A stretch of DNA of 64,000 bases from Ignavibacteria bacterium (GTDB lineage Bacteria > Bacteroidota > Ignavibacteria > Kapaibacteriales > UBA4661). This document shows, in pieces, positions 1 to 64,000 of the stretch. The stretch is from positions 1 to 64,000 of the forward strand of contig CANHDJ010000013.1 in the NCBI GenBank assembly GCA_947459425.1. The letters are read 5' to 3'. The translations under genes and the position numbers were made by a program. Position 1 is the stretch's first letter. Every line of letters starts with the position of its first letter. A model generated the notes under the pieces. It made no database searches. It was not told the DNA's origin and saw only the letters and a list, made by a program, of their open reading frames with translations.

Positions 1-396
1 CCGCTCCATCTGAGCGGTCTCGCCTGTCTCCTTGCCGACAGAACGATGCGTTTCTTCGTCGAAGACGATGGAATATGCCTCCCAAAAGTCACTGTAGCTG
101 TGGCAGCATCGGTACGATTCCGGTATCACATTCCACAACTTCTGACACGTTTTGGTGCTGCCGGTCACCGATAACCGCCGCAACGATCTGGCGTGTCCTG
201 CGGCAGATTGCTGTCCAGAGCCAACGCTTGTTCGCACGCTTTTGGACGAATGACCAGACCTCATCAAGTTCTAGCACATCATCCGGCTCTGCCGGAAGCA
301 GTGTTTCTTCTATCGTTGGTGAGAGAGCGACTTTTTTTTTATCCATGTTGCCAATGTATGCCGAGAGACATCGGTTGCCCGTTCTACGCCGCGCAT
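1..396 (-). pseudogene. Decayed IS1-family transposase fragment (insA/insB remnant)
   Basis: The minus strand encodes the central part of an IS1-type DDE transposase. One frame carries the helix-turn-helix end of InsA (GVERATDVSRHTLATWIKKK, about 335-390). A run of nine A (plus-strand T at 332-340) is a typical slippery site for the programmed -1 shift of IS1, after which the InsB frame continues with LLPAEPDDVLELDEVWSFV, which includes the first catalytic Asp. A second, unprogrammed shift after VIGDR (about 145-155) moves the rest (SYSDFWEAY, second Asp; THRSVGKETGETAQ) into another frame, so no full product can be made. The zinc-finger N terminus is absent: a stop lies just upstream of the HTH. 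The third catalytic residue would lie beyond the window edge. Confidence 0.85.
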
Positions 397-675
397 ATAA
401 ATTTATACCGCTACCGAAATTACTTTTAGCAAAATTCACATTTTGAGCGACTTTTTCAAGAACTTTGGGGTAAAATAACATCAGGCTGGGGTAAAATGCT
501 TGTGAACCGTCAAAGCCCCGATAGACTCAAGCTGAAAAGTGCGTAAAATCTTGTGCTACCCTTCTCTGAAGCATTCGGCTAATTCTATTCGCAACCTTAT
601 CAAGCTGAAGACGGCATATATGCTTGTTTTGAGACAATCAACGTGCCTCGTTGTTTTTGTCCACGTACTTACTTC
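397..675. other. Gene-free stretch beside the IS1 remnant
   Basis: I see no convincing gene here. An 11-base direct repeat (TGGGGTAAAAT) occurs at about 465-475 and 485-496, possibly a scar of the degraded insertion sequence. A 61-codon open frame on the minus strand (556-741) runs under the promoter of the next gene and resembles nothing I recognise. Confidence 0.4.
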
Positions 676-704
676 TTGACTTTTGCCGAAAAAATGCGTA
701 CAAT
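676..704 (+). promoter_or_regulatory. Sigma-70-type promoter for the rel/spoT gene
   Basis: TTGACT at 676-681 and TACAAT at 699-704 are separated by 17 bases, a near-consensus housekeeping promoter. Transcription would begin near 711. This argues against starting the protein at the upstream ATG at 705, which lies against the -10 box, and supports the ATG at 774. Confidence 0.7.
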
Positions 705-773
705 ATGGTGCTTCCACAACCAAATTATCTGTTCGTAACACGACCAGCGCACCAATTGAGACGAGATGCTATC

Positions 774-3062
774 ATGCCTGCAAACGCCGTACAATCTACC
801 AAGCCGCCTTTTCCCGCTAATCCCACGCCGGAACAGATTCAACAGCATATCGAAGATACGCTCCAATACTTGCTGCAAGAATGCCGCAACAACCTCCGTC
901 AACTCAACGAAGAGTTGATTGCAAAGGCGTTTCGTTTCTGCGTACAGGCGCACTCGCTGGATTTACGCGCCTCCGGAGAGCCGTATTATACCCACCCTGC
1001 GGAAGTCGCCGCAATCGTTGCTCGCGAAGTCCGTATTGACGACGTGTCCGTTATTGCCGCTTTGCTGCACGATGTTGTCGAAGATACCGAATACACCCTC
1101 AAGGACATTCGAGAAGAATTTGGCGAGGACGTAGCGGCAATCGTGGACGGCGTGACCAAAATCAGCGATGTCTTCAAAAGCCATGAAGTGCGCCAAGCCG
1201 CCAGCTACCGTAAACTCTTGCTTTCGATGGCAAATGATGTCCGGGTGATTTTGGTGAAATTTGCCGACCGCCTTCATAATATGCGCACCTTGCAGTTCCT
1301 CCCCGAACATAAGCAAAAGCGTATGGCGCAAGAAACCTTGGATATTTACGCCCCTTTTGCGCACCGCTTCGGACTTGGGACCATCAAGTGGGAACTTGAA
1401 GATTTGTCGTTCAAATACATCAACCGCGAAGCATACGACCAACTCAAAAGCGCCCTCAACACCAAGCGCGGTGAGCGCGAAGAATATATCGCCGACTTTG
1501 CCAAGCCGATAGAAGAGCGATTGAAAGAATACGGCTTAAAGTCTGATATTAGCGGGCGAGCAAAGCATTTGTACTCTATTTTCAACAAAATGCTCAAGCG
1601 CGTCAAATCGCTGGACGATATTTACGACTTATTTGCCATTCGCGTCATTTTGGACACCGACAATGTGAACGATTGTTTTGTGGTCTATGGCATTATCTCC
1701 GACATCTACACGCCAGTACCGGAGCGCTTTAAGAACTATATTTCTGTTCCCAAGAAAAACGGCTATCAGTCCTTGCACACGACCGTTATTGGTCCCGGCG
1801 GCAAAAAAGTGGAGGTGCAGATACGCACCCGCGCCATGCACGAAATCTCCGAGCTTGGCGTGGCTGCACACTTCAAGTATAAAGAGCGTACTAACGGTAG
1901 CTACGTGGAGGACAAAGACCTTGAAGAATGGGCGCAATGGGTACGAGATATTTTTGAAAATGCCGGAGACGAGGCAAGCGAACAAGTGTTTGAGAGCTTC
2001 AAACTCAATTTATTCCAAGAAGAAATTTACGTCTTCACCCCCAAAGGCGATTTACGGATTTTGCCCAAAGGTTCTACCCCGGTAGACTTTGCGTTCGATA
2101 TTCATAGCAAAGTCGGCTATCATTGCATTGGCGCAAAAGTAAATGGGCGTATCGTTCCTCTGAATTGCACATTGCAAAGTGGTGATCAAGTTGATGTATT
2201 AACCTCGAAAAATCAATCGCCAAGTAAGGATTGGGAGCGCTTTGTCACGACGCACAAGGCGAAAGCAGCAATTCGTAAGTTCCTCAACGAAGAAAACCGC
2301 AAACGTGCCGCCGAAGGACGTGAAATCTGGGAGCGCAAGGTAAAAAAGCTGGACGTGCGCGTCAGCGACGACGATATGGAAAAGCTCGCAGCAGCCTTCA
2401 AATTCACACACAAAGGCGATTTGTATGCGGCATTGGGCGCTGGTACGTTGGATGTTGATGTCGTAGCAAAAGTAGCTGAAGACCGCTTCCCTGCTAATCC
2501 CGCCGCCAAAGCCAAAGCCTTACAAACTCCGCCCTTGACCGAAAAGGAAAAAGAGCAAGGCACGATTACTATTGACAAATTCACCTCCAAAGCCCGCACC
2601 GAATCAAGCGTTACGCTCAATGGCAGTGGTGGAAATATTCTCTATTCCTATGCTCGATGCTGTAATCCTGTGCCGGGCGACGATATTGTCGGCATTGTCA
2701 CAATTGGAAGTGGCGTAAAAATTCATCGCCGAGAGTGTAAAAATATTAAAACGATGGCTGAAGCGCTGCAACCACGCATTGTGGAAGTAAATTGGTCGTC
2801 GTCGCAAAGTGAAAATACAGGCAAATTTTTGGCAGCAATCCGCATCACGGGCGAAGACCGTACCGCTATGCTGAACGATATTACCTCGGCTATTGCTTCT
2901 TACAACAACACCAATATTCGCGGGGTGAATATTGATTCTTTCGATTCTATTTTTGAGGGAATCGTCACGGTCTATGTCAAAAACACGGAACATCTGGACA
3001 GACTGTTTATTAAATTGCGTAAAATCAAAGGTGTCAAGACCGTAGAGCGTTTCGAGGAGTAA
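774..3062 (+). CDS. spoT: Bifunctional (p)ppGpp synthetase/hydrolase, Rel/SpoT family
   Basis: A long RSH enzyme of 762 residues that makes and degrades the stringent-response alarmone (p)ppGpp in the cytoplasm. Order of domains: HD hydrolase with an intact HDVVEDT metal motif near residue 100; synthetase domain with GYQSLHTTV near 330 and EVQIRT; TGS domain about 418-482 (YVFTPKGDLRILPKG); C-terminal ACT domain about 685-762. The intact HDxxED motif suggests hydrolase activity is kept, so the enzyme is probably bifunctional rather than a RelA-type synthetase. The start at 774 (MPANAVQ) is preferred because the promoter at 676-704 lies over the alternative upstream starts. It stands alone, with the isoprenoid gene 190 bases downstream. 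Confidence 0.95.
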   Translation: MPANAVQSTKPPFPANPTPEQIQQHIEDTLQYLLQECRNNLRQLNEELIAKAFRFCVQAHSLDLRASGEPYYTHPAEVAAIVAREVRIDDVSVIAALLHDVVEDTEYTLKDIREEFGEDVAAIVDGVTKISDVFKSHEVRQAASYRKLLLSMANDVRVILVKFADRLHNMRTLQFLPEHKQKRMAQETLDIYAPFAHRFGLGTIKWELEDLSFKYINREAYDQLKSALNTKRGEREEYIADFAKPIEERLKEYGLKSDISGRAKHLYSIFNKMLKRVKSLDDIYDLFAIRVILDTDNVNDCFVVYGIISDIYTPVPERFKNYISVPKKNGYQSLHTTVIGPGGKKVEVQIRTRAMHEISELGVAAHFKYKERTNGSYVEDKDLEEWAQWVRDIFENAGDEASEQVFESFKLNLFQEEIYVFTPKGDLRILPKGSTPVDFAFDIHSKVGYHCIGAKVNGRIVPLNCTLQSGDQVDVLTSKNQSPSKDWERFVTTHKAKAAIRKFLNEENRKRAAEGREIWERKVKKLDVRVSDDDMEKLAAAFKFTHKGDLYAALGAGTLDVDVVAKVAEDRFPANPAAKAKALQTPPLTEKEKEQGTITIDKFTSKARTESSVTLNGSGGNILYSYARCCNPVPGDDIVGIVTIGSGVKIHRRECKNIKTMAEALQPRIVEVNWSSSQSENTGKFLAAIRITGEDRTAMLNDITSAIASYNNTNIRGVNIDSFDSIFEGIVTVYVKNTEHLDRLFIKLRKIKGVKTVERFEE

Positions 3063-3184
3063 TGGTGGCGGATATTGAGAAAGAAATCAGACGGACATTC
3101 AAGCCAAACGATAGATGAGATGAAAAAATATCGCTCCAAAAGGAATTGTTTTGAGGATTTTCGTGTTTATTTGGCTCAAGTCGT

Positions 3185-3192
3185 TATATTTG
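3185..3192 (+). promoter_or_regulatory. Putative Bacteroidota-type -7 element (TATATTTG)
   Basis: TATATTTG fits the TAnnTTTG -7 consensus of this phylum and lies about 58 bases before the polyprenyl synthase start. Just downstream, TTCGC and GCGAA (about 3204-3219) could form a small hairpin in the leader. I see no clear -33 element. Confidence 0.4.
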
Positions 3193-3250
3193 CGCCAACA
3201 GTTCGCCTCGTTGCGAAACCTGATTTCAAGCGCTCCATCCGCACTCTACC

Positions 3251-4252
3251 ATGCAACACCCAACATCATTCCTCCAACGTTACGAGTCCTACAAACAAGC
3301 CGTCGAAGGCGCTCTTGCCCTTTGCACCCCCCAATCTGAGCCGGAGACGCTCTATGCGCCCATGCGCTACACACTGGAAAGCGGCGGAAAGCGTGTGCGC
3401 CCCGTATTGGCAATGATGGCGTGTGATGCGGTCGGCGGAAACGGCATGGATGCTCTGTATGCGGGCATTGCGGTCGAGATTTTGCACAATTTCACGCTTA
3501 TCCACGATGACATTATGGATGCCGCCGCCGTCAGGCGCGGAAATCCTACGGTTCACGTGAAATGGAACGAAAGCGCCGCTATTCTCTCCGGCGACGGGAT
3601 GATAGCGATTGCCTATCAAATACTCCTTCGCTCGCCAGATTTGACGCGGCTTCGGGAGCTTATTGATGCAATGAATATCGGCATTTTGGAGGTCTGCGAA
3701 GGGCAAGCATTCGACCTTGAATTTCAAGACCGCGCCAGTATTAGCCTTGAGGAATATTTTCGGATGATTGAAAAGAAAACGGCGAAAATGCTGGAGTTAG
3801 CGGTGAAGGTGGGTGGTATTCTCGGTGGCGGTTCTGGCACGCAAATTGAAGCCCTTTGTCATTATGCAAAGGCGGCGGGAATAGCTTTTCAAGTGCAAGA
3901 TGATTGGCTGGATATAGCCGCAGACGGCGCAAAACTTGGCAAAACTATTGGCGGCGATATTCTGGAAGGTAAAAAAACATTTCTCATTATCAAAGCGCTT
4001 GAGCAGTACGATTTCCTGCCAGCAGCAGACCGCTTACTGATGGATGAATTTCTTGCCAAACGCGGACTTCCCGCCGAGCAGATACCCGCCATGCAGAGCC
4101 TTTTCGAGCGCAACGGCATTTTTGCTGAGGCGCGAACAACAGTGGAATGCTTGACGAAAGAAGCGCACGAAGCCGTTGATATACTGCCCGACGGCACTGG
4201 ACGCACCTATCTTCACGAATTTGCAATGATGCTTTTGGAACGAACACATTAA
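3251..4252 (+). CDS. Polyprenyl (farnesyl/geranylgeranyl) diphosphate synthase
   Basis: A 333-residue all-helical trans-prenyltransferase of the IspA/GGPPS family. It condenses isopentenyl diphosphate with allylic diphosphates in the cytoplasm to supply quinone, carotenoid or undecaprenyl precursors. The first Asp-rich motif is LIHDDIMD followed by RRG (near residue 90), and the second is QVQDDWLD (near 218). ESGGKRVRP near residue 45 is the conserved N-terminal binding motif. Chain length cannot be fixed from these motifs alone. HPr follows after 13 bases, so the two are probably co-transcribed. Confidence 0.92.
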   Translation: MQHPTSFLQRYESYKQAVEGALALCTPQSEPETLYAPMRYTLESGGKRVRPVLAMMACDAVGGNGMDALYAGIAVEILHNFTLIHDDIMDAAAVRRGNPTVHVKWNESAAILSGDGMIAIAYQILLRSPDLTRLRELIDAMNIGILEVCEGQAFDLEFQDRASISLEEYFRMIEKKTAKMLELAVKVGGILGGGSGTQIEALCHYAKAAGIAFQVQDDWLDIAADGAKLGKTIGGDILEGKKTFLIIKALEQYDFLPAADRLLMDEFLAKRGLPAEQIPAMQSLFERNGIFAEARTTVECLTKEAHEAVDILPDGTGRTYLHEFAMMLLERTH

Positions 4253-4265
4253 ACCAACAACCGCC

Positions 4266-4532
4266 ATGATAGAACACGTCGTTACCATCAAAAACCGTGC
4301 AGGGCTGCACACCCGCCCTGCCGCTATGCTCGTGAAAATTACCTCGCGCTTTCGCTCCGAAATTTTCTTGGTTCGCAATGGTTTCCGTGTCAACGCAAAG
4401 AGCATCATTGGCGTAATGACGCTCGCCGCAGAACAGAACTCCGAACTCACGGTCGAACTGGACGGCGCAGACGAGGAGCAAGCATTACAAGAAATGCTCG
4501 AATTTTTTGAAGCGGGTTTCGGCGAAGCCTAA
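4266..4532 (+). CDS. HPr family phosphocarrier protein
   Basis: An 88-residue HPr. The phosphorylatable histidine lies in AGLHTRPAA, and a serine equivalent to Ser46 lies in NAKSIIGVM, so both the EI site and the HPr-kinase site are present. HPr carries phosphate in the PTS or acts as a regulatory phosphoprotein. No EI, HPr kinase or sugar permease is visible in the window, so a regulatory role is as likely as sugar transport. It sits 13 bases after the polyprenyl synthase and converges with the copper efflux operon. Confidence 0.92.
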   Translation: MIEHVVTIKNRAGLHTRPAAMLVKITSRFRSEIFLVRNGFRVNAKSIIGVMTLAAEQNSELTVELDGADEEQALQEMLEFFEAGFGEA

Positions 4533-4592
4533 AAGCCAGACAGCCGCTCTACTACTCAACGAACCTCCCCCGAACAACGCCCCACACAAGCC

Positions 4593-6353
4593 TCATTCTC
4601 GAATTTCCCCACACTGAAGCATTTTTGCGCCAAAATACGGATTGCGAATCGTTGTTGTTGGCGTAAGCCAGTATGCGCCTTTGTCGTCAAACGCCATTGG
4701 GCAGTATGCGCGATGGAGCTTTTTTGCGCCTTTGAAGGTGGAAAGTGTGAGAAAAAGCGCATTCGAGAGGCGCTCAAATATAACACGCTGCCCATTCAGT
4801 GTTGATGCGCTTTGCAGTGCCTTTGCTTCTTGCATGAGATGACCGCGTACATCCTGCCATGCCATATTCGCTGATGCGCCCAGCGATTCAGTATTGATGA
4901 TCTCTGCCGCTTGGACGAGCGTTGACGCGCTTTGCGAAGCACTGCCCGTGTTGTCTTGCACTAACGCCTCTGTGAGCGCAGAATACGCATCAATGAGGCT
5001 ATTGAATTGCGAAGCAAGGTTTGATGGGAGCTGCACGGCAGTAAATTGATGGTTGTGGGTTTTCGTTGTTGATTGTGCCATTGTCGGTGTCTTTTCGGGA
5101 GAAAAAGCCCCCGCAACCGCACCGCCACGAAGTTGGCGCTCCGAATCCAGCAAAAATCCACCGCTTGCCGCCACCGCCTCGCCTTCCCGCAAACCCGATA
5201 AAACCTCATATTTCCCACCATTGCGCCGACCAAGGACGACGGCTTGAGCGCGAAAAATGCCTTTGCCGCCTTCTTCGCTCTCTTTTACCCAAACAACGGC
5301 TTGTTTCCCGCTCTGTATCACGCTTCCTTCGGGTATTGTTAGTGATTGCTGAGGGGCTTGCGCAGCAAATTCTGTCTCGGTGAACATACCCGGACGCAAC
5401 TTCCCGTGCGGGTTTGCAGATTCAATGCGTACTTTCACCGTGCGCGTTTCTGCATTCAACGTCGGGTAAATAAAACGCACTTTTCCCACAAATACTTCGT
5501 TAGGATAGGCTGCAAGGCGCATTGTAACGCGCTGCTCCAAACGCACTGACTGAATGTCCTGCTCATAGACATCAGCAAGATTCCACACTGTTGAAAAATC
5601 TGCAACATCAAAAAGCGTCGCACCTTCTTGAACACTTGCGCCTTCGACAATATTTTTTTGCACCACCACTCCCGAAAAAGGCGAATACACAGTAACCCGC
5701 GTCATTGCTTCGCCTGACTTCACAAGAGCATCAATTTGTGCGTTACTCATACCCAGCAATAACAAGCGTTCACGAGCCTTTGCGGTGAAATTGCGCATAT
5801 TTTCTGACGAAGCCGAATTCTGCGCCGTAGGCAAGTCCTGTCTAGTTTCCTGTGCGACTGCTTGGGCAATGCTTTTAAGTGAAAGCAGAAAATCGCTTTG
5901 TGCCTGCACGAATGCGGGGCTGTACACCTCATACAACGCCTGTCCCTCGCGCACACGCTCACCTGTTTGCCGCACAAACAGCCGTTCTATGCGCCCTGCG
6001 ACCCGTGCCACGATGGTCTTTTGTGCTGATTCTGGTGTTGTCAGCGTCCCGGTAGCAACAAGGCTGTGCGCGACATTTTCTTTTGCGACAAGCACCGTTC
6101 TAACATCGGCAAGGACTTGTCGTCGTGTGTCCAATGTCAGCAACGACGCGGCATTTGAGTCATCAACCATTTCGTGGTCATGCCTCGGCAGCACCAAATC
6201 CATTTGGCAAATCGGACACACGCCTGGTTTGCCCGATTGTACTTGTGGGTGCATGGGGCAGAAATATTGTTGTTTGGGTGTATTTTGCGCTGATTGATTT
6301 TTGCTACAACCCGCACAAATACTTAGTATGAAAAGAAAGACTATGGTTCGCAT
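4593..6353 (-). CDS. cusB: CusB-like periplasmic adaptor of a Cu/Ag RND efflux pump
   Basis: A 586-residue membrane-fusion protein, last gene of the efflux operon. The start at 6353 gives a lipoprotein-like signal (MRTIVFLFILSICAGC), although Cys at -3 makes an unusual lipobox. Residues 30-56 form a heavy-metal-binding domain (YFCPMHPQV...CPICQMDL). The barrel-sandwich and beta-barrel region follows (VARVAGRIERLFV, SPFSGVVVQKNI). The C terminus (about 470-586) is a DUF3347-type copper-binding domain with YCPMAFDDKGAYWL and RNPYFGAKMLQCG. Carrying metal-binding domains at both ends suggests it scavenges periplasmic copper and hands it to the pump. A longer frame reaching 6449 would lose the signal peptide and is rejected. 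Confidence 0.93.
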   Translation of the reverse strand: MRTIVFLFILSICAGCSKNQSAQNTPKQQYFCPMHPQVQSGKPGVCPICQMDLVLPRHDHEMVDDSNAASLLTLDTRRQVLADVRTVLVAKENVAHSLVATGTLTTPESAQKTIVARVAGRIERLFVRQTGERVREGQALYEVYSPAFVQAQSDFLLSLKSIAQAVAQETRQDLPTAQNSASSENMRNFTAKARERLLLLGMSNAQIDALVKSGEAMTRVTVYSPFSGVVVQKNIVEGASVQEGATLFDVADFSTVWNLADVYEQDIQSVRLEQRVTMRLAAYPNEVFVGKVRFIYPTLNAETRTVKVRIESANPHGKLRPGMFTETEFAAQAPQQSLTIPEGSVIQSGKQAVVWVKESEEGGKGIFRAQAVVLGRRNGGKYEVLSGLREGEAVAASGGFLLDSERQLRGGAVAGAFSPEKTPTMAQSTTKTHNHQFTAVQLPSNLASQFNSLIDAYSALTEALVQDNTGSASQSASTLVQAAEIINTESLGASANMAWQDVRGHLMQEAKALQSASTLNGQRVIFERLSNALFLTLSTFKGAKKLHRAYCPMAFDDKGAYWLTPTTTIRNPYFGAKMLQCGEIRE

Positions 6354-6408
6354 AATGTCGGTAAAATAGAAATGAGAATACAGATTTTCAAGCAGTGGCA
6401 GGAAAATA

Positions 6409-7752
6409 TTATTGACCATCACCCAGTAACAGCCGCAGTTTCGCGGCAATCATCATCTGATCTTCCTGTGCCATAACGAGTTCTTCTTCCTTCATTGCAA
6501 GCATTTGTGCGGTTCGGAGAACATCGTTGATGCTCGCCTGATTCGTCTGAAAGGAAGCCAGAAGCCCCTCCAAGGCTTGCTTATATGCCGGAATAATCAC
6601 ACGAGAATAATCCTTGACGGTTTCAATGGTGTGAAGAAGCATCTGCTCTTGTTCGCTAAGTTCGCCCGTAAGTTCGCGTTGCATTGCCTCGCGCTCTGCT
6701 TCCTGTGCCGACAAGCGGGTACTAAGTTCTGCCTCACGAGCATCAATGCGGGCTTGCGACCAAGGAGCAAACGGCAGTGTTATGGATGCCATAAGGCTAT
6801 ACATCCATTCGGTGCGGTTCTGCACGGTAACGCCCGTGTGAACACTGAAAATTTCGGATAACTCCGGGTTTCCGCTTGTTAAAATCATCCCTCGCGGCAT
6901 ACGCATCAGCATTGCTTGAAGCATGATGTCTGGTGTGCGCTCCTCGTATGCGGCTTCGCGCTCTTTGGCGGTCATTGTCTCCATGCTTTTCATACGGCGC
7001 AAGGTCGGGTTTGTGGTCGCAAAGGCGATTCTAGCTTGATACGTCCGCGCAAGCAAGGTTTCAAGCGCTTGAGCAAAGGTGCTGTCAAGCAACGTGCGAA
7101 TTTCGGCATCCACTTTGGAGCGTCCAAGCAGAGTATTAAGTTTTGCTGTTTTACCGCGCTCTTCCAAAACAATTCCATGAAATCTCGACTGTTCGCCAGC
7201 GAGTTCAGCACGGAGCAGGAGAACATCATTCATAGTTGCTCTACCAGTTCGGAAGCGCTCTTCAGCAGATTGGAGCATCGTATTGAGCATAATACTGGTG
7301 CGCCCGCGCAACTCTTTCTGGCGACCCAGTCGCCAAAGTTGCGCATAGAGTTCGCTGACCATTGCGCGAATCGTCGAAGCCGCTTCCGAGCGGCGCTCTC
7401 GTTCAGTTTGAGCGACTTGCTGCTCTGCACGGCGCATGGCATCACGTTTGCCGCCGAGCATGAGCATTTGTGAAATTCCAATATTATTAGAAATAGAGCG
7501 GTTCAGCACATCGAAATTGCCTGCCGGAGTCTGGGCAAATTCCAGAGAGAGTGTCGGTGCAGCCAGTTGGGAAGAGGCTTCAGCGCGATATTCGGCGCTT
7601 ACTGCGCGTGCATCCGCAGCGCGAATGAGCGGGTGATTGCGGAGTGCCTCAGCAATCAAAGAATCAAGCGTTTGTGCGGGGAGTGCTGTTCCAAAGAATA
7701 AAAGTGTGAACGCCAGCCCGCAGAAAATCGTTGTTTTTTGAGAATGTATCAT
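6409..7752 (-). CDS. TolC/CusC-family outer membrane efflux protein
   Basis: A 447-residue outer membrane channel protein with a cleavable signal peptide (LLFFGTALPAQ) and two long alpha-helical halves rich in Glu, Arg and Ala, as in the TolC/OEP family. It should form the trimeric exit duct for the RND pump encoded immediately upstream (CusA) with the adaptor downstream (CusB). The Met content is high (for example MLQAMLMRMPRGM near residues 285-297), which is in keeping with copper but is not diagnostic. Spacing is 57 bases from cusA and 55 to cusB. Confidence 0.9.
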   Translation of the reverse strand: MIHSQKTTIFCGLAFTLLFFGTALPAQTLDSLIAEALRNHPLIRAADARAVSAEYRAEASSQLAAPTLSLEFAQTPAGNFDVLNRSISNNIGISQMLMLGGKRDAMRRAEQQVAQTERERRSEAASTIRAMVSELYAQLWRLGRQKELRGRTSIMLNTMLQSAEERFRTGRATMNDVLLLRAELAGEQSRFHGIVLEERGKTAKLNTLLGRSKVDAEIRTLLDSTFAQALETLLARTYQARIAFATTNPTLRRMKSMETMTAKEREAAYEERTPDIMLQAMLMRMPRGMILTSGNPELSEIFSVHTGVTVQNRTEWMYSLMASITLPFAPWSQARIDAREAELSTRLSAQEAEREAMQRELTGELSEQEQMLLHTIETVKDYSRVIIPAYKQALEGLLASFQTNQASINDVLRTAQMLAMKEEELVMAQEDQMMIAAKLRLLLGDGQ

Positions 7753-7809
7753 TGTTTGTCTCCGTAGGTGTCATCGTGGGAAAATTTTGCTTATGGCTTT
7801 GTACGCCTG

Positions 7810-10800
7810 TTAATCGTGCATCCAGCCTGCCATGGAAGAAACATTTAGCGTACCGCGCTTCAATGCTCGTTCTTTCATTATCACAAAAAGAACGGGCGTA
7901 ATAATCAGCACGTGGACGGCAGAAGTCAGCAAACCGCCGATCATCGGCGCGGTGAGCGGCTTCATCACGTCTGCGCCCGTGCCATCCGACCACATGACCG
8001 GCACAAGGCTTATCATTGCGGTTAAAACGGTCATAAGTTTTGGGCGAAGGCGTAAAATCGAGCCTTCCAAAGCAGCTTCGTGAATATCGCTTTTCGTCAG
8101 TGCTTCTCGCTCACCGCGCTGAAAGGCGCGTAATCGCTTGTCAAGCGCCTCGTGCAAGTAAACTACCATTACCACTCCTGTTTCTGTTGCAACGCCGTAA
8201 AGCGCTATAAAGCCCACCCAAGCTGCAACAGAAAAATTATAGCCCAACGCAAATACCGTGTAGATGCCGCCAATGAGTGCAAATGGTACGGAAAGCATTA
8301 CCACGGCTGCTTCTTTGTAGTCTTTGAGCGTGAAATACAGCAGAACAAATATCACCAAAAAGACGATCGGCATAATCAGAGCAATCGTGCGCTGTGCGCG
8401 GACTTTGTGTTCGTACTGACCGCTCCATTCCACACTGTATCCGGCAGGAAGCGCCAATTCCCGCTCTATCACACGCTTTGCATCGTCCACAACACTTCCC
8501 ATATCGCGCCCACGTGCATTGAGGAAAACAACCGAGCGTAAATGACCATTTTCACTGGCAATCATCGCTGGTGCTTCGACAATCTGAATATCCACCAACG
8601 CCGAAAGCGGCATAAACACACGTCCGCCGGAGCGTGTGCCGGACAACAATGATTCGCCATTCTGTGTTGTTTGCGCGGGGGCAGAGGAAGAATTTTGCGG
8701 AGATCCCTGTGTTGATGGGCCTTGCATGGCATTCATGCTAGAAGCGTCATTCGTAGCAGTATTGGATAAAAATCCCTGCGGAGCGTTTGAAACGGGGCTT
8801 GGGGCGAGATTCACCGGAATAAGAAGACGTTTGAGTTCATCGGGCGTACTACGAAAATCGCTTGCATACCGCGCCCGCACAGGGAAACGCATCCGTCCTT
8901 CGACAATAACGCCCAAATTCTGCCCGCCAATGGCGGTTTCGATAATATCCTGCACATCACCAATCGTCATGCCGTATCGTGCGGCTGCCTCTTTTTTTAC
9001 ACTCATATCCAAATATGAACCGCGTTGACCACGCTCTGCGGCTATATCCACCGCGCCATCAACTTTTTGCAACAGTGCTTCGGCACGAATGGCGAGGTGC
9101 TCAAGCGTATCCAAATTTGCACCGTAAATTTTCAAGCCAATGTCTGTGCGAACACCTGTGGAGAGCATATTGATGCGATTGACAATCGGTTGCGTCCAGC
9201 CATTGCGCACACCCGGAATTTGGAGTTTGCGGTCGAGTTCGGCGATAATATCTTTTTTGGTTATGCCTGAACGCCACTCGTGGCGCGGTTTGAGCAGGAT
9301 AATCGTTTCAATCATACTCACGGGCGCGTTGTCGGTAGCGGTTTCGGCGCGTCCTGCTTTGCCCAGCACGTGCGCTACTTCCGGCAATGTCCGAATGATG
9401 CGGTCTTGGGCTTGCAAAATGCGATTGACTTCTGGCAGCGAGGCGTTTGGCAGCGTAACGGGCATAAATAAAATGCTGCCTTCGTCCAAAGGCGGCATAA
9501 ATTCTGAACCCGTCGAAAGTGCCATCGGCACGGCGACGGCAAGTGCTACAAGATTCAGTCCTAATGCGGTTTTACGATACTTCAGCGCCCACCCTATCAC
9601 AGGCGCATAAAGCATTTTGAAAAAGCGCGTCAGCCAATTTGCATCTTCACTGCGAAATTTGCCGTGCATCAGCAGCGTCATCAGCACTGGAATCAGCGTC
9701 AGCACAACGATTGCCGAACCAAGCATGGCAAAGGTTTTCGTGTAGGCAAGCGGATGGAAGAGCTTCCCTTCTTGTCCTGTGAGCAGAAACACGGGTAAAA
9801 ACGACACCAAAATAATGAGTTCGGAAAAGAAAATCGCCCGTCCGACTTGTTTCGCGGAATCAATCGAAATGCGGTTGTATTCCTCGTTGGTGAGCGCCAC
9901 ACCGCGCTCTGCGGCTTGCGCGGCGGCGTGTGCCAGATTGCGATACGCGTTTTCCACCAGCACAATCGAAGAATCAACAATAACACCAATAGCGAGAATT
10001 ATCCCACCAAGTGACATAATATTCGAGGTGATACCAAAAGCGTACATAAAAATAAACGCCAACAAAACGGAAATGGGGATCTCAATAATAATCCGCACAA
10101 TGCTCCGAAAATGCAGCAAAAACAAGGCAACGACAATAGCGACGACGATTGCGGCTTCCACGAGTGCGCGTTCCAGCGTTCCGACGGCTTCGTCAATCAG
10201 CGTGGAACGGTCGTAGGAGGTGCGAATTTCCACGCCCGGCGGCAAACCCGGCGCAATCTGCACGATTTTTTCTTTGACGCGCCCAATCACATCTCGCGCA
10301 TTTGCGCCGCTTCGCATGACCACAATGCCGCCCACTGCCTGCCCTTCGCCGTTATTATCCAACGCCCCACGCCGGATTTCTCCGCCAAGCTGCACTGTTG
10401 CTACATTTTTGAGCGGAATCGGCGTACCTCCGCCGGAAGTGCGAATAAGGGCATTGTCAAGGTCGGCTTTGGAGCGGATATAGCCCTGCCCGCGCACGAA
10501 ATACTCCGAGCTATTCATTTCAATAAGTTTCCCGCCAACTTCGTTGTTATTGCGCTGAATAGCGCTTACCACCTCGTTCATGGAAAGATTATACGCCCGA
10601 AGCCTGATGGGATCAACGTCCACCTGATATTGCCGCACAAAACCACCAATACTCGCCACTTCCGCAACGCCTTCCACTGAAGCAAGTTGGTAACGAATGT
10701 ACCAATCTTGCACGGCGCGGAGTTCGGCAAGGTCGAGTTTTGGTTGATTGTTGCTTGTTTCTTGCTGTTTGGCACTTGAATTACCGACGGTGTACCAAAA

Positions 10801-11217
10801 AATGTGTCCTACGCCCGTGCCGTCGGGACCAAGCGTTGGTGTGGCGGCTGGGGGAAGTTGTGCTTTAATGACGCTCAGGCGCTCTGCCACGCGGGTTCTG
10901 GCAAAATAGAGATTCGTGGCATCGTCAAAAATGACAAAGACAAAGGACATTCCAAACATCGAACTGCCACGCACCGCCTTCACGCCCGCCAAGCCCTGAA
11001 GCGCAGTTGTGAGCGGGTAGGTGATTTGATCTTCGATAATTTGCGGCGAGCGCCCCATCCATTCGGTGAAGACAATAACTTGGTTTTCGGACAAGTCCGG
11101 GAGCGCATCAACAGGGAGTTTTGCGGCGGCATATATGCCAAAGCCTGTGAGAATGAGGTACGCAAGTAATACGATGAAACGATTACGAGCGCTCCATTCG
11201 ATGATATATTCAATCAT
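7810..11217 (-). CDS. cusA: CusA/CzcA-family heavy-metal RND efflux transporter
   Basis: A 1135-residue inner membrane proton-driven pump with the usual N-terminal segment (LPVDALPDLSENQVIV), twelve predicted membrane helices and large periplasmic loops. The three methionines that bind Cu(I)/Ag(I) in CusA appear conserved by context: LFMPVTLP, APVSMIET and INMLSTG. This favours Cu/Ag over Co/Zn/Cd. It is longer than the family norm of about 1040 residues because of a Ser/Gln/Asn-rich insertion of about 65 residues (about 800-868) in the second periplasmic half. Confidence 0.94.
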   Translation of the reverse strand: MIEYIIEWSARNRFIVLLAYLILTGFGIYAAAKLPVDALPDLSENQVIVFTEWMGRSPQIIEDQITYPLTTALQGLAGVKAVRGSSMFGMSFVFVIFDDATNLYFARTRVAERLSVIKAQLPPAATPTLGPDGTGVGHIFWYTVGNSSAKQQETSNNQPKLDLAELRAVQDWYIRYQLASVEGVAEVASIGGFVRQYQVDVDPIRLRAYNLSMNEVVSAIQRNNNEVGGKLIEMNSSEYFVRGQGYIRSKADLDNALIRTSGGGTPIPLKNVATVQLGGEIRRGALDNNGEGQAVGGIVVMRSGANARDVIGRVKEKIVQIAPGLPPGVEIRTSYDRSTLIDEAVGTLERALVEAAIVVAIVVALFLLHFRSIVRIIIEIPISVLLAFIFMYAFGITSNIMSLGGIILAIGVIVDSSIVLVENAYRNLAHAAAQAAERGVALTNEEYNRISIDSAKQVGRAIFFSELIILVSFLPVFLLTGQEGKLFHPLAYTKTFAMLGSAIVVLTLIPVLMTLLMHGKFRSEDANWLTRFFKMLYAPVIGWALKYRKTALGLNLVALAVAVPMALSTGSEFMPPLDEGSILFMPVTLPNASLPEVNRILQAQDRIIRTLPEVAHVLGKAGRAETATDNAPVSMIETIILLKPRHEWRSGITKKDIIAELDRKLQIPGVRNGWTQPIVNRINMLSTGVRTDIGLKIYGANLDTLEHLAIRAEALLQKVDGAVDIAAERGQRGSYLDMSVKKEAAARYGMTIGDVQDIIETAIGGQNLGVIVEGRMRFPVRARYASDFRSTPDELKRLLIPVNLAPSPVSNAPQGFLSNTATNDASSMNAMQGPSTQGSPQNSSSAPAQTTQNGESLLSGTRSGGRVFMPLSALVDIQIVEAPAMIASENGHLRSVVFLNARGRDMGSVVDDAKRVIERELALPAGYSVEWSGQYEHKVRAQRTIALIMPIVFLVIFVLLYFTLKDYKEAAVVMLSVPFALIGGIYTVFALGYNFSVAAWVGFIALYGVATETGVVMVVYLHEALDKRLRAFQRGEREALTKSDIHEAALEGSILRLRPKLMTVLTAMISLVPVMWSDGTGADVMKPLTAPMIGGLLTSAVHVLIITPVLFVIMKERALKRGTLNVSSMAGWMHD

Positions 11218-11307
11218 GGAATTGGGTTGGAAAAAGGGAGTAACTGGTACGGCACTGCGAACGCGGGTTCGCGCTTCATTGGCAATAAACGAGGCGTGGA
11301 GGGCGCA

Positions 11308-11706
11308 TTAAATCAAGAGCGCACGGAAGCGAATGGGTATATTGTGATGATAGGGCGGAGACGTGTCCACATGAGGGAGAGCAGCGCAGACATCGGAATT
11401 GTAGAGCGCAAAATGAGCAAGCACGGGCAGTAGCGCCGATACTTGGATTGGCGCATGGACACTTGTTTGCGAGATAATGACAAACGAATCTGTTGTTTTC
11501 AGAACGTGCAGCGTGGCGGTGCAGCAGTCTTTTGTACATGGCACAGAAGAATCCTCGTCATCTTCGCAATCGCACGTATTTTGGCTTGCAAGCGAGACAG
11601 AATCAAGTTCGCCGGAGCAGTAGTGATACACAACGCCCGCGCCGCTTGTGGAAACAAGCAGCGACAATGCCATGAGGCAGGGCAGTATGGAGCGAAGAAT
11701 CATCAT
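11308..11706 (-). CDS. Small exported Cys/His-rich protein (HYC_CC_PP-like), first gene of the efflux operon
   Basis: About 132 residues from the start at 11706. A signal peptide (MMILRSILPCLMALSLL...) is followed by a short mature part with HYCSGEL, CDCEDD and CTKDCC, the pattern of the HYC_CC_PP family found beside metal pumps in Bacteroidota. It lies 90 bases before cusA on the same strand and is likely co-transcribed. A periplasmic copper chaperone or sensor role is an inference from the cysteine motifs and the position; no enzymatic motif is visible. Confidence 0.7.
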   Translation of the reverse strand: MMILRSILPCLMALSLLVSTSGAGVVYHYCSGELDSVSLASQNTCDCEDDEDSSVPCTKDCCTATLHVLKTTDSFVIISQTSVHAPIQVSALLPVLAHFALYNSDVCAALPHVDTSPPYHHNIPIRFRALLI

Positions 11707-11758
11707 AGCTTCAAACTTAGAGGATTTTTTCGGCTTTCGCAAGAATATTTCGTGGCAC

Positions 11759-11820
11759 AAAAAAAACTTTCCAAGTGGCAAGCGATGCTTGGGGCTGCAT
11801 TGCCGACGTGGAAAGTTTTT
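11759..11820 (-). terminator. Terminator downstream of acpP
   Basis: On the minus strand, AAAAACTTTCCA and TGGAAAGTTTTT form a 12-base-pair stem extended by partly paired bases. It is followed by a run of T, about 20 bases past the acpP stop. It separates the fatty acid operon from the copper operon on the same strand. Confidence 0.75.
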
Positions 11821-11842
11821 CGATTTCGATAATTCTGCGAGA

Positions 11843-12076
11843 TTATTTTGCTTTGGATTCGAGGTATTTCACCGCGTCACCGACGGTTTGAATTTTTTCT
11901 GCATCGCTATCTTCGATCGTAACGTTGAACTCTTTTTCAAATTCCATGATGAGTTCAACGGTATCAAGCGAGTCGGCACCCAAATCGTTGGTAAAGGAAG
12001 CATCATCGGTGATTTGGGTTTCTTCAACGCCCAATTTGTCAACGATAATTTTTTTAACGCGTTCTGCGATAGACAT
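11843..12076 (-). CDS. acpP: Acyl carrier protein
   Basis: A 77-residue acidic protein. The 4'-phosphopantetheine attachment serine is in [12 protein letters not shown], at about residue 37. It carries growing acyl chains for FabD, FabH and FabG, whose genes lie upstream in the same operon. The start at 12076 (MSIAERVKK) matches the family length; the longer open frame adds an unlikely 23 residues. A terminator follows. Confidence 0.97.
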
Positions 12077-12146
12077 AAATACAACCTTAAAAGATGGACA
12101 AAAGAATGTGATTAAAATATTGAGTTGATAATTTCTTCTCTGCAAA

Positions 12147-12896
12147 TTATGCCGCTAAACCGCCATCAACCACGATTGTTTGCGCCGTGATGTACGACGA
12201 ATCGTCGGAGGCGAGAAACGCCACGACAGACGCTATTTCATGCGGCTGTGCTGTCCGACCAAGCGGGATGCTGCTTTGCAGCGCTTTTTTCTGCTCGTCG
12301 CTAATTTTCGCGGTCATGTCCGTATCAATGTAGCCCGGAGCAACGCAATTTACTAAAATATTTCGAGACGACAATTCCTTTGCAAAGGATTTTGTCAAGC
12401 CGATAAGTCCTGCTTTGGAAGCGGAGTAGTTCACCTGCCCGGCATTGCCCGTAATGCCAACGATGGAGCCGATATTGATGATTTTTCCTGCCCGTTGGCT
12501 CATCATCGGTTTGCATACCGCTTTGCTCATCAAGAATGCCCCTTTGAGATTCGTATCAATCACGCTATCCCAATCGCTCTCGCTCATGCGCAGCACGAGG
12601 GTGTCTTTAGTAATGCCGGCGTTATTAACGAGAATATCAATGCGTTTTGCCGTGTTTGCCGGATGTTCAAGCACGGATTTGACAAGGTTTGTTACGGAAT
12701 CTGCTTGTGCAACATCGGCTTGAATGGCTTGAACGCTTGCGCCGAGTTCTGCCGCCAAAGCATTTGCCTTGTCGGGGCTGGAATTAAACGTGAAATAGAC
12801 ACTCGCGCCGTCAGCGTGCAAGCGGCGAACAATCGCCTCGCCAATACCACGCGCACCGCCTGTTACAAGGGCTATTTTGCCAGAAAGTTTGGACAT
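12147..12896 (-). CDS. fabG: 3-oxoacyl-[ACP] reductase
   Basis: A 249-residue short-chain dehydrogenase that reduces 3-oxoacyl-ACP with NADPH in each elongation cycle. It has the TGGARGIG cofactor motif near residue 12, NNAG near 90, a catalytic Ser in INIGSIVG, and YSASK for Tyr and Lys. It lies 70 bases before acpP, the usual order. The start at 12896 ([14 protein letters not shown]) is the family start. Confidence 0.96.
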
Positions 12897-12924
12897 AGTA
12901 GAATGTGAAATGAAAAATGAAGAA

Positions 12925-13224
12925 TTACTCTTTCGTTGACTTCCAATCATTCAACTCTTCTTCAATGAAAAAGTTGAGTAAATCGCGGTACATTTTCTCA
13001 ATAAGTTCCGGGTCTAAGCCTTCCTCAGAAGCCCACGTACGGCGGTCTTGCAAAAGGCTTCGCACACGCTCTACCGCACGAACACTTGCCTCGCTGGTCT
13101 TGAATTGCGAAGCCGCCCGAACATACATCAAGCGCTCTCCCAGCAAGGCAATGATTTGTCGGTCGCGGCGGTCAATTTCGGTGCGGATTTCGTTGATATT
13201 TTCGCATTGTTCGGGAGTTTTCAT
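12925..13224 (-). CDS. Chorismate mutase-like / isochorismate-pyruvate lyase-like protein (PchB family)
   Basis: A 99-residue AroQ-fold helical protein. It begins KTPEQCENINEIRTEIDR, has DRQIIALLGERLMYV and ends near GLDPELIEKMYRDL, close to PchB-type proteins that cut isochorismate to salicylate or act as weak chorismate mutases. No aromatic or salicylate gene is nearby. It sits 28 bases upstream of fabG inside the fatty acid operon, so its substrate is uncertain. Confidence 0.82.
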   Translation of the reverse strand: MKTPEQCENINEIRTEIDRRDRQIIALLGERLMYVRAASQFKTSEASVRAVERVRSLLQDRRTWASEEGLDPELIEKMYRDLLNFFIEEELNDWKSTKE

Positions 13225-13262
13225 CTGCTGTATTGGAAAAGTGGCATAAATGCAAATACTGT

Positions 13263-13667
13263 CTAAACCTTGATTCCTTGAGATTTACAGTCGGCTTCGA
13301 TTTTTTGAAGGAATGTTTTACAGTCCTTCAAGGTTGATTGCAAAAGTATAGGATGCGGATTCGTTACCCAACATTTATATCGTGCGTTGCGTGAATTTTC
13401 GTATAAATTCTTGTATGATGCATAAATATCGTGTTGTAGCGGCATGATCGCATGAGGATTGTTGGGATCAATATTCGCGTTTACACTTTTGTGTTCTGCC
13501 CCAATATGCTTCTTTTTCTTTGCGGCAAGTGCATGAATCAAGTGCAAAGCGGTGTAAAAGACAATCGTTATCTGCCAGTCAACAAACTGACCGTCCACAT
13601 TGCTCTCCATGTATGCAAGAAAATTTTTATTGTGAAGAAATTGTGCGATATGCTCTTTAACACTCAT
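13263..13667 (-). CDS. HEPN-like small helical protein, second gene of an inserted pair
   Basis: A 134-residue protein with FVDWQITIVFYTALHLIHA near residues 28-46 and a later NSRNARYKCW segment, a pattern shared with HEPN-like proteins. Its start overlaps the stop of the preceding gene by four bases (13664-13667), which implies translational coupling. The stretch is visibly more AT-rich than the fab genes around it. A toxin or RNase role, as for HEPN partners of some two-gene modules, is inference; the classical Rx4-6H motif is not clear. Confidence 0.5.
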   Translation of the reverse strand: MSVKEHIAQFLHNKNFLAYMESNVDGQFVDWQITIVFYTALHLIHALAAKKKKHIGAEHKSVNANIDPNNPHAIMPLQHDIYASYKNLYENSRNARYKCWVTNPHPILLQSTLKDCKTFLQKIEADCKSQGIKV

Positions 13668-14176
13668 AGCGATACTTTTTCATACCGTTGTAATTCACTT
13701 GTTAAATCCGAAGAAACAAAGTGCAAATGAAGGGGAAATCGTTCTGTATCAATGTCAAGTTGGTTATTGCTTTCATACCATTCTACAAATCTGTACATCA
13801 ATGCTCGAAAAGCGGCGGTATCTTCTTTCAAAATAATAAAATAGTATAAGTCTTTTTCTGATAAGCGATATACCGCTTCAATGTTTTTACGATATACCGA
13901 AAGTCCACCCATAGCGAGTGCATGAAGGACTGTACGTAATAATTCTTCGGACTTTTTGTGGGACGCAAAAAGTGTAGGCAAAGGATTGGTGAGAAGTTGA
14001 TTGAAATAGGCAGAAAAAGAATCAATCGCACCTTGTTTGTACAGTGATGCACTATGTTTGGCTTGATGTTCAATTTCCTTCAACACGTTATGAACCGCAT
14101 CATTTTCAGTACCGAAAGACTTTTTCGGCAATGTTTTTTTCGGTTTGATGGCTGTTTTTTTTGCTGTTGTAGCCAT
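13664..14176 (-). CDS. Uncharacterised protein coupled to the HEPN-like gene
   Basis: 170 residues with a Lys-rich N terminus (ATTAKKTAIKPKKTLPKK), a helical middle and a C-terminal part (LYYFIILKEDTAAF...FPLHLHFVSSDL) that alternates beta and alpha patterns. I do not recognise the family. It is the first gene of a coupled pair with the HEPN-like protein and could be the antitoxin or partner of that pair. It begins 16 bases after fabD, so it probably shares the fab transcript. Confidence 0.55.
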   Translation of the reverse strand: MATTAKKTAIKPKKTLPKKSFGTENDAVHNVLKEIEHQAKHSASLYKQGAIDSFSAYFNQLLTNPLPTLFASHKKSEELLRTVLHALAMGGLSVYRKNIEAVYRLSEKDLYYFIILKEDTAAFRALMYRFVEWYESNNQLDIDTERFPLHLHFVSSDLTSELQRYEKVSL

Positions 14177-14192
14177 AATGGTTGCTAGGAAT

Positions 14193-15119
14193 TCAAGATT
14201 TTGAGAATGTTTTCACTTGCTCTGCCGTGTCAAAGCCGCCGATGGTGACTGTGCCCGTGACCGTGCGTTTGACCAGACCTTGCAGGACATTTCCGGGACC
14301 AATCTCATAGAACGTATCCACGCCCGCAGTTTGCATTGCCTGAATACTTTGTGTCCACAAAACAGGTGCTGTCAACTGTTGCACCAGTGCTGCCCGTATA
14401 TCATCGGCTTTGCGGAGTGGCTTGGCAAGGGCGTTTGCATAGACCTCCACACTTGCATCCCGCATATCGGCTGCATAGATAGCCTTTTCAAGTTCATTCT
14501 GTGCGCTTTGCATGAGCGGGGAATGGAATGCACCACTCACAGGAAGTTCCTTAACCAGTTTTGCTCCGGCAGCCTTAAAATCGGGCATTTTCGAGCGCAA
14601 ATAATCGGCGCTACCGGAAATAACAACCTGCCCGGGCGAGTTGAAATTTGCCGCAACAATCACATTGTCACCACTCGTTAGCGTTGCGCAAAGCTCACGT
14701 ACTTTATCGTCATCCATCCCAACAACAGCCGCCATCGTGCCGGGCAGGGTTTCTCCGGCGCGGAACATCAGTTCTCCGCGCAATTTCACCAAACCCAAAC
14801 CTGTTTCAAAATCAACCACTCCGGCGGCAAAGAGCGCAGAGTATTCGCCCAGCGAATGCCCAGCCGACGCATGGAATGGGAGTTTTTCGCGCAGAAGTGT
14901 TGCCAAGATTGCTTCGTGAACAAAGAGTGCGGGCTGCGTGTAGCGCGTTTCTTTGAGTGTTTCGGCAGGACCGTCGAAACAAATAGTGCTGAGGCTTACG
15001 CCCATAATGCCATCGGCGACAGCAAGCATTTGTAAGGCTTGTGGGAAATGTTCGTGTAAATCCCGCATCATACCAACGTATTGCGAGCCTTGACCGGAGA
15101 AAACGAGTGCTGTTGCCAT
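14193..15119 (-). CDS. fabD: Malonyl-CoA:ACP transacylase
   Basis: A 308-residue alpha/beta acyltransferase that loads malonate onto ACP. It has FSGQGSQYVGM at the N terminus, the nucleophile Ser in GHSLGEYSAL near residue 90, and His in GAFHSPLM near 199. Its ATG overlaps the fabH stop codon (TAATG), so the start at 15119 and translational coupling are well supported. The gene downstream is the inserted hypothetical pair rather than fabG. Confidence 0.96.
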   Translation of the reverse strand: MATALVFSGQGSQYVGMMRDLHEHFPQALQMLAVADGIMGVSLSTICFDGPAETLKETRYTQPALFVHEAILATLLREKLPFHASAGHSLGEYSALFAAGVVDFETGLGLVKLRGELMFRAGETLPGTMAAVVGMDDDKVRELCATLTSGDNVIVAANFNSPGQVVISGSADYLRSKMPDFKAAGAKLVKELPVSGAFHSPLMQSAQNELEKAIYAADMRDASVEVYANALAKPLRKADDIRAALVQQLTAPVLWTQSIQAMQTAGVDTFYEIGPGNVLQGLVKRTVTGTVTIGGFDTAEQVKTFSKS

Positions 15120-16117
15120 TATTTTATCCCCCATTTCAAATAAGCAGAACCATAAGTAAAACCGCCGCCAAAAGCAGCTAAAATCATGTTATCACCGTAC
15201 TGAATTTTTCCCGCTTTTTGCCATTCCGACAGGCAAATTGGGATTGTTCCGGCGGTCGTATTGCCATAGCGCTGAATGTTAATCATCACCCGCTCTTTGT
15301 CCAACTCCATGCGGTTTGCTGTTGCCTCAATGATGCGCAGATTTGCTTGATGCGGTACTAACCACGCCACATCGCTGCCCGTGAGATTATTGCGTTGCAT
15401 CACATCCATCGTTGCGTCCGCCATACTTTTCACCGCCGATTTGAAAACGTGTTGCCCTTCTTGATAGGCATAGTGCAAGCGCTTGTCCACTGTTTCGTGT
15501 GTGGCAGGCATCACGCTGCCCCCAGCTTTCATGTGGAGATGTTGGAAGCCGCTTCCGTCCACGTGCAACGAAGCATCCATAATGCCGACGCTATCATCAT
15601 CACTCGCCTCAATCAGCACGGCTCCCGCGCCATCGCCAAAGATGATACAGGTAGCGCGGTCTTCAGGGTCAACAATCGCCGTCATTTTGTCTGCGCCCAC
15701 AACAATCGCTTTTTGAGAGCCGCCCGATTCCACCAGTCTCCGTGCGGTTTCCAGAGCAAAAAGAAAGCCTGAACAGGCTGCGGAAATATCGTAACCCCAG
15801 ATGCGCGGATGTTTCATTCCTAATTTATCTTGAATCAGGCAGGCCGTTGCCGGAAAAACGTGGTCGGGGGTGACGGTTGCGACGACGATAAAATCAATTT
15901 CATTTTTGTCAAGACCACGCATTTTCAAACAATCTTCAATGGCTAAAACGCTCATGTCCGATGTCGCCATGCCGTCAGGGGCAAAGCGGCGTTCTTGGAT
16001 GCCAGTGCGAGTGCGAATCCATTCATCGGTTGTTTCGATGCGGCTTTCAAAGTATGAGTTGGGAATGATGTTGTCCGGGACGTAGTGTCCGACGGCTGTT
16101 ATGACGGCTTTTTTCAT
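15119..16117 (-). CDS. fabH: 3-oxoacyl-[ACP] synthase III
   Basis: A 332-residue condensing enzyme that starts fatty acid synthesis from acyl-CoA and malonyl-ACP. The catalytic Cys is in SAACSGFL (near residue 114), His in PHQANLRI and Asn in YGNTTAG. The length is usual. It lies between plsX and fabD; a 154-base gap to plsX holds only a short remnant reading frame. Confidence 0.96.
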   Translation of the reverse strand: MKKAVITAVGHYVPDNIIPNSYFESRIETTDEWIRTRTGIQERRFAPDGMATSDMSVLAIEDCLKMRGLDKNEIDFIVVATVTPDHVFPATACLIQDKLGMKHPRIWGYDISAACSGFLFALETARRLVESGGSQKAIVVGADKMTAIVDPEDRATCIIFGDGAGAVLIEASDDDSVGIMDASLHVDGSGFQHLHMKAGGSVMPATHETVDKRLHYAYQEGQHVFKSAVKSMADATMDVMQRNNLTGSDVAWLVPHQANLRIIEATANRMELDKERVMINIQRYGNTTAGTIPICLSEWQKAGKIQYGDNMILAAFGGGFTYGSAYLKWGIK

Positions 16118-16271
16118 AGAAAATAGTTCAATGTGAAGGGATGTTATCTACCGATGTATAGTTCAATACCATCAAGAATTACCTCTAATTCTTGGTGCGA
16201 GGTCATGCCTAATTTCCTGACAATCTGGATAAAATGGACGAGTCAAATTTCCGATTGTCCACACGTCCTCC

Positions 16272-17294
16272 TCAAAAATTAAGCGCAGTTTCAATACTTT
16301 TATTCACTTCTTTGCGAACAACTTCGTCGGCGCGAAGAATCATATTTTTGATAGCAAGTGGCGAGGATTTTCCATGCCCAATAATGCTCACGCCGTTGAC
16401 ACCGAGAAGCGGCACACCGCCATACTCCTCATAGTTCATGCCCGTCAACGCTCCTTTTAATGCGGGTTTGGCAACTCCCATCATTAGTTTTTGTCCAAAA
16501 CTTTTATCAGCAAAAGCTGTGAACTTTGCCTTCAAAAAGGTGAGCATACTTTCGGCAAATTTCAAGACGATATTGCCCACGAAACCATCACAAACGACAA
16601 CGTGCGCCGCACCCATCAAAATATCACGCCCTTCGATATTGCCCAGAAAATTTAGATTACTTGCCTTCAAGAGTCCATGCGCTTCCAACGCCGCTTCATT
16701 ACCCTTTATTTCTTCCTCGCCGACGTTCAGCAAGCCGATACGTGGATTCTCAACGCCGAGAATGCGCTTGACGTAAATACTGCCCATAACGGCAAATTCG
16801 TACAGATGCTTTGGCTTGCAATCAACGTTTGCGCCTGCATCTACCAGTAGCGTCGGGTAGGATTCCGTCGTGGGAAGGAACGTACCAATCGTGGGGCGGC
16901 TCACGCCCTCAATGCGCCCCAAAATCAAGGTAGAATGGGACATCACAGCACCAGTATTACCCGCCGAAACGAAGGCTTCTGCATTGCCTTCTTTGTGCTT
17001 CTGTAAGCCGATATACAATGAAGAGTTACGCTTTTTCCGAAAAGCCACCGCCGGTTCGTCCTCCATCGTGACGATTTCGTCGGCATGGATGATGGAAAAG
17101 TTCATACCCGCGAGTCCATGTTTGGTCAAAGCAGCACGAATCTCTGGCTCACGCCCGACAAACACGACTTCAGCATTGATGTTATTTGCCTGAAAATGTC
17201 GCACGGCATCGGCAGCACCTAACACTTCATTGTGCGGGGCAAAATCGCCGCCCATTGCGTCGAGAATAATGCGTACTTGTTGTGATTGCGCCAT
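16272..17294 (-). CDS. plsX: Phosphate acyltransferase PlsX
   Basis: A 340-residue enzyme making acyl-phosphate from acyl-ACP for phospholipid synthesis. It shows the family start IILDAMGGDFAP and the later motifs SAGNTGAVM and VVCDGFVGN. The start at 17294 is preferred over a longer frame because ILDAMGGD should be close to the N terminus. It lies in the conserved order DUF177-rpmF-plsX-fabH. Confidence 0.96.
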   Translation of the reverse strand: MAQSQQVRIILDAMGGDFAPHNEVLGAADAVRHFQANNINAEVVFVGREPEIRAALTKHGLAGMNFSIIHADEIVTMEDEPAVAFRKKRNSSLYIGLQKHKEGNAEAFVSAGNTGAVMSHSTLILGRIEGVSRPTIGTFLPTTESYPTLLVDAGANVDCKPKHLYEFAVMGSIYVKRILGVENPRIGLLNVGEEEIKGNEAALEAHGLLKASNLNFLGNIEGRDILMGAAHVVVCDGFVGNIVLKFAESMLTFLKAKFTAFADKSFGQKLMMGVAKPALKGALTGMNYEEYGGVPLLGVNGVSIIGHGKSSPLAIKNMILRADEVVRKEVNKSIETALNF

Positions 17295-17493
17295 AATGCC
17301 TCTGTTCCAATCGGTGAAGATTCTTGAACCAACCAGTCTAGCCCAAAAGATACACAAACCTCGTGAGAGCAAAAAAGAAAATTTTCCTCAAACTGAGGGA
17401 ATAAAAATGGGAACAAACAGTTGTGCAAAATGCACAAGGCTTGTTCCCAAAAGAAGTCTGGCGTTTGCGAATCACGCTCGCCATCAAGAAAAT

Positions 17494-17688
17494 TTATGCA
17501 GTAGCGCTTTCGTCACCGACATTTACGGCACGACGACCATTGTAATAGCCGCACGACGGGCAAGCAGCGTGAGATAATTTCATTTCACCACAATTTGGGC
17601 ATTCTACCAGTGTCGAAGGAACGGCTTTATAGTGCGTACGGCGCTTTGCGCTGCGGGACTTTGAGTGTCTGCGTTTGGGATTTGGCAT
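17494..17688 (-). CDS. rpmF: Ribosomal protein bL32
   Basis: A 64-residue zinc-ribbon ribosomal protein with the basic N terminus PNPKRRHSKSRSAKRR and Cys pairs CPNC and CPSC, so the zinc-binding form. It lies 32 bases after the DUF177 gene, as is usual for this operon, and about 200 bases before plsX. Confidence 0.97.
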   Translation of the reverse strand: MPNPKRRHSKSRSAKRRTHYKAVPSTLVECPNCGEMKLSHAACPSCGYYNGRRAVNVGDESATA

Positions 17689-17720
17689 TGTTGTATCCTA
17701 AAAAAGTCAATGAATAAGAG

Positions 17721-18248
17721 TTATGATGTTGAGTCAAATTTGATAGATTGAAGCGCAGCCCAGCGTGGGTCAATGCCGCCTTCATTCGTTGTTTCGGGCT
17801 GATGTTCGGCAAATGCCGGAAAAATTTCAATAAATTCTTTCGTGCGATATTGCGGTGCGATGCGCCGCATCGGAAGACTAATTGCCAATTCCTGACGCAC
17901 TTCGTCGCTCAAATCTATGGTTGTATCATCCTCGCGGATGTAAAAAGGCGGTTCGGTGTCGGTTTTGTCGGCGTTTAGATTTGCCAGCATTGTGTTAGCA
18001 ATGTACTCAAGCGAAAATTCGGTTGTGACTGTTTCTTCGTATTCTTCGCCGGAAATATCGCAAATGAGACGAACAGGCGCTTGGGCGCCTACATCGAACA
18101 AATACCGCTTCCCGTGCTTGCGCAGCGTCCCCATGATGGAAATAGTCCCAACAAATTCTTCAAAAATGTAGGGGATTTCCGAACAGTCTGCCGACGCTTC
18201 CACAGGATATTTCCCGTCAACCAAGCCTTTGATAGAGATAATCAGCAT
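17721..18248 (-). CDS. DUF177 (YceD-like) family protein
   Basis: A 175-residue protein with the DUF177 core: RLICDISGEEYEETV near residue 70 and an acidic DTTIDLSDEVRQELAISLPM near 110, where the family usually ends in a Cys cluster. That cluster is not visible here. DUF177 genes commonly precede rpmF and are linked to 23S rRNA accumulation. First gene of the fatty acid operon; the start at 18248 is chosen to match the family start MLIISIKGL. Confidence 0.85.
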   Translation of the reverse strand: MLIISIKGLVDGKYPVEASADCSEIPYIFEEFVGTISIMGTLRKHGKRYLFDVGAQAPVRLICDISGEEYEETVTTEFSLEYIANTMLANLNADKTDTEPPFYIREDDTTIDLSDEVRQELAISLPMRRIAPQYRTKEFIEIFPAFAEHQPETTNEGGIDPRWAALQSIKFDSTS

Positions 18249-18312
18249 AACGGTTTGAGGATTTTGTCCTGACAACGATAAAAACGATAGAGTTTTTGAA
18301 CGATAAAGACTT

Positions 18313-18320
18313 CAAATATA
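18313..18320 (-). promoter_or_regulatory. Putative -7 element (TATATTTG) for the DUF177-rpmF-plsX-fab operon
   Basis: On the minus strand TATATTTG matches the Bacteroidota TAnnTTTG element, about 65 bases ahead of the DUF177 start. A T-rich block lies about 20 bases upstream where the -33 element should be. Confidence 0.45.
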
Positions 18321-18413
18321 TGCTTTTTGATTTTGCTAAAAAAGAAAAATATTGTTTGGATGGGGAAATTTTCCAGAATCACAGCAACAAAAACAACGCG
18401 ACCGCACAAATGC

Positions 18414-18986
18414 TTACCGCCCCGCATGAAAACGCGCCGTAAGTTCGGCAACGCGCCGTCCAAGAAAATATGCCGTATCAAGATCGCCTTGTGGAGGAGT
18501 AACCTCCGGGCTGTCATTGACCGAACGCGCCATTGCGCCAAGATAGCTCCCCAAACGATTCAGTGCCTCCGGGCTGCTTTCGCCTTCGGGACTGTCGAAG
18601 GGCTTCAAACCAAGGCTTATCCAAATCATCCCATGCTGTGCCGCAAAGCCCGCTAACTGCTGTAAAACAGCGAGTTTGTCGCCATTAAAACTCCCCGATG
18701 TGGTGAATCCGGCAGCGATTTTATCTTTCCATTGGTGTTTCAGCCAAAGTTTACCGCTTTTGTCCATAAATTCCTTGAATCCCGCCGTAACAGCTCCCAT
18801 GTAGGTTGGCGAACCAAAAATCATCGCATCGCTCGCATTGAGAATATCCCATGCTGTATCCGCATCTTCGGCGGGAATGAGGTGAACGGTCGTTTCGGCA
18901 AGGCTTCGTGCGCCATCGGCAACCGATTCGGCAAGTTTGCGGGTGTGTCCGAATCCGCTATGGTAAACAACGGCAAGAGTAATCAT
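18414..18986 (-). CDS. Flavodoxin / NAD(P)H-dependent FMN reductase family protein (WrbA-like)
   Basis: A 190-residue flavodoxin-fold protein. It begins ITLAVVYHSGFGHTRKLA, the FMN phosphate loop, and has GSPTYMGAV near residue 58 and TTSGSFNGDK near 95. It likely binds FMN and carries out quinone or flavin reduction. The first strand and loop are typical of WrbA/flavodoxin, but the subgroup is not settled. It is transcribed alone on the minus strand. Confidence 0.85.
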   Translation of the reverse strand: MITLAVVYHSGFGHTRKLAESVADGARSLAETTVHLIPAEDADTAWDILNASDAMIFGSPTYMGAVTAGFKEFMDKSGKLWLKHQWKDKIAAGFTTSGSFNGDKLAVLQQLAGFAAQHGMIWISLGLKPFDSPEGESSPEALNRLGSYLGAMARSVNDSPEVTPPQGDLDTAYFLGRRVAELTARFHAGR

Positions 18987-19107
18987 AATTCGTCGTGTGG
19001 AATGAGAATGAAGTGTTGGTGGTGAGCGCTTTCGGCGTGGTCTGCCATCGCTCCGCGCATCGTTCTTCCACTATGACGTGATTATCCTGTGTTAATTTTG
19101 CCCGCGC

Positions 19108-20853
19108 TTAAAAATCCTCCACACGAATCGTAATTCCAACAAAATGCGGGGAAAACCTTGTCCGCACCTGCATCGCCTCAATAGCCGTAAAACGATAAAC
19201 CCACTGCACATTTACATTGCGAATAATCTCCCAACCGCCCGAAAGCGTTAGCGTAAAGCGGTCTTCGCGGTCTCCTTCGAGAAAAATGACCGATGTGCGG
19301 TCGGTGTAATCAAACGTTGCCGTGTCACGCCGAGGGCTGTAGACCACATCACCGCCGTAATTCTCCAGCAACTTGCCTTGCGCATCGTAGGTGTTGCGCC
19401 CATGTCGGCGATAAGCGGCGGTAAGCGCCAATGGATAACGCCCGCCCCAGAACCAACGAATTTGCGCCTTGATTTCATCGGCATTCGGGGGAAGATTGCC
19501 CGTAAGCAGAATTCCATCTTGCGTCATGGCATTTTGGCGGTCGAAGTGCGTGTAGGTGTAGGGCGTGACCATTGCGTATTCCAGCGTGGCATCAAACGGG
19601 AGAGCGCTTGGGGACAGCATAATTCCCAAATTCCACGCGATTTTATTTTGCCACCAAAATCGCCCTGCACTGTCTTTGCCAAGTTTTCCAAATTCAATGT
19701 CGTCCAGCATAAAATTTCCTTTGAACTGCACACCCGGAAACGGGCGCACCGTCGCATCAACGCCAAGAGCGCCGTTATCGCGGTCACGGAGGTTATCGCT
19801 TGCGCCTTTGAGAAACGTGAACGGAGTCATATACGCAAGCTCCATAGCACGATTGCTGTACACGATGGACTCCCACACGCCGATCTCGCCCCACCCGCTT
19901 CGGAATGCTGCGCGGTGGAACGCCATAAATTTCGGCGGCACAAATGTACCCGCACCTCTTGCACGCGGATTGATATTGCCTCGCGTGTCAAACGGCTCGG
20001 CAAGGAGGCTGAAATGTACAAAGCGGTACTCAAAGCCCGCTTCTGATGCGGGATTATTTGCCGGAAAACGAGCGCCGAGCATGAACGCATCCGCAGCAAT
20101 GCTATTGTCCGACATGATGCCCCGCGTCAGATACCCCGACCCAATAAGCCGCGTTTCGCGCCCCACACCCGCATAAAACCAGCGATTGTCGTATCGGACG
20201 TGTGATTCGGAGAAATTGACAAACCCCGCATTGTAAAGCCGAAGCGTAGGATTTTTCCAGAGTTGCGGGTCTTGCTTCAAAAACGTCGTATCGCCCACAA
20301 ATACGCCCGTACTCGTGCCTTGCAAGAGAAATCCGACAGCGCTATCAATCGTGCCGCCGATGCGCCCGCCATAGGTTGCAAGCAGAGCGCGGTCTCCGCT
20401 ACCAAAATTTGTTCGCACCTCCGCAGACAAAAGTGGCGTAATACCCACCGTCACTCCGGGCGACGTATAAAACAGGAGAAATTTTTCGTCCTGCGAAAAC
20501 AAGCGCGGTGAGAATAGCGTGGTAGAATCGCTCGGCGACGGCAGAACGATAGCGCGGGGCGCAGCAATAATGCGAAATTCCCGCTCGAAATTCCCAAGCA
20601 TATTTTTCTCGGATTCTGAAAGGAGCGTGTCACGGCGGCGCATGATTTCAAGCGCAGCAATGATTTCTTTTCGCTGGAGCGGTAGCGTCGTAGAAGAGAA
20701 ATTCGAGAAAATGCCCCGCGCTTCGCTGTGCATGAGGAAATCATAGATGGGATGCGCCACAGGAACGTGTTCGACCTGCGCAAAAAGACGCGAGTAAGAA
20801 TACGCAACAAAGCAACAACACAGCGCAAGACGAGGAAACAAGCGGTATTTCAT
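19108..20853 (-). CDS. Capsule assembly Wzi-like outer membrane beta-barrel protein
   Basis: A 581-residue exported protein. A signal peptide from the start at 20853 is followed by a helical stretch and then about 400 residues of alternating aromatic strands (RWFYAGVGRETRLIGSG, FEYRFVHFSLLAEP, RAAFRSGWGEIGVWES) as in Wzi-family barrels. Wzi holds capsule polysaccharide at the outer membrane. No capsule genes are in the window, so the exact ligand is unknown. The final residues fit a beta-barrel C terminus (VGITIRVEDF, Phe last). Confidence 0.75.
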   Translation of the reverse strand: MKYRLFPRLALCCCFVAYSYSRLFAQVEHVPVAHPIYDFLMHSEARGIFSNFSSTTLPLQRKEIIAALEIMRRRDTLLSESEKNMLGNFEREFRIIAAPRAIVLPSPSDSTTLFSPRLFSQDEKFLLFYTSPGVTVGITPLLSAEVRTNFGSGDRALLATYGGRIGGTIDSAVGFLLQGTSTGVFVGDTTFLKQDPQLWKNPTLRLYNAGFVNFSESHVRYDNRWFYAGVGRETRLIGSGYLTRGIMSDNSIAADAFMLGARFPANNPASEAGFEYRFVHFSLLAEPFDTRGNINPRARGAGTFVPPKFMAFHRAAFRSGWGEIGVWESIVYSNRAMELAYMTPFTFLKGASDNLRDRDNGALGVDATVRPFPGVQFKGNFMLDDIEFGKLGKDSAGRFWWQNKIAWNLGIMLSPSALPFDATLEYAMVTPYTYTHFDRQNAMTQDGILLTGNLPPNADEIKAQIRWFWGGRYPLALTAAYRRHGRNTYDAQGKLLENYGGDVVYSPRRDTATFDYTDRTSVIFLEGDREDRFTLTLSGGWEIIRNVNVQWVYRFTAIEAMQVRTRFSPHFVGITIRVEDF

Positions 20854-20918
20854 CGGAGCAGTAAAAAGTGAAAAAAGCAAAAAGCGGTACATAATCGGGT
20901 AAATAAATACGGCGCTTC

Positions 20919-22583
20919 TCATTTCCGAAACTGTGCTGTTTTCCAAGCCGCAAAAAAGTGTTTAACGCTATTGCGCTGATATTTTCCTGTCGAAGTAACA
21001 GGAAGAGCATCCGCAAAGACGACCACTTTCGGCGCTTTGCCGAAGGGCATAGCAGCGAGACAATGCTCCAAAATGTCTTCTTTGCTGGTGTCGGGGGACT
21101 CAGGAATGACGAGCGCACCAACCTCTTCGCCGTAAAAATCGTTTTCAAATCCTACACAAATCCCGGCTTTCACGCCCGGCGCACGGGCAAGAACTTCATC
21201 AATTTCCAAGGGCGCAAGGTTCACGCCGCCTCGTATAATCAGCTCTTTGAGCCGTCCGGTAATAAAAAAATATTCTCTGCCGTTGGCATCGCGGTCGAAA
21301 AATCCCTCGTCGCCGCTCCGGAACCAGCCGTAGGCAAATGTTTTCTCATTTGCTTCGGGGTTCTGGAAATACTCTCGCATCACATTTGCTCCGCGAATGA
21401 CGATTTCACCACGTTCCATTGCACCAAGCGCCATGCCGTGTTCGTCATGGATTGCCATGTCGTTGGCAGCAATCGCCACGCCGATACTGGGAAATCCATA
21501 ATCTTGCATCCAGTGGCGATGCGCCTCCGCACTTAGGTCTATCGGCAAATAGCACGAATAACACGTCGTTTCCGAAAGTCCGTAACCATGCAAAATTCTC
21601 ACGCCAAAGGTCGTCTCGAACTGCTCTGCAAGCGAGCAGGTAAGCGGTCCCGCACCACAAATACAATACCGCAACGTCTCCGGCACCGCTTGGAGAGGAG
21701 CGATTTTGTTTGCCTCCAAAAGAAAGGCGAGAAGCGTCGGCACAACCGACACGATATGCACACCTTCGGCTTGAATACGGCGAAAAAAATACTCAGTCTG
21801 AAATTTTCGCTGCAAAACTGTTGTCGCACCAGTAAGCATAGGGGTTGTGTGAGTGACGATTGTACCGTTGACGTGATGCACAGGCAGCACGCACATCATC
21901 ACGGTCTCCGTATTGATGCCGTGCCATGCGGCAATCGCTTCCGAATCTGCGAGAATATTGCGCTGCGTCAGCACAACGCCCTTTGGATGTCCCGTCGTAC
22001 CGCTTGTGTACACAATAAAGCACTCATCATCAAGTTGCGAAGCGCTTCTGTCGGGAATGTACGGTGGCAATGCTTTAGCCTGGCGATGCAGACCGCCTTC
22101 GGTCGCCGTGTCATCAAAAACCCTCACCAACGCTGTTTCGGCAGGCATAAGCCCCAACATTCTTTCACGATACTCCTCGCGGCAAAAGAGCATTTTTGCT
22201 TGAGAATTGGCAAGGATATAGCGCAAACGCTCGTCATCTTCGCTCATATTCAGTGGCACGACGCATAAACCCAGAAGCCATGCGGCAAAGTATTGTGCGA
22301 TGGTATCGGGATGATTGTGGGCAGCAGTCGCAATGCGGTCTCCGGGTTGCAATCCCAACGAGCGCATCAATGCTGCTACCGTGCGCACCAGATGAATAAA
22401 CTCCCCATAGCGCTGTTGTGTGCGATTATTTGCTTCGTCGTAGAAGACAATGAAGGTTTTCTCAGCGTTCACGCGCTCCTGGTATGCGAGAAGTTCGGCA
22501 ATGGAGCGGTATGGCAGCGTGTAGGATTCCGGCGGAATATTGCGCACGGTCTGGGCGGCGTGGATTTTTTCGGCAAGTGTCAT
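20919..22583 (-). CDS. Acyl/aryl-CoA ligase-like adenylate-forming enzyme
   Basis: A 554-residue ANL enzyme that activates a carboxylic acid as an acyl-AMP and probably transfers it to CoA. It has the P-loop YTSGTTGHPKGV near residue 188, GYGLSETT near 335, GWFRSGDEGFFD near 430, GRLKELIIRGG near 455 and a catalytic Lys in TSTGKYQR near 535. The substrate is not readable from motifs; the relatives I know include medium and long-chain fatty acid and aryl acid ligases. It lies 65 bases upstream of the Wzi-like gene on the same strand. Confidence 0.85.
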   Translation of the reverse strand: MTLAEKIHAAQTVRNIPPESYTLPYRSIAELLAYQERVNAEKTFIVFYDEANNRTQQRYGEFIHLVRTVAALMRSLGLQPGDRIATAAHNHPDTIAQYFAAWLLGLCVVPLNMSEDDERLRYILANSQAKMLFCREEYRERMLGLMPAETALVRVFDDTATEGGLHRQAKALPPYIPDRSASQLDDECFIVYTSGTTGHPKGVVLTQRNILADSEAIAAWHGINTETVMMCVLPVHHVNGTIVTHTTPMLTGATTVLQRKFQTEYFFRRIQAEGVHIVSVVPTLLAFLLEANKIAPLQAVPETLRYCICGAGPLTCSLAEQFETTFGVRILHGYGLSETTCYSCYLPIDLSAEAHRHWMQDYGFPSIGVAIAANDMAIHDEHGMALGAMERGEIVIRGANVMREYFQNPEANEKTFAYGWFRSGDEGFFDRDANGREYFFITGRLKELIIRGGVNLAPLEIDEVLARAPGVKAGICVGFENDFYGEEVGALVIPESPDTSKEDILEHCLAAMPFGKAPKVVVFADALPVTSTGKYQRNSVKHFFAAWKTAQFRK

Positions 22584-22623
22584 AGAAGTTTATGGGAAGG
22601 AATACATCAGGTAGAATCAGGCT

Positions 22624-22665
22624 AAAAACAAAAGATGTAGCCTACCAACAACGATAGACTACATC
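22624..22665 (-). terminator. Terminator of the PrsW gene
   Basis: On the minus strand GATGTAGTCTA pairs with TAGGCTACATC (one G-U pair), followed by TTTTGTTTTT. It sits about 20 bases beyond the PrsW stop codon. Confidence 0.75.
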
Positions 22666-22687
22666 CCAGAAATGTTTCTAGATAAAT

Positions 22688-23653
22688 TTACGAGCCAGGC
22701 AAAGGTGGCAGTGATTTGATTTTCTGCCGAAGTGCTGCAAGAATCCTATTTGAGCGCTCAATTTGGTGCGGTGTACGCAATTGACGATTTGTCATGCGTT
22801 CAAAAGCAATTTGCGAGCATATCAGCGCAACCATGTATTCATCGGCAGTTTCGTGGTCGCGGAAGGGCAGTTCAATGTATGCTTCGGGGATATTACCTGC
22901 TTTTGCCTCTTCGGAAAGTTCCTCGCGGATGAAGATATGCTCGTACTTCATTGACCGAGCAAAAGCATAACACATTGCGCCAAAAGCAACGCTAAGAATA
23001 ATAAAACCGAAGGTGTCTAATCCATAGGAAGTTGAGAAAATAAAGTAGTTCCAGCCCATGTGAAGCAGAATTGCCGGAACAATGCCGTAAAAGACCAAAT
23101 GTCTGGGAATATCGCCATATTTGAAGCGCCCATAACCAAGAAAGGCTGCAAATACTGCCGAAGAGAGTGCATGCATAATTGCCGAGAAAAACGTGCGATA
23201 GATAACAAGCTGTACCCAGCCTTCTTCCGCCATAGCATTTTGGATAAAATAGACGAGGTTTTCCGATGCGGCAAAACCAAAACCAACCGCCGAACCATAC
23301 ACAATCCCGTCGGTAACGTTATTAAATTCTCGCACACCAACACTGATGCCAAAAACGGACGACTTTAGTAATTCCTCAAGAATCGGACCAATCACCGCAA
23401 CAGCCAGAACAAGTAAAACCGCCTTTTCTTTGGTGGCGGTTTGCAGTGTCAGCCCCGTAACACCAAGCCATTCCATTACTTGCCCGTTCATAAGCGCCGC
23501 ACCGCTCACTGCTATCAGCGCTCCCCAGAGAAAGTGAAACGATAATAGCCACAAGGGTTCCGGGTCGTATTTATCCAAACGGCGCACAACGTAGAGAAAT
23601 AGCAACATTGGAATAATTGCGAACGGAAAGGCAAGAAGAACTTTCAGCCCCAT
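22688..23653 (-). CDS. PrsW-family glutamic-type intramembrane protease
   Basis: A 321-residue multi-pass membrane protein. The active-site signature of PrsW is present: PILEELLKS near residue 90, ASENLVYF near 130, IMHALSSAVF near 163 and LLHMGWNYF near 200. PrsW cuts membrane-anchored anti-sigma factors in Bacillus. Here an anti-sigma-like membrane protein is encoded about 18 kb away, but no link is shown. A soluble tail of about 90 residues ends the protein. Confidence 0.87.
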   Translation of the reverse strand: MGLKVLLAFPFAIIPMLLFLYVVRRLDKYDPEPLWLLSFHFLWGALIAVSGAALMNGQVMEWLGVTGLTLQTATKEKAVLLVLAVAVIGPILEELLKSSVFGISVGVREFNNVTDGIVYGSAVGFGFAASENLVYFIQNAMAEEGWVQLVIYRTFFSAIMHALSSAVFAAFLGYGRFKYGDIPRHLVFYGIVPAILLHMGWNYFIFSTSYGLDTFGFIILSVAFGAMCYAFARSMKYEHIFIREELSEEAKAGNIPEAYIELPFRDHETADEYMVALICSQIAFERMTNRQLRTPHQIERSNRILAALRQKIKSLPPLPGS

Positions 23654-23719
23654 ATCGCACCGCCTTTGTTTGATAACGTGTTGATAAAAGAGAATTTAAG
23701 GCAATATCAAAACGACAGA

Positions 23720-24130
23720 TTAGGTTTCCACAACTTTGGTCGAAATACCAGCAAAATAGCCAGCCGCAGCCCTTCCAATAACGTAAACATTAATATTAAC
23801 AAGCCCAACGCGATAAACCGAAATTTCTTCGAGAAGATCATCCAGCGTATCGTAGAGATGCTCAAAGCGCTTGGCAGTAGCTATTTCGCTATCGTCGAAC
23901 CACTCTTCTCGGCGTGTGACTGGCTCAAAAAAATCTTTTGCTTCCATTCCGTCCACAGGAGTATTGCGGTCATGCCGTGTGGCAATAAGCAACTTATCAA
24001 TCGAAAAATCGCGCATGGTCTCCCACGCAAACGGGATAAGCGGCGCGTCGGTTTCGCTTGGATAGAGCAGTCCTTCGGCAGCAACGCTCAGTTGATTTAA
24101 AAGCGCTTCGGGTGGAATATTCATCCTCAT
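23720..24130 (-). CDS. Nuclease A inhibitor-like (NuiA) family protein
   Basis: A 136-residue acidic protein with the NuiA-family pattern: LLYPSETDAPLIPFAWE near residue 20, AKDFFEPVTRREEWFDD near 63 and a C-terminal VYRVGLVNINVYVIGR ending KVVET. NuiA binds and blocks the DNA/RNA non-specific nuclease NucA in Anabaena. No NucA-like gene is seen here, so it may be a stand-alone family member. The start is either 24130 or 24124. Confidence 0.8.
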   Translation of the reverse strand: MRMNIPPEALLNQLSVAAEGLLYPSETDAPLIPFAWETMRDFSIDKLLIATRHDRNTPVDGMEAKDFFEPVTRREEWFDDSEIATAKRFEHLYDTLDDLLEEISVYRVGLVNINVYVIGRAAAGYFAGISTKVVET

Positions 24131-24211
24131 AATTTTTCTCGCAACATCAAAAAAATCTGCAAGTATTTGCTTCGTTTGTGCGGCTGGTACCCACAAAACT
24201 CTTCAAGCAAG

Positions 24212-24664
24212 TTAATCAGAAATTTTCAAAAGTTCCACATCAAAAATCAATGTTGCATTCGGCGGAATTGCACCCGCGATACCACGCGGTCCGTAGGCAA
24301 GATTGCTGGGAATAATCAAACGGCGTTTTCCGCCCGTTTTCATCGTCGCTACGCCTTCGTCCCAGCCTTCAATTACTTGCCCTACGCCAAGTTTGAAGGT
24401 AAAAGGTTCATCGCGGTCAACCGAAGAATCGAACTTTATGCCATTTTCAAGAACACCCGTATAATGGACGGTGACGCGCTGTCCGCGATTCGGGCTTGCG
24501 CCTGTGCCTTCGTGAATCTCTGCGTATTGCAGTCCTGATGCGGTTTTCGTGGTATCCATAAACTGAACCTTTTCGAGTTTTGCGATGTCGCGCACGGGCT
24601 TCCGACAGGAAACCAAAACGCTCAAAGCGGTGAGGAAAAATATGAAAATACTATGTTTAAGCAT
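24212..24664 (-). CDS. FKBP-type peptidyl-prolyl cis-trans isomerase, lipoprotein
   Basis: 150 residues. The signal ends with ALSVLVSCRKP, a lipobox-like site. The FKBP domain (about 40-150) has GQRVTVHYTGVLENG, FKLGVGQVIEGWDEGV, LIIPSNLAYG and IPPNATLIFDVELL. It should speed prolyl isomerisation of envelope proteins. The start at 24664 gives the proper signal peptide. It lies about 80 bases before the NuiA-like gene. Confidence 0.93.
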   Translation of the reverse strand: MLKHSIFIFFLTALSVLVSCRKPVRDIAKLEKVQFMDTTKTASGLQYAEIHEGTGASPNRGQRVTVHYTGVLENGIKFDSSVDRDEPFTFKLGVGQVIEGWDEGVATMKTGGKRRLIIPSNLAYGPRGIAGAIPPNATLIFDVELLKISD

Positions 24665-24815
24665 GGTTATAGCGAAAAATAGGAGTGCGAAGCAAGTTCG
24701 CATAAAGGGAAAGGGAGCAATGAACTGCGTACATCATTGATGCACACAAGCAACGAAGGGGCGAACTGTACTCGCACTCCTGTTTGGACGGAGCGTCTGC
24801 GCGTCAAGGGCGAAG

Positions 24816-26438
24816 CTAAATTTTGCCCTGATGCGCCAAAGATGCACCAATAAAATGAACAAAAAGCGGATGCCCACCAACGGCGACGGACTTAAATTCG
24901 GGGTGGAATTGACAGCCCACAAACCAAGGATGGTTCGGCAGTTCAATCATTTCCACCAGCCGCGCATCAGGCGAAACACCGCTAATAACCAAGCCGTTCG
25001 ATTCTAATTCTTCGCGGAACTCGTTGTTAAATTCGTAACGATGGCGGTGGCGTTCGCGGATAATTTGCGATTTGTAGGATTCAAACGCCTTTGTGCCTTC
25101 TTTCAGAACGCAAGGATACGAGCCAAGACGCATCGTTCCGCCTTTGTTTGTTACACCGCGCTGGTCGGGCATGAGGTCAATAACATTATTTTTTACTTTT
25201 TTAAATTCACCGGAATTTGCATTGGTGAGACCGCAGACATTGCGGGCAAACTCTATGACGGCACATTGCATTCCCAAACAAATCCCGAAAAAGGGGATGC
25301 CGTTTTCGCGGACGTGCTGAATTGCCCAAATTTTTCCTTCAATGCCCCGCGAACCAAAACCGGGCGCAACGATGATTCCATGCGTGTCCGCAAGTGCTGT
25401 GGCGGCTTCTTCATGCGAGGTGATTTTTTCAGAGTCAATGTATTTGACGTGAACACGAGTATTGTTCACGGCTCCGGCATGAGAAAGTGCTTCTAAAATG
25501 CTTTTATAGGCATCTTGCAGTTGAACATATTTCCCGACAAAGCCGATGGTTACTTGATTCTTAGGCTTTTTGATCCGTTGTACAAATTTTGACCATTCTG
25601 TTAGCGTTGGCTTGGAGGTGCGTTGAATATTGAGTTTGCGCACGACGGCATCATCTAATTTTGCTTTGGCGTAGAGTATTGGGACTTCGTAAATCGTTTC
25701 TGCATCAAGCGCTAGGACAACAGAGTCTTCCTCGACGTTACAAAAGAGCGCAATCTTGTTTTTTACGTCTTTTTCCAATTCTTCCTCGCACCGACAGACC
25801 AGAATATCGGGCTGTATGCCGTATTCCATCAGCATTCGCACGGAGTGTTGCGTGGGCTTGGTCTTGACTTCGCCCGCTGCTTTGATGAAGGGGACGTAGG
25901 TGAGATGAATAAAGAGCGCATTCGTGCGACCAAGTTCCAAACCAAGTTGCCGTGCGGCTTCCAGAAACGGCATGGATTCAATATCGCCCACTGTGCCGCC
26001 GAGTTCGATAAGCACAACGTCGAATTTTTTATCGTAAGTCGTCATACGGCGCTTGATTTCATCGGTGATATGCGGCACAACTTGGACAGTTTTGCCCAAA
26101 TATTTCCCTTGCCGCTCGCGCTGAATCACCTCGAAATAAATCTGCCCCGTGCTGACGCTGTTTTGGCGAGTGACAGGCGCTTGGACAAAGCGCTCGTAAT
26201 GCCCTAAATCAAGGTCGGTTTCTGCGCCGTCGTCGGTGACATAGACCTCGCCGTGCTGGTACGGGTTCATCGTTCCTGGGTCAACATTGATATAGGGGTC
26301 AAACTTCATTATCGTTACCGACAACCCTCGCTCTTTGAGCAAAAGCCCCAGCGATGCCGATGTAATGCCCTTTCCGAGTGAGGAAAGAACGCCGCCGGTG
26401 ATAAAAATATATTTGGTCTTTTTTGCTTTTGCCGCCAT
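24816..26438 (-). CDS. pyrG: CTP synthase (glutamine hydrolysing)
   Basis: A 540-residue enzyme that converts UTP to CTP. The N-terminal synthase part starts [17 protein letters not shown] and includes [14 protein letters not shown] and [12 protein letters not shown]. The C-terminal class I glutamine amidotransferase has the nucleophile Cys in [11 protein letters not shown] (near residue 385) and His/Glu in the final FHPEFKS. The start at 26438 follows the family. The length is usual. Confidence 0.97.
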
Positions 26439-26609
26439 GATGATAGTTCCCTTGTGTGGTATTCGGGTGCAACAAGAATCGAAACACAAAGGCACAAACA
26501 TAGTAAAAATTTCCTAAAAAATCGTATTTTTCCGTGCCGGAGCGATAAAGTCCCGAAGGTATCGCATTTGCGCCCTTCACCCCTTCCACACTTATTTCCC
26601 CTATCGTGC

Positions 26610-27590
26610 ATGAAAGCTGTACAATTCGATACCATCGGTGAACCAGCAGAGGTACTGATCCTCCGTGATATTCCCCAACCCACGCCCGCCACAGGAGAAG
26701 TCCTTGTGCGCGTCAAAGCCCGTTCCATCAACCCTTCTGACCTCGCCTTTATTCGCGGTGGCTACGGTATTCGCCCCAAGCCACCTTGTGGTGCGGGGTT
26801 CGAGGCAATGGGTATTGTTGAAGCACACGGCGCGGGTGTTGACGCAACGAGACTTCCTGCCGGAACACGTATTGCGCTCACCGCCTTGCAGGGCGCTTGG
26901 CAAGAGTACGTCTGCGTTCAGGCAGCAACAGTCATTCCCTTGCCAGATGCAGTGAGCGATGAAATCGGGGCGCAAATGTTTGTCAATCCGCTTACGGCGT
27001 GGGCGATGCTGCACGAATGTCGCTTGCAAGCGGGCGATTGGCTTTTACTCACGGCGGGCGCTTCGACTTTTAGTCAATTGGTTGTGCAACTTGCCGCAGA
27101 GCAGGGAATCAAGGTTTTATGCACGGTGCGGCGTGATGATTTCACGGAACACCTGCTCAAACTCGGTGCATCGGCAGTGGTGAATACGGCAAAAGAGCAT
27201 TTACAACAGCGTGTGAAAGAACTCACGGGGCGCGGCGCGAATGCGGTATTGGAGGCAATCGGTGGGAAAGCGGGTGCTGAAGCGCTGGAAAGTCTCACGC
27301 GGGGTGGAACAATGCTGGTTTATGGAATGCTCAGTTTGGAAAATATCCCCGTCAATAGCGCTATTCTTATCTTCAAGCAACTGACCCTGCGTGGTTTCTG
27401 GCTCACCGAATGGATGAAAACCACCGATGCTGCCACGCAACAGAAAGCCGCTTCAACACTCATTAAACTCTTTGCCAGTGGAAAACTGAACGTTACAGTT
27501 GATGCGCAATACGCCTTAGAAGATTTTACAAAAGCGGTTGTCCATGCAGAACAACCCGGGCGAGGTGGTAAAATCTTGATTGTTGGCTAG
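26610..27590 (+). CDS. Zinc-independent medium-chain dehydrogenase (quinone reductase / enoyl reductase-like)
   Basis: A 326-residue MDR protein starting at 26610 (MKAVQFDTIGEP). It has SINPSDLAFIRGGYGI and GAGFEAMGIV, as in MECR-type trans-2-enoyl reductases. The nucleotide fold is near residue 150 (LLTAGASTFSQLVVQLA) and GRGANAVLEAIGG lies near 215. Catalytic zinc ligands are not visible. A likely role is NADPH-dependent reduction of a quinone or an enoyl thioester. It is read divergently from pyrG. Confidence 0.8.
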   Translation: MKAVQFDTIGEPAEVLILRDIPQPTPATGEVLVRVKARSINPSDLAFIRGGYGIRPKPPCGAGFEAMGIVEAHGAGVDATRLPAGTRIALTALQGAWQEYVCVQAATVIPLPDAVSDEIGAQMFVNPLTAWAMLHECRLQAGDWLLLTAGASTFSQLVVQLAAEQGIKVLCTVRRDDFTEHLLKLGASAVVNTAKEHLQQRVKELTGRGANAVLEAIGGKAGAEALESLTRGGTMLVYGMLSLENIPVNSAILIFKQLTLRGFWLTEWMKTTDAATQQKAASTLIKLFASGKLNVTVDAQYALEDFTKAVVHAEQPGRGGKILIVG

Positions 27591-27783
27591 ACGGATGTCC
27601 CTGATTCTTGACTTGGCAGGGTGTGAAGAGGAATCTGTGGTGCATTACGCCTAATTCTGGTTGTGTGATGAGGCACATCATTTTTTGCATCGTTTCCGAG
27701 GCTATCCGAAAAAGAAATCGGACAATGTAGTATTCTCCTCCTTTATTTCTCTTTGGCAAGCATTAGGCTCAGTAACGATACAC

Positions 27784-27825
27784 AAAAGGCTGCACCCGTG
27801 CAAATAAGCATTGGTGCAGCCTTTC
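27784..27825. terminator. Bidirectional terminator hairpin
   Basis: AGGCTGCACC (27787-27796) and GGTGCAGCCT (27813-27822) form a perfect 10-base-pair stem. T-runs lie on the minus-strand side, just past the DUF2807 stop. It can also end transcripts of the dehydrogenase gene. Confidence 0.75.
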
Positions 27826-27862
27826 GTGTGCTGGAAGGAGTGCGATTTTCTCAAAGCAAGAG

Positions 27863-28597
27863 TTAGTCACCTTTTTTGCTGACGCTGCCAGCACCGGAAA
27901 CTTCTTTAGAAACCGTTTTAGGATTGCCGTAATAGCGAATATCACCAGCACCGGAGACGGAGACGTTCAATTCTTCGCTCACGCGCACTTCGACATCACC
28001 TGCACCGGAAACCTCAATACGGGCGTTTTTGACCTGAAGGTCGCGGGCTTTGATTTCGGCAGCACCGCTTGTTTCCACGTCGAGCGTGTTTGCGCTTCCG
28101 CTAATATCAACATTGCCAGCGCCGCTTGTTTCCACGCTGAGTTTTCCGGTTTTGACCGAAGCCTTCACCGAGCCTGCTCCGCTTGTGCTGATGCTCAATT
28201 TGTCGTTATTTACGCCTTTGATAATCAAATCGCTTGCGCCGGAACTTTGAACGTCTTCAAGGTTTTGGGTGGCGATGCGAAGACGCAACTTCGTTTTCGG
28301 TGAAATATTTTGTTTGGTTTCGATGTAGAGTGTGTTGCCGCGAACAGTGGTAGTAATATCTTCCAAAAGATTATCGTCGGCAGTAATTTCGATTGAGGGT
28401 TCTTTTCCGCAAACAACCTCGACATCAAACGCTCCGCCGACATCAATGCCGATAAATTTCGAGGCTTCGCGTATTTCGGTGCGCTCTACGCCGCTTCCTT
28501 TTTTGCCCCAGCCCCACCAGCCATCGTGATTATTTTTGAAAGCAAACAAAATCACCCCCGAAATGAACAGCCCTGCGAATAGTATTTTGCGTATCAT
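27863..28597 (-). CDS. DUF2807 (GIN domain) exported protein
   Basis: 244 residues. An N-terminal membrane or signal segment (ILFAGLFISGVILFAF) and a short Trp/Gly segment are followed by a DUF2807 domain with repeated SGAG units (SSGAS, TSGAGSV, TSGAGNV, TSGAAEI, VSGAGDV), which should stack as a beta-helix. The family is common in Bacteroidota as an envelope protein with no known activity. First 20-24 residues: probably an N-terminal anchor. Confidence 0.85.
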   Translation of the reverse strand: MIRKILFAGLFISGVILFAFKNNHDGWWGWGKKGSGVERTEIREASKFIGIDVGGAFDVEVVCGKEPSIEITADDNLLEDITTTVRGNTLYIETKQNISPKTKLRLRIATQNLEDVQSSGASDLIIKGVNNDKLSISTSGAGSVKASVKTGKLSVETSGAGNVDISGSANTLDVETSGAAEIKARDLQVKNARIEVSGAGDVEVRVSEELNVSVSGAGDIRYYGNPKTVSKEVSGAGSVSKKGD

Positions 28598-28803
28598 GGT
28601 AACACCTCAAACAAAACAAATGGTAGAAGTAGAAAAATTTCTTTTTTGTGCTGTACGGCAATGATGGGAAAAAAGTTTCACGCCGAAGCATTGGCAGGTG
28701 ACGTAGAGGTGAAAAAATAATTGTTGTCTTGGCAAAATACCCTTGTAAAGCACTGAATAAATCGTAATTTGCATTGTGGCTTTTGGTTTTAGCGTGGCAA
28801 AAG

Positions 28804-28832
28804 TTGCGACAAAAACTTCATTAGTTTATAGT
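28804..28832 (+). promoter_or_regulatory. Sigma-70-like promoter for the RRM protein
   Basis: TTGCGA (28804-28809), a 17-base spacer and TATAGT (28827-28832). It lies about 55 bases before the start codon at 28889. The leader is long and A/T-rich, as for cold-shock-type RNA-binding proteins. Confidence 0.5.
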
Positions 28833-28888
28833 TTGGAAGTTCTTTGTGAGATTTTTCTTGATTTTCTACGCTCCTTGAGGTTTTTTGT

Positions 28889-29242
28889 ATGAATATCTAC
28901 GTTGGCAACTTGCCATACTCCGTTGGTACAGACCAACTCCGTACCTTGTTTGAAGCATATGGCACGGTTGACTCATCATCCGTTGCGATGGACAAATTTA
29001 CCGGTCAATCCCGTGGCTTCGGCTTTGTGGAAATGAACGACGAAGCCGAGGCGAAAGCTGCGACCGATGCGCTCAACGGTATGCAGTATAATGGACGTGA
29101 ATTAGTGGTCAACGAAGCTCGTCCTCGCGAAGAGCGTCCGCGCCGTGAGTTCCGCCCTCGTGGTAATGGCGGCGGCGGTGGAGGTTCCCGTGGCGGTGGC
29201 TTCCGTTCCCGCGAAGGTGGCGGTCAGCGCGAACGCTTCTAA
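28889..29242 (+). CDS. RNA-binding protein with one RRM and a Gly/Arg-rich tail
   Basis: 117 residues. A single RNA recognition motif (about 1-77) has RNP2 NIYVGNLPY and RNP1 SRGFGFVEM. The tail is a low-complexity RGG-type sequence with repeated Gly and Arg. Such proteins bind single-stranded RNA and are typical of cyanobacteria and Bacteroidota/Chlorobiota, where they often respond to cold. A terminator follows. Confidence 0.92.
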   Translation: MNIYVGNLPYSVGTDQLRTLFEAYGTVDSSSVAMDKFTGQSRGFGFVEMNDEAEAKAATDALNGMQYNGRELVVNEARPREERPRREFRPRGNGGGGGGSRGGGFRSREGGGQRERF

Positions 29243-29379
29243 GAGTTCTCGTGTCGCAATGCTGAACATTCGACGTACCTGATTCAGGTGTAGATATTCG
29301 GTGCATCCATTGTGGTTTTACCCTCATGTTCTGCTTTCTGAGAGTGTCTTGTCGTCGTTTTCCAGCCGAATGTTTTTCC

Positions 29380-29422
29380 AAGCGTGTGGTTGCTTTTCTT
29401 AGGCAATCGCACGCTTTTGTTT
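29380..29422 (+). terminator. Terminator of the RRM gene
   Basis: AAGCGTGTGGTTGC (about 29380-29393) pairs with GCAATCGCACGCTT (about 29403-29416) with two G-U pairs, followed by TTTTGTTTTG. The 350-base interval between the RRM and tonB genes otherwise holds only regulatory-looking repeats. Confidence 0.75.
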
Positions 29423-29458
29423 TGCCCTCAACTCCAGTCTAAGTCATGCTTTTCAATG

Positions 29459-29472
29459 GTTGACGTGTCAAC
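29459..29472 (+). promoter_or_regulatory. Palindrome (GTTGAC-2-GTCAAC) ahead of TonB paralogue 1
   Basis: GTTGAC and GTCAAC flank two bases, an operator-like perfect inverted repeat 123 bases before the start of TonB1. A second inverted repeat, TTGCGTA...TACGCAA, lies at 29517-29538, and GGACA...TGTCC at about 29546-29560. GTCAAC also occurs upstream of TonB2 (39339-39344). A shared regulator is inferred, not shown. Confidence 0.35.
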
Positions 29473-29594
29473 GTTATGAAAAGGTAATGCCGCCGTCTGC
29501 AACAAGAGTGCGAACTTTGCGTAGAAAAACGTACGCAAGCCGATAGGACATTGTTTGTCCGTCGCTACTCTGTTTCACTTTCTGGACTATACTC

Positions 29595-30389
29595 ATGCTT
29601 TCCGATATCGAAATTCCTGAAATCCACAATGCCGCAACAGCACATAACGGCAATGCTCGCCAAGCAACGGGAGCGGCAAAATATGGAGCAACGGAACTTA
29701 AACATTATATTCCCCAAGCAACCTTTCGTGGCTTTACGGCAGCAATCGTGAGCGCTTCCTTGCTTTTGGGCGGCTATGCCGGCTTTTTAGCTTCCGCATC
29801 GCTTTCCAGCAGCAAAGGACCAAGCATCAATAAGATGAAACTCACGCAGTTGCCACCGCCACCCGCACAAGCAGAAGCCGCTCCGCCGCCACCCACGACT
29901 GCGCCTGGTCCGGCGGCACGTGCCGGAACGCCTGTTCCCGTGCCAGATGCGCTGATTGCGCCTGATATTAAAGATTTTGCCAATGTTGATGAAATCTCGC
30001 GGGCAAGCGCTGTCGGCGGTAGTGGTGAAGACACAGGATATTTGGGCTTGGCAAGCGAAATTAGCGAGGAAGTACGCGAAGAAGAGCCGAATGCGTACGA
30101 ATTTATGGCGGTGGATAAGGAACCCTATATTGATATTGCGGAATTACAAAAACGCATCGTTTATCCCGATATTGCCCGCCGCGCTGGAATTGAAGGCACG
30201 GTCAATATTCGTGTTTTGATTGACAAAAAGGGCAATCCGAAAAAATATATCATTGAAGCAACGGATTCTGATTTACTCAATAAGGCGGCGGCTGATGCCG
30301 TCATGTCGTCGCGCTTTACGCCAGCGATTCAAGGCAATACCCCGCTTGATTGCTGGATTAGTATTCCGATAAACTTCCGTATGAAGTGA
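29595..30389 (+). CDS. TonB-family energy transducer, paralogue 1
   Basis: 264 residues. A short cytoplasmic part is followed by one membrane span (about residues 50-72), a Pro-rich periplasmic linker (LPPPPAQAEAAPPPPTT), then a central VPDALIAPDIKDFANVDEIS segment shared with the two other TonBs of the window, and a TonB C-terminal domain (about 175-264; YPDIARRAGIEGTVNIRVLIDKKGNPK). It should transmit proton-motive force to outer membrane receptors. No ExbB/ExbD is in the window. Confidence 0.9.
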   Translation: MLSDIEIPEIHNAATAHNGNARQATGAAKYGATELKHYIPQATFRGFTAAIVSASLLLGGYAGFLASASLSSSKGPSINKMKLTQLPPPPAQAEAAPPPPTTAPGPAARAGTPVPVPDALIAPDIKDFANVDEISRASAVGGSGEDTGYLGLASEISEEVREEEPNAYEFMAVDKEPYIDIAELQKRIVYPDIARRAGIEGTVNIRVLIDKKGNPKKYIIEATDSDLLNKAAADAVMSSRFTPAIQGNTPLDCWISIPINFRMK

Positions 30390-30657
30390 TGATAGAACGA
30401 GGAGTTACGGGCGGCAAGAAGCCAGAATAATCCTCGTTTGCCTTTATAGCAAAACCAAATCGCCAAGCAAAAGTCGTTCCAATTCTACATTGATAACGAT
30501 TTTTACTTGGCTTTTTTGTGCTTTTTTCGCATTTTGGGCTTCAGAACGGCGTGTCTATGCAAATTCTGTTCCATATTCACGCCGTCATACCCCAAACACG
30601 ACCCTATCATCATTTCCGCTTGATTTCAAGCAGCATTTTACGAAAGCGTCAACAATT

Positions 30658-32508
30658 ATGATTGGTCTCGGATTAGGACTGGAACTGGGCTTAGAGCAGA
30701 AGCTCACCCCGCAACAAGTTCAATATCTCAAACTTCTGCAACTCACGGGCTTGCAGCTTGAGCAGCATATTTCGCAAGAGCTGGAAATGAACCCCATGCT
30801 CGAAGAAGGAAGTTTGGAAAATGAATTTGGTGATGATACGGAATTAACATCGGTCGAAACCATTCCCGAAGATGCGCCGAATGAAGCCGACGACAAAGAC
30901 GACCGCGAGAATGATTTGAACAATGACCTCACAGCAAGTGCCGACGACAATTTTGAGGCGTTCGACCGCGAAAATGGTGTCAATGATGAAGAGCAGACAT
31001 GGGTAGATTTTATTGAGGACGAAGGAAATCCTGCCAAATACAACAGTGATGACGAAGATAGCGAAGGCTTTCCCATGCCGGAAAGCCGCTCAGTGCTTGA
31101 CGAACTCGAAGACCAGTTGAAAATGCTCAATCTCACCGAGGAAGAGCTGGTGATCAGTGAAGAAATCTTGGGAAGTATTGAGCCGTCTGGCTACCTCTAC
31201 CGCGACCTTGCGGAAATTGTTATGTCGGTTAATGAGAAAATTGATGCCCTGAACGAAGTTCGTAAAAAAGAGGCGCTCACCGCTACGCCAAATACCAACG
31301 GCTATCACCATCGCCGCGATTTTCTGGATGATTATCGTGACGACGACGATGGCGATTTTGATCCCGATGATTTTGAAAGCCGCGACCTTTCGCTTGTCAA
31401 AAGAAAAGCCGCCAAAGCATCCGCTCATGCGCTTGCCAATCCTGCAAAGCTCTTGCAGCACGTCAACGTGGACATGGTCGAAGAGATTTTATTTGAAATT
31501 CAAACCCTTGATCCGCCAGGTATTGGTTCCAGGGATTTACGCGAGTGTTTGTTGGCACAGCTTGACGCGCTGCCCAAGCGCAATGCCGCACAGCAACTGG
31601 CAAAACTTGTGCTGGAAAAATCTTTCGAGGCATTTCGCATGAAGCACTACGAAGTGATTATGCGTGAACTCAAGGTCAGCGATGTGTATTTACGCGAGGC
31701 GATCAAAGCGATTCGGTCGCTCAATCCGAAGCCGGGTGGCTTGGAAACAGGCGGTGCAACGAGTTCCATCATACCGGATTTTCTCATTAGCTTTGATGAA
31801 GAAAAAAATGATTTTTTCATTCAACTCAATGACACCCGCGTCCCGACGGTGCGCGTGAACAAAATGTATGAGCAGATGAAAAATCAAGTACGCGAGTTCA
31901 CCCAACGCGGCATGAAAAGCCAGCGCATGAACAAAGACACGCGGAAGTTTCTCAAACAAAAATATGACGATGCAAAATTCCTCATTCTCGCCCTCAAGCA
32001 GCGCCGCCACACGATGATTCGGGTAATGACGGCAATCGTGTATCATCAGCGCGAGTTTTTTCTACGAGGGAAAAACTACGTCCGACCGCTTATTTACAAG
32101 GATATTGCCGAAGATACGGGTGTTGATATTTCCACCGTTTGCCGCGTTGTCAATAACAAGTATGCCCAAACAGACTACGGTGTGTATGAGTTACGGTATT
32201 TCTTCAGCGAAGGTCTGCCAATGCCGAAAGATCCCGTTGTAGGCGGTTCGCTAGGCGTATCGCCTGTGGAAAGTGGTAATGATGACGATGATCGTAATGG
32301 TGGCGACGGCGAGAACGAAATTTCTACCCGTGTTATCAAAGACAAACTCAAAGACCTTATCGCTGCCGAACCCAAAGACAAGCCTCTCAGCGATGACAAA
32401 CTTGTTCAAGAATTGGCAAAAATCGGCTTCACGATTGCGCGGCGCACCGTGGCAAAATATCGTGATTTAGCCGGCATACCGCCAGCACGCTTGCGACGAG
32501 AATTGTAA
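30658..32508 (+). CDS. rpoN: RNA polymerase sigma-54 factor with acidic insertions
   Basis: 616 residues, well above the usual 440-500. The Gln-rich activator region is near the start (LTPQQVQYLKLLQLTGLQLEQHI), the core-binding and DNA-binding HTH follows (DTGVDISTVCRVVNNKY), and the RpoN box is ARRTVAKYR near the C terminus. Extra length comes from acidic, low-complexity segments: about 65-140 (Asp/Glu-rich), a DDDDGDFDPDD stretch near 230 and another near 540. It recognises -24/-12 promoters and needs AAA+ activators; none is visible here. The start at 30658 (MIGLGLGLELG) is chosen over an upstream frame start. Confidence 0.93.
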   Translation: MIGLGLGLELGLEQKLTPQQVQYLKLLQLTGLQLEQHISQELEMNPMLEEGSLENEFGDDTELTSVETIPEDAPNEADDKDDRENDLNNDLTASADDNFEAFDRENGVNDEEQTWVDFIEDEGNPAKYNSDDEDSEGFPMPESRSVLDELEDQLKMLNLTEEELVISEEILGSIEPSGYLYRDLAEIVMSVNEKIDALNEVRKKEALTATPNTNGYHHRRDFLDDYRDDDDGDFDPDDFESRDLSLVKRKAAKASAHALANPAKLLQHVNVDMVEEILFEIQTLDPPGIGSRDLRECLLAQLDALPKRNAAQQLAKLVLEKSFEAFRMKHYEVIMRELKVSDVYLREAIKAIRSLNPKPGGLETGGATSSIIPDFLISFDEEKNDFFIQLNDTRVPTVRVNKMYEQMKNQVREFTQRGMKSQRMNKDTRKFLKQKYDDAKFLILALKQRRHTMIRVMTAIVYHQREFFLRGKNYVRPLIYKDIAEDTGVDISTVCRVVNNKYAQTDYGVYELRYFFSEGLPMPKDPVVGGSLGVSPVESGNDDDDRNGGDGENEISTRVIKDKLKDLIAAEPKDKPLSDDKLVQELAKIGFTIARRTVAKYRDLAGIPPARLRREL

Positions 32509-32538
32509 GAATTACCCCACTCATTTCGCTCTCAGACT

Positions 32539-33513
32539 ATGTGCAATTTTCTCAAAGTCTCATTGTTTCTCTTTCTTCCGATGGTTAGCGTTTCCTGCGG
32601 GACAAAACATTCGCAAGCGCAACTACCCGGCACCCAACAACAAGCCGCTTCCATACCGATTCCGGCAGAATTTGGGCAATATTGGAACGACGGCAAAGCG
32701 GAAATAAGCGCCTACAAGGGCGTACAACTTCGCTACAACGAAATCCGTCCCTGCACGAGTGTTCTCATCTTCGTCACCGAACCGTTTAATGCGGAAAAGC
32801 AGGTCAAAGCGGATGCTCCTGATAGCAATCGAATATACACCAGCGTTTTGAAGTTGAACCACACCAAGCGCTTCCAAACAGGCATTTACACGTATTCGCT
32901 GATGACTTCGGTTTTTACACCAACCCAGCCCGCTATTGTGCAAAATACCGCCTACAATCCCACCGCGCCCTTGAAAATCACCTTTTCAGGACAAGAATGG
33001 TGCGGGATGGTATTTCATCAACTCAATCGGCAGCCCGATAAATCCATGCGCTCGGCTGCCAATAGCTATTTTGAATCGGAAGGCGACAAAACCGAGTCGC
33101 TGCAAGCCGATGATAATACGCTGTTTGCTGATGATGCGTTTATCGCCGTGCGCGAACTCCTGAAGCCACTTGCGGCGGGAACGTACTCGTTCTATCACAC
33201 GCTCGAACACGCCCGGATTAGCCACAAAGCACTCGCTCCGCAGGAAGTGTCCATTGCAAAAAAAGACGCAACGTTGCGCTTTCGTGGGCAAGACGCGGCG
33301 GTCACGGAATGGACGCTCGCAGGCAAAAATTTCGTATGGCTTTTCACGGTTGAAAAGCAGTATCCGCGCCGCATTCTCTCGTTCCAATTCACCGAAGGCG
33401 GCAAGGTCATCGAAAAAGCTGAATTGCAAGAATCCATGCGCCTTCCGTATTGGAAATTGAATGCTAACGGTGATGAACACTATGTACAAGAACTTGGCAT
33501 TTCGGGGAAATAA
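32539..33513 (+). CDS. Lipoprotein of a Bacteroidota family often mis-named as Maf
   Basis: 324 residues. The signal ends LPMVSVSCGTKH, so the mature protein should begin at the lipid-modified Cys. Its segments (YWNDGKAEISAYKG, VLIFVTEPFNAEKQVKAD, GIYTYSLMTSVF, FSGQEWCGMVFHQLN) resemble a lipoprotein family of Bacteroidota that carries the misleading label septum formation inhibitor Maf. It has no Maf nucleotide-pyrophosphatase motifs. Function unknown. The next gene follows after one base. Confidence 0.75.
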   Translation: MCNFLKVSLFLFLPMVSVSCGTKHSQAQLPGTQQQAASIPIPAEFGQYWNDGKAEISAYKGVQLRYNEIRPCTSVLIFVTEPFNAEKQVKADAPDSNRIYTSVLKLNHTKRFQTGIYTYSLMTSVFTPTQPAIVQNTAYNPTAPLKITFSGQEWCGMVFHQLNRQPDKSMRSAANSYFESEGDKTESLQADDNTLFADDAFIAVRELLKPLAAGTYSFYHTLEHARISHKALAPQEVSIAKKDATLRFRGQDAAVTEWTLAGKNFVWLFTVEKQYPRRILSFQFTEGGKVIEKAELQESMRLPYWKLNANGDEHYVQELGISGK

Positions 33514-33514
33514 T

Positions 33515-34354
33515 ATGAAGAAGAGCGCTGTATTCTCAATCGTGTGTGCGCTGGCAGCAATGTTGCTGTCCGTGCCGCTTGCCGCACAGCCGCTTGATTT
33601 CAGAATGGAAGTATTTATTCCAAGCAATTTGAGGGCAAGGGTCGGCGATACGATTACAATTCCCATTCGCGTCCGCAATCTCAGCGCTTCGGCGCAACGA
33701 ATGATGATGGAAAATTTTTCCTTTAGCTTTCGCTTCAATCCTACCGTGCTTATTCCTCTATCGTCCTCGCGTCCACGTTTTTACGATACACTTTTTGCGG
33801 CAAATAACCTCGTGGAAATGAATTTGACGGTTCCGATGAATAACCGTCAATTACGCGACAACGACCTCATCATCGAAATTCCCATGCTGGTTTGTCTGGG
33901 CGATGTCGAAATCACGGAACTTTCGATTGACCGCTCGGCGCTCTTCAATTATACGTTTCGTGTTAAACCCGTTGGAATGGAAGCATTTCCAATTCCAATT
34001 GCATCGGTCATAAGCGGCTTACTCACGGTCGAAGATGCGCGGTGGAATAATCTTTTGCTTACCGTGAACGCCAACGCCAATCAGCTTTCCATGACGATTG
34101 CGCCCAATCCCATCCAAAATTCCAGTAGAATTGAACTAGGAATCGGCACACTTCCATTGCAGCCCGCATTGGGCAATCCGGCGCTTGTTCTGTACGGGAT
34201 TACGGGACGTGATGTCGTAACAATCCCTATCAATTTCATGGGACGCAATACGCTTTCATTACCTCTTCCATTAGCTCGCTTGCCGCGTGGGACGTATTTT
34301 GTTCGTTTCACCTATGGCTCATTCTCAATAACACGAATGATTATGGTTGAGTGA
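33515..34354 (+). CDS. Secreted protein with a type IX secretion sorting domain
   Basis: 279 residues. Sec signal peptide (VCALAAMLLSVPLAAQ), a middle beta-rich part resembling a cohesin-like fold (VGDTITIPIRVRNLS), and a C-terminal Por/T9SS type A sorting domain (IAPNPIQNSSRIELGIG ... GTYFVRFTYGSFS ... MIMVE). The sorting domain points to export by the type IX system and to a Bacteroidota-superphylum host. Its stop overlaps the start region of the next gene. Confidence 0.8.
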   Translation: MKKSAVFSIVCALAAMLLSVPLAAQPLDFRMEVFIPSNLRARVGDTITIPIRVRNLSASAQRMMMENFSFSFRFNPTVLIPLSSSRPRFYDTLFAANNLVEMNLTVPMNNRQLRDNDLIIEIPMLVCLGDVEITELSIDRSALFNYTFRVKPVGMEAFPIPIASVISGLLTVEDARWNNLLLTVNANANQLSMTIAPNPIQNSSRIELGIGTLPLQPALGNPALVLYGITGRDVVTIPINFMGRNTLSLPLPLARLPRGTYFVRFTYGSFSITRMIMVE

Positions 34355-34356
34355 GC

Positions 34357-36465
34357 ATGGAACACGCCGTTATGAGTATTCGCCACGCTTCTTGCTCTAT
34401 CTCGCTATTGCTCGTGCAAGGTTTTGTGCTGCTTTGCGGTATGATGACCTCGCACGTTTCCGCACAAGGGCAAACTCTTCCGTTTCATCTGGGGCTGAGT
34501 GGCGGGATTTCGCGGCAGTTTCCGGCAGGTGGCTTGGCAGCACTGCAAGGTGTTGAGCCGTTTCCGGCATTGCTAGACACGCATAACGGCACAGGGCTTG
34601 AGGGCGGAATTGAGGCGCTTTATCGCCTCAATTCCCGATGGGAAATTGGCTTGAGGGGGCAGTACGCCCAGTTCTCCGCAACCACCAGAGGCGAAGGCTC
34701 CACGCTTATCGGCGTGAATAATCCCCTTTCAGCGATTCCCACACCGACGCGATTTCCTTTGCAAACGACGCTCTTTTCTGATGTCCAGATGCTTTCCTTC
34801 ACACCGCTTGTGCGGTTGTTTTTTGGCGATATTTTTTTCGTTAGTGCCGGGCTGAAAATAGACGTTCCCGTCCGAAGTTCGCTGCGGGCAAGATTTGACC
34901 TTGTAGCACCACCAAGCGCAACATTTGTTACTAATGGCGCTCAAAGCCTCGAAGCGGTCTTGCCGGACACAACGGCGCGTGTTGGCTTCTCGTGGTCGCC
35001 GGTGGTGTCGGTGGGAGCAGCCTTGTCGCTGGGGCGAGTACGTTTTATGCCAGAATTGCAGGTGCAGCCGCTTTTTCAAACGTTTCGCGGACTTGCGCCA
35101 AATCGCACCGCATGGAATCTGCCGTCAGTACGTTTGAATTTGGGCGTGATTTTATCGTTTCCTGACGCACCGTCATCGAAAAACACTCCTTCCGTCGATA
35201 CCGCCGTAACGATACCGCGCACAGCTCTTCAAACCTTGCCGCACCAATCCACAGCACCAACCGCATCGATGGTACAGCCGCTTAACACTACCGATACTGC
35301 AATCGCTATCACTCTGCCCACAATCCGCATTGATACGGTTTTTCAGCGCGATACCACAACACGATTTATCGCATGGAATAGCCGAGACAGTGTGCGACTA
35401 ACCCGCACAAGCTCACAAATCGTTACCGCTCCCAATGGGCAGCAAATGAGCATTATGGAGTCTTACCAACATGATGTTCCCAAGCCGAAACCATTTCTTG
35501 TGGCAACGATAGATGTGCGATTTATTCCTGCACTTGGCGCTCCCCGCACGGCAGAAAGCAAGGAAGCATCAAGGCTCGTCGAAAAGCCAACGATTGTGCG
35601 GTCGCTTTGGGCATCGCCCGAAAAGCCTCATTCATCAGGCGCACAGAACGACGTATTTACGCCATCGGAAGCGTTCGATACCCTTTCGTCCGTGCGATTG
35701 CCGCTTATTCGCTTTGCATCCAATGTTTCGACGGAAGTTGGCTTGGCGCGGCAGCATATAACGATTGCCTCCGAAGCCTCTCAAAATGCGCCCTTGATAG
35801 AGATTCCGTATCGTGGCAGAAAGCCCTTCGATTGGGATGCACAGGCGTTGCTTTTTCCCGAAACGCTGCGTCATTTTGGTGAAATCCTCGACGACTCAAC
35901 CCCGCACCATACCTCGCAATTTCGCACTACACCGACAAGGCGGGGCGATACCTTGCTTGCATGGCTTAAGGTGACGGACAACGAAGCGCAAGACCTCAGC
36001 AGTGATACCGTGCGGATTACCGTTGCGCACTCTGAGCAGAAGCCACCAATCAACGAAACACAGATTTTCAAGACCAATACGCGACAAGCTGCCCGGTGGA
36101 CACTGGTGCATCTACAACTCAAACCCGATAATGAAAAATCAAGCGCAGAATACGCTTTCAGCCCGCGTTCAACAATGCTTTTGGAGCATTTTGCCAAAGA
36201 TTTTTTGCGACAAAAAACGCTTGCGAAAAGTACCATAAAAAATGCGACCGTTTATGCAGATGTGGCGGGCGATGCCGATGAACTAGCGCTGGAATCGCTT
36301 CAACGCTTGGTGCGGACGGTTGCCGAAAAACTCAACATTCCTGCTTATCACGTTCTTTTGCACCCCACGCGCCATTCTGCCGAGGAGTATGCCGAGAGCG
36401 CGAACAAAAAAAATCATGCTTTTCCCCTCGCCGATGCGTATATTCGGGTAATGATTGAGGAATAA
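34357..36465 (+). CDS. Outer membrane beta-barrel protein with a long periplasmic/exported C-terminal part
   Basis: 702 residues. Signal peptide, then a barrel-like N-terminal part (about 25-270; WEIGLRGQYAQFSA, ISLGRVRFMPELQVQPLF) with alternating aromatic strands. A Thr/Pro/Ser-rich middle follows, and a C-terminal region near 590-690 (AEYAFSPRSTMLLEHFAKDFLR, ATVYADVAGDADELALESLQRL) that resembles a degenerate OmpA-like peptidoglycan-binding domain. The start at 34357 avoids the GTG at 34351 that overlaps the previous stop. Family not recognised. Confidence 0.6.
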   Translation: MEHAVMSIRHASCSISLLLVQGFVLLCGMMTSHVSAQGQTLPFHLGLSGGISRQFPAGGLAALQGVEPFPALLDTHNGTGLEGGIEALYRLNSRWEIGLRGQYAQFSATTRGEGSTLIGVNNPLSAIPTPTRFPLQTTLFSDVQMLSFTPLVRLFFGDIFFVSAGLKIDVPVRSSLRARFDLVAPPSATFVTNGAQSLEAVLPDTTARVGFSWSPVVSVGAALSLGRVRFMPELQVQPLFQTFRGLAPNRTAWNLPSVRLNLGVILSFPDAPSSKNTPSVDTAVTIPRTALQTLPHQSTAPTASMVQPLNTTDTAIAITLPTIRIDTVFQRDTTTRFIAWNSRDSVRLTRTSSQIVTAPNGQQMSIMESYQHDVPKPKPFLVATIDVRFIPALGAPRTAESKEASRLVEKPTIVRSLWASPEKPHSSGAQNDVFTPSEAFDTLSSVRLPLIRFASNVSTEVGLARQHITIASEASQNAPLIEIPYRGRKPFDWDAQALLFPETLRHFGEILDDSTPHHTSQFRTTPTRRGDTLLAWLKVTDNEAQDLSSDTVRITVAHSEQKPPINETQIFKTNTRQAARWTLVHLQLKPDNEKSSAEYAFSPRSTMLLEHFAKDFLRQKTLAKSTIKNATVYADVAGDADELALESLQRLVRTVAEKLNIPAYHVLLHPTRHSAEEYAESANKKNHAFPLADAYIRVMIEE

Positions 36466-36478
36466 TTCTTGCTGTATA

Positions 36479-37243
36479 ATGCACACAAACACTATATCTG
36501 ATGCGATTATTCGCGTCCGCGACCTGACCGTCCGCTTCGGCGAACGCACGATATTTGAAAACGTGTCGTTTGATGTGCCGCGTGGAAAGGTTTTCGTCAT
36601 TTTGGGCGGAAGCGGGTGCGGGAAAAGTACGCTTTTGCGCACGTTGACGGGCTTGGTAACGCCCGCACAAGGCAGCATCAGCTATGACGAGGCGGAATTT
36701 ATTGGCAGCGTCCATGAGGCACGACGCGCAATATTGCGAAAATTTGGTATTTTATTTCAGTCAGGCGGGCTGTTTGCTTCGATGACACTTGCCGAGAACA
36801 TTGCTCTGCCGATTCAAGAGGCAACAAACCTCAACGAAGAGCGTATTTCCGAAATTGTGGCAATAAAATTAGCGTCTGTCGGGTTACAATCATTTGATGC
36901 TTTTTTGCCCGCAGAAATTTCGGGTGGTATGAAAAAACGCGCCGGAATCGCTCGCGCAATGGCACTCGACCCTGAAATTCTCTTTTTCGACGAACCGTCT
37001 GCCGGATTAGACCCCATCAGTTCGGCTGCGCTGGACAACCTTATCCGTGAACTCAATAAAGCGCTTGGAACGACGATGATTGTCGTTACCCACGAATTGC
37101 AGAGCATTGATGCCATCGCCGATGAAGTGATTATGCTGGACAAGTCTGCACGGGGCATTATTGCTCGCGGAACATTGTCGGAAGTGAAGGCGCACACTGA
37201 AGATAAACGAGTGTACAATTTTTTTCACCGAATTGCAGAATGA
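36479..37243 (+). CDS. ABC transporter ATPase, MlaF/Ttg2A-like
   Basis: 254 residues with Walker A GGSGCGKST near 45, signature EISGGMKKRAGIARA near 148, Walker B ILFFDEPSAGLD near 175 and a switch His (VTHELQ) near 208. The signature ISGGMKKR is typical of MlaF/Ttg2A ATPases that drive phospholipid trafficking between the two membranes. An MCE protein and a PqiC-like lipoprotein follow, but no MlaE permease gene lies between them. Confidence 0.9.
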   Translation: MHTNTISDAIIRVRDLTVRFGERTIFENVSFDVPRGKVFVILGGSGCGKSTLLRTLTGLVTPAQGSISYDEAEFIGSVHEARRAILRKFGILFQSGGLFASMTLAENIALPIQEATNLNEERISEIVAIKLASVGLQSFDAFLPAEISGGMKKRAGIARAMALDPEILFFDEPSAGLDPISSAALDNLIRELNKALGTTMIVVTHELQSIDAIADEVIMLDKSARGIIARGTLSEVKAHTEDKRVYNFFHRIAE

Positions 37244-37290
37244 CCGTGTGACGAAAACTCAACTATATTAAAGAGGGTCGAAGAACTCTT

Positions 37291-37335
37291 CCCGTCCGGC
37301 GGCTGAAGTCCGCAAGAACGCTGCCGTCGGGCGGG
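37291..37335. repeat. GC-rich imperfect palindrome in the gap where a permease gene would lie
   Basis: CCCGTCCGGCGGC (37291-37303) pairs with GCCGTCGGGCGGG (37323-37335) with two G-U pairs, a 13-pair stem. No T-run follows, so it is not a standard terminator. Its right arm shares CCGTCGGGCGG with the hairpin at 48661-48745. A 12-base tandem repeat, AACTCAACATTC, occurs at 37397-37408 and 37411-37422. Confidence 0.5.
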
Positions 37336-37430
37336 TGCTGCGTATGCAAGTTTCACCCTTTGTTAGTATGTTTAGGTGACACCTTTTCTCACGTAAAACT
37401 CAACATTCAGAACTCAACATTCTCTATTTT

Positions 37431-38444
37431 ATGAGCATCCCTACACGCCGTGTAAGCAGCCCTTTTATGATTGGCGCATTTGTGTTGGTTGGCTTGGCAA
37501 CGCTTGTTGTGCTGACGCTCTGGCTTGGTGCGGCGAAATTTTTTCAAGAATACAACGAATTTAATACCTATTTCGACACCTCCGTACAAGGCTTAGAAGC
37601 CGGGCAGCCGGTGAAATATCAAGGCGTTCCAGTGGGCAATATCCAGCGTTTACGCCTTGCGGACGATGGTAAATTGATTGAAGTATCGGTGCGGATTAAC
37701 AAAAATGTTGCGATTAACGATAGTATGCGGCTGCGGATTGAGATGGCGAGTATTGCGGGTTCGCGGTATCTGCTACTATTTTATCCCGCCGATAGAGTTT
37801 TGCTCAGGATTCATCCAGAATTACCCTTTAAGCCCGACCATCCCGTTATTCCTTCGGCTCCGTCCTCGATTGAGGAACTGCGCGTCAGTCTGAATGAAGC
37901 GCTGAATAATGTTCTAGCGATTGACACACGTGGCATTTCTAAGGAATCCGTGCGGGCATTGCGGTCTATTGCGGAGGTGATGGACAATCCCGAAATTGCG
38001 GAAATTCTGCATAACGTCAACCTCTCTGCAAAAGGCGTAGGTAGGCTTGTTGGCGCATTCGACACAGCAAAAATTGTCAATAAAGCCGGCAATGTGATGA
38101 ACGACGCACAAGAAACAAGTAAAAATCTTGTTTTGATGAGCGAAACCCTGCTCCGCACCGCAGAACAACTGGAAAAAGTCACTGCCCGTGTTGATAAAGA
38201 AATTGATGAAATGGAATTGACGAGGCAAACGGAAAAGGTGGTGAGTCGCTACGATTCAACGATGATTGGCATACAAAACTCCGTCGTTACGCTCACCCGC
38301 AGAGCCGATAATTCGGTTAGCAATCTTTCTATTCTCATCCAAGAACTCAAAGCAACGAACCGCGACCTGCGAAAATCCTTGCGTATGGTCAATGATAACC
38401 CTTCTCAACTGCTCTTCGCCGAGCCGCCACCGAAGGAAAAATAG
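37431..38444 (+). CDS. MCE-family lipid-binding protein, MlaD-like
   Basis: 337 residues. A single N-terminal membrane span (about 12-35; GAFVLVGLATLVVLTLWL) is followed by an MCE domain (about 40-120; FNTYFDTSVQGLEAGQPVKYQGVPVG) and a long helical C-terminal part. MlaD hexamers bind phospholipids in the periplasm and connect to the ABC permease. Encoded between the ATPase and a PqiC-like lipoprotein. Confidence 0.92.
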   Translation: MSIPTRRVSSPFMIGAFVLVGLATLVVLTLWLGAAKFFQEYNEFNTYFDTSVQGLEAGQPVKYQGVPVGNIQRLRLADDGKLIEVSVRINKNVAINDSMRLRIEMASIAGSRYLLLFYPADRVLLRIHPELPFKPDHPVIPSAPSSIEELRVSLNEALNNVLAIDTRGISKESVRALRSIAEVMDNPEIAEILHNVNLSAKGVGRLVGAFDTAKIVNKAGNVMNDAQETSKNLVLMSETLLRTAEQLEKVTARVDKEIDEMELTRQTEKVVSRYDSTMIGIQNSVVTLTRRADNSVSNLSILIQELKATNRDLRKSLRMVNDNPSQLLFAEPPPKEK

Positions 38445-38495
38445 AACACTTTTCTCAATAGTATGATACCATTCCACGTTCAACGGTTATCCTCA

Positions 38496-39122
38496 ATGCG
38501 GCTTCTGCACTCGCTTGTCGTTATCATTGGTGTTCTGCCAATGTTGGTGCTTTCTTCCTGCATTTCCTTCAAATCGGAATATCCCAAAACGACCTATTAC
38601 CGTTTGGAGGACAAACCCGTTCAAAAGGCTGCCAAATCTACGCCCGAAGGCTTGCTCGTGAAGCCATTCACGATTGATAGCGAGTTCGACACCGACCGCA
38701 TGATTGTCATGGCAAACACAACCGAAGCACAGCCGCTCCACTACCACCGTTGGACGAGCGAACCACAAGAATTGGTTACGGCACACATCGCCAATCGTTT
38801 GCAACAAAGTGGTTTTTTCGCTGGTGGTGTCTTTACTCCGGCATCGTCGGTTGTTCCGGCATTGCAGTTGGAAGGGCGTATTACCGAGTTTTTATCGCGT
38901 GGAACAGCGCAAGAAGGGAATGTGGTGAGTCTGCGGATTCATTGCGCGGTGCAGCGCATAGATTCGCTTGGCAGGATTAATGTTCTTCTGCAAAAAGTCT
39001 ATTTGCAAAGCGTTCGGCGTGGGAATGATGCTTCGACAAGTATTGCACCAGCAATGAGCGAAGCCGCGAGTGCATTGTGTGATGCGCTTTTGGCGGATAT
39101 GAGTGCGTTGTTGGTGCGGTGA
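38496..39122 (+). CDS. ABC-type transport auxiliary lipoprotein, PqiC-like
   Basis: 208 residues. The signal ends GVLPMLVLSSCISFKSEYPKT, a lipobox with Cys near residue 22. The mature part contains YYRLE and QELVTAHIANRLQQSG, as in the PqiC/ABC auxiliary lipoprotein family that anchors MCE systems at the outer membrane. The start at 38496 gives the better lipoprotein signal; the ATG at 38463 would add eleven residues. It closes the Mla-like set. Confidence 0.8.
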   Translation: MRLLHSLVVIIGVLPMLVLSSCISFKSEYPKTTYYRLEDKPVQKAAKSTPEGLLVKPFTIDSEFDTDRMIVMANTTEAQPLHYHRWTSEPQELVTAHIANRLQQSGFFAGGVFTPASSVVPALQLEGRITEFLSRGTAQEGNVVSLRIHCAVQRIDSLGRINVLLQKVYLQSVRRGNDASTSIAPAMSEAASALCDALLADMSALLVR

Positions 39123-39341
39123 AATGGTTTGCCCCGTTCCTAAATATTGGACAGAAATTTCGGAAATTAGGGTCAAGGTTGTCGTAAAAAGTCGATAGTA
39201 ATTGAGAGTAAATTCGTTGGGAGTCTGATAGCAATGGGAATGAGCATCTACCGCTTACGTGCGTAAAAGCACAGCCGCGTTTCCGCACCTCTTATCTGTC
39301 CCCCAATAACGGCAAATTTTCTCAAATCACTACCGTTTGTC

Positions 39342-39365
39342 AACCTTTCTCAAAAAATCGTCGTC
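39342..39365 (+). promoter_or_regulatory. Possible ECF-sigma promoter of the TonB2-sigma-TonB3 operon
   Basis: AACC at 39342-39345 and CGTC at 39362-39365 are separated by 16 bases, similar to the AAC/CGTC pattern of many ECF sigma promoters. The sigma factor encoded 0.85 kb downstream could therefore drive its own operon. This rests on two short boxes and is tentative. The rest of the 308-base gap (39123-39430) holds nothing I can identify. Confidence 0.35.
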
Positions 39366-39430
39366 TTGATAAGAAAAGGCATCTATGCGCTCTGGCAAGA
39401 TGCACCCTTCCACCTCTTTTCTTGGAGACG

Positions 39431-40195
39431 ATGATGACACCATCCCCTTTCTTCGCCTTGCGCCCGCAGACCAGCGCACAAGCGCTCTATGGCGCATCGG
39501 AACTCAAATCGTACATCCGCACCTCGACTCTGCGCGGCTTTGTTGGCTCATTATCCGTATTGGCATTGATGTTTCTGGGCTATGGAGCATTGGCGCTGGC
39601 AAACCGCATCAATACTCGCTCTGCACCCGTCATTGCCAAAATGAACATTATGACGTTGCCGCCCACACCGCCCTCCGAAGCTATTCCGCCGCCACAACTC
39701 ACCTTGCCTAACGCTCCGCTTGCTCGTGCCGGAACGCCTGTTGCTGTGCCGGATGAAGCTCTTCAGCCCGACGTACAAGATTTTGCCAATGTTGATGAAA
39801 TTTCTCGTGTGACGCTGAATGGCGGTAATGGCATGGATGAAGGTGTTATACCGCTTGCAACGGACACTACCACCGAAGTTCGTGAGGAAGAGCCAGGCGC
39901 ATGGATCTTCATTCCTGTTGAAAAAGAGCCGTATATTGACATAAAAGAATTACAGAAGTACGTTGTTTATCCCGATCTTGCCAAGCGTGTGGGCGTTGAA
40001 GGCAAAGTGAATATTCGTGTTTTGGTCGGGAAAAATGGTGTGCCGAAAAAATGGATTATCGAATCCAGCGACTCCGATTTGCTCAATGAATCTGCCATCA
40101 AAGCCGTGATGAAATCGGTATTTACGCCCGCAATTCAAAATAATCAACCCATTGATTGCTGGGTGAGTGTTCCCATTATTTACCGTTTACGTTAA
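39431..40195 (+). CDS. TonB-family energy transducer, paralogue 2
   Basis: 254 residues from the ATG at 39431; 39434 is also possible, and GGAG at 39424-39427 fits the latter better. A membrane span lies near 33-55, then a short Pro linker (LPPTPPSEAIPPPQL), the shared PDEALQPDVQDFANVDEISR segment, and the TonB C-terminal domain (about 160-254; YPDLAKRVGVEGKVNIRVLVGKNG). It opens the operon with the ECF sigma factor 11 bases downstream. The juxtamembrane sequence ASELKSYIRTSTLRGF matches the other paralogues. Confidence 0.88.
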   Translation: MMTPSPFFALRPQTSAQALYGASELKSYIRTSTLRGFVGSLSVLALMFLGYGALALANRINTRSAPVIAKMNIMTLPPTPPSEAIPPPQLTLPNAPLARAGTPVAVPDEALQPDVQDFANVDEISRVTLNGGNGMDEGVIPLATDTTTEVREEEPGAWIFIPVEKEPYIDIKELQKYVVYPDLAKRVGVEGKVNIRVLVGKNGVPKKWIIESSDSDLLNESAIKAVMKSVFTPAIQNNQPIDCWVSVPIIYRLR

Positions 40196-40206
40196 ATTTT
40201 CACCCG

Positions 40207-40848
40207 ATGATTTTTACCGAACAGCATATTTCCGACCTCATTCGGCGCTATTGCCAGAGCGAAGCGCAGGAGCGGCACGAGGCGTTTCGCGCATTGTACG
40301 ATGCGTGTAAACGCCTTGTGTTTGCTTCGGCGGCGCGTGTCGCTCCAAACCACGCGTCGGCAGAAGACCTTTCGCAAGAAATTTGGCTGAAACTCTTGCG
40401 GAGCGTGTGTTCATTTCGGGGCGAATCATCGTTTGGAGCGTGGTTGAAACGTGTGGCGCTCAGGGCGTGGCTGGATATGCGGAAAATGCCCGCAGAGCGC
40501 ACACAGCGAGAACTTTGCCGAGAAAGCCTGAACCAATATTTTTCTGTAAGCCAGACGGAGAGCGGTGTACAAGAATTATTTGTTGTCGATGATGCCCACA
40601 ATGCCAATCCGGGAGCGCTTGCGGAGGCGGACGATATGCAAATGCACATCGAAAATGCCCTGCAACGCCTGACTCCATCAGAAGCAAACGTCTTTCGGGC
40701 GAGACATTTTCAAGATATGCCCTTCAAAGAAATCGCTGCCGAACTTGGTGTGAGCGAAGGAACGGTGAAAACACTGCATTTTCGGGCGATGAAAAAACTG
40801 CAAACCTTGCTGAAGTCGGTCTATGAACATTCAACGCTAACAAAATAA
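40207..40848 (+). CDS. ECF-type sigma-70 factor
   Basis: 213 residues. Region 2 (about 20-90) has SAEDLSQEIWLKLLRS and GESSFGAWLKRVALRAWLD; region 4 (about 140-200) has RLTPSEANVFRARHFQDMPFKEIAAELGVSEGTVKTLHFRAMKKL, the -35 binding HTH. Regions 1.1 and 3 are absent, as in ECF sigmas. The start at 40207 is chosen because it begins at the usual distance from region 2. It lies 11 bases after TonB2 and 6 bases before the anti-sigma/TonB fusion. Confidence 0.92.
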   Translation: MIFTEQHISDLIRRYCQSEAQERHEAFRALYDACKRLVFASAARVAPNHASAEDLSQEIWLKLLRSVCSFRGESSFGAWLKRVALRAWLDMRKMPAERTQRELCRESLNQYFSVSQTESGVQELFVVDDAHNANPGALAEADDMQMHIENALQRLTPSEANVFRARHFQDMPFKEIAAELGVSEGTVKTLHFRAMKKLQTLLKSVYEHSTLTK

Positions 40849-40854
40849 CACGCC

Positions 40855-41901
40855 ATGCAAGCTAATACGCCACCAAACGACCGAGAGCGTCTTGAACACT
40901 TGATGATAAGCGCTGTCTATGATGAAATTTCCGGCGAAGAGCGGCGGGAATTGGACACACTTTTGCGCCGCTTCCCATCAGCACTTGATGAATTGCTTGC
41001 GCTTGAGGATTTACGACGATTTATCACGAAGCCCCCGCAAGCACTCGTCGCCCATGATAATTTTTACCACAAGCAGTGGAGTCTTGTTGACGCTGAACTC
41101 CGCCAGGAAAACCCCGATACTCCTCGCTCTATTGCCATTCCCAAGAATATTCGCCCAACGCCCTCCCTTCCGACGGCAAATAGACCACTTATCCGTGCTT
41201 CGGAATTAAAGCGTGTTATTCCGATTGCGACTGAGCGAGGTTTTATCGGTGCTTCGCTGCTTCTTTCGTTCTGTATTGGCGCATATTCTCTTTTTCTGGT
41301 TGTGAACGCTGCGAATCTTGGAAAAAGCCCGCGCATTAACGCAATGAAACTGACAAATTTGCCTCCCCCGTCTGTGCAGAACGAAATTGCGCCGCCTCCA
41401 CCGCCATTGGCTTCCAATGCGCCACTTGCCCGCGCCGGAACGCCCGTACCAGTGCCGGATGCGCTCATTGCGCCGGACGTGAAGGATTTTGCCAATGTCG
41501 ATGAAATCTCCCGCGCAGGCACAACGGGCGGCGACGGCAATGACCAAGGCTTTTTAGGGTTGGCTTCGGATGTGGATACGGAAGTGCGGGAAGACGAGCC
41601 AAATGCGTACGATTTCATCCCTGTCGAAAAAGAGCCGTATATTGATATTCGAGATTTGCAAAAAAGGGTTGTTTACCCTGATATTGCCAAGCGTGCGGGG
41701 ATCGAAGGCAAGGTCAATATTCGTGTTTTAGTCGGAAAAAATGGTGTGCCGAAAAAATCCCTCATTGAATCCAGCGACTCGGATTTGCTGAATGAAGCCG
41801 CTGTGAAAGCGGTGATGAAATCAATATTTACGCCCGCGATTCAAAATAATCAGCCCATTGATTGTTGGGTGAGTATTCCGATTGTCTTTCGTCTGCGATG
41901 A
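40855..41901 (+). CDS. Fusion of an anti-sigma-like N terminus to a complete TonB transducer
   Basis: 348 residues, about 90 more than its paralogues. The N terminus (about 10-70: LEHLMISAVYDEISGEERRELD, LLRRFPSALDELLALEDLRRF) is helical and resembles the sigma-binding part of membrane anti-sigma factors; no zinc-binding His/Cys motif is seen. A linker and the shared RASELKRVIPIATERGF lead to a membrane span (about 129-150), a Pro-rich linker, the FANVDEISRAG segment and a TonB C-terminal domain (about 255-348). It begins 6 bases after the ECF sigma gene, the usual place of an anti-sigma gene. The sigma-binding role is inferred. Confidence 0.8.
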   Translation: MQANTPPNDRERLEHLMISAVYDEISGEERRELDTLLRRFPSALDELLALEDLRRFITKPPQALVAHDNFYHKQWSLVDAELRQENPDTPRSIAIPKNIRPTPSLPTANRPLIRASELKRVIPIATERGFIGASLLLSFCIGAYSLFLVVNAANLGKSPRINAMKLTNLPPPSVQNEIAPPPPPLASNAPLARAGTPVPVPDALIAPDVKDFANVDEISRAGTTGGDGNDQGFLGLASDVDTEVREDEPNAYDFIPVEKEPYIDIRDLQKRVVYPDIAKRAGIEGKVNIRVLVGKNGVPKKSLIESSDSDLLNEAAVKAVMKSIFTPAIQNNQPIDCWVSIPIVFRLR

Positions 41902-41947
41902 AAATCTACTGTTTCGAGTCCCTGACCATTTCGCCCAAAAAACAACA

Positions 41948-41987
41948 AACCCGCAAGGTCGCTAAGAACCTTGCGGGTTTTGTTTTA
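41948..41987 (+). terminator. Terminator of the TonB2-sigma-TonB3 operon
   Basis: ACCCGCAAGGT (41949-41959) and ACCTTGCGGGT (41968-41978) form a perfect 11-base-pair stem followed by TTTGTTTTATT. It lies about 47 bases after the stop and faces the end of the convergent WD40-caspase gene. Confidence 0.9.
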
Positions 41988-42003
41988 TTGAGAATGCCTC
42001 GAA

Positions 42004-45000
42004 TCAGTTCTTTTTCGTTATCGAAACAACCTCGAAATCTTTACCAGAAAGCTGTCCGAATGGTGTCTGCTCTTTGCCTTTGAGCAACTGCTTGGTCAGT
42101 TCGGGAACCTGCTCCTCGACGTAGTTTTTCAGGGCGTTGACGGTGACTTTGCCTTTGTCATTTTTGACTTCGCCGCCAAGTGCTTTGAGCAGCGTGTAGG
42201 AAAATACGCCGTGCTGGATGGATGTTACCTGATTTGCCGCTTGGTCGGAGGAAGCCGATGCAATCACGGCACTGCCGGTTTTACGGGCTACGCCTTTCAC
42301 GGATTTCGATTGCATGAAATCATCCAACGCTGCACCGGACTGACACGCATCGAACAAGACCAGCTGCCGCGCTGCCGGAACATTCGTGAGCAAGGTGCTG
42401 AGTTCCTTTGCCGATAAACCCCGACCTTCCAATTCCTGCTCATTTTTCACATCTTGCATGACAAGGAAGAATGTTGATTGCTCATCCGCCGTGACGACTT
42501 TACCGTGTCCGGCATAGAAAAAGACGAAAACATCTTGACGCTGTGCGGTCTCGGTGATTTTTTTGAAGATTTCTTGTACTTTCTCTTTTTTCGCTTCCGC
42601 GTCATAGAGTTCGTACTTGAATACTTTGTCGTAACCGCCTTGCGCAGCATTTGCGACGATTGTTTTCAGAACATCCTGTGCGTCAGGGCGAGCATAGGGA
42701 AGATTATATTCTTTATTTAGATAATCATTCACCCCAATAGCAAAGACATGAAGATTTGTGGTCTGAACAGGAATATTACACGTTACGCTTGCTTCTGCGG
42801 CATTCGATTCTGTTTTGTCGGTGTTGATTGCCACAACTTTCAAATCGTTTTTACCGGGCAAAAGTTGAATGGTGTAATCCCGTAAAATCGTGAACCCTTG
42901 TGCTGATGGTAAATTCTTAAACTCTTCGGGGAAGAGCAGTTTTCCATTTTGGAAAATACGAATCTCGGCAATTTGGGATCCTCTGTCTTTTATACCAACC
43001 GTGATATTTACTCGCGGCGCAGCAAGCGTATCGCCCGCACGTGGCGCTAAGATTTCCACCAATGGTGGCAATTTGAAATCACGCGAAATATCGGGTGCAG
43101 TCTGTACGCCGGCAACGGGGTTCGAGACTTCAACGGCTGCAGCGGCTTTTGCTGCGGCTTCTTCTTGCTGTTTCTTGACTTCTGCCTGACGAAGCGCAAG
43201 TGCTTCAGCTTCTTGCTTCGCCTTCGCCTCGACTGCCAAACGTGCTTTTGCTTCGGCTTCTTGTTTTGCTTTCAATTCGGCTTGTTGCTTGGCAAGCGTC
43301 TCGGCTTCTTGTTTTGCTTTGAGTTCCGCTTGGGCGCGGGCTTGCGACTCGGCTTGCTGCTTTGCTTTCAATTCAGCCTGTTGCTTGGCAAGTGCTTCTT
43401 GCGCTGCTTTTTCTTTTGCGGCAGCTTGCTGTTTGGCAAGTTCGTCGGCTTCACGTTTAGCTTTTACTTCGGCTTCTGCGCGGGCTTTTGCCTCTGCCTC
43501 TTGCTTTGCTTTGAGACCGGCTTGTTGTTTGGCAAGTTCGTCAGCTTCGCGTTTTGCTTTCGCTTCCGCTTCTATGCGAGCTTTCGCTTCGGTTTCTTGC
43601 TGCGTTTTGAGAGCAAGTTGTTGTTTAGCAAGTTCAGCAGCTTCGCGTTTGGCTTCTGCTTCGGCATTGCGTTTGGCTTGTGCAGCGGCTTCTTTTGCGG
43701 CTTTGTCTTGCTGCGCCTTCAAAGCCAGTGCTGCCGGAGATGCAGGGAAAATACGCGAAAGCAGTTTTGGTGAATAAAAGCGCTCAAAGAATGCATCCAG
43801 TTGAACGGGCTGACCATCGACGACCCAATGAAGTAGCTTTGTACCGTCTTCCGAGCCGTCGAACTGTCCGTCGGGTGTGACAACAACCCAGTCGCCTCTG
43901 TCCAAACCAACCAAGGTGGCGTTTTCCTTACCTTCGACAGCATCCCAGACGATGACCTTGGCATCAGCACTGGCGCTGGCTAAGGTGCGATTATTTGGGT
44001 GAAAACCGAGCGCCAACACCCAGTTTGCATGACCTTTAAGTGTTTTGAGTTCTTTACCGCTTGCGGCATCCCAAACCTTAACATCATCATCGGTTGCGCC
44101 ACTGGAAACGTATTTCCCGTCGTTACTAATGGCAACTGCCATCACTTCGCCTTTGTGTCCGGTGAAGGTCTTGGTGGCTTGTCCCGAAGCAATATCCCAG
44201 ATTTTTGCGGTGCGGTCGGCGCTTCCCGAAACAAGCATCTTACCGTTAGCAGAAAAAGCAACGCTATTGATAAGTTCGCTGTGTCCGAGAAGTACCTTGA
44301 GTTCTTTGCCGCTTGCCACATCCCAAAGGCGGATACTGCGGTCGGAAGAGGCGGTTGCAACGGTCTTTCCGTCGGCGCTAAACTGCACGGAATAGACGCT
44401 TTTTTTGTGTCCGCGCAGTTTTTTATCCAACTTGCCTGTTGCCACATTCCAGAGGCTTACGACGGAATCAATCGCGCCACTCACCACAAGGCTGCCGTCC
44501 GGCGATATAGCAACGGCTTGAATTGGACTGTCATCGGTGGTAATCGTTTTCACGATTTTTCCTGTTTCCACGCTCCATATTGCAATGCTTTTGTTATCCA
44601 GCGATGTTCCTCCGGCTGCCAGTGTTTTGCCATCGGCAGTGTAGGAAAGGCTTGCGACCTGAATGAGGGGCGCTTTAAGGTCGGCAGGGTCATTGCCTTT
44701 TTCTAAATCCCAGAGGCGAATATTATTACCATCTTTGTCGGAATGTGCTGTTGCGAGGTGATTGCCGGATTTATCGAAGGCAACGGCTTTAATAACTTTT
44801 CGGTAGCCGTTAAATTCGCTTGCATCGCGCCCTGTGGCTACATCGTAGGTACGCATAGCGCGGTCAGCACCGCCGGTGGTGAGTTTTGTACCATCGGGAG
44901 AAAAAGCAAAGCACAAAACGCGAGGTGAGTTGCCAATAAAGGTGCGAAGTTTTTTGCCGTTGAAGACGTTCCACAAGGCAACGGTGCGGCGAATATCCAT

Positions 45001-45861
45001 GTCGTCATCCTCTTGCGAAGATTTATCCACACTTGCCAAGACGCGCCCGTTGGGGCTGATGGCAGCTTGTTTTGCCGTTCCGACGACTTCACGCAAAAAG
45101 GCTTTTTTTGCTGCATCGTAAATGCGAACAGTTTGGTTGTCGCATTGCGCAATAAGCAAGGAACCATCTGCACTGTACGCCAAATTAGTGATGCCCGCTC
45201 CTGCATCCAGCGTAGCAACACTATTTTGTTGAATATTCAAGAGGCGAATCGTGTTGTCATCACCGCCAACGGCAAGTGTTTGCCCGTCGGGGCTGAAGGC
45301 AAGCGTATTTTGGGGCTTTGTTAAGCCCGTAATCGGAATGGGAATTTCCTTTCCAATGCGAATATCCCATAGTTTGACGGTTTTATCAATGCTGCAACTG
45401 GCAAGGATATTATTGGTCGGGCTGAAGGCAACGGCGGAGGCGTAAAAGGAGTGTCCGGGCAGGGTGCGGGTTTCCGTGCCTTTGCGAACATCCCATATCC
45501 GAATCGTATTATCCTTTGCAGCCGTTACGAGCATATCTCCGGCAGCGTTGAAATCCAGCGCCGTGATGTAGCCACGATGTGCAACCAATGTACGCACCAC
45601 TTTCCCTGTGGTAACATCCCAAATTTTTACAGTATTGTCTTCGCTTCCACTAGCAATAAAATTCCCATTGGGACTGTATTTGACGACAACAACATCGCCA
45701 AAATGCCCCGTTTGGACGATGAGTTCAGGCTTGGGCGCTGACTGAGCAGGTGATGCCGCTTGTTGAGCGGTCACCTCCGATGTTAGCCCTCGAAAAAGAG
45801 CCGTTGACAGGATTATGCAGAGCATAAGCCGAAAACGTGCAAAGGAAATTCGTCGCTTCAT
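42004..45861 (-). CDS. Exported WD40-caspase protein with a repeat coiled coil
   Basis: 1285 residues from the start at 45861. A signal peptide is followed by 14 WD40 repeats (about residues 50-690; units ending IWDV, LWDI and similar), enough for two seven-bladed propellers. DWVVVTPDGQFDGS closes the propeller region. A coiled coil (about 715-905) of 32-residue units rich in Ala, Lys, Glu and Gln leads to an Ig-like domain (about 925-1030) and a caspase-type C14 domain (about 1035-1285). The catalytic pair is visible: His in FYAGHG near 1117 and Cys in DACQSG near 1172. It may be an orthocaspase-like protease acting outside the cytoplasm. Substrate and trigger are unknown. Confidence 0.88.
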   Translation of the reverse strand: MKRRISFARFRLMLCIILSTALFRGLTSEVTAQQAASPAQSAPKPELIVQTGHFGDVVVVKYSPNGNFIASGSEDNTVKIWDVTTGKVVRTLVAHRGYITALDFNAAGDMLVTAAKDNTIRIWDVRKGTETRTLPGHSFYASAVAFSPTNNILASCSIDKTVKLWDIRIGKEIPIPITGLTKPQNTLAFSPDGQTLAVGGDDNTIRLLNIQQNSVATLDAGAGITNLAYSADGSLLIAQCDNQTVRIYDAAKKAFLREVVGTAKQAAISPNGRVLASVDKSSQEDDDMDIRRTVALWNVFNGKKLRTFIGNSPRVLCFAFSPDGTKLTTGGADRAMRTYDVATGRDASEFNGYRKVIKAVAFDKSGNHLATAHSDKDGNNIRLWDLEKGNDPADLKAPLIQVASLSYTADGKTLAAGGTSLDNKSIAIWSVETGKIVKTITTDDSPIQAVAISPDGSLVVSGAIDSVVSLWNVATGKLDKKLRGHKKSVYSVQFSADGKTVATASSDRSIRLWDVASGKELKVLLGHSELINSVAFSANGKMLVSGSADRTAKIWDIASGQATKTFTGHKGEVMAVAISNDGKYVSSGATDDDVKVWDAASGKELKTLKGHANWVLALGFHPNNRTLASASADAKVIVWDAVEGKENATLVGLDRGDWVVVTPDGQFDGSEDGTKLLHWVVDGQPVQLDAFFERFYSPKLLSRIFPASPAALALKAQQDKAAKEAAAQAKRNAEAEAKREAAELAKQQLALKTQQETEAKARIEAEAKAKREADELAKQQAGLKAKQEAEAKARAEAEVKAKREADELAKQQAAAKEKAAQEALAKQQAELKAKQQAESQARAQAELKAKQEAETLAKQQAELKAKQEAEAKARLAVEAKAKQEAEALALRQAEVKKQQEEAAAKAAAAVEVSNPVAGVQTAPDISRDFKLPPLVEILAPRAGDTLAAPRVNITVGIKDRGSQIAEIRIFQNGKLLFPEEFKNLPSAQGFTILRDYTIQLLPGKNDLKVVAINTDKTESNAAEASVTCNIPVQTTNLHVFAIGVNDYLNKEYNLPYARPDAQDVLKTIVANAAQGGYDKVFKYELYDAEAKKEKVQEIFKKITETAQRQDVFVFFYAGHGKVVTADEQSTFFLVMQDVKNEQELEGRGLSAKELSTLLTNVPAARQLVLFDACQSGAALDDFMQSKSVKGVARKTGSAVIASASSDQAANQVTSIQHGVFSYTLLKALGGEVKNDKGKVTVNALKNYVEEQVPELTKQLLKGKEQTPFGQLSGKDFEVVSITKKN
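43201..43632 (-). repeat. 96-bp tandem repeat coding the coiled coil of the WD40-caspase protein
   Basis: Within the gene, residues 744-887 consist of 4.5 units of 32 residues, each beginning LAKQQ. Four are full length and the third unit is a half of 16 residues. The register is exact from 43632 to 43201, and a sixth degenerate start (LALRQ) follows at 43200. The DNA units vary at synonymous sites but keep the reading frame, so the length can probably change by slippage in 48- or 96-bp steps. Confidence 0.9.
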
Positions 45862-46006
45862 AGACCTATCCCTTTTGATAAAATTTGAACAAAAATGATG
45901 AGTTGTTGATGATTCTCTTTGATGATTTCTCTTGCGAGTACGGTTTATCGGTCTCAAATGCTGTCAAAACTATGAATTTTAGCTCAAGGCTTGTGTACTT
46001 CATATT

Positions 46007-47248
46007 TTAGCCAACCTGCCTCAAGCCCAATGTTCCCATTTGCTTTTCGATAGCGAGCATATCTTCATAGTTTTCGCCTGCAACAATCCCGTACATAGCC
46101 GTCGAGCGAGTTTCGGGGTAATACAGAGCGGAAAGTATTGTAAAATCACGCCGTTTGAGATGTTCTTTCAGTTTTTCGATTACCTCTGCTTCTGTGCCTT
46201 CCATCACCCAATTTCCGGCATACTTCGCAGTTTCTTTGCCTCTTTTCATTAAATCATGTTTTTGCAGACACATTGGCGTAGAGCCGTTGATGCGGATATT
46301 GGCATCAATTACGTGAAGTTTACCATCTTTGTCTTCCAACACATCCACACCAATGACACCAAAATACCCGTGCTTGTGAGCAAACGCGGCTGTATGGTTG
46401 ATAATCGTCTCGAATTGCTTCAGATTGGTATGTTCATAATGTATCAAACCGCCCAGATATACGCCCTGATCGCTTACTAATTGATGTGTAGCCCCTAAAA
46501 CCGTCACTTCGCCCTTTTTATTGACATAAAATTGGACACAATAATTATCAACAACGTCGTTCACAAAATCGGAAACGACTACCGCCTCGACTAACTGCAA
46601 ACCCCAATACGCTCGAAATTCTTTGCGGCAATTTTCTAAATCAGTCTCGCTCCGAATAAGGTATGTGCCTTCTCCCGACAGCCCATGCGACGTTTTGATG
46701 ACGTAGGGAAATACTTTGGGCAAATTCACATCATTGGGATGAGTTTCCGAAAAATGGTGTTCTTGATATGAAGGTACAAGCGGGGCTACCTGATTGAGCG
46801 ACAGCTTGCTGAGGAGAAAATAATGTTCTTCGGGGTTAACGGCATGGCGTTCAGGTGATAAGCCGTCATACGGAAAAAGTGTAATGATTTTTTGCGCACT
46901 ATCATTGATTTGGTCGCAGTAGTTTTCGGGAGTAAATTTCTCGAAATCATACTGATAATTCCACGTTTCCTGCCAATAGTCGAGGAGTGCTGGTGATGGA
47001 TCAGCTATCAATATACCTTTTGCGCCTTCTCCTAAGACAGAAAGATTTTTCCACGCCTCGCGCTGGCAAACCTTATCAAAGCCGACTTTTTGATGTTCTT
47101 CGTTTCCGTCTTGGATAATGTAGCGGGATGTATTGGGATATTTTGACCATGCGGCTGTGCTTGGGTACATGAGCATAAACGCATAATCGCCTTCAGCCGT
47201 ATCGCGCTTATACAGCTCGGCAAACGAATTTCCATCAAATAGTTGCAT
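46007..47248 (-). CDS. ATP-grasp ligase-like protein
   Basis: 413 residues from the ATG at 47248; a TTG at 47263 is the frame start. A pre-ATP-grasp part is followed by PYVIKTSHGLSGEGTYLI near residue 215, the Lys and Gly-rich loop of ATP-grasp enzymes, and GVIGVDVLEDKDGKLHVIDANIRINGS near 325, where Asp/Asn/Arg would bind metal and phosphate. It resembles PGM1-type peptide ligases and carboxylate-amine ligases. The substrate is unknown. It is followed on the same strand, but about 0.1 kb upstream in transcription, by the PLP enzyme. Confidence 0.7.
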   Translation of the reverse strand: MQLFDGNSFAELYKRDTAEGDYAFMLMYPSTAAWSKYPNTSRYIIQDGNEEHQKVGFDKVCQREAWKNLSVLGEGAKGILIADPSPALLDYWQETWNYQYDFEKFTPENYCDQINDSAQKIITLFPYDGLSPERHAVNPEEHYFLLSKLSLNQVAPLVPSYQEHHFSETHPNDVNLPKVFPYVIKTSHGLSGEGTYLIRSETDLENCRKEFRAYWGLQLVEAVVVSDFVNDVVDNYCVQFYVNKKGEVTVLGATHQLVSDQGVYLGGLIHYEHTNLKQFETIINHTAAFAHKHGYFGVIGVDVLEDKDGKLHVIDANIRINGSTPMCLQKHDLMKRGKETAKYAGNWVMEGTEAEVIEKLKEHLKRRDFTILSALYYPETRSTAMYGIVAGENYEDMLAIEKQMGTLGLRQVG

Positions 47249-47369
47249 AAAAATATGGTTCAAATGGAGGAAGATTTGGTTTTATTCTGAATAAGTTTCG
47301 TAAGGGGCAATTTGAGGCAGTAATTCTTGGGAAAATACCTTCGGAACGGCAAAAAAACCTTGATAATTT

Positions 47370-48569
47370 TTATTGGGCTGCGGATGCTATATCCCGTAAT
47401 GCCGCCACAATACGCTCCATTTCGTCCATCGTGTTGTAGCAATGCGGCGCAAAACGCAATCGTCCTTCGCGCAACGAGACAGCAATAGAGCGATCTCCAA
47501 GTTGCTTGAGTACCTGCTCACCGTGCGCAACGTCCGATAAACGCCCGCTTACGATACCTGCCCTGCGCTCGGCGGGGAAATTACTGACGGATGCAAATAT
47601 CCCTACTTCGGGCAGTTCCGCAAGCAAATATGCTGTCAACTGCGCTAAATGTGCTTCCGTGCGGCTTGGGTCAACAGCGAGCAAGGTTTGAAGCGATGCA
47701 CCGAGACCGATAATGCCCGGAAAGTTGAGCGTACCGTTCTCATAGCGCGTTGCGCTGGAATTGAGTGCTTGGTCGTAGCGAAAAAAATCCCAAGGCTTTG
47801 CCACTGAAATCCAACCCAAATGTGCTTGTTCGATGCGGTTTTGGAGTTCTTCGGTCACGTAGAGAAATGCAATGCCCGTTGTTGCCATGAGCCATTTTTG
47901 CCCTCCGCACGCCAAGGCATCAATGTGCATTGCCTGCACGTCAAGTGGGACAGCACCTGCGGCTTGGATAGCGTCCACAACAAAGATTACGCCGTGCTGC
48001 TTGCATATCGCGCCGATAGCCGCCAAATCAGGACGATAGCCGCTCAGAAACTGCACCGCGCTTAGGGAAACAAGTTTGATGCGCCCGCCAGAACGTTGAA
48101 TGGCTGTTTCAACCATTTCCGGCGTTACTTCCCCATCGTGAGTCGGCATGATTTCAACATCCACGCCGTGCCGTTTCATGTTCAGATAGGGATAAACATT
48201 CGAGGGAAACTCTTGGTCGTTGAGCAAAATACGGTCGCCCGTCTGCCACGAAAGCCCCGCAGGAATGATATTGAGCGCGTCGGAAGTGTTCATCACAAAA
48301 GCAATGCGCTCTGGCGACTCGGCATTCACCAGCCGTGCAACAAGGCTTCGACTCTCACGTGCCAGTTCAATATCTCGAAAAAATGTGTTAATATCACCTT
48401 CGGAACGATTTGCCAAATGCTCGTCAATCGCCTCGCGCACGCGCACAGAAACGGGTCCGATGGAGGCGTGGTCAATATAGATTTTCCCTTGTGCCGTGTG
48501 GGGGAAAAGTGCGCGGAGTGCATCGGAGCCGCAAGTGAGCATGGTTTCTGGTGTTGCTGATAGAGGCAT
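47370..48569 (-). CDS. Class V aminotransferase / cysteine desulfurase-like PLP enzyme
   Basis: 399 residues of fold-type I PLP enzyme. It has KIYIDHASIGPVS near 30, FVVDAIQAAGAVPLDV near 195 (PLP-binding Asp) and the Schiff-base Lys in ACGGQKWLMATTG near 225, plus ATRYENGTLNFPGI near 275. A clear catalytic Cys loop of NifS/IscS is not seen, so it may be a CsdB-like desulfurase, an aminotransferase or an isopenicillin-epimerase-like enzyme. It lies 120 bases before the ATP-grasp gene. Confidence 0.8.
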   Translation of the reverse strand: MPLSATPETMLTCGSDALRALFPHTAQGKIYIDHASIGPVSVRVREAIDEHLANRSEGDINTFFRDIELARESRSLVARLVNAESPERIAFVMNTSDALNIIPAGLSWQTGDRILLNDQEFPSNVYPYLNMKRHGVDVEIMPTHDGEVTPEMVETAIQRSGGRIKLVSLSAVQFLSGYRPDLAAIGAICKQHGVIFVVDAIQAAGAVPLDVQAMHIDALACGGQKWLMATTGIAFLYVTEELQNRIEQAHLGWISVAKPWDFFRYDQALNSSATRYENGTLNFPGIIGLGASLQTLLAVDPSRTEAHLAQLTAYLLAELPEVGIFASVSNFPAERRAGIVSGRLSDVAHGEQVLKQLGDRSIAVSLREGRLRFAPHCYNTMDEMERIVAALRDIASAAQ

Positions 48570-48656
48570 GAAGTTTTTTGGTCGTTATCGAATATGTTTG
48601 CATAAAGATTGTAGCTGCTCAGGGTATATCTCCGTCTGGCAAAGAACCAAGGCGAA

Positions 48657-48749
48657 GAAGCCGCCCGACGGGGAGACCGCTCCTTCTTTTACGTCAAAAT
48701 GCCCCACGAACTACGCCATCCGGCGGCTCCTTCGCCGTTGGGTGGTTTC
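48657..48749. repeat. GC-rich structured inverted repeat between the PLP enzyme and PBP2 genes
   Basis: CCGCCCGACGG (48661-48671) pairs with CCGTTGGGTGG (48735-48745), 11 pairs including two G-U, extended four pairs outward by GAAG/TTTC. The internal part also has GC-rich arms (CCGGCGGCTCC). The arms share an 11-base core with the hairpin at 37291-37335. It lies just beyond the stop of mrdA and may end or protect that transcript. The 200-base gap holds no gene. Confidence 0.5.
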
Positions 48750-48772
48750 GGCTTATTAGTCCACACGGGGCG

Positions 48773-50620
48773 TTATCGCACTTGTGCAATTTCTTTTCCG
48801 ACACTGGTAGAATCAGATTTTTGCGGCTGTTTTTCTTTTTCACGGTCGAGTTTTTGGAGCGCGAAGTAGCGCTGCATAATTTTCTGTGCAATCGGCGCAG
48901 CAATAGCACCACCCGTTGCTCCGGCGTTTTCAATCATCACGCAGACTGCAATTTGTGGGTTTTCGCGCGGAGCAAAGCAGATGAACCATGCGTGGTCTTT
49001 GTTTTGAGAGTTTTGTGCTGTGCCTGTTTTTCCGCAAATCACCACGCCCTCAATCGCTGTGCTGGATGCCGTTCCGCCGCGACCGACCACTGCCGCCATG
49101 CCGTCGTGGATAATATCGAAATATTCTGTTTTAATTGGTAATTGATTCGAGGCAAATCCAAGTTTCTGCTCGGTGTTATTCCGTTTGTCTATGAGCGAAC
49201 GCACGATGTGGGGCTGATTCCACAAGCCTTTATTCGCCAGCGTTGCCGCATAGCCTGCCATCTGAAGCGGCGTAACGCCTACTTCGCCTTGACCAATGCC
49301 CCAATTGACAAGTGCGCCTTCGCCCCAGCCATTTTTCCCATAGCGGCGGTTCATATATTGCGCCGACGGGAGTATTCCCGTGCCTTCGTCAATCACATCC
49401 GCGCTTGTTCGTGCGCCGAAACCAAACATTTTTCCATACTGCTCAAAACGCTTCACACCAAGTTTTAAGCCAAGTTGATAGAAATACGAATTGCACGAAA
49501 CCTGTATGGCGCGGCGAACACTGATAGCACCGTGCGTACCACCGTGACATTTGAACGAGCGATTGCCGTAATGAAAAATGCCACTACACGTGAAGGTGGA
49601 GTTTTCATCAATAATTCCCTCTTGCAAACCTGCAAGCGCCATGAGCATTTTCCACGTCGAGCCTGGCGGATACGCAGTTTGCGTAGCGCGGTTGAACATT
49701 GGTGTTTCGGGGTCGTTGGCGATGGAGTCGTAAATAGCTTTGGGAGTGCGCCCGCTAAATTTGCGCAAGTCATAATCGGGTTTGCTGACGAGCGAAAGAA
49801 TTTCGCCGGATTTTGGTTCAATCGCCACTGCCGCACCGCGCCTGTCAATGAGGGAATCAATGTAGTCCTGCAAACGAGCATCTATGCCGAGTTTGAGATT
49901 GAATCCGTCTTCGGGTTCGATGTCATTTTTACCATTGTTGAAACTTGAAACGCGCTGCCCAAGAACATTAACAGCAGCAAATTCGATACCTTTGCGTCCA
50001 CGCATAAAGTTCTCGTAGCCCGCTTCAATGCCCGCAGAGCCGATAACATCGCCCGGACGATAATAATCGCCGAATTGTGTGAGTTGCTGTTCGGCAATTT
50101 CTTTGGTATAGCCAAAAAGATGGGGCGAATCGCCCTTGAAATCATAGACGCGCTTTGATTCGGACAGCACGGCGATTCCCGGCAATTCATTCCGATTTTC
50201 TTCGACGGCAGCAATAATTTTCGCATCGGCATCGCGGAAGATTTTCACCGGAATCGTTGGCGATGTTTTGCGATAGCGCTCTATTTTGGTGCGAAGTTCG
50301 TCCTCATCCATACCTAAAATCGTGGAAAGAAAGGGCAGTGTGCGCACGTCAAATTCCGCCGGAGTAACTGTAATGGCTTGCGACGGGGTGTTGTGAACAA
50401 TGAGTGATCCGGTGCGATCGTAAATTGCGCCGCGCACAGGTTCTTTGACAATCTGCTTAATGGCTTGCATTTCCGATTTTGAGCGATATTCCTCGCCTTC
50501 GATAATTTGCAGTTGCACCAAACGACCAATATAGACGGCAGAGACAAGCAAAATTACACCAGAGAGCAACCACCGGCGTTTGGATGTGCCAAATTCGCTG
50601 AGACTATTGAGGGTTTCCAT
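48773..50620 (-). CDS. mrdA: Penicillin-binding protein 2 (peptidoglycan transpeptidase for elongation)
   Basis: 615 residues. One N-terminal membrane span (WLLSGVILLVSAVYIGRLV), a dimerisation domain, and a transpeptidase domain with the active-site SxxK STWK in YPPGSTWKML near residue 325, SCNSY near 380 and KTGTAQ near 545. PBP2 cross-links the lateral wall in the Rod complex. The usual mreC, mreD and rodA neighbours are not visible in this window. The start at 50620 follows the ATG rather than the TTG at 50632. Confidence 0.95.
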   Translation of the reverse strand: METLNSLSEFGTSKRRWLLSGVILLVSAVYIGRLVQLQIIEGEEYRSKSEMQAIKQIVKEPVRGAIYDRTGSLIVHNTPSQAITVTPAEFDVRTLPFLSTILGMDEDELRTKIERYRKTSPTIPVKIFRDADAKIIAAVEENRNELPGIAVLSESKRVYDFKGDSPHLFGYTKEIAEQQLTQFGDYYRPGDVIGSAGIEAGYENFMRGRKGIEFAAVNVLGQRVSSFNNGKNDIEPEDGFNLKLGIDARLQDYIDSLIDRRGAAVAIEPKSGEILSLVSKPDYDLRKFSGRTPKAIYDSIANDPETPMFNRATQTAYPPGSTWKMLMALAGLQEGIIDENSTFTCSGIFHYGNRSFKCHGGTHGAISVRRAIQVSCNSYFYQLGLKLGVKRFEQYGKMFGFGARTSADVIDEGTGILPSAQYMNRRYGKNGWGEGALVNWGIGQGEVGVTPLQMAGYAATLANKGLWNQPHIVRSLIDKRNNTEQKLGFASNQLPIKTEYFDIIHDGMAAVVGRGGTASSTAIEGVVICGKTGTAQNSQNKDHAWFICFAPRENPQIAVCVMIENAGATGGAIAAPIAQKIMQRYFALQKLDREKEKQPQKSDSTSVGKEIAQVR

Positions 50621-50797
50621 GAAAAATTGCAAGAGTATGTCGAAAAATAATACGCTAGAATTCAGCCCTAAAGTTACAACCTTCGGCGCTTCTGACCATA
50701 CAATTTTTTGCCCGAAACTTGGCTTGCGCTCAATAATCCCGTATCTTGCGCGTTCTACACAAAAAACGACCTTCCATTCTCACGAATATTACCCACC

Positions 50798-52168
50798 ATG
50801 ACCAAAACTATGCCTATCCGCAATGGCGCATTGCATCTTGCGCCATCCATGGAAGAAGTACAAATGCGCCTCAAAGAGGACTTTGCCGCCGTGCGCATTG
50901 CCACGATAGAACTCTGTCAACCGCTTGCCATTGAGGATTATGTTATCCAGACCGCGCCGTTTATGAGTCCTCCGCGTTGGCACTTGGGTCATACATCGTG
51001 GTTTTTTGAGATGCTGCTTCAGCGCTTTATGCCGGAGTACAGGATTTATTCAGATGCATTTTTGTACTATTTTAACTCGTATTATGAAGGTTTTGGCGCA
51101 CGGATAAACCGCCAAAAGCGCGGTGCGGTCTCGCGTCCGACCGTACACGAGACCTTGATGTATCGAACCCGTATTGATGGGCATTGCAAAATTTTACTGG
51201 AACGCCTACCGACCTTGCCCGAAGCCCGCGAAGCAGCTCGATTGCTGCGTTTGGGACTTGAACACGAAATGCAGCACCAAGAACTGCTTGTCTATGACAT
51301 CAAGCACCTTCTCGCCGATGAGTATAAACCGCTCATCGTTCAAGAAATGCCGCGCCCGGCGGTGCAGGTGCAAGGCGACGTTGAATTTGCGGGTGGTCTT
51401 TTTGAACTAGGCGCAAATGCCGATGAACACGAGTTTGTCTGGGATAACGAAGCGCCGCGCCATAAGGTTTATGTCAATAATTACGCACTAGACAAACGCC
51501 TCGTGACCAATGCCGAGTACCTTGAATTTATGCGCGATGGCGGCTACACGAACTACCGTTGGTGGCTTTCTGCTGCATGGGATTGGGTGAAGGCGGAATC
51601 CGTCCAAGCACCGATGTACTGGGAGCAGCAGGGCGACGGCACGGAATCGGCGTGGTATATTCGGGATTATCGTGGGCTGCGTCGCGCTGAAAACAATGAA
51701 CCTGTGCAGCATATTAGCTTCTACGAGGCAGCAGCCTTCGCAAAGTGGCGTGGGAAGAGGCTTCCGACCGAAGCAGAATGGGAACGCGCTTGCACACTGG
51801 ACGCAAACGGCAGCAAACAAGCATTTCCTTGGGGAAATGGCGCATTGGAGGCACAGCACGGTAATTTTCTTGAAAACAGTCTCTGGACAGCATCGGAGGC
51901 GGGTTCGTATTCGGACGGTATGACAGCAAGTGGCATCTGGCAAATGACGGGCGACCTCTGGGAATGGACAACCAGTGATTATGCACCATTTCCGGGCTTT
52001 ACGCCGCAGTTTGACGAATACAACGACAAGTGGTTTATCAATCAAAAAGTGCTGCGTGGCGGCTCATTTGCAACACCACGCGCCAGTATGCGCTCGACGT
52101 ATCGCAATTTTTTCCATCCGAACGAGCGATGGATGTCGTCTGGTTTTCGTTGTGCACGGACGCTGTAA
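50798..52168 (+). CDS. EgtB-type sulfoxide synthase (ergothioneine/ovothiol pathway)
   Basis: 456 residues. The N-terminal DinB-like part supplies three iron-binding His (HLGHTSWF near 63 and HEMQHQEL near 152), and the C-terminal formylglycine-enzyme-like FGE domain (about 205-456) has KRLPTEAEWERA and GDLWEWTTSDY, ending VLRGGSFATPR and SGFRCA. The enzyme joins hercynine (or histidine in the OvoA case) to a thiol as a sulfoxide. No EgtD methyltransferase is visible. The start at 50798 (MTKTMPIRNG) fits the family. It is divergent from mrdA. Confidence 0.82.
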   Translation: MTKTMPIRNGALHLAPSMEEVQMRLKEDFAAVRIATIELCQPLAIEDYVIQTAPFMSPPRWHLGHTSWFFEMLLQRFMPEYRIYSDAFLYYFNSYYEGFGARINRQKRGAVSRPTVHETLMYRTRIDGHCKILLERLPTLPEAREAARLLRLGLEHEMQHQELLVYDIKHLLADEYKPLIVQEMPRPAVQVQGDVEFAGGLFELGANADEHEFVWDNEAPRHKVYVNNYALDKRLVTNAEYLEFMRDGGYTNYRWWLSAAWDWVKAESVQAPMYWEQQGDGTESAWYIRDYRGLRRAENNEPVQHISFYEAAAFAKWRGKRLPTEAEWERACTLDANGSKQAFPWGNGALEAQHGNFLENSLWTASEAGSYSDGMTASGIWQMTGDLWEWTTSDYAPFPGFTPQFDEYNDKWFINQKVLRGGSFATPRASMRSTYRNFFHPNERWMSSGFRCARTL

Positions 52169-52285
52169 AAGCGGCATTTGAGAATAGTGGGGTCTAAAAA
52201 CCTCGAATGTAACGGTCAGAAATTACTTGCTCACCTTATACCATTTAAATTGCAAGGTTGCGGACATAATTAAATTAAACTATTC

Positions 52286-52457
52286 GGTTTTAAATGATTT
52301 CAGTTGGAAACGTCTAGGTTAAAGGCAAGAAATATCGCGCCGTCATACCGACGTACGTCGGTATCCATATCGAAAGAGATCGTACCCATGCCCCTCCAAT
52401 GGATGCCGACCTGCGCCCCAGCATGACAAAATTTTCCAACTAAAATCATTTAGAACC
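52286..52457. mobile_element. MITE-like element: 25-bp terminal inverted repeats around a palindromic core
   Basis: The outer arms at 52286-52310 and 52433-52457 are inverted copies matching at 23 of 25 bases (GGTT...ATGATTT and complement). Inside lie a second inverted pair, 52342-52368 and 52399-52427 (GTCAT...ATCCAT / ATGGAT...ATGAC), and a perfect 20-base palindrome at 52345-52364. It has no coding capacity. No target-site duplication is evident. It could be a mobile element, or a large hairpin regulating egtB transcripts. Confidence 0.6.
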
Positions 52458-52474
52458 AAAAAGCATTCCGTAAT

Positions 52475-52703
52475 AAGCCCTTAACCGAATCACAGAAAAC
52501 GACCAACAGGGTGCGAAGTAAGGTGCGGATTGCTATTGAACACACCATACGGCGCATCAAGATTTCTCGCTCTTGTGCTTGACCGCCAGCGCAAGACGAC
52601 CAAAGAGAAGCATCAAGGACGCTGGCAGATTGCCGCGGGAATAGCAAATCTCCGCCTGCTATATTCTGTTACCAAGCCTGAGCTGAAGAGGCTTTGGTTG
52701 TAA
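52475..52703 (+). pseudogene. IS5-family (DDE) transposase C-terminal remnant
   Basis: One frame reads KPLTESQKTTNRVRSKV, then IAIEHTIRRIKISRSCA and a stop; a second frame continues RQRKTTKEKHQGRWQIAAG and ends LKRLWL with a stop at 52701-52703. This is the conserved tail of IS5-like transposases (EH...RRIK...RQRK..) broken by a frameshift. The rest of the gene is missing. It lies just beside the inverted-repeat element at 52286-52457. Confidence 0.8.
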
Positions 52704-52748
52704 AACAAGGTAAATCAAAGAATTAATGATAAGTTTTGTCTGTTCTGT

Positions 52749-53114
52749 ATGCAGAATCGAATGCAGGATTTACAGGTGCTGATTCTCACCAGCGACGAGC
52801 ATTTAGGCGCAAATTCGCGTGTGTTGCTTGCCTCTTTACCGCAAGCAAATTCCTGCGCCATCGTGAAGACCGTTTCCGCTTTTAACTCTATGCTGCATCA
52901 TACGTTGGATGTGGTCTTTGTGGATGCCCGCGAACTATACGGACACAAGGGGAAGGGATTAGCAGAGCGTGTTGCCAACGAAGCGGCGCTGGTCGTGATT
53001 GCCCGCGATGGGCGTGATGCGGTGTTAGCATTTGACATAGAAGCAGCCGATTGTGTACCATTACCATTAGTGCCTTCGCGCCTTTTGACTGCTCTGGAGC
53101 GCATCGGGCAGTAA
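52749..53114 (+). CDS. CheY-like (possibly pseudo-) receiver domain protein
   Basis: 121 residues with the alternating beta/alpha pattern of a receiver: LQVLILTSDE near the start, LDVVFVDAREL near 55 (Asp at the expected site), AALVVIARDGRD near 78 and VPLPLVPSRLLTALERIG at the C terminus, where the canonical Lys is replaced. The N-terminal acidic pair is only partly kept, so phosphorylation is doubtful. No output domain and no kinase next to it. It may be a stand-alone or degenerate regulator. Confidence 0.55.
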   Translation: MQNRMQDLQVLILTSDEHLGANSRVLLASLPQANSCAIVKTVSAFNSMLHHTLDVVFVDARELYGHKGKGLAERVANEAALVVIARDGRDAVLAFDIEAADCVPLPLVPSRLLTALERIGQ

Positions 53115-53152
53115 AGGCAAGAAGCGGAAACCCATTGCCTATCTGTATTTGC

Positions 53153-54016
53153 CTACACGCTTACCATGAGCGATTTGATGACACGTGCATCGCCTTCAAG
53201 AGATAACTCCTCTATGCCGTCGTGCTGAAGAACAAAATTGACAATGAGTTCGCTACCGCTTGGCGGGATGATATGAATGGGGGGCAACATTTCATGCCGC
53301 AAATGAGCAATAATCGCCGTTGAAATTGCCCCTGTCCCACAAGCACCAGTTTCAGCTTCCACACCCCGCTCGAATGTGCGCAGACGCATCGTCTGTTCGC
53401 CGACTATGGTGTAGAAATTGGCATTTGCACCACGTGGAAAGGCGTTGTTGTGCCGCACAGCCGCTCCCCATTGGGCAATGTCAAAGCCATTGAAACCGGA
53501 TTGCATAACACCACCAACTTCTGGAAACCAGATCACGGCATGGTCGGAGCCAACATTGACGTACCCCGCCGTTATTTTGACATCATTATCAAGCCGCAGC
53601 AGCATTGGAAAAACAATTTCTTCCGGTTCGGGGAAGTACAAGCGCACGGAAGCGCGTATAGGATGAATCTCTGCTTGATATTTAATGTCCGAAGCGGCAA
53701 ACCAAATGTTCGGTGTACGGGAAGAGGTAAAAAATCCATGCTGCTCGGCAAAATGAACTGCGCAGCGCCCGCCATTGCCACACATTGCACCAAATGTACC
53801 ATCGGGGTTAAAAAAACGCATGACAAAGTGCAAGCCCGATTCCGCCGAAGCCTCCTCGACTAATATCAACCCTTCGGTGCGAGGTAAGTTGGCGCTTGCA
53901 GGGCAGAGTTTTTGTGCTAATTCACTTCCTTCCTGTTCGGAAAGATGATATTTGCGGTTATCAAGCACGACGAAGGTATTTCCGGCACCAGACATGAGCG
54001 AAACGTCCATATCCAT
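53153..54016 (-). CDS. dapF: Diaminopimelate epimerase
   Basis: 287 residues. Two catalytic Cys motifs are seen: AMCGNGGRCAVHF near residue 75 and ETGACGTGAIST near 220. It converts LL- to meso-diaminopimelate for lysine and peptidoglycan. The start at 54016 (MDMDVSLMSGAGNTFV) is the family start; a longer frame overlaps the upstream gene. It lies 68 bases after the TPR gene. Confidence 0.95.
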   Translation of the reverse strand: MDMDVSLMSGAGNTFVVLDNRKYHLSEQEGSELAQKLCPASANLPRTEGLILVEEASAESGLHFVMRFFNPDGTFGAMCGNGGRCAVHFAEQHGFFTSSRTPNIWFAASDIKYQAEIHPIRASVRLYFPEPEEIVFPMLLRLDNDVKITAGYVNVGSDHAVIWFPEVGGVMQSGFNGFDIAQWGAAVRHNNAFPRGANANFYTIVGEQTMRLRTFERGVEAETGACGTGAISTAIIAHLRHEMLPPIHIIPPSGSELIVNFVLQHDGIEELSLEGDARVIKSLMVSV

Positions 54017-54084
54017 AGTATTCTGCTCCTCAAAAAATGAACAACAATCGTGAAAAAAGCGATCAATTCGCCAAATGTACGACC

Positions 54085-55263
54085 TCATTTCCCGTAAGGG
54101 CGTTCCAAAAACTGTTTTGCGTACTTATGCGAATCATAATAATCTTCCCAACCGAGAACTTTTTTGTATTGCATAATAGCAAGATCGCGCTTGCCCTGAA
54201 TATCGTAAATATTGCCAACACGGGAGTTGAGCATAATCATCCAGCCGGAAGGCTTTTCGTCGAGTTTACGGGAAAACTCGTCGCATTTGTAAAAATAGTT
54301 GAGAGCCTCGTCATATTTGCCACGCTGCATAAGCGATAGACCAATGTAGTACATTGATTCGCGGGCAATAATGTTATCATAACCAACTTTGCGATCAATA
54401 CAATTATTCAAGATTTCGCGCCATGCGCCTTCCATTTTATCGTAGTTGCCCAACTGCACGTAGCATCGCCCCAAATAGGCTTTGAACATGGAGTTTTTAG
54501 GGTAATCCCCACACAACTGCTCGGCAATGGCAAGTGCTTCGGTGTAATTTCGTTCCATGCCGTATTGTAGTTGCAAGAGTACAACTTTCGCTTCCGTCGA
54601 GGCATAGCGAGCGCTTTGTGCAGCCAACTTCAGTTCCGCGATGCCCGCACGTTTATCGCCCGGTGGAAGCATAGCGATAAGCGGTTTGACAGCCGGGTAA
54701 CGCTCAGGAATGGACTCCATAAAATAATGATAAATCCCAATGCCCAGCATGACATCGCGGTTTCCGGGCGCAACCTCTTGGCATTTTTGCACAAGGTCAA
54801 AGGCTCGTTTGCCGTCGAGTGCCGCCGCCGCCCAATCATTCCGTAAAACAAAAAAACGCCCGCGAAAGCCCATAATACCGCCCTTGAAGAACAGCCCGAC
54901 AATATCATTTTCGTTTTGACCGAGAATACTGTCGCATAGCGTGATAACGCGGCTGACTTTACGTAAAAATCGCTCGTCCATGCGCTTATCACGGCTGTTT
55001 GTGCTGATTTCCCACCAATCAACCATTGCATCCAAGAAGTAGCCTACCGGATGCTGCGGATATGCCTGTATCACCTTTTGAAACTCCGTACTGGCACTAT
55101 CAAACTCTAAGTTGTAAATATGGCGAACACCTACACGCACTGCAGCATCAGCATCGGAGCGCATTAACGCCCATTGTGCTTGAACGGGAGCAACGCCGAG
55201 CATAGCAATGATAAAAACGGAAATACAGGCGAAGCGTGGAAGAGAGCAGGCAAATACATTCAC
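54085..55263 (-). CDS. Exported tetratricopeptide repeat protein
   Basis: 392 residues. Signal peptide (VFIIAMLGVAPVQAQ) and helical repeats: IYNLEFDSASTEFQKVIQAYPQHP near 50, SMFKAYLGRCYVQLGNYDKMEGAWREIL near 265, YIGLSLMQRGKYDEALNYFYKC near 315 and VGNIYDIQGKRDLAIMQYKKVL near 355. It is a periplasmic or surface scaffold of unknown partner. It probably shares a transcript with dapF, but no functional link is evident. Confidence 0.85.
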   Translation of the reverse strand: MNVFACSLPRFACISVFIIAMLGVAPVQAQWALMRSDADAAVRVGVRHIYNLEFDSASTEFQKVIQAYPQHPVGYFLDAMVDWWEISTNSRDKRMDERFLRKVSRVITLCDSILGQNENDIVGLFFKGGIMGFRGRFFVLRNDWAAAALDGKRAFDLVQKCQEVAPGNRDVMLGIGIYHYFMESIPERYPAVKPLIAMLPPGDKRAGIAELKLAAQSARYASTEAKVVLLQLQYGMERNYTEALAIAEQLCGDYPKNSMFKAYLGRCYVQLGNYDKMEGAWREILNNCIDRKVGYDNIIARESMYYIGLSLMQRGKYDEALNYFYKCDEFSRKLDEKPSGWMIMLNSRVGNIYDIQGKRDLAIMQYKKVLGWEDYYDSHKYAKQFLERPYGK

Positions 55264-55389
55264 AGCAAAGACAGAATAACGAAATTGGCAAAATGGTGAA
55301 TTGTTCAGGTGCGTTCTCCTCTTGGGCGCTTTGGTATACGAGAAAAGTTTAAGTTCAATGCATTTTCCAGAGCGTGTTCACGAGTGATT

Positions 55390-55569
55390 TCAAGAAAGGC
55401 TTGCAATATACTCCAAAACTCTTCTTTTCATTGCCTCCTCGACTTCTACGTGGGCTGTGCCTTTAATCATTTCTTCTAACTGAGGGCAATATGAGGCATA
55501 GCCAGATTCGCCCCAGCGACGAATGAGAATCTCGTAATCATGTGGGTTGGTGCTGATTGGTTTGTCCAT
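55390..55569 (-). CDS. Short HicB-like protein
   Basis: 59 residues from the start at 55569. It reads YEILIRRWGESGYASYCPQLEE, a partial HicB-type RNase-H-like fold (EIxIxxxxxxxYxAxxPQLP), followed by MIKGTAHVEVEEAMKRRVLEY. No HicA toxin is next to it, so it may be an orphan. Small genes of this type are easily over-called, but the HicB pattern is clear. The 125 bases before it hold no gene. Confidence 0.55.
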   Translation of the reverse strand: MDKPISTNPHDYEILIRRWGESGYASYCPQLEEMIKGTAHVEVEEAMKRRVLEYIASLS

Positions 55570-55802
55570 AACGAAAAATTGTTCAGTGTTGAATGGCAAA
55601 AAAAAATGCGTCGCGGGTGAGTTCTTATCACGCATCGCGGGCAGGTGAATATCTATGCGCAAAATTACAATTTCTTTTTCCGAAAAAAAATGATTCTGCC
55701 CGTGAAACTTTTTTTATGTCGGCTCGTTTACCAAATAAAGAGAAAAAGCATATAATTTTTACCACACTATTTGTATCATTATTTTTTATTAAAGGTGTAG
55801 CC

Positions 55803-56156
55803 ATGAAGAAACAATATTTCTCTACATTGCTTTTTGCAATAATATTTGCTATAATGCCAGCATTTTTAGCAGCTCAGTCAACAGTATCACCTCAAAACGA
55901 TATTGCAACATTGCGTAAAGCGATAGGTTATCCGCAATGGGCTATCAATCGTCAAATTGAAGGACGATTTGTAATGGAAGTGTACGTCGGCAACAATGGT
56001 GAAGTTGCAATGGTGAATTTTGACGCAATCAACAGCACTCCCGAAATCACCCCGCTTATTGCCGAAGTATCACAAAAAATCTACGAATATCGCTTTTCTC
56101 CTGAACTTGCGGGACAGACCTTGCGCATTCCATTCCGCTTTGCACTGACAAAGTAA
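55803..56156 (+). CDS. Small exported protein with a TonB C-terminal-like domain only
   Basis: 117 residues. Signal peptide (MKKQYFSTLLFAIIFAIMPAFLAAQ) and a mature domain resembling a TonB C-terminal domain without anchor or Pro linker: YPQWAINRQIEGRFVMEVYVGNNGEVAM and YEYRFSPELAGQTLRIPFRF. The family YPxxA...EG.v.v.v.v...G.v is met in periplasmic proteins of Bacteroidota. The AT-rich region at 55570-55802 before it holds no gene. Confidence 0.7.
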   Translation: MKKQYFSTLLFAIIFAIMPAFLAAQSTVSPQNDIATLRKAIGYPQWAINRQIEGRFVMEVYVGNNGEVAMVNFDAINSTPEITPLIAEVSQKIYEYRFSPELAGQTLRIPFRFALTK

Positions 56157-56181
56157 TGTCTCGGATAGGTCGATAAAAACA

Positions 56182-56230
56182 GAACTTCCGCACGTGACTT
56201 CATCGAATAAGAAGTCGTGTGCGGAAGTTC
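56182..56230. terminator. Long stem-loop, second of two hairpins between convergent genes
   Basis: GAACTTCCGCACGTGACTTC (56182-56201) and its inverted copy at 56211-56230 match at 18 of 20 positions. On the minus strand the stem is followed by TGTTTTTATC, so it may act as a back-up terminator for the ribosomal operon, and on the plus strand it closes the gene ending at 56156. Confidence 0.6.
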
Positions 56231-56270
56231 CCATTGTATGGAGAAAGCAAATATGCTCTAATCTGCAATA

Positions 56271-56310
56271 ACCAAAAAGGCAATCGCTTGTATGCGATTG
56301 CCTTTTTGGT
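56271..56310 (-). terminator. Terminator of the rplL transcript
   Basis: ACCAAAAAGGCAATCGC (56271-56287) and its inverted copy (56294-56310) are a near-perfect stem with A/T-rich ends, about 25 bases beyond the rplL stop. Together with the hairpin at 56182-56230 it ends the secE-rplL unit, so rpoBC is not read through from here. Confidence 0.85.
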
Positions 56311-56334
56311 TGTTTTCTCTGGAGAAGCAGAAAT

Positions 56335-56715
56335 TTACTTGAGAGTAACTTTTGCGCCTGCTTCTTCAAGTTTTTTCTTCATGCTCTCGGATTCTTCTTT
56401 GGTTGCGCCTTCTTTGAGGACTTTTGGAGCGCCATCAACCATATCTTTTGCTTCTTTCAAGCCAAGACCGGTCAATTCGCGCACAACTTTGATAACATTG
56501 AGTTTGCTTGCACCGGCATCGGTGAGTTCAACGTCAAATTCAGTTTTTTCTTCAACCGCAGCGGCAGGTGCGCCAGCAGCAGGCATAGCACCCATCATCA
56601 TCGGAGCAGCAGCCGTCACACCGAATTTATCTTCGAGAGCTTTTTTAAGGTCAGCAGCTTCCATCAAGGTAAGGCTGCTAATATCTTCTACGAGTTTTGA
56701 TACTTTATCAGACAT
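56335..56715 (-). CDS. rplL: Ribosomal protein bL12 (L7/L12)
   Basis: 126 residues. N-terminal dimerisation helix, a flexible Ala/Pro/Gly hinge with Met-rich start ([17 protein letters not shown]), and the factor-binding C-terminal domain ([24 protein letters not shown]). It recruits elongation factors to the ribosome as a multimer on L10. The start at 56715 ([10 protein letters not shown]) is chosen over a five-residue longer frame. Confidence 0.97.
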
Positions 56716-56924
56716 TGGGAATAACTCCAAAAAAATGAAAAATGTTGTGTTCTATTGAATATTTTGCCAATCGTGTGAAGGCAAAACAATGGGCATTGAA
56801 GCGGTAAGTCGCCTGAAATCAAGTGTGGAATGAAATTGTCAAAAAGCACGATGAATTGATGATAGAATCGGAATCGCTGGTACGGAAAAGATTCAGCACT
56901 CAAGATTCCTGACTCAATACGTCG

Positions 56925-57449
56925 TTATTTACCTTGCTTTTTCGCTACTTCTTCGACGAGGTATGCCACATCACGCATAACTGCGTTGATGGAACCCACG
57001 ATGCCAGAAATTGGAGCGTGAATGCTACCAATAATGCCAGCAATCATATCCTCGCGTGTTGGAAGTTCGGACACGGCTTTAAGTTGCGAACCGTCGAAAG
57101 ATTGTCCTTCGATGATTGCAAGTTTCAGTTCCGGCTTTTTGTCTTTCTCGAAATACTTCCGAATGACTTTTGCCGGAGCAATCGGGTCGTCATACGCAAA
57201 GACAATCGCTGTATTGCCTTTGAGGGCTTTTTCAGCAACGTCAAATTTTCCATCTTCTTTCAAGGCAAGATGGATAAGCGTATTTTTTGCCAATTTCATT
57301 TCAGCATTGACTTTGCGGAATTCCCGACGGAGTTCGCTGGATTGTGCTACGGTCATACCGCCCGCATTCACAAGGTACATGGACTTTGTGTTTTCGAGCT
57401 GACGGACAAGTCCAGCAACAATTTCGCGTTTTTTCTCTTTGGTAACCAT
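56925..57449 (-). CDS. rplJ: Ribosomal protein uL10
   Basis: 174 residues (EKKREIVAGLVRQLENT at the start, LKLAIIEGQSFDG near 105). It builds the stalk base that holds L7/L12 copies. The start at 57449 fits the family; the frame extends upstream without an appropriate start. It lies 125 bases after rplA and 210 before rplL. The long gap to rplL is likely to hold leader RNA. Confidence 0.96.
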   Translation of the reverse strand: MVTKEKKREIVAGLVRQLENTKSMYLVNAGGMTVAQSSELRREFRKVNAEMKLAKNTLIHLALKEDGKFDVAEKALKGNTAIVFAYDDPIAPAKVIRKYFEKDKKPELKLAIIEGQSFDGSQLKAVSELPTREDMIAGIIGSIHAPISGIVGSINAVMRDVAYLVEEVAKKQGK

Positions 57450-57574
57450 GCTGAATGTTGAATTAAATAATGCGTGGTCGGAATATGAGATATAAGGGCG
57501 CAATGAGCAGTTACAGCCGCGTCATTGCTTGAGTGCGTAAACATTGTTAGAAAGGAAGCGCTTTAAGAAGCACA

Positions 57575-58279
57575 TTATCCTTGAATCAAGAGCAATTCTG
57601 TTTCGGAAATGGCAACACCAGGTCCCATTGTCGAGGAAAGGTGGACGCTCTTGATATATTTGCCTTTAGCAGTCGAAGGCTTTGCACGAAGAATACTTGC
57701 GTAAAATGTACGGAAGTTTTCTTCGATTTTTGCCGGGTCAAATGATGCTTTGCCAATACCTGCATGGATATTGCCAGCTTTATCAACACGGAATTCAATC
57801 TTACCAGCTTTCACCTCGCGTACTGCTTTTGCAACATCGGTCGTAACGGTGCCGCTTTTGGGGTTTGGCATCAAACCGCGTGGACCAAGAATTTTACCCA
57901 AACGACCAAGTTGTCCCATCACATCTGGTGTAGCGATGATAATGTCGGTATCGGTCCAGCCACCTTGAATTTTTTCAAGATATTCTTCAAAGCCAGCATA
58001 ATCTGCACCAGCAGCTAGAGCCTCTTTGTCGAGTGGCGATTTAGCGATCACAAGTACACGGACAGTTTTACCCGTTCCGTTTGGAAGGGCGACGGTTCCG
58101 CGCACGACCTGATCTGCTTTGCGGGGATCAACGCCAAGTTGCATAGCAATATCGAATGACTCATCGAATTTTGCGGTAGCATTTTTTTTGACTAGCGCGA
58201 TTGCTTCTGCAATGGTATATTCTTTATTGGGGGTAATGCTCTTAATCGCAGCATTAAAACGTTTACTACGGCGTTTCAT
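57575..58279 (-). CDS. rplA: Ribosomal protein uL1
   Basis: 234 residues with [10 protein letters not shown] at the N terminus, the family core [30 protein letters not shown] and [10 protein letters not shown] near the end. It binds 23S rRNA at the L1 stalk and represses its own operon in other bacteria. Order rplK-rplA-rplJ-rplL is conserved. Confidence 0.97.
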
Positions 58280-58368
58280 AAATATTCTTCAGAAACAGTG
58301 ATGAAAATGCGGTACAAACGGGCGTTCTGATGCCCTTCCGCGTTATTGAGTCAGAATCAGGAGGTTTT

Positions 58369-58794
58369 TTAGCCTTCAACGGTAACGCCAAGGCTGTTTG
58401 CCGTGCCGATAATCATGCTCATCGCTGCTTCCAACGTATCGCAGTTCAAATCAGCCATTTTGAGTTTCGCCACTTCTTCAACTTGCTTTCTGGTCATCGA
58501 ACCGACTTTGTTACGGTTTGGTTCGGCAGAGCCTTTAGGCAATTTGATAGCAGCTTTAATCAACTCCGCAGCCGGAGGTGATTTCAGTTCAAAGGTGAAA
58601 GTTTTATCGCTGTAAAATGTTATTACTGCTGGAATGACTTGACCAGCTTGTTTTTGAGTTTTAGCGTTGAATTGTTTTACAAACTCCATACCGCTCAAAC
58701 CGCGCTGACCAAAGGCGGGACCTACTGGTGGAGCCATTGTCGCTTGACCACCCGGAAGTTGCAGCTTAAATGCGCCTGCTACTTTTTTTGCCAT
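58369..58794 (-). CDS. rplK: Ribosomal protein uL11
   Basis: 141 residues, with [21 protein letters not shown] near residue 12 and [18 protein letters not shown] near 90. It belongs to the GTPase-associated centre and is needed for RelA sensing of starved ribosomes; the Rel/SpoT enzyme is encoded at 774-3062. The stop lies 89 bases before the rplA start. Confidence 0.97.
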
Positions 58795-58831
58795 TGCTGT
58801 TGCCTAGAAAAAAGTGAAAATATTAGTAGTA

Positions 58832-59371
58832 TTATGCTTCTATTTCAATTTGGCTGAAGTCTAGTTCTACTGGGGTTTTACGTCCCAAAATACCAACCTC
58901 AACTTTAAGTTTTTGCTTTTCGTTATTCACTTCTTTGACCGTACCAGAGAATCCCGTGAACGGACCGTCAATAACTTTTACAGGATCGCCCTCGGCAAAG
59001 TGTGTCTCAACGACGGCAATATTTTTTCGCTCTTCCACACGCCCTAAAATACGGTCAACTTCATCATCGCGGAGTGGGTCGGGTTCGGCTTTTGTACCCA
59101 AGAAACCCAGCATGGAAGGCGTGTTAGAGATAACATCTTTCACGCGATTATCCAGAACCGCCTTGATGATGATGTAACCAGGAAGGAAATTCCGTGTGCG
59201 CTTGTATTTTTTGCCATTGCGAATCTCATAAACAGATTCCTGCGGCACCAGCACCTCTGCAAAGCGATCTTGAATTTGGAGGCGATTAATTTCCGATAAA
59301 AGCGCCTTACGAACACGATCCTCATGTCCTGAGAATGTGCGTAGTGCGTACCATTTCAATTCATTGCCCAT
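58832..59371 (-). CDS. nusG: Transcription termination/antitermination factor NusG
   Basis: 179 residues. NGN domain (KWYALRTFSGHEDRVRKAL at the start, FLPGYIIIKAVLD near 65) and a C-terminal KOW domain (EGDPVKVIDGPFTGFSGTVKEVNNEK). It binds RNA polymerase and links it to Rho or the ribosome. The start at 59371 (MGNELKWYAL) is preferred over a GTG three codons upstream. Confidence 0.97.
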   Translation of the reverse strand: MGNELKWYALRTFSGHEDRVRKALLSEINRLQIQDRFAEVLVPQESVYEIRNGKKYKRTRNFLPGYIIIKAVLDNRVKDVISNTPSMLGFLGTKAEPDPLRDDEVDRILGRVEERKNIAVVETHFAEGDPVKVIDGPFTGFSGTVKEVNNEKQKLKVEVGILGRKTPVELDFSQIEIEA

Positions 59372-59456
59372 TGATACCACACGCTTTAGAAGATGGAGTA
59401 AAGGAATAGTTTGGGAGGAACTTGTGCCGAAGGTGAGATCGTTCTCTCAAGCAGGA

Positions 59457-59639
59457 TTAAAACAGGCTTCTCATCACAAGGGTCATGCCAGTGTCGATAA
59501 TATAAACGCAAACTGCCACGACAAGGCAACTCACGATGACAACCATGGTTGCTTCGCGCAACTGCTCACGGGTGGGCCAAGCGACCTTATTCATCTCTTT
59601 ACGAACGTCTTCAACGAATTTTTTGATGCTTTCAATCAT
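59457..59639 (-). CDS. secE: Preprotein translocase subunit SecE
   Basis: 60 residues with the conserved cytoplasmic helix KKFVEDVRKEMNKVAWPTREQL and one C-terminal membrane span. It clamps SecY in the membrane. It lies between tRNA-Trp and nusG, the standard order. Confidence 0.95.
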   Translation of the reverse strand: MIESIKKFVEDVRKEMNKVAWPTREQLREATMVVIVSCLVVAVCVYIIDTGMTLVMRSLF

Positions 59640-59673
59640 AGCAAACTATCAAACGAAGTGATAAAATTGTTTG

Positions 59674-59746
59674 CACGGGCGGCAGGAATCGAACCCGCAA
59701 CCTACGGTTTTGGAGACCGCCACTCTACCAGTTGAGCTACGCCCGT
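59674..59746 (-). tRNA. tRNA-Trp (CCA anticodon)
   Basis: On the minus strand a 73-base cloverleaf: acceptor ACGGGCG/CGCCCGT, D-arm GCTCAACTGGTAGAG, anticodon loop around CCA, T-arm GGTTCGATTCC. It lies directly upstream of secE, as in many bacteria. Confidence 0.95.
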
Positions 59747-59839
59747 GTATGTTGACAATGAAAAGAACGTCTTCTTCTGTCCTAATGACAAAGCAGCACA
59801 GACGTTGCTGCCTGTGCTTTCTTTTGAAAAACTTTTCGA

Positions 59840-59912
59840 GCTGATGAGCAGGATTGAACTGCCGACCTCGTCCTTACCAAGGACGTGCTCTACCATCTGA
59901 GCTACATCAGCA
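59840..59912 (-). tRNA. tRNA-Thr (GGT anticodon)
   Basis: Minus strand, 73 bases: acceptor GCTGATG/CATCAGC, D-arm GCTCAGATGGTAGAGC, anticodon loop around GGT, T-arm with GTTCAATCC. In many genomes tuf lies between tRNA-Thr and tRNA-Trp; here the gap is only 93 bases. Confidence 0.95.
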
Positions 59913-59947
59913 AAAAACTACGACAAACCGCGCCAACGAATAGCAAG

Positions 59948-60020
59948 AGCGGGAAACGGGACTCGAACCCGCGGCTTTCAGCTTGGGAAGCTGCGACTCT
60001 ACCAACTGAGTTATTCCCGC
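59948..60020 (-). tRNA. tRNA-Gly (CCC anticodon)
   Basis: Minus strand, 73 bases: acceptor GCGGGAA/TTCCCGC, D-arm CTCAGTTGGTAGAG, anticodon loop TTCCCAA, T-arm GGTTCGAGTCC. It closely resembles the neighbouring tRNA-Gly, differing in the anticodon stem and loop. One mismatched pair closes the anticodon stem. Confidence 0.9.
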
Positions 60021-60091
60021 AGGATACATACAAGGGTTTCACACGAAAAACTGGTATGTGCAAGAATACCGAAAATGCCTAATCATTGTTG

Positions 60092-60164
60092 AGCGGGAGA
60101 CGGGACTCGAACCCGCGACCAACAGCTTGGAAGGCTGTGACTCTACCAACTGAGTTACTCCCGC
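60092..60164 (-). tRNA. tRNA-Gly (TCC anticodon)
   Basis: Minus strand, 73 bases: acceptor GCGGGAG/CTCCCGC, anticodon stem ACAGC/GCTGT, loop CTTCCAA giving TCC, T-arm GGTTCGAGTCC. Confidence 0.95.
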
Positions 60165-60231
60165 AGCTATCAACATCTTTACTTTGCTTGCTTGTGCGCA
60201 TTAGATTCAAAATACTGATGTTCACGCAGTG

Positions 60232-60314
60232 TGGGTAGGGAAGGAGTCGAACCTCCGAAGGCGTAAGCCAGCAGATTTACAGTCTGCCCCATTTGGCCAC
60301 TCTGGTACCTACCC
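60232..60314 (-). tRNA. tRNA-Tyr (GTA anticodon)
   Basis: Minus strand, 83 bases with a long variable arm (TGGCTTACGCCTTCGGA region), acceptor GGGTAGG/CCTACCC, anticodon loop CTGTAAATC giving GTA. First gene of the tRNA cluster. Confidence 0.95.
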
Positions 60315-60434
60315 AATCAGTTTTTTCTCGTGGAAAAGAGCATGAATCACCGTAACGATGATAGCCTACAAAAATAGGATACTTTTTTGAAAAGTCCAAA
60401 ATATTTTTTTTCTCTCTGCTTTTTCTTTTGCCAT

Positions 60435-60674
60435 GAGAACTTGAACAACCACTGCTTCAGAGTATCCGTAGAATGTGCCTTTGAACATAAGATAACGCTT
60501 GTGAATTTCAATATGAGGAAAAGCACAAACTTTTCAGTAAATTCGCACGTCTATCCGCACAACCAGCAGGCAGTGAGCATAGCACAGGCTTGGGATTAAG
60601 CATCGTAAAAAAAATTGTCCATATACTCGAAGGAGCTATTTGGTGCGAGGTTTGTCGTCGAAATTACCGATTGA
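60435..60674 (+). pseudogene. Remnant of a histidine kinase ATPase domain
   Basis: The G2 box STGLGLSIVKKIV is preserved in one frame starting at 60491 (DNACEFQYEEKHKLF, then FARLSAQPAGSEHS). It continues to GAIWCE (60649), then a shift leads to RFVVEITD and a stop at 60672-60674. Upstream, another frame keeps ENLNN and RVSVECAFEHKITLV (60435-60500), matching the N-box and first strands. No intact start, HAMP or phosphoacceptor domain remains. It lies 85 bases before a response regulator. Between 60315 and 60434 I see nothing. Confidence 0.8.
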
Positions 60675-60758
60675 ATCACAAGTGACTCACAATAAAAAAT
60701 AATTATTGTGTAGCTTGTCGCCGAAACAATGAGTTTGCTGAATATATCCATAATAATT

Positions 60759-61424
60759 ATGCCTCAACGCTACCACATTCTCATCACTGACGACCATGCA
60801 GTAACGCGATTTGGGTTTCTGCAATGGATACGGCTATTACTCAAAGATACCCATCCCGATTCTTTGTTTAACGATGTCGGTACTGGCGCAGAAGCATTAG
60901 CGTTTGTGCGCTCGGAGAAGGATTCCGACTTCCCCGTTACGATGTTGATTATTGATGTTGATCTGCCCGATATGCTTGGAATTGATGTGATTCGTACTCT
61001 CCGACATGAGGGGTTTGAAGGTACTATCCTTGTTGTCTCCGGCTCTAATCGAACAGATATTTATGAAATCTTAGACAGCGGTGCAAACGGCTTTGTATCG
61101 AAAGAGCAGGAACATACGGTCTTTTTAGATGCCGTAAAATGGCTCTTAGAACATCCGTCTGAAATTTGGCTCACTCCAACGTTGCATCGCCGAATGCTCC
61201 AATCAGAAAAAGTTCTTCATAAGGTCGGAATTACTACCGCCGAGCGAAATGTGCTGCGATTTATTGCGCTTACCAATAAAGAGATTGGGGAAAGACTTGC
61301 CATTAGCGAAAGTACAGTCAAAAAACACTTGTGGAATATTTTTCAAAAGCTGGGTGTTGAATCTCGACAAGAAGCACAGGAATTTGCCGTTTCTGCCCAA
61401 CTTCTTGAGGTACCGCGCCGCTAG
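60759..61424 (+). CDS. Response regulator, NarL/LuxR type
   Basis: 221 residues. Receiver domain with Asp pair ILITDDHAV near 10, phosphoacceptor Asp in MLIIDVDLPD near 65, Ser/Thr in LVVSGSNRTD near 90 and Lys in GFVSKEQEH near 112. The C-terminal LuxR HTH (about 155-215) reads TTAERNVLRFIALTNKEIGERLAISESTVKKHLWNIFQKLG. The cognate kinase appears to be the decayed remnant just upstream. The start at 60759 (MPQRYHILITDDH) is chosen over an upstream ATG. Confidence 0.92.
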   Translation: MPQRYHILITDDHAVTRFGFLQWIRLLLKDTHPDSLFNDVGTGAEALAFVRSEKDSDFPVTMLIIDVDLPDMLGIDVIRTLRHEGFEGTILVVSGSNRTDIYEILDSGANGFVSKEQEHTVFLDAVKWLLEHPSEIWLTPTLHRRMLQSEKVLHKVGITTAERNVLRFIALTNKEIGERLAISESTVKKHLWNIFQKLGVESRQEAQEFAVSAQLLEVPRR

Positions 61425-61568
61425 AAATCTCAACACGCCTCGTGCGTGCTGCCCTCGCCTTATCTCTACTTTACACCCTCATACCCGCCGCCCCTTGCGT
61501 GTGATAGAACTTTAAAGTTCTATACCTCTACTTCTGTGCAGACGGTTACAAAACTCTATTCAAATCAC

Positions 61569-61576
61569 TATCTTTG
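61569..61576 (+). promoter_or_regulatory. Putative -7 element (TATCTTTG) before a lipoprotein gene
   Basis: TATCTTTG fits TAnnTTTG and lies about 47 bases before the start at 61623. I cannot identify a -33 element with confidence. Confidence 0.4.
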
Positions 61577-61622
61577 CAACGAGAGACAGATTTCTTCTAT
61601 TTCCCCTCAATTTTCTATTTTT

Positions 61623-62255
61623 ATGAGAATCTTTGTGACTAAAGCCCTCTTTCCCGCTTTCTTTCTCGCTTTGATGCTTTGCGTTTCAGCCTGCGGACCA
61701 TCAAAACAAGACAAGGAAAAATATCACAGCGAGATCAAAGTGATCGTTGACAAAGCAGAGCGCAACGCTGAATTTGTCGCTAAGTTGATGAAATCAGACT
61801 CAGCAGATTCCGAAAGTGCTGAGACGCAGATAGCAAATTTAACCGTTGGTATTGAAGCACTCGACAAATTCGATACGGATTTGAAGGCGGCAAAGGCAGA
61901 ATTGGCAAAAATAGCAACACCTAAATTTGATGATTTTAATTTGAAGTTATCAACGGATAAGTGGTTGGATGCTCAGATTAAAGGCACCAGCGATATGAAA
62001 TCTGCATTTCAAGAGTTGATTAGTGCTATGAAATCCGTAGCAGAAATTCAGAAAGCGGCTGAAGAAGGCACAGAAGTTTCTGATGAACGCAAGGCAGCAA
62101 TTTTGAAACAATTAGAAGGTATGAATATTGATAAAAAATTTCGCGACATTGAAACAGCAATGCATAATGCCAAAAACGAAGTCCAGACCAACGAAGAGAA
62201 GTTCATTATGCAGAACAGCTTAACAGTAACAAAATTTGTTGTTGGCAATCTCTAA
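61623..62255 (+). CDS. Lipoprotein of unknown function, helical
   Basis: 210 residues. Signal with lipobox LCVSACG near residue 22. The mature part is highly charged and helical (KYHSEIKVIVDKAERNAEFVA, EALDKFDTDLKAAKAELAKI), possibly a coiled coil. I do not recognise the family. The start at 61623 gives the signal. The next gene begins 37 bases after the stop and is also exported. Confidence 0.8.
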   Translation: MRIFVTKALFPAFFLALMLCVSACGPSKQDKEKYHSEIKVIVDKAERNAEFVAKLMKSDSADSESAETQIANLTVGIEALDKFDTDLKAAKAELAKIATPKFDDFNLKLSTDKWLDAQIKGTSDMKSAFQELISAMKSVAEIQKAAEEGTEVSDERKAAILKQLEGMNIDKKFRDIETAMHNAKNEVQTNEEKFIMQNSLTVTKFVVGNL

Positions 62256-62292
62256 TCACCTATTCTTTCAAATTTTTCTCTATGGTGCTACC

Positions 62293-62646
62293 ATGAAAAA
62301 GCAATCATCTTTTTTTGCAATGAGCGTTATTGTTCTTGCAGTTTTATTCGCCCTTTCGGCATCCGCTCCGCTTAATGCTTATTCGTCCAAAAAGACGATT
62401 AAGATTAAAAACACCACAACCTTCAACGTTGATGAAATTTATATCGCTGACCCCGATGATCACAAATGGGGCAATGATATTCTTGATCCCGATGAGGTTC
62501 TCCAGCCCGGTGAAGTTGTTGAGGTGACCGTCGAGTGTGGCGTATGGGATGTAAAACTCGTTGCCCAAGATAAATCTGTCTGCGAAATTAGCAGCATCAA
62601 TCTTTGCGCTTCTACCCAATGGAATATTACGGCAAACTGCCGATAA
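62293..62646 (+). CDS. Small exported protein with a short beta domain
   Basis: 117 residues. Signal peptide (SVIVLAVLFALSASAPLNA) and a mature domain with IKIKNTTTFNVDEIYIADPDD, KWGNDILDPDEVLQPGEVVEV and CEISSINLC. The segment DW/KWG-DIL-x-DEVLxPGE occurs in small exported proteins of unknown function in several phyla. Three Cys could form a disulfide pair. A strong terminator follows. Confidence 0.75.
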   Translation: MKKQSSFFAMSVIVLAVLFALSASAPLNAYSSKKTIKIKNTTTFNVDEIYIADPDDHKWGNDILDPDEVLQPGEVVEVTVECGVWDVKLVAQDKSVCEISSINLCASTQWNITANCR

Positions 62647-62690
62647 TATCATCGCACTTGAACGTTCCCGTCGTTGGGGAGTTGTTTTTT

Positions 62691-62728
62691 CGTCGGGCAG
62701 CATTTTGGCTGCCCGACGTTTTTTTTTG
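62691..62728 (+). terminator. Strong terminator
   Basis: CGTCGGGCAGC (62691-62701) and GCTGCCCGACG (62708-62718) form a perfect 11-base-pair stem followed by ten T, about 45 bases after the preceding stop. Confidence 0.95.
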
Positions 62729-62836
62729 CTTGACGGGGTGCTGATGCTGTGCCAAACTGTTCTACCCCTCTGAGATTTTCCCAAGCGTAAAGCGGGTTTC
62801 ATCCGATGTGAGCTAGTATTTTCGGAATCTACGCCG

Positions 62837-62844
62837 TATCTTTG
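62837..62844 (+). promoter_or_regulatory. Putative -7 element (TATCTTTG) before the CCA enzyme
   Basis: TATCTTTG matches TAnnTTTG and lies about 50 bases before the proposed GTG start at 62894. A second copy of this octamer precedes the lipoprotein gene at 61569. Confidence 0.4.
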
Positions 62845-62893
62845 TGCATATTTTTTGTTTCTCAACAAATTTTTCAAACCAGCGCACTCTTCT

Positions 62894-64000
62894 GTGGAAA
62901 TTCTTACTCTTGACGAGCCCTTACTGCACACCGTTGGCGCTTTTGCTGACGAACTTGGCGTAGAACTCTACGTCGTCGGCGGCTACGTGCGCGATGTATT
63001 ACGTACTTCCGTTCGCAAGGATCTGGATTTTACGCTTGTCGGCGATGCGGTGCAATTTGCAAAGCGCTTTGCAGAACACATGAATACTCATGCGGTAGTC
63101 TATGAGCGTTTCCGCACAGCGCTTGTGCCTGTCCACACGCCGGAGGGATTGTTTCATTGTGAGTTTGTTGGAACACGCAAAGAGGAGTATCTGCCCCATT
63201 CACGGAAGCCCGTGGTGAGCGAAGGCACATTTGAAGATGACTTGCGCCGCCGTGATTTCACGGTCAATGCGATGGCGGTCTGCTTAACAGGCGCACGATA
63301 CGGACAACTCGTTGATATGTTCGGCGGTAAAAATGATATGGCATCTGGAATATTGCGTACCCCTCTCGACCCTCACGTTACCTTCAGCGACGACCCGCTT
63401 CGGATGATGCGAGCTGCACGGTTCGCCGCTCAACTGGGCTTCCGCGTTGACGATGCCGCTCTTGCGGCAATGTCGGAAATGGCAGAGCGCATTAGCATTA
63501 TTTCTCAAGAGCGCATTACGGACGAGTTTTTGAAGATGTTGGCGGCTCCGAAGCCAAGTATCGGACTTACTTTGCTCTACACGACGGGACTGTTGCAGCA
63601 TATTTTTCCCGAACTTCATGCACTCGCGGGTGTTGATTTGAAGCAGGTGGAAGGTCATGCCTATCGCCATAAAGACGTGTTTTATCACACTCTTCAAGTT
63701 GTTGATAATGTCGCCGTCGCCAGCAATGACCTGTGGTTACGCTTTGCAACGCTCATGCACGACGTTGCCAAGCCTAAAACGAAGCGTTTTCTGCCCGGCA
63801 TTGGCTGGTCATTCCATGGACACGAGGAATTGGGCGCTCGTTGGCAAGACCGTATTTTTCGCCGATTAAAATTGCCTTTGCATCATTTGGAATATGTCAA
63901 AACACTTGTGCGGCTACACCAGCGCCCAATGGCATTGGTTGATGAAGAGGTGACGGATTCCGCGATTCGCCGACTTATCGTTCAAGCGGAGGAAGCCGGT
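62894..64000 (+). CDS. tRNA nucleotidyltransferase (CCA-adding) with HD domain, 3' end beyond the window
   Basis: At least 369 residues in frame to the window end. The nucleotidyltransferase core has VVGGYVRDVLRTSVRKDLDFTLVG (DxD), RRRDFTVNAMA and MMRAARFAAQLGF; a C-terminal HD phosphohydrolase part starts near residue 293 (FATLMHDVAKPKTK). It repairs or completes the CCA end of tRNAs. The start is either GTG at 62894 (VEILTLDEPLLH) or a TTG at 62855. The gene runs off the edge. Confidence 0.85.
   Translation, partial: MEILTLDEPLLHTVGAFADELGVELYVVGGYVRDVLRTSVRKDLDFTLVGDAVQFAKRFAEHMNTHAVVYERFRTALVPVHTPEGLFHCEFVGTRKEEYLPHSRKPVVSEGTFEDDLRRRDFTVNAMAVCLTGARYGQLVDMFGGKNDMASGILRTPLDPHVTFSDDPLRMMRAARFAAQLGFRVDDAALAAMSEMAERISIISQERITDEFLKMLAAPKPSIGLTLLYTTGLLQHIFPELHALAGVDLKQVEGHAYRHKDVFYHTLQVVDNVAVASNDLWLRFATLMHDVAKPKTKRFLPGIGWSFHGHEELGARWQDRIFRRLKLPLHHLEYVKTLVRLHQRPMALVDEEVTDSAIRRLIVQAEEAG

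Follow-up and report, generated by a model that had tools for sequence, protein, structure and literature searches.

How a cell reads the uptake load on its outer membrane is known only where a receptor carries a signalling domain, and the locus described here raises the question whether one protein might do so by joining an anti-sigma domain to a TonB energy transducer, the rod that drives nutrient import across the outer membrane. The protein is the third product of a three-gene operon at 39431-41901 of the window (the whole stretch of 64,000 nucleotides that was analysed), and the original prediction, made from the letters alone, held that it could sense the load on TonB and release a sigma factor directly. 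The host is a relative of Candidatus Kapaibacterium, with a 3.4 Mb assembly in 93 contigs that is 87% complete, and its named relatives are MAGs labelled Candidatus Kapaibacterium sp. or Ignavibacteria bacterium.

Operon layout and promoter

The ORF calls give TonB-A, an ECF sigma factor and a fusion of an anti-sigma-type domain (ASD) with TonB, separated by gaps of exactly 11 bases (TonB-A/sigma) and 6 bases (sigma/fusion). This is the order and spacing originally described, and the domain reading that went with it, a third protein in which an anti-sigma-like helical N terminus precedes one span and a complete TonB domain, proved correct and conserved. The features are:

39338..39365 (+): ECF-type promoter, TGTCAACC-N16-CGTC, about 68 bp 5' of the TonB-A ATG at 39434 (sole match in the window, 0.03 expected)
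39431..40195 (+): TonB-A, a stand-alone energy transducer and the operon's first gene (Pfam TonB_C 8.7e-18, complete, 2-79/79)
40207..40848 (+): ECF sigma factor, 213 aa (Pfam Sigma70_r2 9.4e-15 and r4 8.3e-16; TIGR02937 1.4e-31; solved ECF relatives)
40294-40482 (+): sigma region 2 (Sigma70_r2 9.4e-15)
40648-40800 (+): sigma region 4 (r4 8.3e-16)
40855..41901 (+): ASD-TonB fusion, 348 aa (ORF, Pfam, alignment, profile search)
40855..41112 (+): fusion residues 1-86, anti-sigma-type domain of class I lacking the zinc ligands (hhalign, joint profile, fold model, alignment)
41113..41193 (+): fusion residues 87-113, variable cytoplasmic linker (alignment of fusions)
41194..41307 (+): fusion residues 114-151, TonB-type juxtamembrane SELK..IP.AT.RGF and single span (common to stand-alone TonBs; hydropathy 2.07)
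41329..41361 (+): fusion residues 159-169, PRINAMKLTNL, between span and proline region, at the D-box position (alignment)
41362..41442 (+): proline-rich periplasmic stretch of the fusion (sequence)
41665..41895 (+): TonB C-terminal domain of the fusion, residues 271-347 (Pfam TonB_C 1.6e-18, 2-79/79)
41948..41987 (+): probable intrinsic terminator closing the operon, hairpin aacccgcaaggt...accttgcgggtt followed by a T-rich stretch (read from sequence)

TonB-A has 253 aa, with an ATG at 39431 (MM..) or 39434, and its cytoplasmic tail and span are homologous to those of the fusion, in which hydropathy places the one hydrophobic span at residues ~131-149. The sigma factor has regions 2 and 4 without region 3, the composition of an ECF (group IV) sigma. 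At the corresponding locus of one related genome (G004), a small lipoprotein-like TonB_C protein (L033:6531-6995) lies just 5' of the sigma gene and replaces the membrane TonB. Just upstream of the operon, at 36482-39122, are Mla/Mce-type lipid transport genes (ABC ATPase, MlaD, ABC_trans_aux lipoprotein), which are probably unrelated to it because they do not adjoin it in G007 or G006. Downstream, at 42004-45957, a large convergent gene encodes WD40 repeats, a long KQ/EA-rich coiled stretch and a caspase-like domain, and adjoins the operon in G002 too. A third TonB, without ASD, is encoded at 29595-30389, with a sigma-54 (RpoN)-like gene (30490-32508) directly behind it.

The promoter motif is also found 5' of the orthologous operons in G002, G006, G007 and G009, that is, in five genomes in total, and is missing from the fusion loci of G004 and G005. 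Over ten genomes, TGTCAACC-N16-CGTC had 24 matches against 10 for the reversed pattern (window 39338-39365; G000:C8:58560-58587; L178-L201). Judging from this motif, the fusion operon is very likely transcribed by an ECF sigma factor; in six genomes this motif also lies 5' of a second ECF sigma operon, so that self-regulation is not separable from a cascade. Further matches lie 5' of DUF1573-like (CGCTSE) and thioredoxin-like (GTWCGDS) genes in related genomes, both named by eye, and together the genes sharing the motif look like an envelope or redox regulon.

The anti-sigma-type domain and its sigma partner

Within a family of uncultured Kapabacteria, the fusion recurs as a genuine, conserved gene. 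Absence from related genomes, named with the original prediction as a result that would speak against it, was not observed, as seven of the ten family genomes searched carry the fusion. A search with the N-terminal half found it in G002 (89%), in G007 and G009, in G006, where a contig end truncates it, and, more weakly, in G004 and G005; it was not found in G001, G003 or the 70% complete G008. When a full-length fusion profile was run against 391 genomes of the class, positions 1-349 were matched only in G000, G002, G004, G005, G007 and G009 among the matches listed, with the G006 match covering positions 1-175. Among these matches no ASD-bearing TonB lay outside the family, the other TonB matches starting at positions ~70-115 or later, and since few candidates were scored per genome, rare or distant fusions elsewhere may be missed. 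Chance or misassembly was rejected as an explanation, given full-length matches in six genomes and one match cut by a contig end, all from independent assemblies.

The N terminus alone had no Pfam or NCBIfam match above cut-off (only DUF5646, below it), and its identity was therefore established by comparison, for which partner ASDs picked by gene position served as an independent yardstick. The seven fusion ASDs aligned with eleven partner ASDs of other ECF operons at an hhalign probability of 97.4% and a score of 62.95, compared with at most 13.2 for 100 column shuffles and 10.3 for the reversed profile, which gives the homology to known ASDs expected of a class I anti-sigma factor. Furthermore, zf-HC2 was matched by 7 of 22 aligned ASDs, and a joint profile including outgroup ASDs matched the solved RsiW (1.1e-6) and RslA (0.0035); family-only ASD profiles reached no solved anti-sigma in the PDB. 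The AlphaFold model of the ASD has four helices (7-21, 27-39, 42-58 and 68-85; pLDDT 78.5), and a Foldseek search with it gave 32 weak matches (E of at least 2, none significant), among which RsiW, RslA, RskA and ChrR recur. The alignment shows the zinc ligands to be absent from the fusion ASD. By homology, the N terminus of the fusion is a class I anti-sigma-type domain.

The question whether the fusion always sits beside an ECF sigma gene, also raised with the original prediction, has a simple answer: in all seven cases it lies directly behind a sigma gene of one subfamily. In the sigma tree, eleven family sigma genes form one well-supported group, of which seven are followed by the fusion and four, the sibling genes in G001, G002, G006 and G007, by a protein with the same ASD type, a span and a polar tail without TonB. 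These TonB-less ASD proteins have the ordinary anti-sigma layout, and the position next to sigma that is typical of class I anti-sigmas is thus held by 7/7 fusions and 4/4 siblings. In other families of the class, the next-closest sigma relatives mostly have an ordinary ASD-span protein encoded behind them, in several cases with the zinc-finger motif HxxxCxxC. Taken from homology and neighborhood, the protein that holds the ECF sigma, a stress-type factor, inactive is probably the fusion, via its N-terminal ASD.

Because sigma and fusion share a reading frame, the read-through chain of the window could be folded as a joint sigma-ASD model, with eight in-frame pairs and additional sigma-only rows in the alignment. 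The model was compact (pTM 0.53) with no readable interface, and its sigma part lay 8 A from anti-sigma-bound SigK and ~24 A from RNAP-bound sigmas, a difference that any compact model would show. Homology and the order of the genes lead us to infer that the fusion ASD binds sigma.

A second, unrelated ECF sigma gene of the family is directly followed by a TonB_C protein of 550-680 aa (L212:3321-5985 in G007, L213:896-3700 in G001, L216:2298-4911 in G006, L217:3142-5615 in G002 and L218:2608-4919 in G009), which has a short cytoplasmic N terminus, one span, a mid-protein TonB_C and a C-terminal secretion-system domain (Por_Secre_tail); homologues are present in G004 and G005. The occurrence of TonB_C on the partners of two unrelated sigmas in one family suggests that TonB domains have repeatedly been used as sensors there.

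TonB as a possible sensor

In some phyla, TonB_C occurs fused to other N-terminal domains. The fusion has the complete TonB_C after one N-terminal span that characterizes a TonB energy transducer, and its last 92 residues match the housekeeping TonB of the respective genome with 87-97% identity (87% for the fusion of the window), the reference being the exbBD-operon TonB in G000, its ortholog elsewhere and both close TonBs in G009. Over the span and proximal periplasm, the identity to the housekeeping TonB is ~72-80%. The C-terminal domains of TonBs within one genome are more alike than their spans (for example 97% vs 74% in G004; also compared were the window's fusion domain, 41620-41898, and L038:9574-10404), as if gene conversion had homogenised them or shared receptors strongly constrained them.

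Between the span and the proline region, residues N162, M164-T167 and L169 are invariant in 7/7 fusions, and the ExbD-binding D-box of E. coli TonB occupies the same position (PMC10907165). With MKLT flanked by prolines in the right place, and a hydrophobic pattern and spacing not identical to those in PMC10907165, the segment PRINAMKLTNL is assigned as D-box-like, a putative ExbD contact. The SHLS span motif of E. coli is absent from the fusion and from the family's unfused TonBs, including the exbBD-operon TonB, and for this reason is not a general mark of TonBs in this family.

The genome (87% complete assembly) encodes one exbB-exbD-exbD-tonB operon and ~29 receptor plug domains; no receptor gene is found near the fusion operon, and the ExbBD motor genes are not beside it. 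With one ExbBD operon and many receptors, the fused TonB would share motor and receptors with the other TonBs.

As for how the fusion arose, a single ancestral event together with one loss would account for the sigma tree. In the tree of the TonB parts the fused TonBs are not one clade, the starred branches forcing at least two changes and the best tree needing four, so a single origin is compatible with the former tree but not with the latter. Several fusion events would explain this pattern, and so would exchange with the housekeeping TonB.

We give an even chance to the reading that the fusion acts as an anti-sigma factor and senses through a functional TonB. As homology and gene order suggest, the cytoplasmic ASD would bind the sigma factor encoded by the preceding gene and tether it at the membrane, and the conserved span, following segment and TonB domain would work with the one ExbBD motor of the cell and engage receptors in the outer membrane as the other TonBs do. 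When many receptors are loaded with substrate, the fused TonB might be engaged and pulled, and strain or a shift in the span could then reach the ASD directly or make it a protease substrate, freeing sigma. The ECF promoter would in turn boost the operon, whose first gene is another TonB, and the TonB supply would track the uptake load. Release of sigma by TonB load is speculative, and we hold the full coupling, in which force or occupancy on TonB passes through its own span to the ASD, so that workload is read without a signalling receptor and TonB supply adjusted, as a tentative proposal with less than an even chance. In FoxA/FoxR, receptor-TonB contact is required for both transport and signalling (PMC11637429), which makes such a one-protein shortcut plausible.

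Alternatively, the TonB part could be a passive sensor or anchor, with regulated proteolysis freeing sigma, as happens in RseA or FecR systems. We regard this as unlikely but deserving serious consideration, given that known anti-sigma systems free sigma by cleavage at the membrane (PMC9249621), that the sibling proteins serve the same role without any TonB and that the promoter motif at DUF1573 and thioredoxin-like envelope genes suggests an envelope signal. However, the TonB module is strongly constrained and close to the housekeeping TonB over its entire length, span and next segment included, which would be needless for a passive anchor.

It is improbable that the fusion is mainly an ordinary extra TonB with an anti-sigma leftover that no longer regulates sigma. 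Between G000 and G002, the dN/dS of the ASD is 0.46, a value based on few changes, compared with 0.08 for TonB_C and 0.11 for sigma, and such a very well conserved TonB with a less conserved ASD would suit this account, as would TonB parts that may have been exchanged or gained more than once. Yet dN stays below dS for the ASD across deeper pairs (G000-G006: dN 0.37, dS 1.2), which argues that the ASD is under purifying selection, as is sigma; in addition, the ASD is kept in seven genomes of two genera, always adjoining the sigma gene, and the operon is without another anti-sigma candidate. Still more improbable is that the N terminus activates sigma in a pro-sigma role, like the FecR N-terminal fragment, on release by TonB engagement: FecR fragments of ~50-85 residues stimulate FecI (PMC9249621) and the ASD is similar in length, but its nearest sequence relatives are class I anti-sigma domains, and no FecR family of Pfam or NCBIfam matched the fusion.

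Relation to known systems and implications

The operon resembles the FecI-FecR-FecA system (and FoxI/FoxR/FoxA) in having an ECF sigma, a membrane protein with a cytoplasmic sigma-binding N terminus, and TonB in signalling (PMC9249621, PMC11637429). As the original prediction rightly stated, those systems have anti-sigma and TonB as separate proteins linked by a receptor, whereas here they form one chain; the receptor there carries a signalling domain. The fusion operon further differs in having no neighboring receptor gene and in the class I ASD-like, not FecR-like, N terminus, and the combination of a FecR periplasmic domain with a neighboring signalling receptor that defines a FecR-type regulator was not found at this operon.

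With the class I (ASDI) anti-sigmas RsiW, RslA, RskA and ChrR the fusion shares the sigma-then-anti-sigma order and the single span, and a four-helix cytoplasmic domain like theirs is predicted for it, while its fused sensor is a TonB energy transducer and the zinc ligands are absent. A classification of more than 10,000 ECF/ASDI pairs remarked on fused domains and does not mention TonB in its main text (PMC7406223). Compared with TonB/ExbB/ExbD transducers, with which it has the span, proline region and complete TonB_C in common, the fusion adds an N-terminal anti-sigma-type domain, where the family's normal TonBs have a short tail. On these comparisons, we would place the system with ECF/anti-sigma signalling, as a variant, and not in the FecR family. 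We found no description of an ASD-TonB fusion in the open-access literature searched, and an earlier mention is possible.

Even if the coupling is absent, the locus provides a clear case of an anti-sigma factor gaining TonB as a periplasmic domain. If the coupling is true, TonB work would be read out independently of a receptor and what TonB feels when pulling could be approached through a single protein, the fusion could serve as a reporter of TonB engagement, and uptake activity could switch genes on directly in these uncultured bacteria.
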